A stretch of 53,791 nucleotides of DNA from Clostridia bacterium (GTDB taxonomy: Bacteria; Bacillota; Clostridia; RUG12999). The stretch is taken from assembly GCA_017467445.1 (NCBI GenBank), contig JAFTSG010000009.1:1-53791 (forward strand), given 5' to 3'. The notes beneath the pieces are model-generated. The model made no database searches, was not told where the DNA came from, and saw only the letters and a program-made list of their open reading frames with translations. Of the stretch, positions 1 through 53,791 are shown one piece after another. Numbering within the stretch: the first letter of the stretch is position 1; each line of letters starts with the position of its first letter. The translations under genes were made by a program, and so were the position numbers.

Positions 1-471
1 GATAAATATTATCAAATTGTTCTTATGCTGATTTACTCAGGTGTTCGTATTTCTGAAATGCTTGATTTGCTGAAAAGTGATGTTCATATTGAAGAACAGT
101 TCTTTGATGTAATTGACAGTAAAACAGAAAACGGCATAAGAAAAGTCCCCATCGCAGATAAGGTATTGCCATTCTTTAGAGCTTGGTATAATGATACCGA
201 TAGCGAATACCTTTTACATACTGAAAATGGGGAACAATTCAAATACCGCAATTATTATGACAGTTATTTTACACCTTTAATGGAAAACTTAGGCTTTGAC
301 AAAACTACGCATTGTTGCCGTCATACTTGTATATCAATGCTTGCCGAAGCTCATGTAGACCAAACTATAATCAAAAAGATTGTAGGACACGCCGGTGCGA
401 TGACGCTCACCGAAAAAGTTTATACTCATTTGGATGTGAAGGAGCTAATAGATGCAATCAATAAAATCTAA
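1..471 (+). CDS. Tyrosine recombinase/integrase, C-terminal part (cut by window start)
   Basis: The frame is open from base 1, so the gene begins before the window; about 156 residues are visible. This is the catalytic domain of a phage-type tyrosine recombinase, which cuts and rejoins att sites through a 3'-phosphotyrosine. Visible active-site elements in order are the first Arg in SGVRISEML, the box HCCRHTCIS (HxxR), GHAGAMTLTEKVYTH with the GH position, and the nucleophile Tyr in KVYTH. The C-terminus looks complete. It points towards the 3' end of rpsI, 196 bp away. Integrative elements of Bacillota often carry their integrase at one edge, so this is probably the edge of an integrated element. 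The type of element (phage, ICE, genomic island) cannot be told from this fragment. Confidence 0.9.
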   Translation, partial: DKYYQIVLMLIYSGVRISEMLDLLKSDVHIEEQFFDVIDSKTENGIRKVPIADKVLPFFRAWYNDTDSEYLLHTENGEQFKYRNYYDSYFTPLMENLGFDKTTHCCRHTCISMLAEAHVDQTIIKKIVGHAGAMTLTEKVYTHLDVKELIDAINKI

Positions 472-481
472 TGATAAAAAG

Positions 482-520
482 AAAGAGATGTCTTTCTTTT
501 GTGGAGAAAAACATCTCTTT
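482..520. terminator. Hairpin terminator after integrase
   Basis: A perfect 10-bp inverted repeat, AAAGAGATGT at 482-491 and ACATCTCTTT at 511-520, with a 19-nt loop and a short T stretch. It begins 11 bases after the integrase stop. The long loop makes it a weaker terminator than others in the window. Confidence 0.55.
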
Positions 521-666
521 TAATATCTTTGCTATTTAGATAACTTTGTTGCATATATGTTGCTTGTGTGTTACTTATCTCACGCTTTTTGCAACTTTCC
601 ACAACATCTGATAACTCCAAAAACCCCGTAAATAAAGGCCTTGTGAAGTCGCGAGAAGTCGATAGG
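521..666. other. Spacer between integrase and rpsI; possible attachment region
   Basis: No gene is seen here. A tandem copy of GAAGTCG lies at 645-651 and 655-661, immediately before the rpsI stop codon (complement of 667-669). If the integrase element is inserted at the rpsI 3' end, its junction would be about here. The matching repeat at the other end of the element is outside the window, so the att core cannot be defined. Confidence 0.3.
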
Positions 667-1065
667 TTATCTTTTTGAGAACTGAGGTGCTTTTCTCGCA
701 GCTTTGAGACCGTATTTTTTTCTTTCCTTCATACGTGGGTCACGAGTTAAGTAACCGGCTGCTTTTAATGTACCTCTGTAGCTTTCTTCGTCAACATTTA
801 AGAGAGCTCTTGCAATACCGTGTCTTACAGCACCTGCCTGGCCTGTGAATCCACCGCCTGCAACTTTACAGATAACGTCAAATTTACCTTCTGTTTCTGT
901 TGCAACGAGAGGCTGTTTAACGATAACTTTTAATGTTTCAAGTCCGAAATAATCGTCTAAAGTTCTGTCGTTGATTGTTATATTACCTTTACCCGGAACA
1001 AGACGTACTCTTGCTACCGATTTTTTTCTTCTACCTGTACCGTAGTACTGAACTGCTGCTGCCAT
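667..1065 (-). CDS. rpsI: Ribosomal protein S9 (uS9)
   Basis: Small-subunit ribosomal protein, 132 residues, the usual bacterial length. It begins with a region containing [16 protein letters not shown] and ends with the diagnostic basic tail KAPQFSKR, whose C-terminal Arg reaches the P-site tRNA anticodon loop in ribosome structures (family knowledge). The start is fixed by GGAGGAAGAG just before the ATG. It follows rplM after 16 bases, the standard bacterial rplM-rpsI operon. The C-terminus is intact although an integrase gene lies just downstream, so insertion, if it happened here, preserved the reading frame. Confidence 0.98.
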
Positions 1066-1081
1066 TTACTCTTCCTCCTCC

Positions 1082-1519
1082 TTATTTAATATCCATAGAC
1101 CACACTTCAGGTTTCTGAGCACTGTGGTTATGTTCGCCGCCGCGATATACTCTGAGTCTTGTTAAAGCTTTTCTTCCAAGAGTTGTGTGAGGAAGCATGC
1201 CTTCAACAGCTAACATAATTGCTTTTTCCGGGTTGTTTGCCATCATATCTTTAGCCTGAACAGCTTTTAATCCGCCAATCCAACCTGTGTGTCTGTAGTA
1301 ATATTTGTCTGTAAGTTTTTTACCTGTGAGAACAGCTTTTTCTGCATTGAGAATTATAACATGATCTCCGCAATCTACATTCGGTGTGAATGTAGGAAGA
1401 TGTTTTCCGCGAAGAATGTTAGCTGCAGCTACTGCTACTCTACCTAAAGATTTGCCTTCAGCGTTAATGATATACCATTTTCTATCTATTTCGCTAGCTT
1501 TTGCCATGAAAGTTGACAT
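1082..1519 (-). CDS. rplM: Ribosomal protein L13 (uL13)
   Basis: Large-subunit ribosomal protein, 145 residues, close to the usual 142-148. Diagnostic segments are the N-terminal [19 protein letters not shown], the region [20 protein letters not shown], and [18 protein letters not shown] near the C-terminus. Start ATG at 1519 has GGAGGG 6 bases upstream. It is the first gene of the rplM-rpsI operon, transcribed from the sigma-A promoter at 1577-1605. Confidence 0.98.
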
Positions 1520-1576
1520 ATCGATTCCCTCCGTTTTTATTGTAAATATTTAACTGTCATTCAAAGTGACTACATC

Positions 1577-1605
1577 ATTATAATACATTAAAACAAAAAA
1601 GTCAA
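1577..1605 (-). promoter_or_regulatory. Sigma-A promoter of rplM-rpsI
   Basis: On the minus strand: -35 TTGACT (complement of 1600-1605), 17-bp spacer, -10 TATAAT (complement of 1577-1582). Transcription should begin near 1570, giving a leader of about 50 nt with a small GTCA/TGAC hairpin at 1555-1570. L13 leaders of Bacillota are known autoregulatory RNAs, but this one is too weakly structured by eye to claim. Confidence 0.85.
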
Positions 1606-1839
1606 TACTTTTTTTGAATTATTTTAATCTGTAAATCGCAAACTCTGTTTTTCTCTGTTTTTCTCGCGATAGCTCGCTGATACTCGAGGGCAATTTTTAT
1701 TTTTTCTTAAATAATATACCTAAAATTTCTTCAAAAATAACAGAAAAATAAGAAAATTTTTATAATTTCCATATTTTTACATTTTCTCTTATGTTTGTTG
1801 TAGTATAGTTGTATTGACAAATGATAAGGGGGAAAGGAA
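1606..1839. other. Divergent intergenic region, rplM / spoIIE
   Basis: No coding sequence is seen between the rplM promoter and spoIIE. The tract is AT-rich and contains a tandem CTCTGTTTTT repeat near 1643-1664. A possible spoIIE promoter at 1776-1809 is described separately. Confidence 0.5.
1776..1809 (+). promoter_or_regulatory. Possible spoIIE promoter with long spacer
   Basis: TTTACA at 1776-1781 and TATAGT at 1804-1809 are 22 bp apart. In Bacillus subtilis the Spo0A-activated spoIIG and spoIIE promoters use unusually long 21-22 bp spacers, so the geometry is suggestive. No good Spo0A box (TGTCGAA) was found nearby, so the call is weak. Confidence 0.3.
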
Positions 1840-4161
1840 ATGAAAATACCCGAAATAGTAACTTATAAACGAATAACCGAAAACACAGATGCTGGCGGAT
1901 TTGTAAAAAGTATTGTTAAAAATGGCACTGCGGCGGCAGGTATTATCGGACTTTTTATATCAAGAGGAACCCTTCTTGGCATAATGGCGCCGATGGGCCT
2001 TGCATGGTATGCCTCATGCAGCGGAATGGAAGCATCCTTTGTTGTAATGGCTGCTTGTATTATAGGCAGCATTTTTATGAAAATAGGAATGCTTAAACTC
2101 AAATACATAGCTGCCATTATGCTTTTCTGGGCTTTGGCAAAAGTGGTGCCGGAATCCCGCAAAAAAGAGGATGATTTTATTCCGATGACAGCGGCGGGCG
2201 CTAACCTTGCAGTTGGTATTACAGTGGCATTTATGTCAGGTTTTCCAATATATAATTTTATGATATCCCTGTTTGAATCGGCAACAGTGTGGGGTATGTG
2301 CGTATTGTTTACAAAATCAAAAAACGTAATCGAAAGAAAAGGACAGGTCTTTTCCGAAGACGAAAGTATTGCAATAGCAATAATGACAGGAGCCGCTCTT
2401 GCAGGACTTCAGGGTGCGGAAATTTTTGGTATAAAGCTTGCAAATATACTCAGTATGTATATCATCCTTTTTAGTGCACATAAAGGCGGTATAGCAATTT
2501 CGGGTGCGGTTGGTGCGGCACTTGGAATAATAGCCGGAATGTCGCAGGGGGACGCTCCTGCTCTTGTGGGTGTATACGCATTTGTGGGGCTTATTGCGGG
2601 CATAACAAACCTTTTCGGCAAGGTTGGTGTTGTAGTGGCGGCAGTCGTGTCAAATGCAGTTTTTGCGGCATACTACAATTCATCAATAATAGTTTTAATA
2701 AATGTTGTGGAAATACTTATTGCAGGTGCGGCATTCCTTTTTACACCTGATAGGATACTAAAATTTATCGAAAAATTCAGCATTAAATCCGAAACCTACA
2801 ATCCTGCAAAAGGATATATGCTTCGAGTGAAATCCCAGACACTCCTTTGTATGAAAAGTATACGAAATATTCTGGAAGGGATGACAGCGGCATTTGAACC
2901 GGAGAGCTATCCACCAGCGGAAGATAAAGCTATGGTTCTGTGCGACAGACTTATGTATAAAGTATGTGATAAATGCAGTCTTAATAAATACTGCTGGTCA
3001 AAAAACTTTAAAGGTACATCAAAGCTTTTTGCGGCAATAATTCAGGCTCTTTACGATGGAGATGAAAAACGTCTTCATGAAATTGTATCACGCAAATGCG
3101 TAAAGGGTGATTTGCTAATAAGCACTGCAATAACCCTGCACGATATTTACCGCAGGGAAGATATTCTAGCGAAACGCACGAAAGATAGCATCTCCTGTGT
3201 TACAACGCAGTGGGGGAAAATATCGGACCTTGCAGCCGCTTGCGAAAAAAGGATTGAAAATATCGGGATAGGATATGAAACTATGTCTTCGGATATAGGA
3301 AGAAACCTTTCTGACAGAGGGATAAAAAGCGCCGAAATAAGTACCGTCAAAAATGAGCTTGGTATTATGGAGGTTGTAATAAAAACAGATAAAGAAATTA
3401 TGTTTGATGTAACCGAGCTTGTGGGCGATATAACTGAGCGAAAAATGAAAATAGCAGCGGAAATTGCCGAAAAAGATGGGTTCACGGTTTATCTGTATGA
3501 AAGTGAAAAGTTTGATTATGAAAATGCAGTAGCAACAATGGACAAACCCGGTGAAGCTTCCTCGGGCGACAGTGCATATTCTTTCACAGTAGGTGGAATA
3601 CTTTACCTTGTAATATGTGATGGAATGGGTAGCGGGGAAGAAGCATCTAATGAAAGTGGGAAAACCGTCAGAACCTTTGAAAAGCTTGTACGTGGCGGAT
3701 TTGAAATGAAATCGGCAGTTGAAATAATCAATGCAGGGCTTATAAGTAAAGGTGGCAGGGAATACTGCATAAGTCTTGATTGCTGTAGTGTAAACTTGTT
3801 TACAGGCAGCGTGGAAATGATAAAAGCAGGTGCGGCAGCAACAGTAATAAAAAACGGTGATAATACAGAAATAGTAAGGTATAATTCAATGCCGTTAGGC
3901 ATTCTTGATATTGAAAATATAAATACTTACCATACAACCATTGAAAAGGGCGGATTTATTGTAATGATGACAGATGGTGTGCCCGATAACAGAGGCGACA
4001 GGAAGCTTGGTGAAGATTTTGTTAAAAAGATAATTGAAATGAATGCAAACGGGCAGTCGGAAGAAATTGCAAATTCGGTACTTATGAGCACGGTCACCGG
4101 CGGTAAACCGAAAGATGATATGCTTGTAATGTGCACCAAAATATGTACCCCGATACAATAA
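1840..4161 (+). CDS. spoIIE: Stage II sporulation protein E (SpoIIE), PP2C-type phosphatase
   Basis: Membrane-bound serine phosphatase that, in Bacillus, dephosphorylates SpoIIAA to activate sigma-F in the forespore and also acts at the polar septum. It has 773 residues (B. subtilis 827). The N-terminal 300 residues are a multi-pass membrane domain rich in Ala/Gly/Ile. A Cys-containing stretch around residues 365-385 (VCDKCSLNKYCW) matches the conserved central region of the family. The C-terminal PP2C domain shows the metal motif DGMGSG at residue 594 onward, KAGAAATVI, and MMTDGVPDN. The start ATG has GGGGGAAAGGA upstream. A 59-codon ORF follows after 9 bases. This is the main evidence that the host is an endospore former. 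Confidence 0.95.
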   Translation: MKIPEIVTYKRITENTDAGGFVKSIVKNGTAAAGIIGLFISRGTLLGIMAPMGLAWYASCSGMEASFVVMAACIIGSIFMKIGMLKLKYIAAIMLFWALAKVVPESRKKEDDFIPMTAAGANLAVGITVAFMSGFPIYNFMISLFESATVWGMCVLFTKSKNVIERKGQVFSEDESIAIAIMTGAALAGLQGAEIFGIKLANILSMYIILFSAHKGGIAISGAVGAALGIIAGMSQGDAPALVGVYAFVGLIAGITNLFGKVGVVVAAVVSNAVFAAYYNSSIIVLINVVEILIAGAAFLFTPDRILKFIEKFSIKSETYNPAKGYMLRVKSQTLLCMKSIRNILEGMTAAFEPESYPPAEDKAMVLCDRLMYKVCDKCSLNKYCWSKNFKGTSKLFAAIIQALYDGDEKRLHEIVSRKCVKGDLLISTAITLHDIYRREDILAKRTKDSISCVTTQWGKISDLAAACEKRIENIGIGYETMSSDIGRNLSDRGIKSAEISTVKNELGIMEVVIKTDKEIMFDVTELVGDITERKMKIAAEIAEKDGFTVYLYESEKFDYENAVATMDKPGEASSGDSAYSFTVGGILYLVICDGMGSGEEASNESGKTVRTFEKLVRGGFEMKSAVEIINAGLISKGGREYCISLDCCSVNLFTGSVEMIKAGAAATVIKNGDNTEIVRYNSMPLGILDIENINTYHTTIEKGGFIVMMTDGVPDNRGDRKLGEDFVKKIIEMNANGQSEEIANSVLMSTVTGGKPKDDMLVMCTKICTPIQ

Positions 4162-4170
4162 GGAGGAATT

Positions 4171-4350
4171 ATGATTAAACACGGAAAAGAAACAGACATA
4201 GTAAAAAAAGCGCAGGATATCATAGATAATTATGTAATATCCCAAACAAAACAGGCGTGCACACGGATGGGAAAAACGGATATATTTTTGTGGAGTGCGG
4301 CAGCAGCAGCATCAGTAATGACGTTGACCCTTTATATATTAACAAGATAA
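4171..4350 (+). CDS. Small single-pass membrane protein, 59 residues, after spoIIE
   Basis: Function not recognised. The ORF runs from ATG 4171 to TAA 4350. AAGGAGG at 4160-4166 gives an ideal ribosome binding site overlapping the end of spoIIE, which argues that it is translated. Residues 1-37 are hydrophilic and mixed-charge; residues 38-57 (IFLWSAAAAASVMTLTLYIL) form one probable membrane helix, followed by TR at the C-terminus. It lies between spoIIE and a strong terminator, so it is probably made together with SpoIIE. A role in sporulation is only a guess from position. Confidence 0.7.
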   Translation: MIKHGKETDIVKKAQDIIDNYVISQTKQACTRMGKTDIFLWSAAAAASVMTLTLYILTR

Positions 4351-4351
4351 A

Positions 4352-4377
4352 AAGAGGAGTGGATTTCCACTCCTCTT
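4352..4377. terminator. Bidirectional terminator, spoIIE unit / amidohydrolase
   Basis: Perfect 12-bp stem AAGAGGAGTGGA (4352-4363) with TCCACTCCTCTT (4366-4377), a 2-base spacer, A tract before and T tract after. It can serve both convergent units. Confidence 0.92.
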
Positions 4378-4378
4378 T

Positions 4379-5527
4379 TTATGCTAAATAATCAATTACA
4401 GTTTGTACTGCAAGCTTAACACCGTGTTTAAGTGCATCTTCGTCAATATCAAACTTACTGCTGTGAAGTGCGTGCTCACCCTTGCCGTTGCCGTTTATAC
4501 CAAGCTTGATATACGCACCGGGTACAAGATTTGCAAAATATGAAAAATCTTCGCCAAGCATTGGACAGGTGTCATATTCAATCACGTTTTCTTTCCCAAG
4601 AACTTTGTATGCCGCCTTGCGCACAATATTGGTCATACCCTCGTCGTTAACTGTAATCGGGTACATATATCTGAAGTTATAATCATATGTGCATCCGTGC
4701 GCCTTACAAACAGCTTTAAGGATTTCTTCAATACGTCCCTCTAAGATATTCCGCGTATCAACATCTGTGCTTCTTGCAGTACCTTTCATCAGAGCAATGT
4801 CAGGGATTATGTTATATGTAGCGCCGCCCTCTACTGCCGTAACCGTTACAACAGTGTTATTTAAAACCAGTTTTTCTTTTAATGTGGTTATGAAATCGGA
4901 TGCAGTAAGAATCGGGTCGTTGCATTCTTCTGGATGTGCTCCATGTCCGCCTTTTCCTTTGATTACAATATCAAACTCATCGGGAGCACCCATAACAGGT
5001 CCGTTTTTCACAAGAATCTGACCTGTTTTGCAAAGGTGTGTAACATGGAAAGCAAATGCCGCATCAACCGTCGGGTTTTCCATAACGCCTTCTTTAATCA
5101 TTGGCTCTGCGCCACCAACACCTTCTTCAGCAGGCTGGAACACAATCTTGACATTACCGCAAAGCTCGTCTTTCATTTTATTTAAAACATATGCCGCGCC
5201 AAGCATAATTGCGGTATGCGCATCATGTCCGCAGGCGTGCATAAGTCCTTCGGTTTTGGATTTGAAATCACAATTTACCTCTTCTTTAATTGGAAGTGCA
5301 TCCATATCAGCACGAAGAAGAATGGTCTTACCCGGCTTGCCGCCTTTTATAAGTGCGCATATTCCTGTTTTTGCAATGGGATATTTATATTTAATTCCAA
5401 ATTCATCCAATATTTTGCAAATATATTTTGAAGTATTTATTTCTTCAAATGCAAGCTCGGGATGAGCGTGAAGATACCGTCTTATCTCAATCACTTTTGC
5501 CGAAATTTCGTTAATATAACTGTTCAT
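4379..5527 (-). CDS. M20-family amidohydrolase (N-acyl amino acid / peptide deacylase type)
   Basis: Zinc-dependent hydrolase of the M20 peptidase family, hippurate hydrolase/N-acyl-L-amino-acid amidohydrolase type; exact substrate unknown. It has 382 residues, normal for the family. Visible motifs are RRYLHAHPELAFEE near the N-terminus, LLRADMDALPI, the metal box HACGHDAHTAIMLG, FQPAEEGVGGAEPM with the catalytic Glu, GGHGAHPEEC in the lid domain, and LGEDFSYF near the end. The frame is open upstream to 5596, but the start at 5527 is preferred because AAGGAGAAG precedes it with proper spacing and the N-terminus then matches the family. It follows birA on the same strand but has its own probable promoter and a structured leader. 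Confidence 0.9.
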   Translation of the reverse strand: MNSYINEISAKVIEIRRYLHAHPELAFEEINTSKYICKILDEFGIKYKYPIAKTGICALIKGGKPGKTILLRADMDALPIKEEVNCDFKSKTEGLMHACGHDAHTAIMLGAAYVLNKMKDELCGNVKIVFQPAEEGVGGAEPMIKEGVMENPTVDAAFAFHVTHLCKTGQILVKNGPVMGAPDEFDIVIKGKGGHGAHPEECNDPILTASDFITTLKEKLVLNNTVVTVTAVEGGATYNIIPDIALMKGTARSTDVDTRNILEGRIEEILKAVCKAHGCTYDYNFRYMYPITVNDEGMTNIVRKAAYKVLGKENVIEYDTCPMLGEDFSYFANLVPGAYIKLGINGNGKGEHALHSSKFDIDEDALKHGVKLAVQTVIDYLA

Positions 5528-5660
5528 CTTTTGTCTTCTCCTTTTTATCACGGGGGACAAAATACGGGCACGCGCTGTTGGCATATCCCGATGCACGCGT
5601 GTCCTCGTTATTGCATTTTCCGTCCTCCTGATGTTTGCATGAAAAAGTGCAGTTAATATC
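5528..5660 (-). promoter_or_regulatory. Structured 5' leader of amidohydrolase with a start-stop mini-ORF
   Basis: The leader of about 130 nt contains, on the minus strand, AGGAGG (complement of 5624-5629), a 7-base spacer, then ATG CAA TAA (complement of 5608-5616): a well-placed initiation site for a two-residue peptide. Just downstream CACGCG and CGCGTG can pair around an inner GCAT/ATGC hairpin (about 5565-5605). It does not match a riboswitch class I know. It could be a translation-dependent leader or a chance arrangement. Confidence 0.35.
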
Positions 5661-5663
5661 CAA

Positions 5664-5693
5664 AGTATATCACCTCAGGACTATTTTGCACAA
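5664..5693 (-). promoter_or_regulatory. Probable promoter of amidohydrolase
   Basis: Minus strand -35 TTGTGC (complement of 5688-5693), 18-bp spacer, -10 TATACT (complement of 5664-5669). It lies just past the birA stop. Confidence 0.5.
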
Positions 5694-5698
5694 AAACT

Positions 5699-6364
5699 TT
5701 AAATATATCCGTAAATCCCGCGTACACTTACATCGCCGCAGGAAACCGTGCCGATTGTTGTTATAAGAGCACCGTCAGGCGCAATTCCCGTTGCGGTTGC
5801 ACGCGAAATTCCATCAATCAGAATTTCTTTTCCAAGTGTTACACAGTGCGGAATATATCTTTCAATCAAATCTTCTGTATGCAAAAATTCAAATTCAAGA
5901 TTTTTTAAAAGCATTTCTATTACCGCATCTGCATCCAGTGTAAATCCAAGCTCCTCAGCAGATGTGGCATATGGAATATTTACTTTTTTTAAGTTTATTC
6001 CAATACCCGTAATGCAAAACCCATTCCATAGTTCGGACATAATGCCGCATATTTTTTTGCTTTCCGCTACAACATCGTTAGGCCATTTAAGCGAGCCGGA
6101 AATGCCAAAATGCTCAAGCGTATTTCGTACCGCCATTCCAGCCGCAAAACTCATCAGCGGAATTTTTTCGGGAGTGACATTTGGTTTATATACCACCGAT
6201 ATATATATATTTCCTTCCACATCGGAAACCCAGCTGTTGCCGCGTCTGCCACGTCCTTGTGTCTGCCTTTTGGCAATGACAACACTGCCGTAGGGTAGGC
6301 TATTTTCTTTTATATAACTGTTTGTGGAGGGAATACAATCCTTGATAATAGGCTCAAGCCACAT
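5699..6364 (-). CDS. birA: Biotin--[acetyl-CoA-carboxylase] ligase, catalytic type without DNA-binding domain
   Basis: Makes biotinyl-AMP and transfers biotin to the lysine of biotin carboxyl carrier proteins. The protein has 221 residues and begins directly in the catalytic domain: there is no N-terminal winged helix, so it is not expected to act as a biotin-operon repressor. Motifs are STNSYIKENSLPYGSVV, the biotin/ATP loop GRGRRGNSWVS, and KWPNDVVAESKKICGI with the conserved lysine. The C-terminal SH3-like cap is short. The start lies directly after the yfcE stop, with AAAGGATG as ribosome site inside the upstream gene, so the two are translated as one unit. Confidence 0.93.
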   Translation of the reverse strand: MWLEPIIKDCIPSTNSYIKENSLPYGSVVIAKRQTQGRGRRGNSWVSDVEGNIYISVVYKPNVTPEKIPLMSFAAGMAVRNTLEHFGISGSLKWPNDVVAESKKICGIMSELWNGFCITGIGINLKKVNIPYATSAEELGFTLDADAVIEMLLKNLEFEFLHTEDLIERYIPHCVTLGKEILIDGISRATATGIAPDGALITTIGTVSCGDVSVRGIYGYI

Positions 6365-6832
6365 TTATAGCACGCATCCTTTTATTTCATCATCTTCAAT
6401 TTCAATTATCCCTATTGAACCGGGCCGTCCGTACCGCTCGCCACATCCGGGGTTAAGTAATAACACCCCGTCCACTCTTTCACAAAACGGCTGATGTGTA
6501 TGCCCGAAAAGCGCACAGTCGGCACCAATATCAAGCGCATGAGAAACAAGTCTGTCAAGACCTGTTTTAACGCCATATCTGTGCCCGTGAGTTATAAATA
6601 TCTTAAATCCGTCAATTTCAATTGTATCTTCTTCTATTGTCGGATCATAAGCATCGCAGTTACCACGCACGCTTCTATATTCATAGTCGGGATATTTTTT
6701 CGTAACCTCGCGTATATCCGCTGCGTGGTCACCTAAATGGACAATAAGGTCAATATCGATAATGTTGTCGATGGCATCGCAGATGTATCCGGGGTCGCCA
6801 TGCGAATCACTTGTTACCAGAATCCGATACAT
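6365..6832 (-). CDS. YfcE/MJ0936-type metallophosphoesterase
   Basis: Calcineurin-like phosphodiesterase of the YfcE family; the natural substrate is not known in most members. Length 155 residues from the chosen start. The metal-binding motifs are complete: TSDSHGD (DxH), HLGDHAAD (GD), RGNCDA (GNxD), ITHGHRYG (GH) and FGHTHQP (GHxH). The frame extends 9 codons further upstream, but MYRILVTSDSHG puts the first strand at its usual position. This start overlaps the 3' end of the upstream TtcA-like gene by 26 bases, implying coupling within the ttcA-yfcE-birA unit. Confidence 0.9.
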   Translation of the reverse strand: MYRILVTSDSHGDPGYICDAIDNIIDIDLIVHLGDHAADIREVTKKYPDYEYRSVRGNCDAYDPTIEEDTIEIDGFKIFITHGHRYGVKTGLDRLVSHALDIGADCALFGHTHQPFCERVDGVLLLNPGCGERYGRPGSIGIIEIEDDEIKGCVL

Positions 6833-7550
6833 TTTTGATGTCACCGCCCCATCCGTCAATTTTAGAGGTATTTACTGCGTGAAAAATCCTTTCTTTAAGA
6901 CCAATATTTTCCTTGCATAAATCCCTGATTAAATCTTTCATATACTGACGTTTTGTAACTCCGTCTGCAGGGCAGGGATTATGGATAATCTCAATATCAT
7001 TTACTTTTATAAAATGTTTGATTTCGTTTTCCGGCACATAGATAAACGGACGAATAAGAGTGATATTCCGTCGGTCAAGATATGTTACCGGCGCAAAACA
7101 ACTTATGCGCGCTTCCTGAAACAAACACAGGAAAAAGGTTTCAATAACATCGTCATTATGATGCCCAAGCGCAACCTTGTTGCAACCGTGTTTTATTGCA
7201 ACATCGTGAAGTGCACCCCTGCGCATTTTGGCGCAAAGAGAGCACGGACTTTCTTCCTTGCGGATATCAAAAACAATTTCGGCAATATTGGTCTGTTCAA
7301 TTATAAGATCAATATCGTTTTCTTCGCAAAGCTTTATAAGTGGGGAGAAGTCTGCACCCTCAAACCCAAGTGAAAGAGTAATGGCAACCAGCTCAAACTT
7401 TTTGGGATAAAATCGTTTAAGCCCGTTAAGCGCAAGCATAAGGGCAATACTGTCCTTACCGCCCGAAACCCCAACGGCAATTCGGTCGCCCTCGCAAATC
7501 ATATTATAATCGTCAACTGCACGTCTTGTATAACTAAGTAATTTTCTCAT
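6807..7550 (-). CDS. TtcA-type tRNA 2-thiolation ATPase (PP-loop)
   Basis: Adenylates a tRNA base and directs its thiolation; TtcA modifies C32 of tRNAs using a [4Fe-4S] cluster. It has 247 residues. The PP-loop is VGVSGGKDSIALML near residue 25-40. A CxxC pair (SPCSLCAKMRRG) and a later Cys in HNPCPADG match the three cluster ligands of TtcA. LGHHNDDVIET is the second ATP-site motif. TilS lacks the CxxC, so TtcA-like is preferred. It is first in a minus-strand unit with yfcE and birA, transcribed from 7581-7608. Ribosome site AAAGGGAA. Confidence 0.88.
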   Translation of the reverse strand: MRKLLSYTRRAVDDYNMICEGDRIAVGVSGGKDSIALMLALNGLKRFYPKKFELVAITLSLGFEGADFSPLIKLCEENDIDLIIEQTNIAEIVFDIRKEESPCSLCAKMRRGALHDVAIKHGCNKVALGHHNDDVIETFFLCLFQEARISCFAPVTYLDRRNITLIRPFIYVPENEIKHFIKVNDIEIIHNPCPADGVTKRQYMKDLIRDLCKENIGLKERIFHAVNTSKIDGWGGDIKNVSDSGNK

Positions 7551-7580
7551 ATAAATTCCCTTTAAATATTAATATATATT

Positions 7581-7608
7581 ATTATATCATAATGTAAATT
7601 AAAGTCAA
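7581..7608 (-). promoter_or_regulatory. Promoter of ttcA-like/yfcE/birA unit
   Basis: Minus strand -35 TTGACT (complement of 7603-7608), 16-bp spacer, -10 TATAAT (complement of 7581-7586). It is divergent from the ABC transporter promoter. Confidence 0.75.
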
Positions 7609-7644
7609 TAATTTATATAAATTCTCAAAATATCTATTGAATAA

Positions 7645-7673
7645 TTGCAAATTTTGTGATAAAATTATATAAT
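7645..7673 (+). promoter_or_regulatory. Promoter of ABC transporter/tyrS
   Basis: -35 TTGCAA 7645-7650, 17-bp spacer, -10 TATAAT 7668-7673. An upstream in-frame ATG at 7656 lies inside this promoter, which supports the later start at 7698 for the transporter. Confidence 0.8.
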
Positions 7674-7697
7674 ATGATTGAATTGAAAGGAAAAGAA

Positions 7698-9437
7698 ATG
7701 GCAGGAAAGAAAACAACAGGCTTAATTAAACGATTTGCTCCGTACTACAAACCGTATGTCGGTACAATGGCGGCGGACCTTTTTTGTGCAGCACTTACCA
7801 CTGTGTGTGAGCTTGTTCTACCGCTTATCGTAAGATATATAACAAATCTTGGTATTTATGATATTGCACGCCTTACAGTGCCTCTTGTACTTATGCTCGG
7901 CGGACTTTATATTGTCCTTCGAATAATAGACAGCGCGGCAAACTTTTATATGGCGTCTGTCGGTCACGTTATGGGCACAAAAATCGAAACAGATATGCGT
8001 CGTGATATGTTTGACCACCTGCAAAAACTTCCTTTTTCATATTATGACAATGTCCGTGTAGGGCAGATTATGTCAAGAATAACAAGCGACCTTTTTGATG
8101 TAACCGAATTTGCACATCATTGTCCGGAAGAATTCTTTATTGCGGGAATAAAAATTATAGTATCGTTTACGGTACTTTCGTTTATCAATCTTCCGCTTAC
8201 ACTTATCATTTTTGCAATAATCCCGTTTATGATAGTGTGTGCATCCTATTTTAATAAAAAAATGAAATCGGCGTTCCGTGAATCGAGGGTGCAGATAGGG
8301 GAGCTTAATTCACAGGTGGAAGATAGTCTCCTCGGTGTAAGGGTTGTAAAGTCCTTTGCAAACGAAAATCTCGAAATTGAAAAATTCGGTCAGGGTAACC
8401 GCAAATTTCTGTCTATCAAACGAAAAATGTATAAATATATGGCAGGTTTTCAGACAACCACCCGTATGTACGACGGAATTATGTATATTGCGGTGGTAAT
8501 TGCCGGCTCAATATTTATGATTTACGGACAAATCAACCCTGCCGACCTTATGTCATATCTTCTTTACGTAACCGCTCTTATCAACTCAGTGCGTAAAATT
8601 GTAGAATTTGGCGAACAGTTTCAGAGGGGAATGACGGGTATTGAACGTTTCATTGAAATAATGGATATTAATCCCGATATAACAGATAAAGAAGATGCTG
8701 TAGAGCTTGAAAATGTAAAAGGGCATATCAGTCTTAAAAATGTTGGATTTAAATACGGCAACAAAAAAGAATATGTTTTAAATGACATAAACCTTGAAAT
8801 TGCCTCCGGTGAAAATGTGGCGCTTGTAGGGCCGTCGGGTGGAGGAAAAACAACACTTTGCAGTCTTATCCCAAGGTTTTATGATGTAACAAACGGCGAA
8901 ATTCTGGTTGACGGAATTAACGTAAAGGATATAAAACTTGCTTCGCTTCGCGGAAATATCGGTGTTGTTCAGCAGGATGTGTATATGTTTGCCGGCAACG
9001 TGTATGAAAACATCGAATACGGAAGACCCGGCGCATCAAAAGAGGAAATTGTAGATGCGGCAAAAAAAGCCGGTGCACACGATTTTATAATGTCGCTACC
9101 TGACGGATACAACACAAATGTCGGTGAACGTGGGGTTCAGCTTTCGGGCGGACAAAAACAAAGAATAAGCATTGCAAGGGTGTTCCTTAAAAACCCTGCA
9201 ATCATCATTCTTGATGAAGCAACCTCCGCGCTTGATAATGAAAGTGAACGTCTTGTTCAAAGCTCGCTTGAAGAGCTTTCAAAAGGAAGAACAACAATAA
9301 CAATAGCACACAGGCTTTCAACAGTAAAAAATGCTACAAAAGTGGTTGTCCTGACATATGACGGCATTGCTGAAACAGGCACTTTTGATGAGCTTTTAAA
9401 TAAAAAAGGTATATTATATAACTTATATAATTCATAA
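7698..9437 (+). CDS. ABC exporter half-transporter (fused membrane and ATPase domains)
   Basis: 579 residues in the ABCB/MsbA-like arrangement: six-helix membrane domain up to about residue 310, then the nucleotide-binding domain. Walker A is VGPSGGGKTT, the signature LSGGQKQRISIARV, Walker B IIILDEATSALD with the catalytic Glu, and the H-loop TIAHRLSTV. Such proteins act as homo- or heterodimers exporting lipids, peptides or drugs; the substrate cannot be predicted. Start 7698 follows AAAGG 7 bases upstream. tyrS begins 15 bases after the stop with no terminator, so the two are probably cotranscribed. Confidence 0.93.
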   Translation: MAGKKTTGLIKRFAPYYKPYVGTMAADLFCAALTTVCELVLPLIVRYITNLGIYDIARLTVPLVLMLGGLYIVLRIIDSAANFYMASVGHVMGTKIETDMRRDMFDHLQKLPFSYYDNVRVGQIMSRITSDLFDVTEFAHHCPEEFFIAGIKIIVSFTVLSFINLPLTLIIFAIIPFMIVCASYFNKKMKSAFRESRVQIGELNSQVEDSLLGVRVVKSFANENLEIEKFGQGNRKFLSIKRKMYKYMAGFQTTTRMYDGIMYIAVVIAGSIFMIYGQINPADLMSYLLYVTALINSVRKIVEFGEQFQRGMTGIERFIEIMDINPDITDKEDAVELENVKGHISLKNVGFKYGNKKEYVLNDINLEIASGENVALVGPSGGGKTTLCSLIPRFYDVTNGEILVDGINVKDIKLASLRGNIGVVQQDVYMFAGNVYENIEYGRPGASKEEIVDAAKKAGAHDFIMSLPDGYNTNVGERGVQLSGGQKQRISIARVFLKNPAIIILDEATSALDNESERLVQSSLEELSKGRTTITIAHRLSTVKNATKVVVLTYDGIAETGTFDELLNKKGILYNLYNS

Positions 9438-9452
9438 AGGAGTTTGAGCAAA

Positions 9453-10652
9453 ATGGCAAATGTTTTTGACGTGCTTCAGGAAAGAGGCCTTATAGCACAG
9501 ACAACACACGAAGAAGAAATCAGGGAACTTCTCGGAAAGGAAAAAGTAACTTTTTATATAGGATTTGACCCTACGGCTGACAGCCTCCACGTAGGACATT
9601 TTCTGCAGATGGTTGTAATGCGCCATATGCAGATGCATGGTCACCGTCCGATTGCCCTTGTAGGCGGCGGAACAGGTCATATAGGTGACCCATCAGGAAG
9701 AACAGATATGCGCCAGATGATGACAAAAGAAATCATTGACCATAACTGTGAATGCTTCAAAAAACAGCTTTCAAGCGTAATTGATTTTTCTGATGGACAG
9801 GCTATTATGGTAAATAATGCCGACTGGCTACTCGACCTCAACTACGTAGAATTCCTGCGTGATATCGGTTCATGCTTCTCAGTAAATAAAATGCTGACAG
9901 CGGAATGCTTCAAACAAAGACTTGAAAAAGGTCTTTCATTCCTTGAATTTAACTATATGCTTATGCAGAGCTACGACTTCCTTATGCTCAGCAGAAAATA
10001 TGACTGTAAAATTGAGCTTGGCGGTGACGACCAGTGGAGTAACATCCTCGGTGGACTTGAACTTTGCCGTAAGAAAGACCAGAAACAGGTTTACGGTATG
10101 ACATTTACTCTCCTTACAAACAGCGAGGGTAAGAAAATGGGTAAAACACAGTCCGGTGCAGTATGGCTTGACCCGAACAAAACATCTCCTTACGATTTCT
10201 ATCAGTACTGGAGAAATGTTCAGGACGACGACGTTATCAAATGTCTTAAACTTCTTACATTTATTCCTATGGATGAAATCAAAAAAATGGAAAAATGGGA
10301 AGGCGCAGAGCTTAACGAAGCAAAAAGAATTCTTGCATATGAAGTTACAAAACTTGTTCATGGCGAAGAAGAAGCAAACAAAGCCAAAGCAACTGCTGAA
10401 AGCCTTTTTGCGGGCAGCGCAGATGAAGCAAATATGCCTTCTTCCGAAATGGATTTAGCAGGCAAAACAATTCTTGATATCCTTGTAGAATCCGGACTTT
10501 GCCCGTCAAAATCCGAAGCAAGACGTCTTGTAACAGGCGGCGGAGTGTCTGTTGAAAACGAAAAAATCACAGACCCGATGTGGCAGCCGACTGCAGATGA
10601 ATTTGTAATCAAAAAAGGAAAGAAAACATACCATAAGATAAAAAAAGCATAA
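9453..10652 (+). CDS. tyrS: Tyrosyl-tRNA synthetase
   Basis: Charges tRNA-Tyr with tyrosine at the expense of ATP. 399 residues, class I fold. HIGH motif is in [16 protein letters not shown], the KMSKS equivalent is GKKMGKT, and the tyrosine/ATP site includes QSYDFL and GGDDQWSN. The C-terminal 70 residues form an S4-like RNA-binding domain ([20 protein letters not shown]). The frame has an earlier TTG at 9444, but AAGGAG at 9437-9442 is correctly spaced only for the ATG at 9453. No T-box is seen; expression appears to come with the upstream ABC gene. Confidence 0.97.
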
Positions 10653-10663
10653 TTAAGGGCATA

Positions 10664-10766
10664 GGCTCCCTTGTGCAAAGGGAGCTGTCACGTAGTGACT
10701 GAGGGATTATCATTATTACAATCCTCCCACCTCTATCGCGGTCCCCTCCTTTACACAAGGAGGGCT
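10664..10766. repeat. MITE-like element with long imperfect terminal inverted repeats
   Basis: About 103 bp without a gene. The left end, CTCCCTTGTGCAAAGGGAG, is itself a hairpin and is an imperfect inverse of the right end, which includes CCTCCTTTACACAAGGAGG. Inside, GAGGGATT and AATCCTCC form a second inverted pair. I recognise this layout from short non-coding repeats dispersed in many Clostridia genomes, usually of unknown origin. Only one copy was noticed in this window. It sits between tyrS and the bidirectional terminator and could fold in the tyrS transcript. Confidence 0.65.
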
Positions 10767-10780
10767 TAAGCATAATAAAA

Positions 10781-10807
10781 AGCCGGTGCAGAAAGCACCG
10801 GCTTTTA
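10781..10807. terminator. Bidirectional terminator, tyrS / ackA
   Basis: Stem AGCCGGTGC (10781-10789), 5-base loop, GCACCGGCT (10795-10803), flanked by A and T tracts. It serves the convergent tyrS and pta-ackA units. Confidence 0.92.
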
Positions 10808-10819
10808 GTTTAATCTGAA

Positions 10820-12019
10820 TTAGCCTTCAACAATTGCTTTTGTATCCATAGCAATCATAAGTTCTTCGTTTGTAGGAACAACGTAAACTTTAACTTTAGA
10901 ATCATCTGTGCTGATGAGTGCTTCTTCTCCGCGCATGTCATTTTTAACAGCGTCAATCTTAACACCCATAAATTCAAGACCTTCGCAAGAGCCGAAACGG
11001 ATTTCTTTTGTATTTTCACCAATACCTGCTGTAAATACAATTACGTCAACGCCGCCCATTGCAGCTGCATAAGCGCCGATATAACGTTTAACCTGATAGA
11101 TAAACATATCAAGTGCAAGCTGTGCACGTTTGTTTCCGCTGTCAGCAGCAGCCATAAGGTCACGGAAGTCACTGCTTATTCCGGATACACCATATACACC
11201 GGATTCTTTATTAAGTGTATTGATAACTTCTTCAGCTGTCATTGAATATTTATCTTTAAGATATGTAATGATAGCCGGGTCAATGTCACCACTTCTTGTA
11301 CCCATAAGGATACCTGCAAGAGGAGTGAAGCCCATTGAAGTATCTACAGATTTGCCGCAGTCAACAGCCGCAATTGAAGAGCCGTTTCCAAGATGAGCTG
11401 TAACAATTTTGAGGTCTTCTACCTTTTTGCCCATAATTTCAGCAACTCTGTTTGCAACATATTTGTGAGATGTTCCGTGGAAACCGTAACGTCTTACTTT
11501 GTAGTTTTCGTAAGCATCGTAAGGTACGCCGTACATGTAAGCATAATCAGGCATTGTCTGGTGGAAAGCTGTGTCAAATACAGCAACCTGAGGAACGCCA
11601 CTTCCCATTGCTTCTTCACAAGCTTCAATACCGATAAGGTTTGCCGGGTTGTGAAGCGGAGCAAGGTCGAAACAAGCTTTAATAGCTTCTTTTACGCCGT
11701 CGTCAATAAGAACAGAGGATTTAAAGAATTCTCCGCCGTGAACAACACGGTGACCAACTGCAGAAATTTCTTCAAGAGAAGACACAACACCGTGGTCTTT
11801 GTTGCAAAGTGCATCAAGCACAAGTGTAATTGCTTTTGTGTGGTTAGGCATAGCTTCTTCAATTTTTACAGTATCTTTTCCTGCCGGTGTGTGTTTGAGA
11901 AGAGAACCGTCAATACCGATTCTTTCACACTGACCTTTTGCAAGAACAGACTGGTCAGCCATATCAATAAGCTGATATTTAAGAGAAGAACTACCTGCAT
12001 TAATAACTAATATTTTCAT
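10820..12019 (-). CDS. ackA: Acetate kinase
   Basis: Converts acetyl phosphate and ADP to acetate and ATP, the energy-yielding step of acetate fermentation; works in reverse for acetate activation. 399 residues, the normal length. Signatures: [13 protein letters not shown] at the N-terminus, [27 protein letters not shown], the phosphate loop [11 protein letters not shown], and [12 protein letters not shown] at 12019 has AGGAGGAAG upstream. It follows pta after 27 bases on the same strand. Confidence 0.98.
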
Positions 12020-12046
12020 TGTATATCTTCCTCCTATTATTTTAGA

Positions 12047-13048
12047 TTATTTCTGAGCCTGAGCCTGAACACATGTGATAGCAACAACGCCAACGATATC
12101 TTCAGCAGAGCATCCTCTGGAAAGGTCGTTGATAGGCATTGCAATACCCTGTGTTACCGGGCCGTAAGCTTCAGCTTTTGCAAGTCTCTGAACAAGTTTA
12201 TAACCGATATTACCTGCATCAAGGTCAGGGAAAACAAGAACGTTTGCTTTACCTGCAACTGCAGAATCGGGAGCTTTTGATGAGCCAACGGAAGGAACGA
12301 TAGCAGCGTCAAGCTGGAGTTCGCCGTCAACTTTAAGGTTCGGGTTGTTAGCTTTGCAGATTGCAGTAGCTTCAACAACTTTATCAACATCAGCGTGTTT
12401 AGCACTGCCTTTTGTTGAGTGAGAAAGCATTGCAACAATAGCTTCGCTTTCAGCAAGAAGTTCAAAAGATTCAGCTGAACATGCAGCAATTGCAGCAAGT
12501 TTTTCCGGGTCAGGATTCTGTTCAAGTCCGCTGTCAGCGAAAATGAATGTACCGTTTGCACCATATTCACAATCCGGAACAACCATTACGAAGAATGCGG
12601 AAACAAGTTTAACACCCGGTTTTGTTTTGATAATCTGAAGACTCGGGCGAAGTGTGTTAGCAGTTGAATGGCAAGCACCGGAAACAACACCGTCAGCGTC
12701 GCCGGCTTTAACCATAAGACAAGCATAGTACATATAATCGCCAAGCGCAGTTTCTTTTGCCTGTTCGTAGGTTAAACCTTTGCTTTTACGAAGTTCAACG
12801 AAAAGGTTTAAATATTCTTCTGTTTTTTCGTATGTAAAGGGGTTGATAACAGTAGCTTTGGAAACGTCAAGTCCTTTGCTGTTTGCCTCAACTTCTTCAG
12901 GTGTGCCGATAATAATAACATTAGCAATGTCTTCTTTTAAAATGATTTCGGCAGCTTCCCAGGTTCTTCTATCCATAGACTCGGGAAGAACAATGGTTTT
13001 CTTATCCTGTTTAGCCCTTTCTTTTATTCTTTCAAGAAAATTACTCAT
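12047..13048 (-). CDS. pta: Phosphate acetyltransferase
   Basis: Converts acetyl-CoA and phosphate to acetyl phosphate, the substrate of AckA. 333 residues, the short single-domain form typical of Clostridia. Recognisable segments are KTIVLPESMDRRTWEAA, VSGACHSTANTLRPSLQ, SFFVMV-like SAFFVMVVPD, FADSGL, AMLSHSTKGSAKH, VDGELQLDAAIVP and NVLVFPDLDAGNIGYKL. The frame is open to 13093, but AAAGGAG is placed correctly for ATG 13048. First gene of pta-ackA. Confidence 0.97.
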   Translation of the reverse strand: MSNFLERIKERAKQDKKTIVLPESMDRRTWEAAEIILKEDIANVIIIGTPEEVEANSKGLDVSKATVINPFTYEKTEEYLNLFVELRKSKGLTYEQAKETALGDYMYYACLMVKAGDADGVVSGACHSTANTLRPSLQIIKTKPGVKLVSAFFVMVVPDCEYGANGTFIFADSGLEQNPDPEKLAAIAACSAESFELLAESEAIVAMLSHSTKGSAKHADVDKVVEATAICKANNPNLKVDGELQLDAAIVPSVGSSKAPDSAVAGKANVLVFPDLDAGNIGYKLVQRLAKAEAYGPVTQGIAMPINDLSRGCSAEDIVGVVAITCVQAQAQK

Positions 13049-13081
13049 AGTGCATACTCCTTTGCATTTTATAATAATACC

Positions 13082-13110
13082 ATTATACAACAAATTTTCT
13101 TTGTATACAA
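13082..13110 (-). promoter_or_regulatory. Promoter of pta-ackA with palindromic possible operator
   Basis: Minus strand -35 TTGTAT (complement of 13105-13110), 17-bp spacer, -10 TATAAT (complement of 13082-13087). The -35 is inside the perfect 10-bp palindrome TTGTATACAA at 13101-13110. GntR-type regulators often bind palindromes of this style, so this may be an operator; no regulator gene is in the window. Confidence 0.6.
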
Positions 13111-13232
13111 TATTTTTTTGAAAAAAAGTTTGTATTTTATATAATTTTATGATAATATGTATATATTAACCATATTAAATATGTGAGTTTTGTGCATTTA
13201 GCATTTTAGATTAACATAGAGGTTGTTGTTAT

Positions 13233-14378
13233 ATGAAAGTATGCGGCATAGTTGCGGAATATAATCCGCTACACAGCGGACACAAATTTCATATAAATAA
13301 GTCAAAAGAGCTTACCGGTGCAGACACAGTTGTTGTTGTTATGAGCGGCAGCTTCACCCAAAGGGGAGAAGTAGCCTCTTTTGATAAATGGACAAGGGCA
13401 AAATCTGCCATTTTGGCAGGGGCAAACCTTGTTGTTGAATTGCCTTTTTGCTTTGCCTCGGCTCCTGCGGAAATTTTTGCAGGTGGCGCTATACGCCTTC
13501 TTGAAAATATCGGCTGTGACTATGTATCGTTCGGCAGCGAAACAGGTGATATTGAAAAGCTAAAAGCTATGGCATCAGCGCAGGAACAACAAATGGAAAA
13601 GCACCTTGCAGAAGGAAAAAGCTATTCATCGGCAATAGCGGCAGCTTCGGGCACAGATTTTACCCCTAACGACATTCTTGCTATAGAATATTTAAAGGCA
13701 ATAGATAAATATAACCTCAAAATCACACCGTTTACTGTAAAACGTGAAGGCGGTAGCTATGACAGCGAAAATACGGAAGATGATTATATAAGTGCAAAAG
13801 CCTGCAGGCGCCTTATTGCTGAAAAGGATTTTGATAACTTAAAAAAATATATGCCTGCGTTTGAAATTTATAAATCTGCACTTGAAGAGGGAAGATATAC
13901 AAATCCCGATATTCTTGGCACACTTTTTGCAGGACTTATCCGTACGGGCAGAGTTGACCTTGCAAACGCCGCATATGTAACAGAAGGAATTGAAAACCGC
14001 ATTGCAAAAGCCGCACAGGAACACGGCACTCTTGAGGGTATTGTTTCAGCAGTAAAAACCAAACGGTATACACATACAAGAATTATGAGAATAATTTCCT
14101 GTATGATGATGGGGCTTACAAAAGATAAGCTTGTTGATTTTGTAAGCACTGGTGCAAGATATATTCGCGTACTTGCCGCCGATGTAACAGGCACAAAGCT
14201 TATGAAAGAAATAAAGAAAAACTCGCATCTTGAAATTATAACAAATTTAGGCAACAACGGAACAGATGAAATGCTCTCGTTTGACATTGCGGCAACAAAT
14301 TTGCAAAGTCTTGCTATGATAAATAAGGCTTGCCGCAAAGCAAATGAAGATTATACACATTTTTTTGAAAGGATATGA
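13233..14378 (+). CDS. tmcAL: tRNA(Met) cytidine acetate ligase (YlbM/TmcAL)
   Basis: Family enzyme activates acetate with ATP and transfers it to C34 of elongator tRNA-Met, giving ac4C. 381 residues. The N-terminal nucleotidyltransferase fold shows GIVAEYNPLHSGHKFHI (HxGH-type motif), VVVMSGSFTQRGE and LPFCFASAPAEIFAGGA; the conserved arginine-rich segment follows further on. AGAGG precedes the ATG by about 10 bases. It is divergent from pta-ackA, the source of acetate in this cell, and is followed after 6 bases by a transporter gene. Confidence 0.9.
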   Translation: MKVCGIVAEYNPLHSGHKFHINKSKELTGADTVVVVMSGSFTQRGEVASFDKWTRAKSAILAGANLVVELPFCFASAPAEIFAGGAIRLLENIGCDYVSFGSETGDIEKLKAMASAQEQQMEKHLAEGKSYSSAIAAASGTDFTPNDILAIEYLKAIDKYNLKITPFTVKREGGSYDSENTEDDYISAKACRRLIAEKDFDNLKKYMPAFEIYKSALEEGRYTNPDILGTLFAGLIRTGRVDLANAAYVTEGIENRIAKAAQEHGTLEGIVSAVKTKRYTHTRIMRIISCMMMGLTKDKLVDFVSTGARYIRVLAADVTGTKLMKEIKKNSHLEIITNLGNNGTDEMLSFDIAATNLQSLAMINKACRKANEDYTHFFERI

Positions 14379-14384
14379 CCCTAC

Positions 14385-15326
14385 TTGACAGCATTTTTAG
14401 GCGGATTTGAAGCGGTACTTTCGGTATTTATGCTTCTTGTCCTTGGATTTTTACTTACTGCAAAAGGAAAAATTAATAAAACAGTTGCGGTGTTTATGTC
14501 GTGGCTGGTTGTAAACATAACCTCGCCGCTTAACATATTCACAAGCGTAATGGAATCGTTTTCACCTGCGGAAATTGTAAACATACCCAAATACGTTGCA
14601 GTTCCGCTTATATGCCACATCCTTGGATTTGGCGCAGGGTATCTTCTTGTAAAAATCTTTAAAATTGAACAAAAATATGCCGGCTCGATGATTGTAATGA
14701 CAGCGCTTAATAATACTATTTTTATGGGACTTCCCGTAAACCTTGCAATGTTCGGACAGGCAAGTGTGCCGTTTGTGCTTTATTACTATATGTCAAATAT
14801 GCTTTTGTTCTGGACAATAGGTGTAAATATTATTTCGGGAAAAGCAGAAAAGCAAAAACCAATTGAAGTTATCAAAAAATTACTTCCGCCACCGCTTTAC
14901 GGAATGCTTGCAGGAATACTGCTTCTTCTAATCGGTACATATACAACACCAATAAAATTGCCCGATTTTATAATGAAAACCTTTGATTCCGTCGGTTCAA
15001 TGACAACACCTATTGCAATGATGTATATCGGTTTTGTGCTTGCGGATAAAGGACTTAAAAACGTTAAATTTGATAAAAACATCATTCTCGGACTTTGCCT
15101 TAGATTTGTGGTCGGTCCGGCTATTGCAATTACGGTGATTTCATTTATTCCTATGGAACCGATTATGCGAAACGTGTTTACGGTACAGGCGTTTATGCCG
15201 GTAATGGCAACGCAGTCAATTGTAGCGGAGCGTTACGGAGCAGACCCGTATTTCCCGGCAGTAATGGTTTCGGTTTCAACTATTGTAAGTCTTATCATTC
15301 TGCCGCTTGTCAAGGTGTGTTTGTAA
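14385..15326 (+). CDS. AEC-family (auxin efflux carrier-like) permease
   Basis: Integral membrane protein of 313 residues with about ten hydrophobic segments and the repeated Asn/Pro-rich core helices typical of AEC carriers (ALNNTIFMGLPVNLAMFG; MATQSIVAERYGAD). Bacterial members move small carboxylates such as malate or malonate; the substrate here is not known. The best start is TTG at 14385, with GAAAGGA upstream; the ATG at 14375 is in another frame. Located between tmcAL and aroB with very short gaps, so it is probably part of one five-gene transcript. Confidence 0.85.
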   Translation: MTAFLGGFEAVLSVFMLLVLGFLLTAKGKINKTVAVFMSWLVVNITSPLNIFTSVMESFSPAEIVNIPKYVAVPLICHILGFGAGYLLVKIFKIEQKYAGSMIVMTALNNTIFMGLPVNLAMFGQASVPFVLYYYMSNMLLFWTIGVNIISGKAEKQKPIEVIKKLLPPPLYGMLAGILLLLIGTYTTPIKLPDFIMKTFDSVGSMTTPIAMMYIGFVLADKGLKNVKFDKNIILGLCLRFVVGPAIAITVISFIPMEPIMRNVFTVQAFMPVMATQSIVAERYGADPYFPAVMVSVSTIVSLIILPLVKVCL

Positions 15327-15338
15327 GGAGTTTTTAAT

Positions 15339-16382
15339 ATGAAATTAACAGTAAATATCCCGGGAAAGGCCTATGATATAACAATTGAAAAAGGTGCGCT
15401 TTCCCATATTGCAGATTATATTAATTTAAAAGGCAAATGTGCCGTTATTACCGACAGTAACGTAGATGAATTTCATGCCGATACAGTAGTAAAAAGTCTT
15501 GCTTCAAAATATGATGTATATAAATTTGTATTTCCGGCAGGGGAAGAAAGCAAGACAATATACACTCTTAACGAAATTTACGGCTTTTTAGCGGATAATT
15601 CGTTTAACAGAGGTGATTTTATAGTTGCGCTCGGCGGCGGTGTTGTAGGCGACACGGCAGGCTTGGCGGCGGCAACATATATGCGCGGAATAAAATATGT
15701 GCAAATTCCCACAACACTTCTTGCACAGGTGGATTCTTCCGTCGGTGGTAAGGTAGCGGTAGACATTCCGCAGGGCAAAAATATGGTGGGTAACTTCTAT
15801 CAGCCAAATGCCGTAATAATTGACCCGACTGTACTTAAAACTCTGTCACCTGACTTTTTTGCCGACGGTATGGCAGAGGTAATCAAATACGGATGTATTG
15901 AAGACAAAAATTTGTTTGATAAGCTCTTTTCATATTCAAAAGAAGAATTTGATGCAAACATAGAAAACATTATATATACCTGTGTGGACATAAAACGCCG
16001 TTATGTAGAAGAGGATGAGCTTGATACCGGCGCAAGAATGAAGCTCAATTTCGGGCATACAATCGGCCACGCAATAGAAAAGTATTATAACTATTCTACG
16101 CTGTCCCATGGCAGAGCTGTTGCAATAGGTATGAACTATGTAACTCTTATTTCCGAAAAGCTTGGACTTACACCAAGTGGCTCGGCAAAGAAAATTGTAG
16201 AGTGCCTTAAAAAATATGACTTGCCGCACGATATTGCTACTGACGTGCTAAAAAAATCAGTCGAATTTATTGGCGCTGATAAAAAGAATATCGGTAAACA
16301 GCTTAATGTAATAATGCTTGAAGAAATAGGCAAATCTTTCATTCATAAAACAGATACACAAATTTTTGGAGGCTTGTTTTAA
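15339..16382 (+). CDS. aroB: 3-Dehydroquinate synthase
   Basis: Second step of the shikimate pathway: DAHP to 3-dehydroquinate, NAD- and metal-dependent. 347 residues. Seen are the nucleotide loop ALGGGVVGDTAGLAAATYMR, IPTTLLAQVDSSVGGKVAV, the glycine-rich GKNMVGNFYQP, and metal-ligand segments around EVIKYGCI, NFGHTIGHAIEKYY and LSHGRAVAIGMNY. AAGGAG precedes the ATG. Its stop overlaps the aroA start (TAATG), so the two are translationally coupled. Confidence 0.97.
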   Translation: MKLTVNIPGKAYDITIEKGALSHIADYINLKGKCAVITDSNVDEFHADTVVKSLASKYDVYKFVFPAGEESKTIYTLNEIYGFLADNSFNRGDFIVALGGGVVGDTAGLAAATYMRGIKYVQIPTTLLAQVDSSVGGKVAVDIPQGKNMVGNFYQPNAVIIDPTVLKTLSPDFFADGMAEVIKYGCIEDKNLFDKLFSYSKEEFDANIENIIYTCVDIKRRYVEEDELDTGARMKLNFGHTIGHAIEKYYNYSTLSHGRAVAIGMNYVTLISEKLGLTPSGSAKKIVECLKKYDLPHDIATDVLKKSVEFIGADKKNIGKQLNVIMLEEIGKSFIHKTDTQIFGGLF

Positions 16383-17572
16383 TGGATATACAAATAACTC
16401 CGTCAAGGCTTTCGGGGGATATATCACTTCCCATATCGAAAAGCATCCTGCACAGAGCAATAATATGCGCTGCCCTTGCAAAAGGGAAAAGCATCGTCGG
16501 ACCTGTTACTGCGTCGGTAGATGTTGAAGCAACAGCAGATGCAATGCGTGCACTTGGATGCAGAATTGATGCGGATGGTGATAGCCTTACAATTTACGGA
16601 CTTGATAAAATAAATAAAAACGTAACGGCAGACTGCCACGAATCGGGTTCAACACTCCGGTTTTTGATTCCCGTTTTTGCGGCATTAACCGAAAATACAA
16701 CTTTTGTGGGCGAGGGCAGACTTCCTGATCGTCCGCTTGATATGTATGACGGCATAATCAATATGCATTATATCAAGAAAAATCTGCCACTTCTTGTTGA
16801 GGGTGGTTTTAAAACAGATACGTTTACAATGCCGGGTAATGTCAGCTCGCAGTTTATAACCGGACTTCTGTTTGCACTTCCGCTTATCGGCGGCAAAATC
16901 ATAATAGACGGAGATTTGCAGTCCAAACCGTATATTGATATAACAATAGACGTAATGCAAAAATTTGGTGTAACCGTAATAATTAATGATTATAAAGAGT
17001 TTACAACAACAGGGCAGTATGCACCTTGCAATTTCAAATCCCAACAGGATTTTTCGGCAGCGGCGTTCTGGCTTGTTGCAAACAGACTTGGCAATAACGT
17101 AAATTGCGTTGGTCTTGATTATGATACAAAGCAGGGCGATGCACGAATTGCTGAAATAATTGAAAAAGAAGAAAAGATAATTGATGTGTCGGACATTCCT
17201 GATTTAGGACCAATCCTTGCAGTGCTTGGCGCACTCTGCGAGGGCGAAACGAGGATTGTAAACGCATCAAGACTTAAGATAAAAGAAAGCAACAGGATAG
17301 AAGCAATAACCGCAGGGCTTAAAGCACTTGGTGCGGATATTGAAGCAGGCGAGGATGAAATCCGTGTTCGTGGCAAATCGGTCCTTGGCGGTGGTGCAAC
17401 TATTTCGTCATATAACGACCACAGGATTGCAATGTCGCTTGCAATTGCGGCAACAAAATGCAAAAATCCCGTTGTGATTGAGGGTGCCGAGTGTGTGTCC
17501 AAATCATATCCGGATTTTTGGAACGACTATAAAAAGCTTGGGGGAATAATAAATGAACTCAACATGGGGTAA
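16382..17572 (+). CDS. aroA: 3-Phosphoshikimate 1-carboxyvinyltransferase (EPSP synthase)
   Basis: Transfers enolpyruvyl from PEP to shikimate 3-phosphate. 396 residues, somewhat shorter than the 420-430 of many homologues but with all core motifs: LPISKSILHRAIICAAL (SKS..R substrate box), ESGSTLRFLIPV, GEGRLPDRPLDMY, SSQFITGLL, LKIKESNRIEAI, and SYNDHRIAMSLAIAA. Overlaps aroB by one base and aroC by 20 bases. The position matching the glyphosate-sensitive glycine (usually LGNAGT) is ESGST here, a serine-containing variant common in Bacillota. Confidence 0.96.
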   Translation: MDIQITPSRLSGDISLPISKSILHRAIICAALAKGKSIVGPVTASVDVEATADAMRALGCRIDADGDSLTIYGLDKINKNVTADCHESGSTLRFLIPVFAALTENTTFVGEGRLPDRPLDMYDGIINMHYIKKNLPLLVEGGFKTDTFTMPGNVSSQFITGLLFALPLIGGKIIIDGDLQSKPYIDITIDVMQKFGVTVIINDYKEFTTTGQYAPCNFKSQQDFSAAAFWLVANRLGNNVNCVGLDYDTKQGDARIAEIIEKEEKIIDVSDIPDLGPILAVLGALCEGETRIVNASRLKIKESNRIEAITAGLKALGADIEAGEDEIRVRGKSVLGGGATISSYNDHRIAMSLAIAATKCKNPVVIEGAECVSKSYPDFWNDYKKLGGIINELNMG

Positions 17573-18629
17573 AAATATAAGAATTTCACTTTTCGGCGAA
17601 TCACATGGCGAATGTATCGGCATTGTGATTGACGGTGTAAAAAGCGGAATTAAACTTGATAATGAATATATTACAAAAATGATGCAGCGACGTGCACCGG
17701 GCAAAACAAAGTTTTCCACACCGCGTGCAGAAGAGGATGTATATCAAATCAAAACAGGTGTGCTTGATGGTGTAACAACCGGCGCACCGATATGCTGCAT
17801 AATTGAAAATTCCAATACCAAATCGGGCGATTATGAAAACCTAAAATCACTTATGCGTCCCGGTCACAGCGACTATCCGGCATATGTCAAATTCGGCGGA
17901 TTTAATGATGTTCGTGGCGGCGGACATTTCTCGGGAAGACTTACTGCACCAATCGTATTTGCGGGCAGTATCTGCAGACAAATTTTAAAAGATATGGGCA
18001 TTGAAATTGTTTCCCATATTTCTGAAATTGCAGGAATAAATGACGATGTGCTTGATGAAGCAAAATTAAATGATTATATGAATCTTACAAACGAAACTTT
18101 CCCTGTAATAAACAAAGCAAAAGGGGAAGAAATGAAAGAAGCAATTGAAAACGCGCGTATGGATCAGAACTCCGTTGGCGGCGTAATTGAATGTGTGGTT
18201 TCGGGGATAAATGCCGGAATAGGTAACCCCATTTTTCACAGCGTTGAAAGTGTAATTTCGGGGGTGATGTTTTCAATTCCTGCCGTAAAAGGTGTTGAAT
18301 TCGGTGCAGGCTTTGATATTGCAAAAATGACAGGATCTGATGCTAATGACGAATATTATTACGACGGCAGTGACGTTAAAGCATATACCAATAATAATGG
18401 TGGTGTAATCGGCGGAATAACAAATGGTATGCCGGTTAAATTCAGGGTTGCAATAAAACCCACTCCGTCTATCTCAAAACCGCAGAAAACCGTAAACGTA
18501 AAAACGGGAGAAAATGACGAAATAGTAGTACAAGGTCGCCACGACCCTTGTATAGTGCCGAGAGCGGCAGTTGTTGTTGAAAGCGCAGCCGCAATTGCAA
18601 TACTTGATTTGATTTTAGAAGACAGATAA
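17553..18629 (+). CDS. aroC: Chorismate synthase
   Basis: Final shikimate-pathway step, EPSP to chorismate, needing reduced FMN. 358 residues. Motifs: LFGESHGECIGIVIDG, the Arg-rich RRAPGKTKFSTPRAEED, MRPGHSDYPAYVKFGG, DVRGGGHFSGRLTAPIVFAG, and RHDPCIVPRAAVVVESAAA. It starts inside aroA and ends the aro unit at a strong terminator. aroE, aroK, aroF and aroD are not present in the window. Confidence 0.97.
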   Translation: MNSTWGKNIRISLFGESHGECIGIVIDGVKSGIKLDNEYITKMMQRRAPGKTKFSTPRAEEDVYQIKTGVLDGVTTGAPICCIIENSNTKSGDYENLKSLMRPGHSDYPAYVKFGGFNDVRGGGHFSGRLTAPIVFAGSICRQILKDMGIEIVSHISEIAGINDDVLDEAKLNDYMNLTNETFPVINKAKGEEMKEAIENARMDQNSVGGVIECVVSGINAGIGNPIFHSVESVISGVMFSIPAVKGVEFGAGFDIAKMTGSDANDEYYYDGSDVKAYTNNNGGVIGGITNGMPVKFRVAIKPTPSISKPQKTVNVKTGENDEIVVQGRHDPCIVPRAAVVVESAAAIAILDLILEDR

Positions 18630-18634
18630 AGCGA

Positions 18635-18664
18635 AGCGGACAGTTTTTGTACTGTCCGCTTTTT
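18635..18664 (+). terminator. Terminator after aroC
   Basis: Stem AGCGGACAGT (18635-18644) with ACTGTCCGCT (18651-18660), then five Ts. Confidence 0.9.
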
Positions 18665-18740
18665 CTATTATTAAAAAGTCTGTAATTGTGTACATGATAG
18701 CGGTTGCTTCTGCTTTTGTAGTATTTCCATATATTTTACA

Positions 18741-18770
18741 TTGAGAAAAACTAATGTGGAGTGTTATAAT
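18741..18770 (+). promoter_or_regulatory. Promoter of CAP-domain gene
   Basis: -35 TTGAGA 18741-18746, 18-bp spacer, -10 TATAAT 18765-18770. Confidence 0.7.
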
Positions 18771-18797
18771 GTAATAGAAGACAAAAGGAGGTGAACT

Positions 18798-19499
18798 TTG
18801 AAAACCAAATATAAAACCAGTTTGGAAAGGAAGATGTTTATGAAAAAACTGATAGGAGTATTATCAATTTGTATGGCTATGACTATGGTCATTGGAATAA
18901 GTGCAAGTGCAGCATGTCCGATAACGCAGGTACTGCAAAACGGCAATTTATCGTCACTAAAAGATTACATAAGCTGTAATAAAGGAATATGCATAGGTAC
19001 AAACGTTTCCGGCAGCTCAATACAAGAATTGCTTGATAAGCTTGGAATAAAACAGGAAACGGAAGAATCTGTTCCTGAAGCAGACGAAAGCACACCGCAG
19101 GAACCGACAGATGCAAGTGCATTTGAACTTAAGGTTCTTGAACTTGTAAATATTGAAAGAGCTAAATACGGTCTTTCGGCGCTTAAATGGAGTGGTGAGC
19201 TTGCTTCTGTTGCAAGAGCACACAGTAAGGATATGAGTGACAGAGGCTTTTTCTCTCACACAAATCCCGACGGCAAATCACCTTTCGACAGGATAAAGGC
19301 GGCGGGAATAAGCTATTCATATGCTGCTGAAAACATTGCGGCAGGGCAGAGCACCCCCGAAGCAGTTGTTGAAGGCTGGATGAACTCCCAGGGACACCGC
19401 GAAAATATTCTTAATGCAAATCTTAAGTACCTCGGTGTAGGATTTTATGAAGCCGCAGGCGGATATAAATATTACTGGACACAGAACTTTACAGGTTAA
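18798..19499 (+). CDS. Secreted CAP/SCP-domain protein (YkwD-like)
   Basis: 233 residues from a TTG start that has a near-perfect AAGGAGGTGA at 18785-18794. An ATG at 18840 (MKKLIGVLSIC), with AAAGG about 9 bases upstream, would give a more usual signal peptide ending at ASA before ACP; either start yields a secreted product. An acidic linker (roughly residues 80-105) leads into a C-terminal CAP domain of about 120 residues with LVNIERAKYGLSAL, ARAHSKDM, FFSHTNPDGKSPFDR, AENIAAG and SQGHRENIL. In bacteria such domains are associated with the cell surface or spores; molecular function is unclear. It is monocistronic, between two terminators. Confidence 0.88.
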   Translation: MKTKYKTSLERKMFMKKLIGVLSICMAMTMVIGISASAACPITQVLQNGNLSSLKDYISCNKGICIGTNVSGSSIQELLDKLGIKQETEESVPEADESTPQEPTDASAFELKVLELVNIERAKYGLSALKWSGELASVARAHSKDMSDRGFFSHTNPDGKSPFDRIKAAGISYSYAAENIAAGQSTPEAVVEGWMNSQGHRENILNANLKYLGVGFYEAAGGYKYYWTQNFTG

Positions 19500-19507
19500 T
19501 TAAACGT

Positions 19508-19533
19508 AAAACCGCCCGAAAGGGCGGTTTTTT
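19508..19533 (+). terminator. Terminator after CAP gene
   Basis: AAACCGCCC and GGGCGGTTT with a 4-base GAAA loop, followed by Ts. Confidence 0.92.
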
Positions 19534-19543
19534 ATGCAAAAAC

Positions 19544-19572
19544 TTGACAAATAGACATCTTTTCTATATATT
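19544..19572 (+). promoter_or_regulatory. Possible upstream promoter of argD-argF
   Basis: -35 TTGACA 19544-19549, 17-bp spacer, -10 TATATT 19567-19572. It would give a leader of about 100 nt; a second, closer promoter is at 19620-19648. Confidence 0.5.
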
Positions 19573-19618
19573 ATATATATTATTGTAGTTTTATGGCAAA
19601 AATTTATTTATTTTCACT

Positions 19619-19648
19619 ATTGCATAATTATTCACTTTGTTGTATAAT
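19619..19648 (+). promoter_or_regulatory. argD-argF promoter overlapping a probable ArgR box
   Basis: -35 TTGCAT 19620-19625, 17-bp spacer, -10 TATAAT 19643-19648. Bases 19619-19636 read ATTGCATAATTATTCACT, agreeing at all but two defined positions with the ARG-box consensus TNTGAATWWWWATTCANW. The box covers the -35, as expected for repression by ArgR with arginine. No argR gene is in the window. Confidence 0.6.
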
Positions 19649-19677
19649 TGATGCATATATATTAAAGAGGTGTTTTT

Positions 19678-20871
19678 ATGTTATCGCAAATTATTGAAAC
19701 CGATAAACAGTATTATATGAATACATTCGGCGCACGCACACCGGTATGTTTTGATTACGGTAAAGGGCTTGAGCTTTATACAAAAGACGGTGATAAGTAT
19801 TATGACTTTTTTGCCGGTATTGCAGTTACAGCACTTGGTCATTCTCACCCCAAATTTGTAAAATCAATAACAGAGCAGGCGGGAAAACTTCTGCACACAT
19901 CAAGTATTTATTACATAGAAAAGCAGGCACAGCTTGCAAAGCTTCTTGTAGAAAATTCCTGTGCAGATAAAGCATTTTTCTGCAGTACCGGTGCGGAAGC
20001 AAACGAGGGTGCAATGAAGCTTGCAAAGATTTATTTCTATAAACAGGGAAAACCGAATAAAAATGAAATAATCACACTTAAAAATTCATTCCATGGTAGA
20101 ACGCTTGCAACAGTTGCGGCAACAGGTCAGGAAAAATACCAGAAACCGTACAAACCGCTGACACCCGGGTTTAAACACGTTGAAATAAACGATTTTGATG
20201 CTCTTGCAGCGGCTGTCAACGAAAATACCGCCGCAATTATGATGGAGCCTGTTCAGGGCGAAAGCGGCGTGCATCCGGCAAAAGCTGAATATCTTAAAAA
20301 AGTGCGTCAGCTTTGTGACGAAAAGGAAATCATTCTTATTTTTGATGAAGTTCAGACCGGTATGGGAAGAACGGGTAAATTGTTCGCATATGAAAATTAC
20401 GGTGTTGAACCGGACATTTTCACACTTGCAAAAGCACTCGGAAACGGAATTCCAATCGGCGCTGTGTGTGCAAAAGAATTTGTTGCGTCAGGTTTTGAGC
20501 CGGGTGACCACGGCACAACCTTTGGCGGAAACCCGTTTTCATGTAATGCGGCTTGCACCGTGTTTGAAATATTTAAAGAAGAAAAAATAGTTGAAAATGC
20601 CGCAGAGGTTGGCGCATATTTCAAAGAAAAATTAAATGCCCTTGCAGATAAGTACGATTTCATCACAGAAGTCCGCGGAATAGGACTTATGCTTGGTGTT
20701 GAAACAAAAGATAGCATTGCAAAAAAAATATGTGACGCTCTTTTTGAAAACAAATATCTTACAGGCTGTATTGCCGGTAAGATAATAAGAATTCTGCCAC
20801 CGCTTGTAATAACAAAGGCAGATGTAGATAAATTTATTGAAGTACTTGCGAAAGCATGCGAGGAGGTATAA
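19678..20871 (+). CDS. argD: Acetylornithine aminotransferase
   Basis: PLP-dependent class-III transaminase forming N-acetylornithine from the semialdehyde and glutamate. 397 residues. Seen: YYDFFAGIAVTALGHSHP, FFCSTGAEANEGAMKLAK, SFHGRTLATVAATGQ, MMEPVQGESGVHPA, LIFDEVQTGMGRTGKLFA, the PLP lysine in TLAKALGNGIPIGA, and HGTTFGGNPF. Ornithine or succinylornithine transaminases are close relatives, but the argF gene 2 bases downstream and the ArgR-like box support argD. GAGGTG precedes the ATG. Confidence 0.94.
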   Translation: MLSQIIETDKQYYMNTFGARTPVCFDYGKGLELYTKDGDKYYDFFAGIAVTALGHSHPKFVKSITEQAGKLLHTSSIYYIEKQAQLAKLLVENSCADKAFFCSTGAEANEGAMKLAKIYFYKQGKPNKNEIITLKNSFHGRTLATVAATGQEKYQKPYKPLTPGFKHVEINDFDALAAAVNENTAAIMMEPVQGESGVHPAKAEYLKKVRQLCDEKEIILIFDEVQTGMGRTGKLFAYENYGVEPDIFTLAKALGNGIPIGAVCAKEFVASGFEPGDHGTTFGGNPFSCNAACTVFEIFKEEKIVENAAEVGAYFKEKLNALADKYDFITEVRGIGLMLGVETKDSIAKKICDALFENKYLTGCIAGKIIRILPPLVITKADVDKFIEVLAKACEEV

Positions 20872-20873
20872 AA

Positions 20874-21797
20874 ATGAAAAAAGATTTACTTAGCTTAAAC
20901 GATTATTCCGAAAAAGAAATACTTGATATACTTGAGCTTGCACATAAACTTAAGAAAGAAACAAAAGAGGGGAAAGAGCACCATATCTTGAAAGGAAAAA
21001 CACTCGGTATGATATTCTCCAAATCCTCCACAAGAACAAGGGTTTCTTTTGAGGTTGGTATGTATCAGCTTGGCGGATATCCGCTGTTTTTAAGCAGTAA
21101 TGATATTCAGCTCGGCAGAGGAGAATGTATTGAAGATACTGCAAGGGTGCTTTCAAGATATCTTGACGGTATTATGATAAGAACATACGACCAGACAGAG
21201 GTTGAAATGCTTGCCAAATATGCCGATATTCCGATTATAAACGGACTTACTGACCTTCTTCATCCATGTCAGGTGCTTGCCGACCTTATGACAATTCAGG
21301 AGAAAAAAGGCGCACTTAAAGGTCTTAAAATGTGCTACATCGGCGACGGTAACAATATGGCAAATACACTTCTTCACGGATGTGCAAAAGTTGGTATGGA
21401 CATTTCCGTTGCAACTCCTGCAGGATATGAATGTGATGCCGAAATGGTAGCCGAGGCGATGGAAGCTGCAAAAATAAGCGGAGCAAAAATTGAAATTTTG
21501 ACCGACCCGAAAGCAGCTATCGCAAATGCGGATGCCGTATATTCCGATACTTGGGTAAGTATGGGTCAGGAAGAAGAAAAACAAAAAAGAATCAATGATT
21601 TTAAAGGGTTTACAATAGACGATACACTTATGAGCTATGCAAAGGGCGATGCAATTTTCCTGCACTGTCTGCCTGCATACAGAGGATATGAAGTAACAAA
21701 CGAGGTTATTGAAGGCCCTCATTCCGTAATATTTGACGAAGCGGAAAACAGACTTCATGCCCAGAAAGCTGTAATGGTAACATTAATGAAAGACTAA
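20874..21797 (+). CDS. argF: Ornithine carbamoyltransferase
   Basis: Forms citrulline from ornithine and carbamoyl phosphate. 307 residues. Carbamoyl-phosphate motif SSTRTRVSFEVGM, middle motif HPCQVLADLMTI, ornithine motif around DTWVSMGQEEE, and the catalytic HCLPAYRG. The start is ATG 20874 with AGGAGG at 20861-20866; an in-frame ATG at 20856 lies before that site. Second gene of argD-argF. carB (29420-32635) would supply its carbamoyl phosphate together with a carA found elsewhere. Confidence 0.97.
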   Translation: MKKDLLSLNDYSEKEILDILELAHKLKKETKEGKEHHILKGKTLGMIFSKSSTRTRVSFEVGMYQLGGYPLFLSSNDIQLGRGECIEDTARVLSRYLDGIMIRTYDQTEVEMLAKYADIPIINGLTDLLHPCQVLADLMTIQEKKGALKGLKMCYIGDGNNMANTLLHGCAKVGMDISVATPAGYECDAEMVAEAMEAAKISGAKIEILTDPKAAIANADAVYSDTWVSMGQEEEKQKRINDFKGFTIDDTLMSYAKGDAIFLHCLPAYRGYEVTNEVIEGPHSVIFDEAENRLHAQKAVMVTLMKD

Positions 21798-21800
21798 GGT

Positions 21801-21964
21801 GGTATAACGTGAAAAATCACGTTATATCCTCCGGAAGGATTTAAAGCACCGCCGAATTTTTCGCCCCGTATACGGCGCGAAACGGCGATGTGCAAAATTT
21901 TCATTATACGCCTTATCTGCCCGCGATAATAAGCGTATTGATTTTTAAAACATTTTGTGGGCAG
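21801..21964 (+). promoter_or_regulatory. Highly structured spacer, candidate cis-acting RNA before GNAT/comEC/holA
   Basis: Four inverted repeats lie in 164 bases. First, TATAACGTGA/TCACGTTATA at 21803-21826 without a T tract. Second, a nested hairpin at 21846-21893 built from GCAC/GTGC, CGCCG/CGGCG, TTTCGC/GCGAAA and the palindrome CCGTATACGG. Third, ATACGCCTTAT pairs with ATAAGCGTAT around 21906-21938. Fourth, CTGCCCGC (21917-21924) can pair, with one G-U, with GTGGGCAG (21957-21964), next to the GNAT ribosome site. The third and fourth pairings compete in part, as in attenuators. It matches no RNA family I recognise; a dispersed palindromic repeat is an alternative. Confidence 0.45.
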
Positions 21965-21971
21965 AAAGGCT

Positions 21972-22472
21972 ATGAAAATTATGTTTATGATGCCAAGCTT
22001 TGATGCCGGTCTTAACGTAAGACAGGCAGTATATGACGATATACCGAAAATTCACGAAATTGTAAACAAATCGTTTAAACTCTACATAGAAAATTCGGGA
22101 CTTTCTTCAATAGATGCCCTTGATGAAACAGTAGAAGAAATCAAAAAAGATATTGACAGTAAGTGGGTACTTGTGGCATATATCGGTGAAGAAATTGTGG
22201 GTAGTCTCCGTCTTGAAATACGCGAAGGAGGCATTGCATATTTAAGTCGTTTTGCGGTATCTCCCGAAAGCCAGAACCTCGGTATCGGTAAAAGTATGAT
22301 GCATACTGTTGACAGTATTATGAAAAAAAGCAGTATTAAACAGCTTCGTCTGCATACTGCATCAAAAAACACAGGACTTATCCGTTTCTATTACGGACGC
22401 GGATTTTATATTGATTCAACAACAAAAGATAAAGGATATATAAGAGCACTTCTTTGTAAGGATTATGCGTAA
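21972..22472 (+). CDS. GNAT-family N-acetyltransferase
   Basis: About 166 residues; acetyl-CoA-dependent transferase of unknown substrate. The domain begins at LNVRQAVYDDIPKIHEIV, continues with SLRLEIREGGIAYLSRFAVS, the acetyl-CoA loop SPESQNLGIGKSMMHTV (Q-x-x-G-x-G/A type), and ends with NTGLIRFYYGRGFYI, which has the usual GFY ending. The exact start is uncertain: ATGs at 21972, 21981 and 21987 are possible; GAAAGG at 21964-21969 is better spaced for 21981. Its stop overlaps the comEC start by 8 bases. Confidence 0.85.
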   Translation: MKIMFMMPSFDAGLNVRQAVYDDIPKIHEIVNKSFKLYIENSGLSSIDALDETVEEIKKDIDSKWVLVAYIGEEIVGSLRLEIREGGIAYLSRFAVSPESQNLGIGKSMMHTVDSIMKKSSIKQLRLHTASKNTGLIRFYYGRGFYIDSTTKDKGYIRALLCKDYA

Positions 22473-24726
22473 ACTGGCGTTTGTATTATCGGGATATATT
22501 GCGGGAATTGCGCTTGCCGCAATAAAATTTAATGTAATAACAGCAATAATTGCAAGTCTTTTGCTTGCAATTTTTTTGCGTATAATCTTCGGCGATAAAA
22601 AGGGGTTTATTGTCGGAGCTGCGGTTATTATAGCTTTTTGTGTCGGTATGGCGCAGTTTGCGGCAGTTAAAGAAAGTAAAGATGATTTTCTTGACTGGAC
22701 AGAGGGTAAATACGTCACTATTTACGGAAAAGTGGATTCAATTCCTGAAAAAACAAACGATTTCTATTCATCAACAATAAAAATCCAAAAAATAACTTAT
22801 GTGAATGAAATCTATGACTGTAACGAGAAAATAAAGCTGTATTCAAAAGACATCCCCGAATATGCATTTTGTGATATAATACGGATAGTAGGCGCGATAC
22901 AAAGACCGGACAAAGCAAAGTTTGCAGGTGCACTTGATTCGGAAGTGTTTCTACGCTCCGACGGTATTATAGGCACAGTATTTACAAATAAAACATTTAT
23001 TACCCGAATAGATTCGGATATAACGCTGTATGACAGGATACGCGCACTTCGTTATACAATAGCGGACAGAATTGACAGTTATGCAAATGGCGAGGGGAAA
23101 GAACTTTTAAAAGGAATAGCAACAGGGAATACTTCCGGTTTTTCCGACGAAATGTATTATGCGTTTATCGACAGCGGAATTTCGCACGTTACTGCCGTAT
23201 CAGGTATGAACGTAAATCTGCTTGTAGCGTTTGTTATGTTTATGTTTTCCTTTTCAGGTCTGCCAAGAAAAATAAGGTCAGCGGTTTCTATTATAGCGGT
23301 TATAATCTACGCCATAATAACAGGGCTTTCTCCGTCGATAGTCCGTGCATCTGTTGTGATAATTCTTATGCTTATCGCATCACTGTTTGACCGGAAGGAC
23401 GATGCCGTAACAAGTACAGTCCTTGCGGCAGCAATTATACTTTTTGAAAATCCGTATTCAATTTTTGACGTTGGGTTTTTGTTATCATTCTCATCGGTTA
23501 TAGGAATACGTCTTTTTACTCCGTATATAAATCTTACCTTGTGTAAAATTTTTCCTGCTTTTGTGGCAGATGTGCTTGGGGTAACACTTTGTGCACAAAT
23601 AGCAAACCTGCCCGTAGTGATATATGTTTTTAACCGTGTATCGATTGTTTCACTTCTTACCAATATGATTGTAGTACCGATTGTTGAAATACTTTTCATA
23701 GGAACTTTCGGAATGCTGTTTGCCGGAATTATTCTTCCTAAGCTTGCAGTTATTGTCGGCACTCTCCTTGGTTATATTGCCGATGCAGTTATTATTGCAG
23801 CAAAAGGATTTGCATCTTTTCCCTATGCAACGATAATGGTAAAATCTCTGGATTTAATTTGGTTATTTACATATCTGTTTATTTTGTGTATAATATATTT
23901 AAGTCTTAAAAATAAAAGGTTTTATAAACAGCCGTCAGTGGCTGCGGGAATAATAATTGCAATATCGTTTATTTTTCATTTTATTCCCACAGGGACCTTT
24001 GAAATAACGTTTGTAAACGTAGGTCAGGGTGACTGTATTTATATTGCCTCTCCAACAGGAGAAAAATTTCTTATAGATACGGGCAAGAATGAATATGATG
24101 CGGTAAGTTTTCTTAAACATAACGGTATAACGCATCTTGATAAAGTTTTTATAACTCATATTGATGCCGACCATGCTGGCGGCCTTGAAAGCATATTGGA
24201 AAATGTTACCGTGGATGAAGTTGTTCTTCCAAAGATTCCCCATACGGAAACGGTGCTGCTTGGCAAAAGTATTGCCGCTGCAGATGTGAGGTATGCAGAC
24301 TCGGCTGACGAATTTGTGTTTGGTGATTGCGAAATTGATGTGTTCTGGCCGGGACAGACAATTCTTGAAGATGATATTACGAACAATAATTGTCTTGGGA
24401 TAAATATAAGCTATAATAACAAAAATTTTCTTATGATGGGCGATATTGAAATGCCGGCAGAAGAATTGATTATAAATGAGTTTAAAGTTGATGCCGATGT
24501 AATAAAAGTCGGACATCACGGCAGCGGCGATTCCACATCGGACGGGCTTCTTGAAACAACAACGCCGGAGTATGCGGTTATAAGCGTAGGTGAGAATGGC
24601 TACGGACATCCGACGGAAGAGGTAATTTCGCGCCTTGAAAAACATAACTGCAACATTCTTCGAACAGATATAAACGGCAACATAACATTTGTTGTAAATA
24701 AAGACGGGATTATGAAACAGAAGTGA
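22465..24726 (+). CDS. comEC: ComEC/Rec2 DNA-uptake channel protein
   Basis: Multi-pass membrane protein that passes single-stranded DNA into the cytoplasm in transformable bacteria. 753 residues in three parts: N-terminal helices plus an OB-like domain (about 1-190), the Competence membrane domain with SHVTAVSGMNVNLLVAF and several helices (about 210-500), and a C-terminal metallo-beta-lactamase-like domain with FVNVGQGDCIYI, FLIDTGKNE, FITHIDADHAGGLES, MMGDIE and VGHHGSGDSTS. The whole gene is intact. The first codons overlap the GNAT gene. The order comEC-holA is typical of Bacillota. Other competence genes are not in the window. Confidence 0.94.
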   Translation: MRKLAFVLSGYIAGIALAAIKFNVITAIIASLLLAIFLRIIFGDKKGFIVGAAVIIAFCVGMAQFAAVKESKDDFLDWTEGKYVTIYGKVDSIPEKTNDFYSSTIKIQKITYVNEIYDCNEKIKLYSKDIPEYAFCDIIRIVGAIQRPDKAKFAGALDSEVFLRSDGIIGTVFTNKTFITRIDSDITLYDRIRALRYTIADRIDSYANGEGKELLKGIATGNTSGFSDEMYYAFIDSGISHVTAVSGMNVNLLVAFVMFMFSFSGLPRKIRSAVSIIAVIIYAIITGLSPSIVRASVVIILMLIASLFDRKDDAVTSTVLAAAIILFENPYSIFDVGFLLSFSSVIGIRLFTPYINLTLCKIFPAFVADVLGVTLCAQIANLPVVIYVFNRVSIVSLLTNMIVVPIVEILFIGTFGMLFAGIILPKLAVIVGTLLGYIADAVIIAAKGFASFPYATIMVKSLDLIWLFTYLFILCIIYLSLKNKRFYKQPSVAAGIIIAISFIFHFIPTGTFEITFVNVGQGDCIYIASPTGEKFLIDTGKNEYDAVSFLKHNGITHLDKVFITHIDADHAGGLESILENVTVDEVVLPKIPHTETVLLGKSIAAADVRYADSADEFVFGDCEIDVFWPGQTILEDDITNNNCLGINISYNNKNFLMMGDIEMPAEELIINEFKVDADVIKVGHHGSGDSTSDGLLETTTPEYAVISVGENGYGHPTEEVISRLEKHNCNILRTDINGNITFVVNKDGIMKQK

Positions 24727-24734
24727 GGATAAGT

Positions 24735-25745
24735 ATGGCTAAAAACGAAAATGCAGAAAAACTTCACAAAAGAATAGTTGATGATGATTTATGCGGACTT
24801 TTTGTTTTTACGGGCGAGGAAAAATATTTAAGACGCTCGGCAAAAAACGCGATACTTAAAAAGTTTGCAGACGACCCTGCGGGTGAGTTTAATATTCATA
24901 AATTTGATGCAGATAAAATCAATCCAAAAAACGTGGCGGAAGCGGTTGAAAGCTATCCCGTTATGTCGGAGAGAAAACTGGTTGTTATTGAAAACTCAAA
25001 ACTATTTAAAACGGTTTCGGAAGAAAACAAAGCGGTGTGGCAGGACATTGTTGACAATCTTCCTGACGATGTGTGCCTTGTTTTTGATGAAGATGAGATT
25101 GATGGCAGAAGCGGACTTTTGAAAAAGGCAAAATCAAAAGGTCTTTATGTGGAGTTTCAGTATAAAACGCCGGCGGAGCTGGTGAACTTCTGCGGTAAAA
25201 TGTTTTTGCAGGCAGGACTTAAAATAACAAATAAAGCCATTGAACAGCTTGTTTTCCAGTGCGATGAAGGTCTTGAAAACGTAGAAAATGAAGTTAATAA
25301 ACTTATTTCTTACTGTGCCGATAAGAAAGAGGTTACAGAAGCAGATGTTTCTCTTATGGTACGAAAATCCCTGCAGAACAGAATTTTTAAAATGATTGAC
25401 GAAATTTTTGAAAGAAACAGCGCGGCAGTTTTTGAAATGCTGGGCGAGCTTAAAATCTTTAAAGAAAGTCCTGTTAAAATAATTGCACTTATCGGCGGAC
25501 AGATAAGCCGACTTTTAAAAACATCACTTCTTCTTGCGGACGGCAGGGGAGCAGATGTTGCATCGGCAATAAAAATGTCGCCATACGTGGCAAAAATGTA
25601 TATTGAAAAAGCACGTGCAAAATCGCCCGAACAGTTCAGCATTATGCTTGATGACTGCCTTAACGCAGATTATATGATAAAAAGCGGTAGTGTTGACGAG
25701 TGGACAAGTATTGAAATTCTAATTGCAAAATTATTAAAAGCCTAA
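24735..25745 (+). CDS. holA: DNA polymerase III, delta subunit
   Basis: Clamp-loader subunit that opens the beta clamp. 336 residues, usual size. N-terminal LCGLFVFTGEEKYLRRSAK, the region ESYPVMSERKLVVIENS, and C-terminal helical collar segments KIIALIGGQISRLLKT and SPYVAKMYIEKAR match the HolA family. ATG 24735 has GAGGAT upstream; an in-frame GTG at 24723 lies before it. In most relatives rpsT follows holA; here a terminator and a convergent DUF2508-like gene follow instead. Confidence 0.92.
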   Translation: MAKNENAEKLHKRIVDDDLCGLFVFTGEEKYLRRSAKNAILKKFADDPAGEFNIHKFDADKINPKNVAEAVESYPVMSERKLVVIENSKLFKTVSEENKAVWQDIVDNLPDDVCLVFDEDEIDGRSGLLKKAKSKGLYVEFQYKTPAELVNFCGKMFLQAGLKITNKAIEQLVFQCDEGLENVENEVNKLISYCADKKEVTEADVSLMVRKSLQNRIFKMIDEIFERNSAAVFEMLGELKIFKESPVKIIALIGGQISRLLKTSLLLADGRGADVASAIKMSPYVAKMYIEKARAKSPEQFSIMLDDCLNADYMIKSGSVDEWTSIEILIAKLLKA

Positions 25746-25763
25746 TCTTTTGATTAGGCTTCT
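25739..25763. terminator. Bidirectional terminator, holA / DUF2508-like gene
   Basis: AGCCTAATC (25739-25747), TTTT loop, GATTAGGCT (25752-25760), then TCTTT. It overlaps the last codons of both convergent genes. Confidence 0.85.
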
Positions 25764-26047
25764 TTAATGAGTTCGGTTTCTGCTTTAGGAGGAGTTTTGA
25801 TTAAAAGGGGAGCAGACTCAAACTTTTCGCTTATATACATTTTAAGAAGATGACGGTATTTTATTTCAGCGGCACGCCGCTCATATATGAAATATTCCGT
25901 CAAATCTTCGTTTGTGCTTTCTTCAAAACCGTTTCCTACCGTATGGAGATGGTTTTTTGCATTAGCAATAAGCGAAAGAAGATATTCTCGTTTTATTTCA
26001 CGTTGTTTAGTTAATTTTTTTTGTTCCAGTTTTTTATGAAATTTCAT
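25754..26047 (-). CDS. DUF2508-like small protein
   Basis: 97 residues, charged and probably mostly helical, no membrane segment. The block LLSLIANAKNHLHTVGNGFE followed by LTEYFIYERRAAEIKYRHLL resembles DUF2508 (YaaL-like) proteins of Bacillota, which have no known function and usually lie near recR. Two in-frame ATGs exist; the second (26047) is 7 bases from AAAGGAG and is preferred to 26053. It is convergent with holA and divergent from the DMT transporter gene. Confidence 0.65.
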   Translation of the reverse strand: MKFHKKLEQKKLTKQREIKREYLLSLIANAKNHLHTVGNGFEESTNEDLTEYFIYERRAAEIKYRHLLKMYISEKFESAPLLIKTPPKAETELIKEA

Positions 26048-26121
26048 CTGCATTCTCCTTTAGTGTTTTGTACTATTATATTACCGGGGAACAAAAACTA
26101 TTCTTTATTTTGGTAAATAAA

Positions 26122-26150
26122 TTGACAAAATCAGGCGAAACAGGTATAAT
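26122..26150 (+). promoter_or_regulatory. Promoter of DMT transporter
   Basis: Consensus -35 TTGACA 26122-26127, 17-bp spacer, -10 TATAAT 26145-26150. Confidence 0.85.
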
Positions 26151-26185
26151 ATAGCTTGTGGATTTTATGGAAAGGCTTGAGAAAA

Positions 26186-27067
26186 ATGCAAATAAATAAA
26201 GGGCTTCTTGCAAAACTGGCGCTTCTTCTTGCAACGCTTATATGGGGAACGTCGTTTGTAGTTGTAAAAGATGCAGTAGATATAATTCCAACGGCGTATC
26301 TGCTTGCAGTAAGATTTTCTGTGGCGTGCGTTGTTCTTGCACTTATATTCTTTAAAAAACTTAAGAAAATCACAAAAGAATATTTGTGGTACGGGCTTAT
26401 AATCGGAACCTGTCTGTTTCTTGCATATTACATACAAACCCTTGGTATAGAAGATACAACGCCCGGTAAAAACGCATTTATAACGGCAGCGTATTGCGTA
26501 ATGGTACCATTTATGTTCTGGTTTATCAGTAAGAAAAAACCGGATAAATATAACATAACAGCTGCGGTAATCTGCCTTGCGGGGATAGGTCTTGTTTCAT
26601 TAACATCAGACCTTACGGTAGGGAAAGGGGACGCACTTACGCTGCTTGCGGCAGTGTTTTATGCTCTTCATATGGTGTTTATTGCAATGTTTAGTAAAGA
26701 TAAAGACCCGACAGTTTTAACGATTCTGCAGTTTGCCGTAACGGCAATATTTTCGTGGATAGCATCGTTTATCATAACACCTGTGGCGTTCGAAATAACG
26801 GTTTCACTCACTACATCTGTTTTATATCTTGCACTGTTTGCAACGGCGGCGTGTCTACTATTACAGAATGTAGGACAAAAATATACAAATCCGTCTGAAG
26901 CGGCAATCATACTGTCGCTTGAATCGGTGTTTGGCGTACTGTTTTCAATACTTTTTTACGGCGAAAAAATAACCCCGCAAATAGGAATAGGATTTGTACT
27001 TATATTTGTGGCAATAATAATATCGGAAACAAAGCTTTCATTTATAAAGAAAAAGAGTGAGAAATAA
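26186..27067 (+). CDS. EamA/DMT-superfamily transporter
   Basis: Ten-helix membrane protein of 293 residues made of two EamA repeats. The first begins ALLLATLIWGTSFVVVKDAV and contains the family pattern TTPGKNAFITAAYCVMVPF; the second includes ALTLLAAVFYALHMVFI and ends SLESVFGVLFSILFYGEKIT. Members export or import amino acids and other metabolites; substrate unknown. GGAAAGG precedes the ATG at 26186; upstream in-frame codons to 26156 lack a suitable ribosome site. Single-gene unit with its own promoter and terminator. Confidence 0.9.
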   Translation: MQINKGLLAKLALLLATLIWGTSFVVVKDAVDIIPTAYLLAVRFSVACVVLALIFFKKLKKITKEYLWYGLIIGTCLFLAYYIQTLGIEDTTPGKNAFITAAYCVMVPFMFWFISKKKPDKYNITAAVICLAGIGLVSLTSDLTVGKGDALTLLAAVFYALHMVFIAMFSKDKDPTVLTILQFAVTAIFSWIASFIITPVAFEITVSLTTSVLYLALFATAACLLLQNVGQKYTNPSEAAIILSLESVFGVLFSILFYGEKITPQIGIGFVLIFVAIIISETKLSFIKKKSEK

Positions 27068-27082
27068 TTCTCACTCTTTTTT
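27052..27082. terminator. Bidirectional terminator, DMT transporter / cysK
   Basis: 12-bp stem AAAGAGTGAGAA (27052-27063) and TTCTCACTCTTT (27068-27079), flanked by A and T runs. It includes the transporter stop codon and abuts the cysK stop. Confidence 0.9.
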
Positions 27083-28001
27083 ACTTAAACATATCTGTAG
27101 ATAAATAATGTTCGCCGGTATCGGGAAGAAGTGCAACAACTTTTTTGCCTTGCATTTCTTCTCGCCCGGCAATTTCTGCAGCGGCAAAAACAGCTGCACC
27201 GGAAGAAATTCCAACCAAAATTCCTTCGGTTTTTGAAATTTTATTTCCTGTTAAAATTGCATCGTCACCTTTAACGGTTATAATTTCATCATAAACGGTT
27301 TTATCAAGAATATCAGGCACAAAGTTAGCTCCTATACCCTGAATTTTGTGCGGACCGGCAACTCCCGTTGTGATAAGGGGAGATTCAAATGGTTCAACAC
27401 CTATAATTCTGATGTCGGGATTTTTTTCTTTTAAATATTTTCCCACGCCTGAAAGAGTACCACCCGTGCCTATGCACGCAACAAAAACGTCAATTTCGCC
27501 GTTTGTATCACGCCATATTTCAGGTCCGGTTGTTTCATAATGCGCCTGCGGATTTGCTGGATTTTCAAACTGTCCGGGGATAAATCCGGAAAGCTCTTTT
27601 GCAAGTTCATTTGCCTTCGCAACGGCGCCGTTCATACCAAGAGAGCCGTCTGTCAGCACAACCTCTGCTCCGTAAGCTTTTATAAGGTTTATTCTTTCGA
27701 TGCTCATTGTATCGGGCATTGTAAGAATAACGCGGTATCCTTTTGATACACCAACGCACGCAAGACCGATTCCGGTGTTACCGCTTGTCGGTTCAATTAT
27801 AACACTGCCGGGTTTTAAAAGCCCCTTTTTTTCAGCTTCAAGTATCATATAATGTGCAACTCTGTCCTTTGCACTGCCTGCCGGATTGAAAAGCTCAAGC
27901 TTTGCAATTATTTCGCTTTTAATATTTTCGGTCGCACAGTAGTTTTTAAGGCTTAAAAGGGGAGTATTCCCGATAAGTTCAGTTACATTATTATATATCA
28001 T
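27081..28001 (-). CDS. cysK: Cysteine synthase (O-acetylserine sulfhydrylase)
   Basis: PLP enzyme making cysteine from O-acetylserine and sulfide. 306 residues. The PLP lysine is in PAGSAKDRVAHYMI; substrate loop EPTSGNTGIGLA; phosphate-binding GTGGTLSGVGKYL; C-terminal GISSGAAVFAA and LPDTGEHYLSTDMF. GVEP and the IQGIGANFVP segment match CysK rather than threonine synthase. AAGGAG lies 5 bases from the ATG. It follows the hisD-like gene after 9 bases, so the two are cotranscribed. Confidence 0.95.
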   Translation of the reverse strand: MIYNNVTELIGNTPLLSLKNYCATENIKSEIIAKLELFNPAGSAKDRVAHYMILEAEKKGLLKPGSVIIEPTSGNTGIGLACVGVSKGYRVILTMPDTMSIERINLIKAYGAEVVLTDGSLGMNGAVAKANELAKELSGFIPGQFENPANPQAHYETTGPEIWRDTNGEIDVFVACIGTGGTLSGVGKYLKEKNPDIRIIGVEPFESPLITTGVAGPHKIQGIGANFVPDILDKTVYDEIITVKGDDAILTGNKISKTEGILVGISSGAAVFAAAEIAGREEMQGKKVVALLPDTGEHYLSTDMFK

Positions 28002-28010
28002 TATATCTCC

Positions 28011-29303
28011 TTACTTTCTATCTTTAACAGCAAGAGCGTGCGCATCAAAACCTTCAACGGTTGCAAACAGTGCGGCATTTTCTCTTACCATTTCAAAACC
28101 TTCTTTGGAAGCATATCCTATGGAAGAACGTTTAAGGAAATCGAATACGGATACGCTTGAATATGTTTTTGCAAATTGACCTGTAGGAAGAATAGCATTC
28201 GGTCCAAGCAGGAAATTGCAAAGTGTAATAGGTGTATAATCGCCAAGCAGAATTTCGCCTGCGTTTTTGATTTTAGGAAGAACAGTAAAAGGTTCTTTAA
28301 CCATTACTTCCATATGTTCGGGAGCATAATCGTTAACAAAATCAATAGACTCGTCAAGATTTTCTGTAATGATTACGCCGCCGTATGTAGAAAAGTTTGT
28401 TTTAATAAATTCACGTCTTTTATCGCTTAATTTTTCAAGCTGACGCTCAACAATCGGAAGCACCTTTTCAACAAGCTCTTTGCAATGTGTTACCAAAAGA
28501 GCCGCAGAATCGGGACCGTGTTCAGCTTCAATCATCCAGTCAAGAGCCACTTTTTCGGGGTCTGCGTTTTCATCTGCAAGAATAATGGATTCACTCGGTC
28601 CTGCCGGAAGTCCTGTATCAATATAGTTTGCAAGAACTCGCTTAGCGGCAGTTGCATATGCATTTCCCGGTCCGATAATCTTGTGACATTTTGGAACAGT
28701 TTCAGTACCGTATGCAACAGCGGCAACAGCCTGAATTCCGCCAACTTTATATATTTCTTTTATTCCTACAATTTTAGCTGCGGCAAGAATTGCATCGTCA
28801 ACATCGCCTTTTTCATTCGGCGGTGTAACAACAACAATTTTCGGTACGCCTGCAACAACTGCGGGAATTCCAAGCATTAAAAGAACGGACGGGAAACTTC
28901 CTTTTCCGCGGGGAACATAAAGACAAACGTCAACAATAGGGGTTGTTTTTTCGCCAACCATAAGTCCTTTGTCAACTTCTGTAAACCACATTTCTTCCGG
29001 AAGTTGTTTTTCGTGGAAGTTTTTAATGTTTTTTGCGGCATATTCAATCGCACCGCGTACTTTCGGATCAAGACGGTTGTAACCGTCTTCAATTTCCTGC
29101 TCGGTAACTTTGATTTTATTTTGTGCCAAAGTTACTTTATCATACATAGCGGTATATTTTACAAGCGCTACATCTCCGTTTGCTTTAACATCATCAGACA
29201 CTTCTTTTGCAAGTATCATATGAGATGTAATGTCGGTTTCAGCTCTTTTCATAATTTTGCTTTTTTCTTCAGCTGTCATTTCGTTAAGATTAAAGATATT
29301 CAT
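28011..29303 (-). CDS. HisD-family NAD-dependent dehydrogenase with altered active site
   Basis: 430 residues, colinear with histidinol dehydrogenase (GLPAGPSESIILADENADPE, EAEHGPDSAALL, YAPEHMEV). By motif alignment with the E. coli enzyme, the catalytic pair E326/H327 is present (E329-H330 here), as are zinc ligands H262 (H262) and H419 (H422). However ligand Q259 is Glu, D360 is Asn (N363 in LCNFLLGPNAILPTG) and the substrate-binding H367 is Ala (A370). The usual motif is GDYxxGxNHxLPT. Cotranscription is with cysK, with no his gene nearby, so a substrate other than histidinol is likely. A true hisD cannot be excluded. AAAGGAG precedes the ATG. Confidence 0.85.
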   Translation of the reverse strand: MNIFNLNEMTAEEKSKIMKRAETDITSHMILAKEVSDDVKANGDVALVKYTAMYDKVTLAQNKIKVTEQEIEDGYNRLDPKVRGAIEYAAKNIKNFHEKQLPEEMWFTEVDKGLMVGEKTTPIVDVCLYVPRGKGSFPSVLLMLGIPAVVAGVPKIVVVTPPNEKGDVDDAILAAAKIVGIKEIYKVGGIQAVAAVAYGTETVPKCHKIIGPGNAYATAAKRVLANYIDTGLPAGPSESIILADENADPEKVALDWMIEAEHGPDSAALLVTHCKELVEKVLPIVERQLEKLSDKRREFIKTNFSTYGGVIITENLDESIDFVNDYAPEHMEVMVKEPFTVLPKIKNAGEILLGDYTPITLCNFLLGPNAILPTGQFAKTYSSVSVFDFLKRSSIGYASKEGFEMVRENAALFATVEGFDAHALAVKDRK

Positions 29304-29336
29304 TGTCCAAAACTCCTTTAAAAACCTAATGTATTA

Positions 29337-29365
29337 ATTATACTACAAATTTTACATAAGTGCAA
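29337..29365 (-). promoter_or_regulatory. Promoter of hisD-like/cysK unit
   Basis: Minus strand -35 TTGCAC (complement of 29360-29365), 17-bp spacer, -10 TATAAT (complement of 29337-29342). Confidence 0.8.
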
Positions 29366-29372
29366 TAATTTT

Positions 29373-29407
29373 GACAAAAAAATATGCACGGACTTTCGCC
29401 CGTGCAT
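29373..29407 (-). terminator. Terminator after carB
   Basis: ATGCACGG/CCGTGCAT stem (29384-29391 and 29400-29407) with 8-base loop; on the minus strand it is followed by a run of seven Ts. It separates carB from the hisD-like/cysK unit. Confidence 0.9.
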
Positions 29408-29419
29408 AGTGTGTTAAAA

Positions 29420-32400
29420 CTATTCGTTTATTTCTTTGTGATAATCCTGAAGTGATTTTACTTCGCGTGCATTGTATGCAAGCTCAAAGAGTCCGTTTAC
29501 AACAGCATTTGCCGCAGCGGCAGTTGTAAAGCAGGGGATGTTTTTCTTAACGGCAGTCTTACGGATGTAAGAGTCGTCAAGCTTACTCTGCTTATCGCTT
29601 GCTGTATTGATAACAATAGCAATTTCGTTGTTTGTAAGATTATCGGAAATATTCGGTCTGCCCTCGTGCATTTTCTTAACAAGTGTTGACTCAACACCGT
29701 TTTCAGCAAGGAACTTATGTGTACCTGCGGTTGCAACAAGTTCATATCCGAGCTTTTTGAATTTCATAATTGCTTCAAGCATACTTTCTTTATCTTTGTC
29801 GTTAACGCTGATAAATACTTTGCCTGATTCGGGGAGGTGAATGTTTGCACCTTCCTGTGCTTTGCAGTAAGCACGTCCAACTGAATGAGAAAGTCCTAAA
29901 ACTTCGCCTGTTGAACGCATTTCCGGCCCGAGTATCGGGTCAACTTCAGGAAGCATATTGAACGGGAACACAGCTTCTTTTACGCCGTAGTAAGGAATGT
30001 TTTTGCGTTTCAGATCTTTAACAACGCTTTCAGTTCCTTCATAATCGCTCATAATAACCTGAGTTGCAATTTTAGCCATTGATATGTTACATACTTTGGA
30101 AACAAGCGGCACTGTTCGAGATGCGCGTGGGTTTGCTTCAAGCACATATACTGTATCGTTTGCAATTGCATACTGCATATTCATAAGACCGCAAACGTTA
30201 AGACGTTTTGCAATTTCTTCTGTATAATAGTAGATTGTCTGCATATGTTTTTCCGGAATGTGACAGGACGGAACAATACAAGCAGAGTCACCAGAGTGAA
30301 TTCCTGCAGGTTCGATATGTTCCATGATAGCCGGTACAAACGCAACATCTCTTGCAGAAATAGCATCGGCTTCAACTTCCATAGCGTTATTAAGGAACTT
30401 ATCTATAAGAATAGGTCTGTCCGGAGTTACGCCAACTGCCGCTGACATATAAGTTTCAAGGTCTCCGTCGTCGTAAACAACTTCCATTCCGCGTCCACCA
30501 AGAACGTATGATGGACGAACCATAAGGGGATAACCGATTCGATCTGCAACTGCTTTTGCTTCTTCGTAGTTGATTGCCATTCCGGAGTCCGGCATCGGAA
30601 CGCCGATATCCATCATAATGGAATTAAATCTGTCTCTGTCTTCGGCAAGGTCAATGGTTTCAGGTGATGTACCAAGAATTCTTACACCGTATTTTTCAAG
30701 CTCTGCCGCAATATTGAGCGGAGTCTGGCCACCGAACTGAGCAATAACACCAATCGGTTTTTCTTTTTCATAAATACTGAGAACATCTTCAACTGTAAGA
30801 GGTTCAAAATAAAGCTTGTCTGATGTATCATAGTCAGTTGATACAGTTTCAGGGTTACAGTTAATCATAATTGTTTTATAACCCATTTCTTTAAGAGCAA
30901 ATGCAGCGTGAACACAGCAATAGTCAAATTCGATACCCTGACCGATTCTGTTAGGACCGCCGCCAAGGATAATAACCTTTTTGCCGTCAACCTCAATGTT
31001 GCCTCTTTCTTTATCGGCACCGTTATATGTGGAGAAGAAATATCCTTCGCCGTTTTCAGTTCCGCTTACGGGCACCATTTCAAATTCTTTTACAAGACCG
31101 AGGCTAAGTCGTCTTTCGCGGATTTCAGCTTCGCTTACGCCAGCAAGGGAAGCAATGTATTTATCTGCAAAACCGTCTTTTTTAGCGGAAATAAGAAGCT
31201 CGTCTGTAAGATTCTCTGCAATAGCAGCTTCTTCCTCAACAAGCTCTTTCATCTGCTCAAGGAACCAGTGTTTGATTTTTGTAATATCATGAAGTTCTTC
31301 AATAGTAGCACCTTTTTTGAGAAGTTCGTACATAATGAACTGTCTTTCGCTTGAAGGTTCAGCAATAAGCTTGATGAGTTCTTCTTTTGATTTTGAATTG
31401 AAATCTTTAGCAAATCCAAGGCCGTATCTACCTGTTTCAAGAGAACGGATAGCTTTCTGGAATGCTTCTTTATATGTTTTACCAATAGACATAACTTCGC
31501 CCACAGCTCTCATCTGTGTGCCGAGCTTGTCCTCGGAATTTTTGAATTTGTCAAATGCCCAGCGAGCAAATTTGATAACAACGTAATCTCCGTTAGGAAC
31601 ATATTTGTCAAGAGTTTTATCTTTCCAGTACGGGATTTCGTCAAGTGTAAGACCTGTTGCAAGCATTGCAGATACAAGAGCAATCGGGAAACCTGTTGCT
31701 TTTGATGCAAGTGCAGAAGAACGTGATGTTCTCGGGTTGATTTCTATAATTACAACCTGGTCTGTTTCGGGGTTATGTGCCATCTGAACGTTTGTTCCGC
31801 CGATTACGCCGATAGCGTCAACGATGGAATATGCATATTTCTGCAGTCTTTCCTGAAGTTCTTTTGAAATTGTAAGCATAGGTGCGCTGCAGCAGGAGTC
31901 ACCTGTATGAACGCCCATCGGGTCAATGTTTTCAATCATACAAACGGTAATCATATTACCTTTTGCGTCACGAACAACCTCAACTTCAAGTTCTTCCCAT
32001 CCGATAACAGACTGTTCAATAAGAACCTGACCAATCATACTTGCGGCAACACCGCGGGAAACAATAGTTTTAAGCTCGTCAATATTATATACAATACCGC
32101 CGCCTGTTCCGCCCATTGTATAAGCCGGACGAACAACTACGGGGTAACCGAGTTCGTTTGCAATTTCAGCAGCTTCTTCAACAGAATAAGCCGGAAGACT
32201 CTTCGGCATATCAATGCCAAGCTTGTCCATTGTCTTTTTAAATTCAATTCTGTCTTCACCGCGTTCAATAGCATCAAGCTGAACACCAATAACTTCAACA
32301 TTATATTTGTCAAGCACGCCTGCTTTTGCAAGCTCAAGACTTAAGTTAAGACCTGACTGACCGCCAAGGTTGGGTAAAAGAGCGTCAGGACGTTCTTTTT

Positions 32401-32635
32401 CAATAATGGCAGTAAGTCTGCCAACATTAAGAGGTTCTATATAAGTAACATCGGCAGTAGACGGGTCTGTCATAATTGTTGCCGGGTTGGAGTTTACAAG
32501 AACAATTTCATAACCAAGATTTTTAAGTGCTTTACAAGCCTGAGTTCCGGAATAGTCAAACTCACAAGCCTGACCGATAATAATAGGGCCGGAACCGATA
32601 ATCATAATCTTATTTATATCGTCTCTTTTTGGCAT
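29420..32635 (-). CDS. carB: Carbamoyl-phosphate synthase, large subunit
   Basis: Makes carbamoyl phosphate from bicarbonate, ATP and ammonia supplied by CarA; feeds ArgF and pyrimidine synthesis. 1071 residues, full length. Two homologous ATP-grasp halves are visible: IMIIGSGPIIIGQACEFDYSG with YPVVVRPAYTMGGTGGG in the first, and VIILGGGPNRIGQGIEFDY with YPLMVRPSYVLGGRGMEV in the second; a C-terminal MGS-like allosteric domain (VATAGTHKFLAENG) follows. AAAGGATG precedes the ATG. carA is not next to it, which is unusual; the upstream gene is rpmE, ended by a terminator, and no clear promoter was seen in the 46 bases between. Confidence 0.97.
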   Translation of the reverse strand: MPKRDDINKIMIIGSGPIIIGQACEFDYSGTQACKALKNLGYEIVLVNSNPATIMTDPSTADVTYIEPLNVGRLTAIIEKERPDALLPNLGGQSGLNLSLELAKAGVLDKYNVEVIGVQLDAIERGEDRIEFKKTMDKLGIDMPKSLPAYSVEEAAEIANELGYPVVVRPAYTMGGTGGGIVYNIDELKTIVSRGVAASMIGQVLIEQSVIGWEELEVEVVRDAKGNMITVCMIENIDPMGVHTGDSCCSAPMLTISKELQERLQKYAYSIVDAIGVIGGTNVQMAHNPETDQVVIIEINPRTSRSSALASKATGFPIALVSAMLATGLTLDEIPYWKDKTLDKYVPNGDYVVIKFARWAFDKFKNSEDKLGTQMRAVGEVMSIGKTYKEAFQKAIRSLETGRYGLGFAKDFNSKSKEELIKLIAEPSSERQFIMYELLKKGATIEELHDITKIKHWFLEQMKELVEEEAAIAENLTDELLISAKKDGFADKYIASLAGVSEAEIRERRLSLGLVKEFEMVPVSGTENGEGYFFSTYNGADKERGNIEVDGKKVIILGGGPNRIGQGIEFDYCCVHAAFALKEMGYKTIMINCNPETVSTDYDTSDKLYFEPLTVEDVLSIYEKEKPIGVIAQFGGQTPLNIAAELEKYGVRILGTSPETIDLAEDRDRFNSIMMDIGVPMPDSGMAINYEEAKAVADRIGYPLMVRPSYVLGGRGMEVVYDDGDLETYMSAAVGVTPDRPILIDKFLNNAMEVEADAISARDVAFVPAIMEHIEPAGIHSGDSACIVPSCHIPEKHMQTIYYYTEEIAKRLNVCGLMNMQYAIANDTVYVLEANPRASRTVPLVSKVCNISMAKIATQVIMSDYEGTESVVKDLKRKNIPYYGVKEAVFPFNMLPEVDPILGPEMRSTGEVLGLSHSVGRAYCKAQEGANIHLPESGKVFISVNDKDKESMLEAIMKFKKLGYELVATAGTHKFLAENGVESTLVKKMHEGRPNISDNLTNNEIAIVINTASDKQSKLDDSYIRKTAVKKNIPCFTTAAAANAVVNGLFELAYNAREVKSLQDYHKEINE

Positions 32636-32681
32636 AAACTAACATCCTTTCAAAAAATTTTCATTGGTAAAATTCTAAAAA

Positions 32682-32712
32682 AAATGCCCGAAGAATAAAT
32701 ATTCAGGCATTT
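32682..32712 (-). terminator. Terminator after rpmE
   Basis: AAATGCC (32682-32688) and GGCATTT (32706-32712) with further pairing inside; on the minus strand a T run follows. carB starts 47 bases beyond, so partial read-through may feed carB. Confidence 0.8.
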
Positions 32713-32719
32713 AAAAAAA

Positions 32720-32926
32720 TTATTTTTCATTAAGATTGAATTTTTTTCTGAATTTTTCAACACGTCCGCCTGTGTCAACAAGCTTCTGTTTACCTGTGAA
32801 AAACGGATGGCATTTAGAGCATATTTCAACAGAAATATCATCTCTTGTGGAGCGAGTTTCAATAGTTGCACCACATGCACATTTTATTGTTGTCGGCTGG
32901 TAATTCGGATGTATTCCTTCTTTCAT
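32720..32926 (-). CDS. rpmE: Ribosomal protein L31 (bL31), zinc-binding form
   Basis: 68 residues. [19 protein letters not shown] and [20 protein letters not shown] are diagnostic; the Cys set in CACG and CSKC marks the zinc-containing C+ paralogue rather than the zinc-free type made in zinc starvation. GGAAGGAG precedes the ATG with good spacing. It has its own promoter and terminator. Confidence 0.97.
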
Positions 32927-32970
32927 ATATTAACACTCCTTCCAAGTATCATCTTTGCATTGTCTAAAGT

Positions 32971-32999
32971 ATTATAACACACAAAACTACAAAATGCAA
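32971..32999 (-). promoter_or_regulatory. Promoter of rpmE
   Basis: Minus strand -35 TTGCAT (complement of 32994-32999), 17-bp spacer, -10 TATAAT (complement of 32971-32976). Confidence 0.8.
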
Positions 33000-33027
33000 G
33001 TGTTTTTTAAAAAAAATTAAAAAAGTA

Positions 33028-33056
33028 TTGCAAACTTGTTTTTTATATGGTAAAAT
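33028..33056 (+). promoter_or_regulatory. Promoter of pheST-ruvAB
   Basis: -35 TTGCAA 33028-33033, 17-bp spacer, -10 TAAAAT 33051-33056, directly before the T-box leader. Confidence 0.8.
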
Positions 33057-33067
33057 ACATATAAAAG

Positions 33068-33317
33068 AAAGGCAATGACCGGGAAAAGTAAGCATATGTG
33101 CACGAATAAGAGAGGAGGCGCCATGGGCTGAAAGCGCTTTCGCGATACGCAGTATGCCGAAGTTCGCCTGCGAGCTGCGCCCTTGAACATTTGTTAGTAG
33201 GGGGCGACGGGAAGAACCGTTATATTCTGAAAAAAGTGCCGGCGCACGCGTCGGAATTTGGGTGGTACCGCGAAAGATAAATGCCTTTCGTCCCAATGGG
33301 GGCGGAAGGCTTTTTTT
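33068..33317 (+). promoter_or_regulatory. T-box leader (tRNA-Phe-responsive) with terminator
   Basis: The leader contains the T-box core TGGGTGGTACCGCG at 33259-33272, whose GGUAC-type part pairs with the tRNA acceptor end. The intrinsic terminator follows: GCCTTTCGTCCC (33283-33294), AATG, GGGGCGGAAGGC (33299-33310) and seven Ts. Upstream, AGAGAGGAGG and GGCTGAAAG match features of the Stem I region. Because pheS follows, the specifier should be a Phe codon; TTC at 33163-33165 is a candidate but was not proven by folding. Uncharged tRNA-Phe should stabilise the antiterminator and turn on pheS, pheT and, by continuity, ruvA and ruvB. Confidence 0.93.
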
Positions 33318-33334
33318 ATGAAAGGATGATTGAA

Positions 33335-34369
33335 ATGAAAGAGATGCTGGCAAAGATCAGAGAAAATGCCGCACTTGAAATTTCCGCAATCAATATTGAT
33401 TCGGAAGAAGCAAAAAATCTTCTTGAAGATGCAAGAGTAAAATACCTCGGTAAAAAAGGTGAGCTTACATCTGTGCTTCGTGGAATGGGAGGACTTAGCC
33501 CGGAAATGCGTCCCGTAATCGGACAGGTTTCCAACGAAGTAAGAGAATTTATTGAAAAAGAGGTAGAAGAAAAGAAAAACCTTATTGCGCAAAGAGAAAC
33601 TGCGCGCCGTCTTGAAAAAGAGGTTATTGACGTAACGATGCCCGGTAAACGTAATACAAGTGGCAGACTGCATCCTCTTACACAGGTTTTAACTGAAATT
33701 GAAGATATATTTATAGGTCTTGGATTTGAAATTGCTGAAGGTCCGGAGGTTGAGCTTGATTATTATAACTTTGAAGCACTTAACATTCCGAAAAACCATC
33801 CGGCAAGAGATACACAGGATACATTCTATATAAATGATAACATAGTTCTCCGTACCCAGACATCACCAATGCAGATAAGGGTTATGGAAAAAACCAAACC
33901 GCCAATAAGAATTATCGCACCGGGAAGAGTATACCGTTCCGACGCGGTTGATGCAACACACAGTCCGCTTTTCCATCAGATAGAAGGTCTTGTAATTGAT
34001 AAAGGCGTTACAATGGCAGACCTTAAAGGAAGTCTTGAACTGTTTGCTAAAAAACTCTACGGTGAAGATGCGGTAATCCGTTTCCGTCCGCATCACTTCC
34101 CGTTTACAGAACCGTCAGCCGAAGTTGACATCTGCTGTTTCTCCTGCGGAGGAAAAGGATGCAGACTTTGTAAAGGCGAAGGCTGGATTGAAATTCTTGG
34201 TGCCGGTATGGTACACCCGAAAGTTCTTGAAACTTGCGGAGTAGACCCGAAAGAATACAGCGGTTTTGCGTTCGGTCTTGGACTTGAAAGAATTGTTATG
34301 CGCAGATTTGATATTAACGATATGCGTTTGCTTTATGAAAACGACCTTCGTTTTCTTAAACAATTTTAA
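33335..34369 (+). CDS. pheS: Phenylalanyl-tRNA synthetase, alpha subunit
   Basis: Catalytic class II subunit of the (alpha-beta)2 enzyme. 344 residues. An N-terminal coiled-coil region is followed by motif 1 ([19 protein letters not shown]), TSPMQIRVM, motif 2 ([13 protein letters not shown]), the phenylalanine pocket [14 protein letters not shown], and motif 3 ([13 protein letters not shown]). The Cys-rich insert [15 protein letters not shown] is present. ATG 33335 has AAAGGA 8 bases upstream; the frame stays open into the T-box terminator but has no better start. Confidence 0.97.
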
Positions 34370-34384
34370 GGGAGGCAGAACATA

Positions 34385-36760
34385 ATGAAAGCATCAATGA
34401 CATTTATTAATGATTATGTAAATATTAAAGATATTGACCCGAAAACTTTTTCCGACGAAATGACAATGTCGGGTACAAAAGTAGAGGGATATGAAAATTT
34501 GGGTGAAGAAATAAACAACGTTGTTGTTGGTAAAATTCTTTCCGTAGAAAAACATCCCGATGCGGACAAGCTTGTTGTTTGTATGGTAGATGTGGGTAAA
34601 GAAACAATTCAGATTGTTACCGGTGCACCTAACGTATTTGAGGGTGCTCTTGTTCCGGTTGCTCTTCATAAATCAAATCTTCCGGGCGGAGTTAAAATCA
34701 CAAAAGGTAAACTCCGTGGAGTTGAATCCTGCGGAATGTTCTGTTCACACGAAGAACTCGGTATGAACATTTCCGATTACGAAGGCGCATGTGAAGACGG
34801 TGTTATTATATTTAAGGAAGATATTGCACCGGGTACAGATGTAAAAGAAGCACTTTCACTTGATGAAAATATAATCGAATTTGAAATCACACCTAACCGT
34901 GCAGATTGCTACAGCGTTCTCGGTCTTGCAAGAGAAGCCGCAGTTACATTCGGCAGACCGCTTGAAATCAAAAAACCGAAAGTAACAGGAAACAGCGAAA
35001 AAGCTTCTGATTACGCAAGTATTGAAGTTGAAGATACAAAGCTTTGCCCCAGATATGCGGCAAGAATTGTTAAAAATGTAAAAATCGGTCCGTCGCCTAA
35101 ATGGTTCCGTGACAGACTTAAAGGATGCGGAATCCGTTCAATCAACAACGTAGTTGATATAACAAACTTCCTGCTTATGGAATACGGTCAGCCAATGCAC
35201 GCATTTGACCTTTCATATCTTGAAGATTCGAAAATCGTTGTAAGACGTGCAAAAGACGGCGAAAAAATTACAACACTTGACGGTGTTGGAAGAAATCTTG
35301 ATTCTTCAATGCTTGTTATTGCCGACAGCAAAAAACCGGTTGCAGTTGCAGGTGTTATGGGCGGCGAAAATTCCGAAATCAAAGAAGATACAAAAACACT
35401 TCTTTTCGAATGTGCAAATTTTGACGGCGCAAGCGTTCGTGTAACAGCAAAAAAACTCGGACTTCGTACCGAAGCAAGTGCACACTACGAAAAAGGTCTT
35501 GATCCGTATATGATTGAAGACGCGGTAAACCGTGCATGTGAACTTATTGAAGAACTCGGTGCAGGTGAGGTTGTAGGTGGAATTATTGATGTAAACAACG
35601 CTCCTGCCGACAATAGAAGAATTACATTCAATCCCGCTGAAATCAACGCATTTCTCGGATGTGAAATTGATAAAGAATTTATGGTAAAAACACTTACCGA
35701 TCTTGAATTTAAATTTGACGGCGATAAGGTTATTCCGCCGACATACCGCGCGGATGTTGAAGCAATGGCAGACATTGCGGAAGAGGTTGCAAGATTCTAC
35801 GGATATAACAATATCCCGACAACACTTCTGCGTGGGGAATCAAAACCCGGCGGAAGAAACGCAAAACAGCTTGCAAAATCAAAAATCAAAAATGCACTTG
35901 TTGCACTCGGTATGTATGAAATCAACACCTATTCATTCATTTCACCGAAAATGTTTGATTTGATAAGACTTCCTGCAGACAGCAAAAAACGTAACGTTGT
36001 AAAAATCTTAAATCCGCTTGGTGAAGAAAACTCTGTTATGAGAACAACACTTATCGGTTCTATGATGGATATTCTTACAAACAACAAAAACCACAGAAAT
36101 GCTTCTGCAAAACTGTTTGAAATGGGTAATATCTATATTCCCACAACTCCGGATAAGCTCCCGATTGAAAAAGAAAAAGTTGCAATCGGTATGTACGGAA
36201 ATGTAGATTTCTATGACATCAAAGGTGCGGTTGATGACCTTGCAGACTGCATAGGACTTTCGGGTCTTCGCTACGAAACAGCAGTCGACAATCCGTCATT
36301 CCATCCGGGAAGATGCGCGAAAATTACAATTGGTGGCGAAGTTCTCGGTTTAGTGGGCGAAATTCATCCTGAAGTTGCAAAGAACTATGACTTTACTGAA
36401 AGAGCATATGTTGCAGAACTTGATTTTGAAACAATTCTTGCAAATATAAATACTGAAAAAACATATAAAGAAATGCCGAAATTCCCTGCAGTAACAAGAG
36501 ATATCGCCGTAATTATGGACGAAAAAACTCCTGTTGCCGATATGGAAGATGTAATCAAAGGCGTATGTAAAAACCTTCTTGAAGAGCTTACTCTTTTTGA
36601 CGTATACAAAGGAAACCAGATAGAAGAAGGCAAAAAGAGTGTTGCATATTCACTTACACTCCGTAGCGCCGAAGGTACACTTGCAGAAGAACAGATAACT
36701 GCAATGATGGAAAAAATCGTTAAAATGCTTAGTGAAAAGCTTGGTGCTTCACTGAGATAA
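34385..36760 (+). CDS. pheT: Phenylalanyl-tRNA synthetase, beta subunit
   Basis: 791 residues, full length. Domains in order: N-terminal tRNA-binding EMAP-like domain (VVVGKILSVEKHPDADKL), B3/B4 editing domain, B5 domain (around ITFNPAEINAFLG), a catalytic-like domain (KLFEMGNIYIP, FHPGRCAKI), and the C-terminal FDX-ACB anticodon-binding domain beginning near KFPAVTRDIAVIMDE. Starts 15 bases after pheS, with GGGAGG as ribosome site. Ends 12 bases before ruvA. Confidence 0.97.
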   Translation: MKASMTFINDYVNIKDIDPKTFSDEMTMSGTKVEGYENLGEEINNVVVGKILSVEKHPDADKLVVCMVDVGKETIQIVTGAPNVFEGALVPVALHKSNLPGGVKITKGKLRGVESCGMFCSHEELGMNISDYEGACEDGVIIFKEDIAPGTDVKEALSLDENIIEFEITPNRADCYSVLGLAREAAVTFGRPLEIKKPKVTGNSEKASDYASIEVEDTKLCPRYAARIVKNVKIGPSPKWFRDRLKGCGIRSINNVVDITNFLLMEYGQPMHAFDLSYLEDSKIVVRRAKDGEKITTLDGVGRNLDSSMLVIADSKKPVAVAGVMGGENSEIKEDTKTLLFECANFDGASVRVTAKKLGLRTEASAHYEKGLDPYMIEDAVNRACELIEELGAGEVVGGIIDVNNAPADNRRITFNPAEINAFLGCEIDKEFMVKTLTDLEFKFDGDKVIPPTYRADVEAMADIAEEVARFYGYNNIPTTLLRGESKPGGRNAKQLAKSKIKNALVALGMYEINTYSFISPKMFDLIRLPADSKKRNVVKILNPLGEENSVMRTTLIGSMMDILTNNKNHRNASAKLFEMGNIYIPTTPDKLPIEKEKVAIGMYGNVDFYDIKGAVDDLADCIGLSGLRYETAVDNPSFHPGRCAKITIGGEVLGLVGEIHPEVAKNYDFTERAYVAELDFETILANINTEKTYKEMPKFPAVTRDIAVIMDEKTPVADMEDVIKGVCKNLLEELTLFDVYKGNQIEEGKKSVAYSLTLRSAEGTLAEEQITAMMEKIVKMLSEKLGASLR

Positions 36761-36772
36761 TGAGGTGACGAA

Positions 36773-37342
36773 GTGTTTGCATATATAAAAGGCACAGTTG
36801 CTTTCGTAAATAATGAATTTGCGGTTATTGAAACTGCAGGGATAGGGTATAAAATATTTATGCCCTTATCCGAAAGCAGCGCAATGCCGCTCGGAGCAGA
36901 AACAAAAGTCTATACTTATATGTATATCCGCGAGGGAATTCTTGATGTGTACGGATTTACCTCGGAGGAAAGCTTGCGCATATTTGAAATGCTTATCGGT
37001 ATTTCGGGTGTGGGTCCGAAAGCGGCAATTGCAATTCTTAACGTAATGTCGCCACAGGAATTTATAACAGCACTTGAAACGGGAGATGCAAAAGCAATAA
37101 CCCGTGCGCAGGGAATAGGCACAAAAATTGCACAAAGGGTAATTCTTGAGCTGAAAGGGAAACTTGATTTATCTGCGGATAGCGAAACTGTGCGCGCGCC
37201 TAAAAATGCTGCATATGAAGAGGCGGCAGCGGCACTTGTATCGCTTGGTTATTCGCCAAGTGATGCCGATAAAGCCCTTTCGGGAGTAACCCCCGGAGAT
37301 ACGGAAAGTATGATTAAGCAGGCGCTTAAAAATCTGTTTTAA
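36773..37342 (+). CDS. ruvA: Holliday junction branch-migration protein RuvA
   Basis: Binds four-way junctions and loads RuvB. 189 residues. Domain I (AYIKGTVAFVNNEFAVIETAGIGYKI), helix-hairpin-helix motifs GISGVGPKAAIAILN and AQGIGTKIAQRVILELK, and a short C-terminal RuvB-binding domain (AAAALVSLGYSPSDADKAL). Start is GTG with GAGGTGA upstream. The 12-base gap from pheT has no terminator. Confidence 0.96.
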   Translation: MFAYIKGTVAFVNNEFAVIETAGIGYKIFMPLSESSAMPLGAETKVYTYMYIREGILDVYGFTSEESLRIFEMLIGISGVGPKAAIAILNVMSPQEFITALETGDAKAITRAQGIGTKIAQRVILELKGKLDLSADSETVRAPKNAAYEEAAAALVSLGYSPSDADKALSGVTPGDTESMIKQALKNLF

Positions 37343-37360
37343 TGTAAAATGGAGGTGCTT

Positions 37361-38362
37361 ATGGAAGATATTCGATCAGTTACGGGTAATTTTATAGGCG
37401 AAGATGCGGAAATTGAATATAGCTTAAGACCGAAAACCCTGTCAGAATATTTCGGTCAGGACAAGGTTAAAGAAAACTTAAGCGTGTTTATAGATGCGGC
37501 AAAACAAAGAAAAGAAGCACTTGACCATGTGCTTTTATACGGACCGCCGGGGCTTGGTAAAACCACTCTTGCAGGCATCATTGCAAACGAAATGAATGTT
37601 AATTTTCGTGTAACATCGGGTCCTGCAATTGAAAAGCCGGGCGACCTTGCGGCAATCCTTACAAACCTTGCTCCAAACGATATTTTGTTTGTGGACGAAA
37701 TCCACCGCCTCAGCCGAAGCGTTGAAGAGGTGCTTTATCCGGCAATGGAGGATTTTGCCCTTGACATTATAATTGGTAAAGGTCCGAGTGCACGTTCAAT
37801 CCGGCTTGATTTACAGCCGTTCACACTTATTGGTGCAACCACAAGAGCAGGTCAGCTTACATCACCGCTTCGTGACAGATTCGGTGTTATAATGCGTCTT
37901 GAACTGTATACCAATGAGGAACTTTGTGAAATTGTTAAACGTTCCGCAAGAATACTCGGTATCGGTATTGAAGAAGATGGCGCAATGGAAATTGCAAGCC
38001 GTTCAAGAGGAACTCCGCGAATTGCAAACCGCCTTATCAAACGTGTGCGTGATTTTGCACAGGTTAAAGGTGACGGAATTATAACAAAAAAACTTGCAGA
38101 TATTGCACTTGATATGCTTGAAATTGATAAACTCGGTCTTGACGGTGTTGACCGCAGAATGATGATGTCAATAATAGGTCATTTTGACGGAGGTCCCGTA
38201 GGACTGGATACCCTTGCTGCAACAATAGGCGAGGAACCTACAACCATTGAAGATGTTTACGAGCCGTACCTTATGCAGCTCGGGTTCTTAAACCGTACTC
38301 CAAGAGGAAGGATAGTAACAAAATCGGGTTATGAACATTTTGGTGTAGAATATAATAAGTAA
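37361..38362 (+). CDS. ruvB: Holliday junction branch-migration ATPase RuvB
   Basis: AAA+ motor that drives branch migration with RuvA. 333 residues. Seen: [20 protein letters not shown], Walker [13 protein letters not shown], Walker [12 protein letters not shown], sensor [19 protein letters not shown], the arginine finger region [19 protein letters not shown], and the winged-helix end with [13 protein letters not shown] 37361 has GGAGGTG. Last gene of the pheST-ruvAB unit. Confidence 0.97.
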
Positions 38363-38367
38363 CAACA

Positions 38368-38403
38368 AAACCCTTACAAATAAAAAGTAAGGGTTTTTAT
38401 TTT
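38368..38403 (+). terminator. Terminator after ruvB
   Basis: AAACCCTTAC (38368-38377), 9-base loop, GTAAGGGTTT (38387-38396), then T-rich sequence. Confidence 0.9.
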
Positions 38404-38410
38404 TTTAGTG

Positions 38411-38439
38411 TTGCATTATGCGGAAAAATATGCTATAAT
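38411..38439 (+). promoter_or_regulatory. Promoter upstream of membrane protein/secDF
   Basis: -35 TTGCAT 38411-38416, 17-bp spacer, -10 TATAAT 38434-38439. Confidence 0.8.
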
Positions 38440-38470
38440 TGTAGAGATTGTTTAAATGGGGGATGTATAT

Positions 38471-39025
38471 ATGAATATGAAAAATAAGAAGCTTGTGATT
38501 GTGATATCGGCAGTTCTTGCCGCGATAATTCTTGTGGCGGCCTTATTTATAATAAGCGGAGCAGTCAAAAAATCAAAACACGACAATATGCTTGAAAATA
38601 TGCAGTCGCTTTCGTATATCAATAAACTTGCTTACAGTGGCATAGAAATGGACGAGCTTAAATATCTTGCTGACTTTGAAAACTGGGAAATTGATGGAGA
38701 TACTTTAACATACAGATTTGAAGATGGCGAAATAATAGATTTTGTTTTTCAAAGTGATGGTAAAATCTGGTATATACGTTCAACAAATATGGACATTTTT
38801 ATAAATGAAATGCTTCCCGAATATAAAGGCGTTGAAATGAGCAGATATGAGCTTAATCTGCTTCTCCGCAGGGAATTTGACCTTGATGTTTCTATGGGAG
38901 TAGTGTATGATATGGTGCCCTACTATAACTATAAGAACTGTTTTATTCAGTTGCCGGTAGCAGAACATGGGCATAATACAGGTATTTTTGGGGACGAATT
39001 TGTTGTAGGCCACAAATATTATTAA
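38471..39025 (+). CDS. Membrane-anchored protein of unknown function upstream of secDF
   Basis: Not recognised. 184 residues: a short basic start (MNMKNKK), one hydrophobic helix at about residues 8-30 that may be an uncleaved anchor, then a soluble, acidic, probably extracytoplasmic domain of 150 residues. That domain alternates strand-like stretches (DTLTYRFEDGEIIDFVFQSD, GKIWYIRST), but no catalytic motif is evident. ATG 38471 has GGGGGATG upstream. It precedes secD by 34 bases without a terminator, so it is likely cotranscribed with the translocase genes. Confidence 0.75.
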   Translation: MNMKNKKLVIVISAVLAAIILVAALFIISGAVKKSKHDNMLENMQSLSYINKLAYSGIEMDELKYLADFENWEIDGDTLTYRFEDGEIIDFVFQSDGKIWYIRSTNMDIFINEMLPEYKGVEMSRYELNLLLRREFDLDVSMGVVYDMVPYYNYKNCFIQLPVAEHGHNTGIFGDEFVVGHKYY

Positions 39026-39059
39026 AAAAGTTTAAAATAAAATTTATGAGGTGATAAAT

Positions 39060-40319
39060 TTGAAAAAAATCAACAGAGGCACATTCTTTATTGTTGCAAT
39101 TGTAATCGCACTTATTTTAACACTCACACTTTGCGATTTCAGTTTCATCAAAATGAACAATGCCAATGACATGAGATTCGGTATCGACATAAGAGGCGGC
39201 GTTGAAGCCATTTATGCACCGAAAGACCTTGACAGAACGCCAACAGAAGCAGAGCTTGCATCTGTAAGGGCAATTCTTGAAACAAGACTTGACTACAATA
39301 ATATTCTTGACCGTGAAATTACGGTTGATAATATGGCAGGTGAAGTACTTATCCGTTTCCCGTGGAAATCAGACGAAGCGGATTTTGATGCACAGAAAGC
39401 TATTGAAGAGCTTGGTGAAACAGCACTTCTTACTTTCCGTGATGTTGACGGAAACATCCTTCTTGAAGGTAAAAACGTTGTAAAAAGCGATGTTGTTCTT
39501 GACCAGCAGACAAGTCAGCCGGTTGTAACTCTTGAACTTGACGCAGAAGGTGCGCAGCTTTTTGCTGAGGCAACAGCAGCAAACATCGGTAAGCAGATAG
39601 CAATTTTCATGGATGAAAGTCTTATTTCTGCTCCTAGCGTTGAGGAACAGATTAATGGCGGACAGGCAATTATCAACGGAATGGCATCTCTTGAAGGAGC
39701 ACAGGATTTGTCAAATAAAATCAATTCCGGTTCATTACCGTTCTCAGTTGAAGCTAAAAACTTTAGCGTAATTTCTCCTACACTCGGTGCAGGTTCACTT
39801 AACGTAATGGTTTATGCAGGAATTTTAGCACTTATACTTATCGGCATATTTATGATTGTGTACTACAGACTTCCGGGATTTGTGGCATGTATCGGTCTTC
39901 TTCTCCAGGTAGGCGGTCAGCTTCTTGCAATTTCACTCCCACAGGTAACACTCACACTGCCGGGTATCGCAGGTATTATCCTGTCAATCGGTATGGGTGT
40001 TGATACAAACATTATTATTTCTGAACGTATCAAAGAAGAAATCAATACAGGAAGAACCCTCCGCAGCGCAATTGAAACAGGTTATAAGAGAGCGTTTTCC
40101 GCAGTATTTGACGGAAATATAACAACTCTTATAGTTGCAATTGTTCTTATGGTATTCGGTTCCGGTGCAATTCTCTCATTCGGATACACACTTCTTACAG
40201 GTATCATTCTCAACTTCGTATCCGGAATTCTGGCATCAAAACTTATGGTAACATCACTCAGTAAATTCAAGATGTTCAGAAACACATTCTTATACGGCGG
40301 CAGGAGGGTAAAACAATGA
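39060..40319 (+). CDS. secD: Protein translocase subunit SecD
   Basis: Proton-driven accessory of the SecYEG translocase. 419 residues, shorter than E. coli SecD as in other Clostridia. One N-terminal helix, the D1 motif RFGIDIRGGVEAIYAP, a periplasmic P1-like domain, then five membrane helices with LPGIAGIILSIGMGVDTNII and ERIKEEINTG typical of the family. The best start is TTG at 39060, with GAGGTGA just upstream; the GTG at 39051 lies inside that site. Overlaps secF by 4 bases (ATGA). Confidence 0.95.
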   Translation: MKKINRGTFFIVAIVIALILTLTLCDFSFIKMNNANDMRFGIDIRGGVEAIYAPKDLDRTPTEAELASVRAILETRLDYNNILDREITVDNMAGEVLIRFPWKSDEADFDAQKAIEELGETALLTFRDVDGNILLEGKNVVKSDVVLDQQTSQPVVTLELDAEGAQLFAEATAANIGKQIAIFMDESLISAPSVEEQINGGQAIINGMASLEGAQDLSNKINSGSLPFSVEAKNFSVISPTLGAGSLNVMVYAGILALILIGIFMIVYYRLPGFVACIGLLLQVGGQLLAISLPQVTLTLPGIAGIILSIGMGVDTNIIISERIKEEINTGRTLRSAIETGYKRAFSAVFDGNITTLIVAIVLMVFGSGAILSFGYTLLTGIILNFVSGILASKLMVTSLSKFKMFRNTFLYGGRRVKQ

Positions 40320-41236
40320 TTAATTTTTACGGTAAAAGAAAAATATTTTTTATAATTTCCGCTGTAGTGGCATTAATCGGAATTGTTGCAATTTGTATTA
40401 ACGGTGTGGCTCTTGATATTTCTTTCAAGGGTGGCGCAATTATGAAATACACCTATGAAGGTGAAGTAGATAATACCGCAGTAAGTCAGATTGCAAATAC
40501 GACGCTCGGCAGAAATGTAACAGTACAAACAACAACAGATATTGCAACCGGCACAAACAGAATCGTTCTTAATGTTGCCGGAAACGAAGCAATTTCAATT
40601 GAACAGCAGAACGCACTTGATGCGGCTCTTAACGAAAAATATCCGGAAAGCAACATAACTCTTTCTGAATCAAACAACGTACAGCCGTTTATCGGTGCAA
40701 GATTTTTGCGAAAGAGCCTTCTTGCAGTTGCAATTGCATTTGTTCTTATTGTTATATATGTATGGGTAAGATTTAAGCAGATTTCAGGTCTTTCTGCAGG
40801 TGTAATGGCACTTCTGGCACTTCTTCACGACTGCCTTGTTGTGTTCTTTGCATTTGTTATATTTAAAATGCCGCTCAACGATAATTTTATTGCAGTTCTG
40901 CTTACGATAATCGGATTCTCTGTTAACGATACAATTATTATCTATGACAGAATAAGAGAAAATAAAATTACAGCAAAACACAAAATGCCGATGGAAGAGC
41001 TTGTAAATAAAAGCACCTCGCAGTCACTTTCAAGATCAATCAATACTTGCGGAACAACCTTTGTTGCAGTTGCAATCATCTACATTTTTGCATGCGTATT
41101 TGGCATCGATTCTATCAAATCCTTTGCGCTTCCGCTTTCACTCGGACTTATCTCTGGTTCATATTCATCACTTTGTATTGCAGGTCCGCTGTGGGTAATG
41201 TGGCAGAAACATAAAGAAAACAAAAAACACGCATGA
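40316..41236 (+). CDS. secF: Protein translocase subunit SecF
   Basis: Partner of SecD. 306 residues, six predicted membrane helices. N-terminal GVALDISFKGGAIMKYTYEG is the SecF counterpart of the D1 motif; FKQISGLSAGVMALLALLHD, TIIGFSVNDTIIIYDRIREN and SQSLSRSINT are diagnostic. The start overlaps the secD stop, with GGAGGG upstream, indicating coupling. Confidence 0.95.
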   Translation: MINFYGKRKIFFIISAVVALIGIVAICINGVALDISFKGGAIMKYTYEGEVDNTAVSQIANTTLGRNVTVQTTTDIATGTNRIVLNVAGNEAISIEQQNALDAALNEKYPESNITLSESNNVQPFIGARFLRKSLLAVAIAFVLIVIYVWVRFKQISGLSAGVMALLALLHDCLVVFFAFVIFKMPLNDNFIAVLLTIIGFSVNDTIIIYDRIRENKITAKHKMPMEELVNKSTSQSLSRSINTCGTTFVAVAIIYIFACVFGIDSIKSFALPLSLGLISGSYSSLCIAGPLWVMWQKHKENKKHA

Positions 41237-41240
41237 TTAG

Positions 41241-41266
41241 AAACCGCCGTTTCCGGCGGTTTTTCT
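41241..41266 (+). terminator. Terminator after secF
   Basis: AAACCGCCG (41241-41249), 4-base loop, CGGCGGTTT (41254-41262), then Ts. Confidence 0.92.
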
Positions 41267-41326
41267 TTAATGGTCAGGAAATTTGCGATAAAATTAATTA
41301 TAATAAATTTATTAAGGAGAATTGAT

Positions 41327-41743
41327 ATGAACAAAAATTGTGCTTATTGTATGGAAAATGAACTTCTGGACGTGTTTGGGATTAAAATCTGTGAATTATC
41401 TCAAAGTAAGGTTTACTTGTTTAAGGAACAAAGCCATAAAGGAAGAGTTATTGTTGCTCATAAAAAACATGTGAGTGAAATTGTTGACCTTACTAAAGAA
41501 GAAAGAGAAGAATTTATTGAAGATATTGCTAAGGTATCAAATGCTATTCATAAAGCGTTTTCACCACAAAAAGTTAATTACGGCGCATACGGAGATACCG
41601 GATGTCACCTTCATTTTCATCTTGTTCCAAAGTATGAGGATGAGTTTGAATGGGGCGGAGTATTTGCGATGAATCCGCATAGGGTAACTCTGTCTGATTC
41701 TGAATATGCCGAAATTATTCAAAAGATTAAAGATAACTTATAA
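41327..41743 (+). CDS. HIT-family nucleotide hydrolase/transferase
   Basis: 138 residues. The histidine triad is CHLHFHLVPK (H-x-H-x-H) near residue 90, and an N-terminal CAYC pair suggests a zinc site. HIT proteins hydrolyse nucleoside phosphoramidates or dinucleotides; the real substrate is unknown. ATG 41327 has AAGGAGA upstream; the frame is open to 41270 but without a suitable start. Its base composition is somewhat richer in AT than neighbouring secDF, and it stands alone. Confidence 0.88.
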   Translation: MNKNCAYCMENELLDVFGIKICELSQSKVYLFKEQSHKGRVIVAHKKHVSEIVDLTKEEREEFIEDIAKVSNAIHKAFSPQKVNYGAYGDTGCHLHFHLVPKYEDEFEWGGVFAMNPHRVTLSDSEYAEIIQKIKDNL

Positions 41744-41894
41744 TATTGTGACAAAAGATGCGGATATTATTTTTGTCAATGCCAAACTCCATGGATAATA
41801 TATCTGTTGATGAAAAAAGGTGTATTCGGGAAAGATAACTCAATGGGGTAAGTTTATTTATGGTATATGTATTGTAAAATAAGAAAAAATCAAT

Positions 41895-41933
41895 ATAGAA
41901 AAAGGCAATATCACAGATATTGCCTTTTTCTAT
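41895..41933. terminator. 18-bp perfect hairpin (terminator)
   Basis: 41895-41912 and 41916-41933 are exact inverse copies, 18 bp each with a 3-base ACA loop; the core GGCAATATC/GATATTGCC is flanked by A5 and T5 runs. It can terminate in either direction. Confidence 0.8.
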
Positions 41934-41948
41934 ACAATATGGTAAAAT
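41920..41948 (+). promoter_or_regulatory. Promoter of decayed NTPase gene
   Basis: -35 TTGCCT 41920-41925 (inside the hairpin arm), 17-bp spacer, -10 TAAAAT 41943-41948. Confidence 0.5.
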
Positions 41949-41980
41949 AATTAAAAAGATAAAAGGTTGTGAGAGATAAT

Positions 41981-42798
41981 ATGAAAGTCAGGACAGGAAA
42001 ACAGCTTGAAAAAGCAACAAGAGTTTTTACAGACCGAGAAGAACCAAGAGCAGCGTTTTGGAAAAAGTATGAAGAAGTACAAAAAGAGATATCGGGTGAC
42101 AATAACATTCATGTTCTGACATATTACGGTATTGGAGGAATAGGAAAAAGTACGCTTCTTAAAAAGTTGATTAGTGAAATGAAAGAACGACTTGCAAATC
42201 CACGGTGCGTCTATTTTGATTTCAACAATATTCAGAAAAGCCGTGCAGTACTTTCAAATATTTCAAATTATATGGCGGAAAACTTTAATTTTACAACGCT
42301 GATACAATAGCGCATATGAGTAATCTGGCTACAACACTTAAAGAACTTGGCAAAAATGAAGAAGCTCTGGAATATAATAAGGAAGTTGTTCGTAAATTTA
42401 CAGAGCTTTTGGGAGAAAATCATCGTGATACAATTTCCTCTAAAAACCTTCTTGTCGATACACTTGTAAGACTTGGCAGAATTGAGGAAGCAATGAGCTT
42501 TATGCAACAAGTGCTTGAAAAAAGTAAAGAGGTTTCGGGAGAGGACAGTGTGGATACAGTAATCTACACACAAAATTTTATACGTATTTTAGTTGATAAT
42601 AAAGAGTTTGAAAAAGCTTTGGATGAATGTATTAAACTGCTTGAAAAAACGGAACGTCTTTTTGGGGCAGGAGCAGTTCAAACAAAAAATACAGCAATGA
42701 TGCTTGTAGTAATATACTGGGGACAAGGAGAAAAGGAAAAAGCCTTTAAAATTATTGAAGATTATGGCTTGCATGACCTGATTCGTAAAAAGAAATGA
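41981..42798 (+). pseudogene. Remnant of a STAND-type P-loop NTPase with TPR repeats
   Basis: Two parts in different frames. 41981-42310 encodes about 109 residues with a Walker A in YYGIGGIGKSTLLKKL, then stops at 42308-42310. 42316-42798 encodes about 160 residues of tetratricopeptide repeats (LATTLKELGKNEEALEYN and two further units). The TPR frame stays open upstream of its ATG (reading DTIAHMSNLA), so the sequence passes directly from 45 residues after Walker A into TPRs. The rest of the NTPase domain, including Walker B, is missing. The simplest reading is an out-of-frame internal deletion of a gene of the NB-ARC/STAND-TPR kind, a class that includes signalling and anti-phage proteins. 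Two small separate genes are possible but less likely. Confidence 0.7.
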
Positions 42799-43640
42799 GT
42801 GATTATATTTTAATGGCGGTTGCGCTTTTTCCGGCAATCGTGCTATGCATTTATGTTTTTAAAAAAGACAGGGTAGACAAGGAGCCGATTGGGCTGCTGC
42901 TTAAGTTGTTTGCGTTTGGTGCAATAATATGTTTTCCTGCAGCCGAGATTGAGCTTTTCCTTGCGGGCATAACAGAGAGTCTATTTTCACCGGAAACGCT
43001 TGAGATTGCAAAAGCAGGGGGAAATATTCCTTACACAAAAGAAGCGTATATGTACATATTTACCGATAATATTATAGGTGTTGCGCTGGTAGAGGAGTCA
43101 CTTAAATTTCTTGTTTTGGTGTATTTTACACGTAAAAACAAAGAGTTTAACAGCCTGTTTGACGGACTTATATATGCGGTATTTGTATCGCTTGGGTTTG
43201 CGGCACTTGAAAACATTTTCTATGTTGTGGAAAATGGACTTTACGTCGGCATTATGAGAGCCGTGCTTTCCGTACCGGGGCATATGTTTTTTGCTGTTAT
43301 GATGGGATATCATTACAGTATGTGGCATCTTACAGACAAAGCGGCGGCAGTTGAAAAAGATCTGAAAACGCAGGGTATGATAAATTTAAACAGCCCTCTG
43401 TTCAGTTCCGGAAAAGAAATTGCCCTTTGCCTTATTATTCCAGCTCTGGCACACGGACTTTATAATTCACTTTGCACAATAGGAATATTGTGGTCAACTC
43501 TGCTTCTCTATGTATTTGTAATATTTATGTATGTACATTGTTTTGGCAAAATCAGAAAGATGTCAAAAGCGGATGATTTTGATAATGTGTATGTGCAGTA
43601 TATACTTACAAAAAAATATCCAAAGCTTCTTGATAAATAA
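42795..43640 (+). CDS. PrsW-family intramembrane metalloprotease
   Basis: 281 residues, about eight membrane helices. The family's metal and catalytic motifs are present: VEESLKF (EExxK), FAALENIFYV (ExxN) and GHMFFAVMMGYHY (HxxxH-like). B. subtilis PrsW cuts the anti-sigma factor RsiW; no sigma/anti-sigma pair is near, so the target is unknown. The ATG overlaps the stop of the TPR remnant (ATGA) and lacks a clear ribosome site of its own, so translation may depend on the remnant. Confidence 0.88.
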   Translation: MSDYILMAVALFPAIVLCIYVFKKDRVDKEPIGLLLKLFAFGAIICFPAAEIELFLAGITESLFSPETLEIAKAGGNIPYTKEAYMYIFTDNIIGVALVEESLKFLVLVYFTRKNKEFNSLFDGLIYAVFVSLGFAALENIFYVVENGLYVGIMRAVLSVPGHMFFAVMMGYHYSMWHLTDKAAAVEKDLKTQGMINLNSPLFSSGKEIALCLIIPALAHGLYNSLCTIGILWSTLLLYVFVIFMYVHCFGKIRKMSKADDFDNVYVQYILTKKYPKLLDK

Positions 43641-43695
43641 ATATTGTACTTATAATTTCGCCTTTAAACTGTTATACTAATTAAGAGGTGATATT

Positions 43696-43824
43696 ATGGA
43701 CGATAAAAAGAAAAAGGACGGAGAAAAAACAGCAACGGATAATAAATGGATTTCAACAGGAATTGCCCGTCCTGCCGATGAGTCGGACAGAAGAGATGGC
43801 CCCGGCGGAGAAGGCAGAAAATAG
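43696..43824 (+). CDS. 42-residue hydrophilic ORF after PrsW-like gene
   Basis: Not recognised. ATG 43696 to TAG 43824, with AGAGGTGAT placed correctly upstream, which favours real translation. The product is highly charged: Lys/Asp-rich first ten residues, KWISTGIARPADESDRRD in the middle and a Gly-rich end (GPGGEGRK). No membrane segment and no Cys. It ends just before a terminator shared with upp. Confidence 0.55.
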   Translation: MDDKKKKDGEKTATDNKWISTGIARPADESDRRDGPGGEGRK

Positions 43825-43831
43825 AAAAAAT

Positions 43832-43858
43832 AAAACCACCCTTTCGGGTGGCTTTTAT
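43832..43858. terminator. Bidirectional terminator, small ORF / upp
   Basis: AAAACCACCC and GGGTGGCTTTT around a TTTC loop, flanked by A and T runs. Confidence 0.88.
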
Positions 43859-43859
43859 A

Positions 43860-44489
43860 TTATTTTGTTCCGAAAATTCTGTCGCCTGCGTCGCCGAGAC
43901 CGGGAACGATATAGCATCTTTCATTAAGACATTCGTCTACGTTTGCGCAGTAGATTTCAACATCCGGATGTGCTTTGGAAAGAGCTTTTATACCTTCCGG
44001 AGCTGCAATAAGACAAAGGAATTTAATCTGTTTTCCGCCGTATGATTTAATTTGATTAATCGCATCAATTGCGGAACCGCCTGTTGCCAGCATCGGGTCA
44101 ACAACAACTATAAGTCGTTTGTCGATATCCGGCGGCAGCTTGCAGTAATATTCGTGTGGCTCCATTGTTTCTTCATCACGGTACATACCTATATGTCCTA
44201 CTTTTGCGGAAGGAACAAGGTTAAGCATACCGTTTACCATACCAAGTCCGGCACGGAGAATAGGCACAACAGCCATTTTCTTTCCTTTAATCATTTTCTG
44301 TGTTGTTTTTTGAATAGGCGTTTCAATTTCCACTTCTTCAAGAGGCAAATCTCGAAGCGCCTCATAACACATCAGCATTGTAATTTCTTCAACAAGTTCA
44401 CGAAACTCTTTGTTTGTGGTGGTTGTCTGACGAAGAATAGTAGTTTTATGCTGAATAAGCGGATGGTCAAATATTTTAACGTTAGCCAT
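43860..44489 (-). CDS. upp: Uracil phosphoribosyltransferase
   Basis: Converts uracil and PRPP to UMP. 209 residues. PRPP loop [18 protein letters not shown]-terminal [39 protein letters not shown], and the uracil-binding end [22 protein letters not shown] lies 12 bases upstream of the ATG. It directly follows uraA, giving an uptake-plus-salvage pair. Confidence 0.97.
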
Positions 44490-44496
44490 TACCTAA

Positions 44497-45825
44497 TTAA
44501 GCCTCCTTAGCTTTGGAAACAAGTACGTTGGTAAGAATACCAAGGATAAGTGCACAAGCAATAGATGTGATTGTGATTTTACCGAATGTAAGTGTAAGTC
44601 CGCCAATACCTGTAATAAGTATTACTGCTACAACAAACAGATTTTTATTCTGACCAAGGTCAACCTGCTGAATCATTTTAAGACCGGAAACAGCAATGAA
44701 ACCGTAAAGTGAAATACAAACACCGCCCATTACGCAGTTAGGAATTGTAGCAAGGAATGTTACAAACGGAGCAACAAAGGATGCAAGCATTGCAATGATA
44801 GCTGTTGTAAGAATTGTAACAACAGACGCATTGCCTGTAATAGCTACACAACCAACAGATTCGCCGTATGTTGTGTTCGGGCATCCGCCGAAGAAAGCAC
44901 CTACAAAAGAACCAACACCGTCACCGAGAAGTGTTCTGTGGAGACCAGGTTCCTCAAGAAGTTCTGTGCCGATGATAGAGCTTAAGTTTTTATGGTCAGC
45001 AATATGTTCTGCAAATACAACAAATGCAACGGGAATATATGCAACTGCAATTGTTGCAATATAGCTTGCGTCAAGGGCTTTAACACCTTTAAGGGCTGTA
45101 ACAAATGTAAAGTCAGGATACCATTTCATATTTGCAAAAGCAGAAAAATCAATAATCATAAGTGATTGATTTCCTGTTGCGTTTCCAATTAATGTAAGGA
45201 TTGTAGCAAGTGCATATCCCGCAACGATACCGATAATGAACGGAATAAGCTTGGTCATTTTTTTGCCGTAAACGGAGCAGATAATAACAACTGCAAGTGT
45301 AACAAGACCACAGATAATGCAAGCATATGGAGATGCAACAGAAGCACCGTTAACCATAACTTTACCAACCTGAAGGTCGTTTATAGCGGCGCCTGCAAGA
45401 GAAAGTCCGATAAGAGCAACTGTAGGTCCGATTACAACCGGAGGCATAAGTTTGTTTATCCATTTAACGCCTGCAAATTTAACAATAATCGCAAGAACAA
45501 CATAAACAAGACCTGCAAAACCTGCACCGATTATAAGACCTGCAAATCCTGCTTCGGTTGATACGGCACCTGCAAATGCTGCAAGCATTGAACCAATGAA
45601 TGCAAAAGAAGAACCAAGAAATACAGGGCTCTTAAATTTTGTGAATAACTGATACACAATTGTACCAAGACCTGCACCGAAAAGTGCCGCTGAATGTGAC
45701 ATGCCGTTGCCAATAATTGCAGGAACTGCAATTGTTGCTGCCAGAATTGCAAGAAGCTGCTGGAAAGCAAAAACCAAGAGTTTCCCAAAGGTAGGCTTGT
45801 CCTTAACGCCATAAACGAGTTTCAT
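44497..45825 (-). CDS. uraA: Uracil permease, NCS2 family
   Basis: Integral membrane uracil:proton symporter, 442 residues with about 12-14 helices. Family markers are QQLLAILAATIAVPAIIG at the N-terminus, SSFAFIGSM, PPVVIGPTVALIGLSLAG, FVVFAEHIADHKNLS (the substrate-binding Glu segment) and GGCPNTTYGESVGCVAIT. The frame reaches 45900, but GGAGGGG fits ATG 45825. No PyrR-binding site or attenuator was seen in the 48-nt leader. Confidence 0.94.
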   Translation of the reverse strand: MKLVYGVKDKPTFGKLLVFAFQQLLAILAATIAVPAIIGNGMSHSAALFGAGLGTIVYQLFTKFKSPVFLGSSFAFIGSMLAAFAGAVSTEAGFAGLIIGAGFAGLVYVVLAIIVKFAGVKWINKLMPPVVIGPTVALIGLSLAGAAINDLQVGKVMVNGASVASPYACIICGLVTLAVVIICSVYGKKMTKLIPFIIGIVAGYALATILTLIGNATGNQSLMIIDFSAFANMKWYPDFTFVTALKGVKALDASYIATIAVAYIPVAFVVFAEHIADHKNLSSIIGTELLEEPGLHRTLLGDGVGSFVGAFFGGCPNTTYGESVGCVAITGNASVVTILTTAIIAMLASFVAPFVTFLATIPNCVMGGVCISLYGFIAVSGLKMIQQVDLGQNKNLFVVAVILITGIGGLTLTFGKITITSIACALILGILTNVLVSKAKEA

Positions 45826-45879
45826 ATTAAAACCCCTCCAAAAAATATAAAATTTTGATAAAAAAAACATATCATTAAT

Positions 45880-45908
45880 ACTATACAAAAAAATGCACAT
45901 TTTGTCAA
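45880..45908 (-). promoter_or_regulatory. Promoter of uraA-upp
   Basis: Minus strand consensus -35 TTGACA (complement of 45903-45908), 17-bp spacer, -10 TATAGT (complement of 45880-45885). Confidence 0.85.
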
Positions 45909-45984
45909 TTGACGTATCTTATAATTTAATGATGAAATTTTTGTCAAAAGAAGCAGAAAACATATGTATGATTGCTTTTTATAC

Positions 45985-46013
45985 TTGCAAACAATGTAAA
46001 AATATGATAAAAT
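45985..46013 (+). promoter_or_regulatory. Promoter of NSS symporter
   Basis: -35 TTGCAA 45985-45990, 17-bp spacer, -10 TAAAAT 46008-46013. Confidence 0.75.
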
Positions 46014-46043
46014 AGTAATAATTTATTAAAAAGGGTGATTATA

Positions 46044-47402
46044 ATGTCAAACGAAAAAAGAAGCAGCTTTACAGGAAAAATAGGATTTGTCCTTGCAGCT
46101 GCAGGTTCTGCAGTAGGACTTGGTAATATATGGCGTTTTCCGTACCTTGCTGCACAGTACGGCGGAGGTATTTTCCTGCTTGTGTACATTCTTCTTGCAA
46201 TAACATTCGGTTTTGCACTCATGTGTGCAGAAATAGCAATAGGTCGTAAAACAGGCCTCAGTGCAATAGGTGCATTCAAGGCACTTAATAAAAAATTTAC
46301 TTTTGTAGGTTATCTTGCGGCACTTGTACCGATAATTATTCTGCCGTATTATTCCGTTATCGGCGGATGGGTAACAAAATATCTTGCTGAATTTGTTACA
46401 AATGGTGCAGTAAATGCGGCAAAAGATTCGTTCTTTGGCGGATTTACTGGTTCAACAGCGGAACCGATTATGTGGTTTGTTATCTATGCGGCACTTACAT
46501 CGGTTGTTGTTCTTTTTGGCGTTGAAAAAGGTATAGAAAAAGTAAGTAAAATCCTTATGCCGGTTCTTGTTGCACTTTCGGCATTTATTGCAATATATTC
46601 AATGTGTATGCCCGGCGCAATGGAAGGTGTTCTTTATTACATAACACCGGACTTTAGCAAATTCTCTATAAAAACCGTGCTTGCGGCAATGGGTCAGCTT
46701 TTCTATTCAATGTCACTTGCAATGGGTATTATGATTACCTATGGTTCATATATGAAGAAAGATGTAAATCTTGAATCATCGGTAAGAAATATCGAGCTTT
46801 TTGACACAGGGATTGCATTCCTTGCAGGACTTATGATTATCCCTGCCGTGTTTGTATTTTCGGGTGGAAGCCCCGAAGCTCTCGGTAAAGGACCAAGCCT
46901 TATGTTTGTAACACTTCCGAAAGTGTTTAACAGTATGTACGGCGGTGGAATAATAGGCGCAATATTCTTTATTCTTGTGCTTTTTGCAGCGCTTACATCA
47001 TCCATTTCACTTATGGAAACAATAGTATCGTTTATCTGCGATAAAACAAAAATGAACAGAAAACTTGCGTGTCTTGTTGTTTTTGCAGGAACAATACTGC
47101 TTGGACTTCCGTCAACACTCGGATTTGGCGTATGGAGTTGGATTGCACCGCTTGGAATGGATATTCTTACATTCTTTGACTTTATGAGCAACAGCGTGCT
47201 CATGCCTATTGTTGCACTTCTTACATGTATATTTGTAGGATATGTTATCAAACCAAAAACTCTTGTTGACGAAATTGAATTGTCAGGAAAATTTAAAAGC
47301 AAAGGCCTTTTTGAAATTGTTATCAAATATGTTGCTCCCATATGCATTGTACTCATTTTAATTTCATCCGTGCTTGACGGACTTGGTATATTCAAAATTT
47401 AA
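46044..47402 (+). CDS. Sodium-dependent transporter, NSS (SNF) family
   Basis: 452 residues with 11-12 helices, of the LeuT/MhsT fold that couples sodium to uptake of amino acids. The first helix carries the unwound sodium/substrate site AAGSAVGLGNIWRFPYLAAQ; other family markers are YYSVIGGWV, GQLFYSMSLAMGIMITYGSY and FAALTSSISLMETIVSF. Substrate not predictable, often aromatic or branched-chain amino acids or Trp. ATG 46044 follows AAGGGTGAT. Ends at a clear terminator. Confidence 0.93.
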   Translation: MSNEKRSSFTGKIGFVLAAAGSAVGLGNIWRFPYLAAQYGGGIFLLVYILLAITFGFALMCAEIAIGRKTGLSAIGAFKALNKKFTFVGYLAALVPIIILPYYSVIGGWVTKYLAEFVTNGAVNAAKDSFFGGFTGSTAEPIMWFVIYAALTSVVVLFGVEKGIEKVSKILMPVLVALSAFIAIYSMCMPGAMEGVLYYITPDFSKFSIKTVLAAMGQLFYSMSLAMGIMITYGSYMKKDVNLESSVRNIELFDTGIAFLAGLMIIPAVFVFSGGSPEALGKGPSLMFVTLPKVFNSMYGGGIIGAIFFILVLFAALTSSISLMETIVSFICDKTKMNRKLACLVVFAGTILLGLPSTLGFGVWSWIAPLGMDILTFFDFMSNSVLMPIVALLTCIFVGYVIKPKTLVDEIELSGKFKSKGLFEIVIKYVAPICIVLILISSVLDGLGIFKI

Positions 47403-47409
47403 AGAAAGT

Positions 47410-47436
47410 ACGGGTGCATGCTTGCACCCGTTTTTA
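47410..47436 (+). terminator. Terminator after NSS symporter
   Basis: ACGGGTGCA (47410-47418), TGCT loop, TGCACCCGT (47423-47431), then Ts. Confidence 0.9.
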
Positions 47437-47454
47437 ATTTAAAAGGTGGTTATA

Positions 47455-48090
47455 ATGAAAGGGTTAAAAGGGTATATTATACTTATAGTGGGAACATTTT
47501 TCATGGGTCTTGGGATTGCACTTACAAAATGTTCCGAGCTTGGTGTTTCAACAATTTCTTCCGTGCCTAATGTTTTAAGTATCAGATTTGCATTTATGAC
47601 TTTGGGTATGTGGAGTGCGGTATTTAACCTGTTAATGATTTTCATGCAGGTGTTACTTCTGGGAAAAGAATTTAAATCATCATATCTTTTGCAGATTCCG
47701 CTGTCAATCATATTCGGATGGTTTACTGATTTTGGAGTATGGATTTTTTCGTACATACCGGTAAATATGTATTTAATAAAAATTGTTTTATCCGTAGCAG
47801 GAGTTGTGCTGCTCGGATTTGGCATTTCTCTTACGGCGGTATCAGGAATAGTAATGAATCCGGCAGAAGCACTTGTTAAAGTAATAGCTGATAAACTTAA
47901 TAAAGATTTCGGCAATACTAAAATAGTGTTCGATATTGTTTTTGTTGCAATGGCAACGATACTTTCACTTGTTTTCTTTAACTTTAAAATAGCAGGCGTG
48001 CGTGAAGGAACACTAATTGCAATGTTCGGTACAGGAATTTGTGTGAAATTCTTTATGAAATTAATCAAAAGGAGAAATTATGGCGCATAA
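47455..48090 (+). CDS. YczE/YitT-like membrane protein
   Basis: 211 residues, five or six membrane helices, basic C-terminus. The start LIVGTFFMGLGIALTKCSELG and the pattern GFGISLTAVSGIVMNPAEALV match the YczE/YyaS/YitT group of membrane proteins, whose function is not established. AAGGTGG precedes the ATG. Its 3' end overlaps the hydrolase gene by 11 bases, so both are coupled. Confidence 0.75.
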   Translation: MKGLKGYIILIVGTFFMGLGIALTKCSELGVSTISSVPNVLSIRFAFMTLGMWSAVFNLLMIFMQVLLLGKEFKSSYLLQIPLSIIFGWFTDFGVWIFSYIPVNMYLIKIVLSVAGVVLLGFGISLTAVSGIVMNPAEALVKVIADKLNKDFGNTKIVFDIVFVAMATILSLVFFNFKIAGVREGTLIAMFGTGICVKFFMKLIKRRNYGA

Positions 48091-48808
48091 AACTTATATA
48101 AATGAACTTAAAGGCAGTAATACGGCAATACTTTTTATACATGGGATACTCGGAAGCCCACGGCATTTTGAAAAATTTGTATCGGCAGTTAAAGACAAAG
48201 TGTCCGTTTATAACATTTTGCTCAAAGGCCACGGCGGCAGTGTTGTTGATTTTGCCAATACCTCAATGGAAGCGTGGAAAAATCAGGTTGCCGATGTGGC
48301 AAAATATCTTACCGGAAAATATGATAACATTTATATAGTGGCACATTCTATGGGTACATTTTTTGCAATAGAAAATGCAATTAACTATCCAAATAAAGTA
48401 AAAGGGCTTATGCTCATGCAGACACCGCTTAAAATCGGGGTAAAAGCATCTGCGGTTGTAAATACGGTAAAAACTCTTTTTGATTATGACGATGAAATTA
48501 CTGCAGTATACAAAACCATGAACAGTATAAACTTAAGCAGTCATTTGTGGGAGTATGTGGATTGGGTGCCGCGATACGTCGAGCTGTTCAGGGAATCCAA
48601 ACGAATGAGAGGCGTAATAAATAATCTTGAAACAAAAACGGTTATTTTCCAGTCGGTAAAAGATGAACTTGTTTCAATGAAATCGGTTGACTATATTCCC
48701 AAAAAAGAAAATATAAAACTTAATGTTCTTGAAAACTCTGCGCATTTTATTTACGACGAAAATGAATGGGGATGCATGCAGCAGGAACTTGTGAATATGA
48801 TTAAATAA
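48080..48808 (+). CDS. Alpha/beta-hydrolase (esterase/lipase-like)
   Basis: 242 residues. The oxyanion strand AILFIHGILGSPRHF, the nucleophile elbow VAHSMGTFFA (AHSMG; GxSxG variant), the acidic residue near QSVKDELVSMK, and the final histidine in LENSAHFIYDENEW form a full catalytic triad. Size and layout resemble carboxylesterases and monoacylglycerol lipases (Est30-type). Substrate unknown. Coupled to the preceding membrane-protein gene. Confidence 0.85.
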   Translation: MAHKTYINELKGSNTAILFIHGILGSPRHFEKFVSAVKDKVSVYNILLKGHGGSVVDFANTSMEAWKNQVADVAKYLTGKYDNIYIVAHSMGTFFAIENAINYPNKVKGLMLMQTPLKIGVKASAVVNTVKTLFDYDDEITAVYKTMNSINLSSHLWEYVDWVPRYVELFRESKRMRGVINNLETKTVIFQSVKDELVSMKSVDYIPKKENIKLNVLENSAHFIYDENEWGCMQQELVNMIK

Positions 48809-48835
48809 CCCCACTTTTTTGTGGGGTTGCTTTTT
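48807..48835 (+). terminator. Terminator after hydrolase
   Basis: AACCCCAC (48807-48814), T6 loop, GTGGGGTT (48821-48828), then GCTTTTT. Confidence 0.88.
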
Positions 48836-48855
48836 GTCGGCTTTTGTGGTATAAT
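48827..48855 (+). promoter_or_regulatory. Promoter of E2-like/acyl-CoA ligase pair
   Basis: -35 TTGCTT 48827-48832, overlapping the end of the previous terminator, 17-bp spacer, -10 TATAAT 48850-48855. Confidence 0.65.
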
Positions 48856-48890
48856 GACGAAGTATGTACTTTAATTTAAGGAGTGATATG

Positions 48891-49757
48891 ATGAGAAAAT
48901 GGGGAGACAGGTATGATGCATACCGTATCAAAGATATTGACGGGGTCCATTTCTATATGGCATATCTTATGCCAAAACGAACACAGGCTGAAGTGTACAT
49001 AAATGAAAAACTTGACGTAACTGAAGTGCTTAAATATATCAAAGAGAAAAACGCAAGCGGCGAAAGAAAAGTAACAATGTTTCATTGTGTAATTGCAGCG
49101 GTTGCACGAACAATAAAAATGCGACCACTTCTTAACAGATATATATCGGGAAAACGCTACTATATGCGTCACGAGATTTCAATGGGATTCACAATTAAAA
49201 AACGCTTTACAGACCATGCGGAAGAATCTCTTATGATTTATCGACCGAAAGACGATGAAAATGTTACAGCAATAACAGATAAGCTTTCTCCGCAGGTAAA
49301 AGAAGCAAAACGTGAGGATAAAGGACAAAGTGTTGACGATATTCTTAATATAGTTAAAAAACTTCCGAAATTCATAATGCATATTTTTATGGCGTTTATG
49401 CGTTTTGCGGATAATCATGGACTTATGCCGAAAGCATTCAGTAGTGTTGATACAAACTATGTTACAGTTCTTTTGTCAAACCTCGGAAGCATAAAATGTG
49501 ATGCGGTTTATCACCATCTCAACAATTTTGGAACAAACGGAATTGTAATAACAATAGGGGAAATACATAAAGAACTTTTGCCGGACGAAACCGGTGCAAC
49601 ATCTGTGCGTGATGTTATGAATATTGGTGTTACTCTTGACGAACGTATTGCAGACGGATTTTATTTTGCACGTTCACTTAAACTAATTAAACATCTGTTC
49701 AAAAATCCACAGCTTCTCGATAAAACATTAGGGGAGGAAATTGATTTTGAATTCTGA
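48891..49757 (+). CDS. Stand-alone E2-type (CAT-fold) acyltransferase domain with altered catalytic site
   Basis: 288 residues with no lipoyl or E1/E3-binding domain: the protein is essentially one chloramphenicol-acetyltransferase-like domain as in E2 of 2-oxoacid dehydrogenases. Similarity is clearest at MFHCVIAAVARTIKMRPLLN, VTVLLSNLGSI, GIVITIGEI and the end VTLDERIADGFYFARSLKLI followed by LFKNPQLLD. In E2 enzymes and CAT the catalytic His sits in DHRxxDG or HHxxxDG; here it is Glu (DERIADG, E251), read directly from GAA at 49641. Classical acyl transfer with His as base is thus unlikely. ATG 48891 is 6 bases from AAGGAGTGAT's core; 48888 is also possible. Its end overlaps the ligase gene by 11 bases. 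Confidence 0.8.
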   Translation: MRKWGDRYDAYRIKDIDGVHFYMAYLMPKRTQAEVYINEKLDVTEVLKYIKEKNASGERKVTMFHCVIAAVARTIKMRPLLNRYISGKRYYMRHEISMGFTIKKRFTDHAEESLMIYRPKDDENVTAITDKLSPQVKEAKREDKGQSVDDILNIVKKLPKFIMHIFMAFMRFADNHGLMPKAFSSVDTNYVTVLLSNLGSIKCDAVYHHLNNFGTNGIVITIGEIHKELLPDETGATSVRDVMNIGVTLDERIADGFYFARSLKLIKHLFKNPQLLDKTLGEEIDFEF

Positions 49758-51447
49758 TGCTAAATGGTTTAAATACTATGGGGATGTACCGCACACGCTG
49801 GATTATCCTGATATATCAATGTATGATATGATTAAAAAAACAAAAGAAACTTATCCTTCAAATATAGCATATGATTTTATGGGAAAATCTGCTACATACG
49901 AAGAGTTTGTTTCAGAAATTGACCTTTGCAGCGCAGCACTTGCTGCACAGGGCATAAAAATGGGCGACAGTGTAACGGTATGTCTTCCAAACGTGCCACA
50001 GGCAGTAATAATGTTTTACGCAATCAATAAACTTGGTGCTGTTGCAAGTATGGTTCATCCGCTTTCTGCAGAAAACGAAATTATGTTTTATCTTAATGAA
50101 AGCAAAAGCCGTATTGCAATAACGCTTACGCAGTTTTACAATAAATTTGAGGCTATCAAAGGAAAAACTGCAGTAGAAAAGGTAATTGCCTGCAAAATCG
50201 GCGAGGCACTTCCTAAAATAAAAGGATTTTTATATAAATTCATCGGTCACGAACCCAAAGTTGTAAACGACCCGTGGGTTATTTCGTGGCACGACTTTCT
50301 TGCAAAAGGAAAAGAATGTAACAAAAAAATATCATTTAAAGGTGCCGGCGAAGATGCTGCAGTAATTTTGTTCAGCGGCGGTACAACAGGCACATCAAAA
50401 GGAATACTTCTTACCAACCTTAACTTTAATGCACTTGCAATGCAGACGGCGGCGGCATCGGGCTGTTTTGCAGCAGGGGATGTAATGCTTTCTGTAATGC
50501 CGGTATTCCACGGTTTTGGACTTGGTGTAGGAATTCATACAATGCTTGCGCACGGCGGGAAATGCGTGCTTGTACCAAGACTTAATGTAGAAGAATTCCC
50601 GGGACTTTTCAAAAAGCACATGCCAAATTATATGGCAGGTGTTCCAACCCTGTTTGAAGCAATGCTTCGTAATGAGGGTATGAGAGATGTTGACCTGTCA
50701 AGCTTGAAAGGACTTTTCAGCGGCGGAGACTCTCTTTCAATTGAGCTTAAAAAGAAAATTGATGCATTCCTTAAAGACCACGGCGCAACCATTCAGGTGC
50801 GAGAGGGTTACGGTACAACCGAATGTGTAACGGCAAGTTGTCTTACACCTATCGAATATTACCGCGAAGGTAGCATAGGAATTCCGTTTCCGGATACATA
50901 CTATAAAATCGTTGTTCCAAATACAAATGAGGAAGCGGCAACAAGGGAAATGGGCGAAATCTGTATTGCAGGTCCAACCCTTATGAAAGAATATATAAAC
51001 AATCCAAAAGAAACAAGCCAGACACTCCGTATGCATGACGACGGCAAGCTTTATCTGCATACAGGCGACCTTGGTTATATGGATGAAGACGGATTTGTTT
51101 ATTTTGTTCAGCGCCTTAAACGTATGATTGTAACCAGCGGATATAACGTTTATCCGTCGCAGATAGAAAATGTTATTGACTCTCACGAGGCGGTAATGTT
51201 CAGTACGGTAATCGGCGTAAAAGACGATTACAGAATACAAAGGGTTAAAGCGTTTATCGTGCTTAAACCGGGATTTACTCCAACAGAAGAAATTAAAGCG
51301 TCAATCAAGGCGCATTGTGAAAAAAGTATAGCAAAATATGCTCTTCCGAGAGAATACGAGTATCGTGACAGCCTGCCGAAAACACTTGTCGGCAAGGTTG
51401 CATACCGCGAACTTGAAAAAGAAGAAGAGGAAAAAATGCTTGTATAA
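49747..51447 (+). CDS. AMP-forming acyl-CoA ligase (ANL superfamily)
   Basis: 566 residues. Activates a carboxylic acid to acyl-AMP, then the CoA thioester. Motifs: P-loop ILFSGGTTGTSKG, MPVFHGFGLGVGI, GYGTTECV, HTGDLGYMDEDGFVYFVQR, RMIVTSGYNVYPSQIE, and the C-terminal lysine in PKTLVGKVAYREL (K550). The pattern resembles fatty or aryl acid CoA ligases; the acid is unknown. The GGGGAGG at 49731-49737 fits the TTG at 49747 best; TTG 49741 is too close. It starts within the E2-like gene, implying that the two products act together. Confidence 0.9.
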   Translation: MNSDAKWFKYYGDVPHTLDYPDISMYDMIKKTKETYPSNIAYDFMGKSATYEEFVSEIDLCSAALAAQGIKMGDSVTVCLPNVPQAVIMFYAINKLGAVASMVHPLSAENEIMFYLNESKSRIAITLTQFYNKFEAIKGKTAVEKVIACKIGEALPKIKGFLYKFIGHEPKVVNDPWVISWHDFLAKGKECNKKISFKGAGEDAAVILFSGGTTGTSKGILLTNLNFNALAMQTAAASGCFAAGDVMLSVMPVFHGFGLGVGIHTMLAHGGKCVLVPRLNVEEFPGLFKKHMPNYMAGVPTLFEAMLRNEGMRDVDLSSLKGLFSGGDSLSIELKKKIDAFLKDHGATIQVREGYGTTECVTASCLTPIEYYREGSIGIPFPDTYYKIVVPNTNEEAATREMGEICIAGPTLMKEYINNPKETSQTLRMHDDGKLYLHTGDLGYMDEDGFVYFVQRLKRMIVTSGYNVYPSQIENVIDSHEAVMFSTVIGVKDDYRIQRVKAFIVLKPGFTPTEEIKASIKAHCEKSIAKYALPREYEYRDSLPKTLVGKVAYRELEKEEEEKMLV

Positions 51448-51451
51448 ATTA

Positions 51452-51485
51452 AAGGCTTCGGACTTTAGTGTCCGAAGCCTTGTTT
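51452..51485. terminator. Terminator after acyl-CoA ligase
   Basis: 12-bp stem AAGGCTTCGGAC (51452-51463) and GTCCGAAGCCTT (51470-51481), then a T-rich tail. It may also serve the convergent lipoprotein gene. Confidence 0.9.
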
Positions 51486-51490
51486 TATTA

Positions 51491-52285
51491 CTATTTCTTT
51501 CTTCTTGTATAATCGTAAAATAATTTTTTGTCGGGAATGTTGTCACCGTCAAAATATTCGGCACTGCGTCCTTCTTCACCAAACAGGGAATAAAACGCAA
51601 GTCTTGTTGCCGACGGGTTGTATCCACCTGTTATATCATAAATATCCTCATAATCAAATCCGTAATTCTGCAGTTTTTTTAACGTGCCGTAAACTACATC
51701 TTTTTCATCATCGGTTAAGTCCTCGGGCGGGATTGTAATAAACATATCCATAGTTGACAGCTTTTCCTGTACAAGCTTACCATCATCAAGTTTTATAATA
51801 TAATGGTCGTTAAACGGCGGGTCACCTGCCCATGCACCGATTCCCGAAACAAACAGAGTTTTATCTTTAAACGTAATATCAACAAACGAAAACAGCGGCA
51901 GAAGCTGCTCTATTTCTGTTTCATCAATAAAAACTATTTCATCATCTGATATACCGTACGCTTTAATCAAAATAGCACTGTTTTTGGTATCGTCATCACC
52001 AAAAAAATCATCACATTCAGTTTCTTCGCCTGTAATAAGCTCGGGTACACCATCGCCGCTCATATCCTCAACGAGTGAAAATACAAGCCCTTTCTCCGGC
52101 TTATATCCATCCCAGTTCATAGAACGCATATCCACATCAGGTATATTTCCGCTTCGCATACCTGTTTCCGGAATAATTTCTTCCTGAAGGTAAGTATAAC
52201 AAAGCTTTGTGTAATCTGTTTTGCCGCACGAGCACAAAACCAAAATCAAAATAACTGCCAGAAGCAAAGATAAGAGTTTTTTCAT
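51491..52285 (-). CDS. Lipoprotein with an acidic calcium-loop-like motif
   Basis: 264 residues, exported and lipid-anchored: MKKLLSLLLAVILILVLCSCG carries a lipobox with Cys at position 20. The mature part is acidic; EDMSGDGVPELITGEE resembles the DxxGDGxxEL repeat of FG-GAP/VCBS-like calcium-binding proteins, as often found in clostridial surface lipoproteins. No enzymatic motif is seen. AAAAGGAGG precedes the ATG. Divergent from the DUF1015 gene; own promoter at 52307-52335. Confidence 0.8.
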   Translation of the reverse strand: MKKLLSLLLAVILILVLCSCGKTDYTKLCYTYLQEEIIPETGMRSGNIPDVDMRSMNWDGYKPEKGLVFSLVEDMSGDGVPELITGEETECDDFFGDDDTKNSAILIKAYGISDDEIVFIDETEIEQLLPLFSFVDITFKDKTLFVSGIGAWAGDPPFNDHYIIKLDDGKLVQEKLSTMDMFITIPPEDLTDDEKDVVYGTLKKLQNYGFDYEDIYDITGGYNPSATRLAFYSLFGEEGRSAEYFDGDNIPDKKLFYDYTRRKK

Positions 52286-52306
52286 TTTATATACCTCCTT
52301 TTATTC

Positions 52307-52335
52307 ATTCTATCATACAAATATTCTTTTTTCAA
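52307..52335 (-). promoter_or_regulatory. Promoter of lipoprotein gene
   Basis: Minus strand -35 TTGAAA (complement of 52330-52335), 17-bp spacer, -10 TAGAAT (complement of 52307-52312). The -35 lies 3 bases from that of the divergent DUF1015 promoter. Confidence 0.7.
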
Positions 52336-52338
52336 TAC

Positions 52339-52367
52339 TTTACATTATTATAAAGTTATGTTATAAT
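52339..52367 (+). promoter_or_regulatory. Promoter of DUF1015 gene
   Basis: -35 TTTACA 52339-52344, 17-bp spacer, -10 TATAAT 52362-52367. Confidence 0.75.
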
Positions 52368-52388
52368 CTATTTTTGAGGTGGTTTTTT

Positions 52389-53669
52389 ATGACATTTAAC
52401 AGAGCAGATATACTTTTGCCGAAATTTTCATCCGACAGTGAGAAAATGAAAAAATGGAGCGTTGTTGCCTGTGACCAGTATACTTCCGAACCGGAATACT
52501 GGAAAGCGGTTTCCTCTTTTGTAGGGGAAGAAAAATCAACACTTCGTCTTACTGTGCCGGAAATATATCTTAATGATGAAGATATTGACATAAGAATTGA
52601 AAATACAAATAAAACTATGAACGAATATATGGAAGAAGATGTTTTTACCGTACATAAAGATTCATATATTTATGTTGAACGTACCCTTGCAAACGGAGTT
52701 AAAAGACTTGGTATTGTAGGTGCGGTTGACCTTGAAGATTATGATTATAACAAAGGTTCGCAGACAAAAGTACGTGCAACGGAAGGAACGGTTATTTCCA
52801 GAATTCCGCCAAGACTAAAAGTGCGTAACAATGCAATCATCGAACTTCCTCATATAATGCTTCTTATTGATGACAAAAATTGCGACATCATTGAAAGTAA
52901 TGCAAAAATTAAAGATACATTTGAAAAAGTGTATGATTTTGATATGATGCAGAATTCCGGTCATATTGTAGGATATAAAATGTCAAAAGAAGCAGCAGAA
53001 ACACTTGATAACAAACTTGCTGCACTTGATGATATTGATGCATTCAATGCAAAATACGGCGTAAAAAAAGATAGTCCGCTTATTTATGCAATGGGCGACG
53101 GAAACCATTCGCTTGCAACTGCAAGAGCATATTATGAAAACCTGAAAAAAGAAATAGGAGATGCAGCAAAATCCTCTCCTGCAAGATATGCTCTTTGCGA
53201 GCTTGTTAATCTGCATGATGCGTCACTTGAATTTGAAGCAATCCACCGTGTTATTTTTGGACTTGATGCAGATAAATTCCTTGTGGCATTTGAAAAAGAA
53301 TATGCTGTATCCTATGACGAAAATGCAAACGGACAGAGCTTTATATTTGTAGCAAATGGTAAAGGCAAAAAAGTAACGGTAACAAACCCAAGTGAATATC
53401 TTACGGTTGCAACACTGCAGAAATTTATTGATTCATATATCGAGAAAAACGGCGGTGAGGTTGATTATATCCACGGAGAAGACGTTGTATATAAACTTTG
53501 TACAGATTCCGATAATTTCGGCATGGTACTTGATGCAATGGATAAATCGGATTTATATAAATCCGTAATTATTGACGGCGCTTTGCCGAGAAAAACCTTC
53601 TCAATGGGAGAGGCTTGTGACAAAAGATTTTATACCGAAGCAAGAAAGATAAATGATTTGTCAAACTAA
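52389..53669 (+). CDS. DUF1015 family protein
   Basis: 426 residues, soluble. The N-terminal segment ADILLPKFSSDSEKMKKWSV with VACDQYTSEPEYW, the glycine motif YAMGDGNHSLATARAYYEN, and ALCELVNLHDASLEFEAIHR are characteristic of DUF1015. Function is not established; in many Clostridia such genes lie near serA/serC, which are not visible here. The frame is open to 52221, but GAGGTGG and the promoter at 52339-52367 fix the start at 52389. Confidence 0.88.
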   Translation: MTFNRADILLPKFSSDSEKMKKWSVVACDQYTSEPEYWKAVSSFVGEEKSTLRLTVPEIYLNDEDIDIRIENTNKTMNEYMEEDVFTVHKDSYIYVERTLANGVKRLGIVGAVDLEDYDYNKGSQTKVRATEGTVISRIPPRLKVRNNAIIELPHIMLLIDDKNCDIIESNAKIKDTFEKVYDFDMMQNSGHIVGYKMSKEAAETLDNKLAALDDIDAFNAKYGVKKDSPLIYAMGDGNHSLATARAYYENLKKEIGDAAKSSPARYALCELVNLHDASLEFEAIHRVIFGLDADKFLVAFEKEYAVSYDENANGQSFIFVANGKGKKVTVTNPSEYLTVATLQKFIDSYIEKNGGEVDYIHGEDVVYKLCTDSDNFGMVLDAMDKSDLYKSVIIDGALPRKTFSMGEACDKRFYTEARKINDLSN

Positions 53670-53737
53670 GTGCAACATTTTTTGAGTTCGGACTCAAATA
53701 AATCTACTGGTTTTTGATAATTTAAAATCTTTTTGGG
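53670..53737. other. Spacer with 7-bp hairpin after DUF1015 gene
   Basis: TTTGAGT (53681-53687), TCGG, ACTCAAA (53692-53698) is a short perfect hairpin. The sequence GTGCAACATTTTTT directly after the stop recalls ends of some IS30-like elements, but too little sequence is present to call one. Confidence 0.3.
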
Positions 53738-53768
53738 CCTGGAGTTAATCAACTCCAGGTTCTTTTTT
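53738..53768 (+). terminator. Terminator near right edge
   Basis: CCTGGAGTT (53738-53746), AATC, AACTCCAGG (53751-53759), then TTCTTTTTT. It is 68 bases after the DUF1015 stop. The remaining 23 bases hold nothing recognisable. Confidence 0.9.
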
Positions 53769-53791
53769 AATGTTGATGGACTTACCCTCGA

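Follow-up and report, generated by a model that had tools for sequence, protein, structure and literature searches.

Introduction

Accounts of histidine biosynthesis usually present a single conserved route. The locus studied here raises the question of what a dehydrogenase of the HisD family does when two of its four zinc ligands are replaced, and whether such a protein belongs to histidine biosynthesis at all. The window, i.e. the whole stretch of DNA that was analysed (53,791 nucleotides), makes up the whole of contig C3 in the genome of a Clostridia bacterium (1.05 Mb, 61% complete). The variant protein is called HisD' here and its gene hisD'. An earlier note, made from the letters of the window, had drawn attention to the replaced residues and to the cysK gene beside hisD'.

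The hisD' gene and its surroundings

The open reading frame of hisD' encodes 430 amino acids followed by a stop and lies on the minus strand; the same interval read on the plus strand in frame 1 contains stops and gives no open frame. The product scored above the cut-offs of both HisD profiles, with 466.9 bits against TIGR00069 (cut-off 243.8) and 492.8 bits against PF00815 (cut-off 27), and it shares the fold of L-histidinol dehydrogenase (HisD, EC 1.1.1.23; 1KAE and 5VLD), which gave the best Foldseek matches. A terminator-like hairpin and a promoter-like match stand between hisD' and the upstream carB (Table 1); the scan found 4 terminator-like sites in the stretch against 3.0 expected, and 10 promoter-like matches against 5.5 expected.

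The gap between hisD' and cysK given in the earlier note was found again in the list of open reading frames, and its statement that the window holds no other his gene also stood. The remaining his genes found in this genome are located on two further contigs: C2 carries hisZ-hisG-hisH-hisA-hisF-hisIE as one operon, each product being over its NCBIfam equivalog cut-off and HisH thus confirmed by profile, and C5 carries a divergent hisB (hisB') adjacent to the gene of a HAD-type hydrolase (HAD).

Table 1. Positions of the genes, codons and signal-like sites in the window
Feature	Position	Strand	Basis
hisD' (HisD-family dehydrogenase, variant clade)	28011..29303	-	ORF; PF00815; TIGR00069
Codon E259 (Q259 in E. 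coli HisD, zinc ligand)	28527..28529	-	E in 82/82 HisD' rows
Codon H262 (zinc ligand, kept)	28518..28520	-	alignment with E. coli HisD
Codons E329-H330 (catalytic E326-H327, kept)	28314..28319	-	82/82 HisD' rows
Codon N363 (D360, zinc ligand, replaced)	28215..28217	-	N in 82/82 HisD' rows
Codon A370 (H367, replaced)	28194..28196	-	A in 82/82 HisD' rows
Codon E417 (E414, binds imidazole ring in HisD; kept)	28053..28055	-	82/82 rows; role as described in excerpts of PMC5585171
Codon H422 (H419, zinc ligand from other subunit, kept)	28038..28040	-	alignment
cysK	27081..28001	-	ORF; TIGR01139 over cut-off; 9 bases downstream of hisD'
Intrinsic-terminator-like hairpin, between carB and hisD'	29383..29408	-	11 pairs, T tail
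Promoter-like match upstream of hisD', TTGTCA-17-TAAAAT	29349..29377	-	consensus match only

Active site residues of HisD'

Alignment with E. coli HisD confirmed the residues read in the earlier note, in which E259, N363 and A370 of the window protein replace Q259, D360 and H367, with H262, E326-H327 and H419 retained along with E414. The comparison was extended to 82 HisD' rows, comprising the window protein, that of genome G081 and the best 80 of 109 confirmed loci. Positions 258/259/359/360/367 were found to be I/E/C/N/A in all 82 rows, whereas the canonical clostridial HisDs have S/Q/G/D/H at the same positions (12 of 12 compared); HisD' therefore differs from HisD by S258I, Q259E, G359C, D360N and H367A, and in 81 of the 82 rows also by Y361F. 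Out of the zinc ligand set Q259, H262, D360 and H419, two of four are replaced in every row. Further, positions 134-138 are GKGSF in HisD' and GSAPL in E. coli HisD.

The changes at the zinc ligands amount to a swap: an amide takes the place of the carboxylate at 360 and a carboxylate that of the amide at 259, which leaves a ligand set of two His, one Asp/Glu and one Asn/Gln. HisD' may thus keep its metal site with the carboxylate and amide ligands exchanged. The residue changes recur in every one of the 82 rows and are thus more than chance; the likely reason that they are fixed is another alcohol substrate or another mode of metal binding, as the earlier note had proposed. In the AlphaFold model the active site loops 114-119, 232-236 and 368-395 fall below pLDDT 50, and hence no ligand geometry is argued from it.

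Clade and carrier genomes

A tree of 20 variant and 15 canonical HisD rows, in which E. coli is a long row, set the HisD' rows apart as one clade; the branch between them and the canonical rows has 100/99 support, and the stem measures 2.14 changes per site. A search of 99 genomes taken as relatives, the own one included, gave a HisD match in 84. In 18 genomes the match was of the variant type, with 67-100% identity, and in the other 66 it was canonical, at 45% or less. The 18 variant genomes have exactly one HisD match apiece, and HisD' as a paralogue beside a canonical HisD is therefore rejected for them. The full genome of the window (61% complete) likewise holds a single HisD, and the second, canonical hisD for which the earlier note had suggested looking was not found in it. 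Four genome families (f1, f11, f18 and f28) contain variant and canonical types alike, and the gene set switches as a whole within them, which argues against a mere lineage effect.

The named carriers behind the best 80 of 109 confirmed loci belong to the Clostridia or to other Bacillota. Metagenome-assembled genomes (MAGs) make up most of them; the carriers also include the isolates or strains Ructibacterium gallinarum DSM 107454 and Lachnospiraceae bacterium MD329 as well as the complete genome of Candidatus Formimonas warabiya DCMF. The host group is made up mostly of gut-dwelling, uncultured Clostridia. In 25 of these named genomes PF00815 detected one HisD copy in 23, two in Firmicutes bacterium ADurb.Bin193, and three plus a fragment in Formimonas. 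Both HisDs of the ADurb.Bin193 MAG are of the variant type, and they lie in two separate hisD'-hisB'-HAD-fumarase-type clusters (L221:8030-9421 and L222:8335-9618); this doubled cluster may be a duplication or a contamination.

State of the histidine pathway in the variant genomes

The early part of the pathway is found in nearly all of the variant genomes. The hisG gene is present in 17 of the 18, being missing in G006, and HisA and HisF were both detected by profile in 16, with one strong match in G015 and none in G006 (both 85% complete). A first look at the open reading frames of the operons had suggested a loss of HisH and HisF; against it stand the profile matches of HisA and HisF in these 16 genomes and that of HisH in the window's own genome. 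In some loci (L216:5600-7279, L057, L062 and L066) the hisZ and hisG products seem to be joined in a single protein of about 550 amino acids.

The late part of the pathway differs between the two genome types. Among the 18 variant genomes HisC was over the cut-off in G088 alone, compared with 62 of the 66 canonical ones (Fisher 4e-13), and at E <= 1e-60 in 2 of 18 against 65 of 66; HisC is thus missing from the his gene set of most variant genomes. IGPD (HisB) occurs once in each of the 18 variant genomes with 101-137 bits; of the 66 canonical-HisD genomes 64 have it, and the scores there are 194-236 bits. All 18 variant genomes have the HAD, against 3 of the 66 canonical ones (Fisher 1.4e-15) and none of the 15 genomes without HisD. 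Moreover, general class I aminotransferases are present in all 18 variant genomes, and two aminotransferase clusters, which contain 28 of the 30 loci fetched from these genomes, could be the source of the last step to histidine.

HisD' in the variant genomes very probably belongs to histidine biosynthesis, in which it is the sole HisD alongside upstream his genes and, in difference from HisD, is paired with HisB' and HAD, with HisC mostly absent. It is very probable that the late histidine genes of this group have been replaced by another three-gene set. The earlier note had held that its reading of another function would fall if this were the only hisD of a histidine prototroph, and at the level of genes the first part of that description applies, with one HisD in 18 of 18 genomes and hisG in 17 of 18. 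A decayed pathway, whose late genes are remnants in histidine auxotrophs, would account for the missing HisC; we consider it highly improbable, as the active site letters are fixed over 82 rows, the mean column identity is 84% in 35 rows, the adjacency of hisD' and hisB' is kept in 79 of the best 80 of 109 loci, and hisG (17 of 18) and hisA with hisF (16 of 18) persist in the variant genomes.

Neighbours of hisD' in other genomes

In the 79 of the best 80 of 109 loci where hisB' follows hisD', it does so within 700 bases in 76. A HAD gene follows in 64 of the best 80 of 109 loci and is not adjacent in 16, a count in which contigs that stop near the operon are taken as misses; HAD genes elsewhere in the genome were searched in the 99 relatives. 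A gene of fumarase C-terminal type follows in 57 of the best 80 of 109 loci. Where it stands after the HAD gene (e.g. L037:6470-7015), it encodes a C-terminal-domain, beta-subunit-like protein, with the alpha-subunit gene elsewhere in the genome. A search with 31 aminotransferase queries gave zero matches beside hisD' in the best 80 of 109 loci.

The cysK gene follows hisD' in one of the best 80 of 109 loci (L072, from the window's own genus), against 79 for hisB', and a cysK link of hisD' is rejected on this count. The cysK neighbour is a local accident, peculiar to the genus and outside the conserved module. Hence, of the two expectations that the earlier note had attached to the LGPNAxLPTG group, the separate clade was borne out and the conserved cysK neighbours were not, and the serine or sulfur link that it had suggested for the enzyme is not supported.

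The partner proteins HisB' and HAD

HisB' is above the cut-off of PF00475 and stays below the cut-off of each of the 13 NCBIfam HisB equivalogs listed. It was compared with the metal and phosphate contacts of Arabidopsis IGPD2, as given in excerpts of PMC4509728 and in the numbering of that enzyme, over 97 HisB' rows, in which some genomes occur twice. HisB' retains H47, H73, E77, D108, R121, H170 and E173, and H169 was read by eye as H in the HisB' rows printed. The Mn-ligand set of IGPD (H47, H74, H169, E173 and H73, E77, H145, H170) is incomplete in HisB': H74 is V/L/I in 97 of 97 rows, and position 145 is T/V/A where canonical rows have H or E and the canonical clostridial rows E (the 14 canonical rows include 4 to 5 that are incomplete and show gaps at 145-177). 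The phosphate-binding set of IGPD, consisting of R99, K177, H55 and the S199/K201 C-loop, is replaced, with R99 changed to G or S, H55 to R and K177 to R, each in 97 of 97 rows, and the PSTKG-type C-loop changed to a TSGVAG-like one in the rows printed. The acid-base residues and most metal residues of HisB' thus stay, and the greater part of its phosphate site is rebuilt.

The HAD retains its catalytic motif residues D13, D15, K249, D287 and D291 in all 32 rows, and its structure model is confident (pLDDT 94.4). The closest structure found is the uncharacterised S. aureus Q8NW41 (1QYI), which shares its large-cap fold and aligns over 329 residues with Z 35.1, rmsd 3.0 and 30% identity.

The Candidatus Formimonas cluster

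The complete genome of Formimonas has a his operon with a fused hisZ-hisG and a canonical hisB. Its hisD'-hisB' pair lies outside this operon, in a run of twelve co-directional genes with short gaps (L151:222-14058) that encode an SDR, an ADH, a second HisD-like protein, an ABC ATPase, a permease, a periplasmic binding protein, a second divergent HisB-like protein, HisD', HisB', a LarA homologue, GlcD and GlcF. This import cluster looks catabolic, and neither a kinase nor a phosphatase was found within the twelve genes, which fits a dehydrogenase and dehydratase pair acting on unphosphorylated substrates. The second HisD-family protein of the cluster (L151:2125-3387) has Lys at the Gln259 zinc-ligand position and retains D360 and H367. 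As canonical hisB is also present, Formimonas is uninformative on the route in the variant genomes.

This cluster, with canonical hisB in the his operon, and the cysK gene adjoining hisD' in the window are the points that favour HisD' being a catabolic or sulfur-linked dehydrogenase unrelated to histidine. Such a role is very unlikely, since HisD' is the one HisD in all 18 variant genomes, hisG is present in 17 of these, and the cysK neighbour is rare in the best 80 of 109 loci.

Proposed route and its alternatives

From the observed co-occurrence of these genes, their linkage and their residue changes, we infer a late route from imidazoleglycerol phosphate (IGP) over imidazoleglycerol, imidazoleglycerate and imidazolepyruvate to histidine, to which we give about even chances. 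HAD would strip the phosphate from IGP to give imidazoleglycerol, whose primary alcohol HisD' would oxidise to the acid, imidazoleglycerate, in two NAD-dependent steps. HisB' would then remove water from this 2,3-dihydroxy acid, with the imidazole activating the elimination as usual, to give imidazolepyruvate, and a general aminotransferase would convert imidazolepyruvate to L-histidine, bypassing HisC. The textbook reaction types would thus run in another order on unphosphorylated intermediates, making HisC superfluous. No such late histidine route was found in the literature searched, from which subscription papers were mostly left out.

Several observations count for the proposed route: the joint switch of HisD', HisB', HAD and HisC loss in the 18 variant genomes, the hisD'-hisB'-HAD linkage without an aminotransferase in the best 80 of 109 loci, the replaced phosphate contacts of HisB' with its acid-base residues kept, the position of the hisD'-hisB' pair in the Formimonas cluster, and the intact catalytic motifs of HAD. 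The oxidation assigned to HisD' has a precedent in HpsN (DHPS-3-dehydrogenase; 8V35, 9CP7), a member of the HisD superfamily that carries out the four-electron conversion of a diol to a 2-hydroxy acid, the chemistry proposed for HisD'. According to excerpts of PMC11382572, HpsN oxidises the CH(OH)-CH2OH group of R-DHPS to the acid and places the 2-hydroxyl at zinc, where histidinol has its amino group. In Medicago HisD, the amino and imidazole nitrogens of histidinol bind zinc and the ring is held by Glu455 (E414), as described in excerpts of PMC5585171. IGP is the 2R,3S isomer (excerpts of PMC4509728), and by the CIP rules worked by hand its 2R carbon is arranged in space like C2 of L-histidinol. 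The HpsN precedent and this configuration make the oxidation proposed for HisD' plausible. The Cupriavidus HpsN entries have 27-28% identity to the HisD' model. On the other hand, HisD' is distinct from HpsN itself: the GRY(A/S)H motif, in which His126 binds the sulfonate according to excerpts of PMC11382572, is GKGSF at the aligned positions of the window protein, and the zinc ligands are Gln, His, Asp, His in HpsN and E, H, N, H in HisD'.

Other observations count against the proposed route. HpsN handles a 2-hydroxyl with Q and D, so that the change from NH2 to OH alone leaves E259 and N363 unexplained, and HisB' lacks one Mn ligand per metal (H74 and position 145). HisC-like proteins are over the cut-off in G088 and in Formimonas, which has five. 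HAD homologues occur in three canonical-HisD genomes, and the HAD gene is not adjacent in 16 of the best 80 of 109 loci. HisJ (PHP-type histidinol-phosphatase, TIGR01856) homologues at E <= 1e-10 are left in 11 of the 18 variant genomes, compared with 62 of the 66 canonical ones. Regulatory signals of the histidine pathway also count against it, with no Rfam match, T-box included, in the 8 hisD' loci searched, and HisR boxes overall not above shuffled sequence (mean best score 15.06 in the 80 upstream regions of the best 80 of 109 loci, 14.76 shuffled). As separate observations, the three canonical genomes with HAD homologues are G003, G007 and G054, the gene standing beside unrelated genes in G054, and among the 80 upstream regions the only convincing site close to the HisR consensus, TGCTTTATCGTAGTAAAGTG, lies 101 bases upstream of hisD' in L135.

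The main rival to the proposed route is the textbook order with a replaced aminotransferase and phosphatase, in which HisB' acts on IGP, an aminotransferase other than HisC forms histidinol phosphate, HAD serves as histidinol-phosphatase and a re-tuned zinc site lets HisD' oxidise histidinol. It offers a candidate gene for every standard activity, with class I aminotransferases in 18 of 18 variant genomes; R121, which is kept, and the arginines gained at 55 and 177 of HisB' could still hold the phosphate; and HisN is the step most often missed by annotation according to excerpts of the GapMind paper (PMC7311316). This order is possible and in our view doubtful, as it leaves unexplained the joint change of HisC, HisB, phosphatase and HisD, the absence of R99 and the PSTKG loop from HisB', the fixed E/N/A residues of HisD', and the Formimonas cluster without a phosphatase. 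An order in which dephosphorylation comes first and HisD' still oxidises histidinol is unlikely. Here HAD would form imidazoleglycerol, HisB' would dehydrate it to imidazole acetol and an aminotransferase would give histidinol, which accounts for the lost phosphate contacts of HisB' and the dropped HisC but leaves the HisD' substitutions unexplained. It also needs a general aminotransferase on an unphosphorylated ketol, a less usual substrate for such an enzyme than a 2-keto acid.

The proposed route through imidazoleglycerate would be a second biochemical way from IGP to histidine, probably recruited from a catabolic module of diol oxidation and dehydration of the kind still seen in Formimonas, and we regard the arguments for and against this reading as evenly poised.

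Implications

Replacement of HisB, HisC, HisD and the phosphatase as a linked set in many clostridial genomes would change the prediction of histidine prototrophy in gut microbes. The variant genomes would otherwise be called auxotrophs, since HisC is missing, or be mis-annotated with a canonical HisB and HisD. HisD' may represent a natural HisD in which two oxygen ligands of the zinc have been exchanged. If the proposed order of reactions is true, it would add new intermediates to a textbook pathway.
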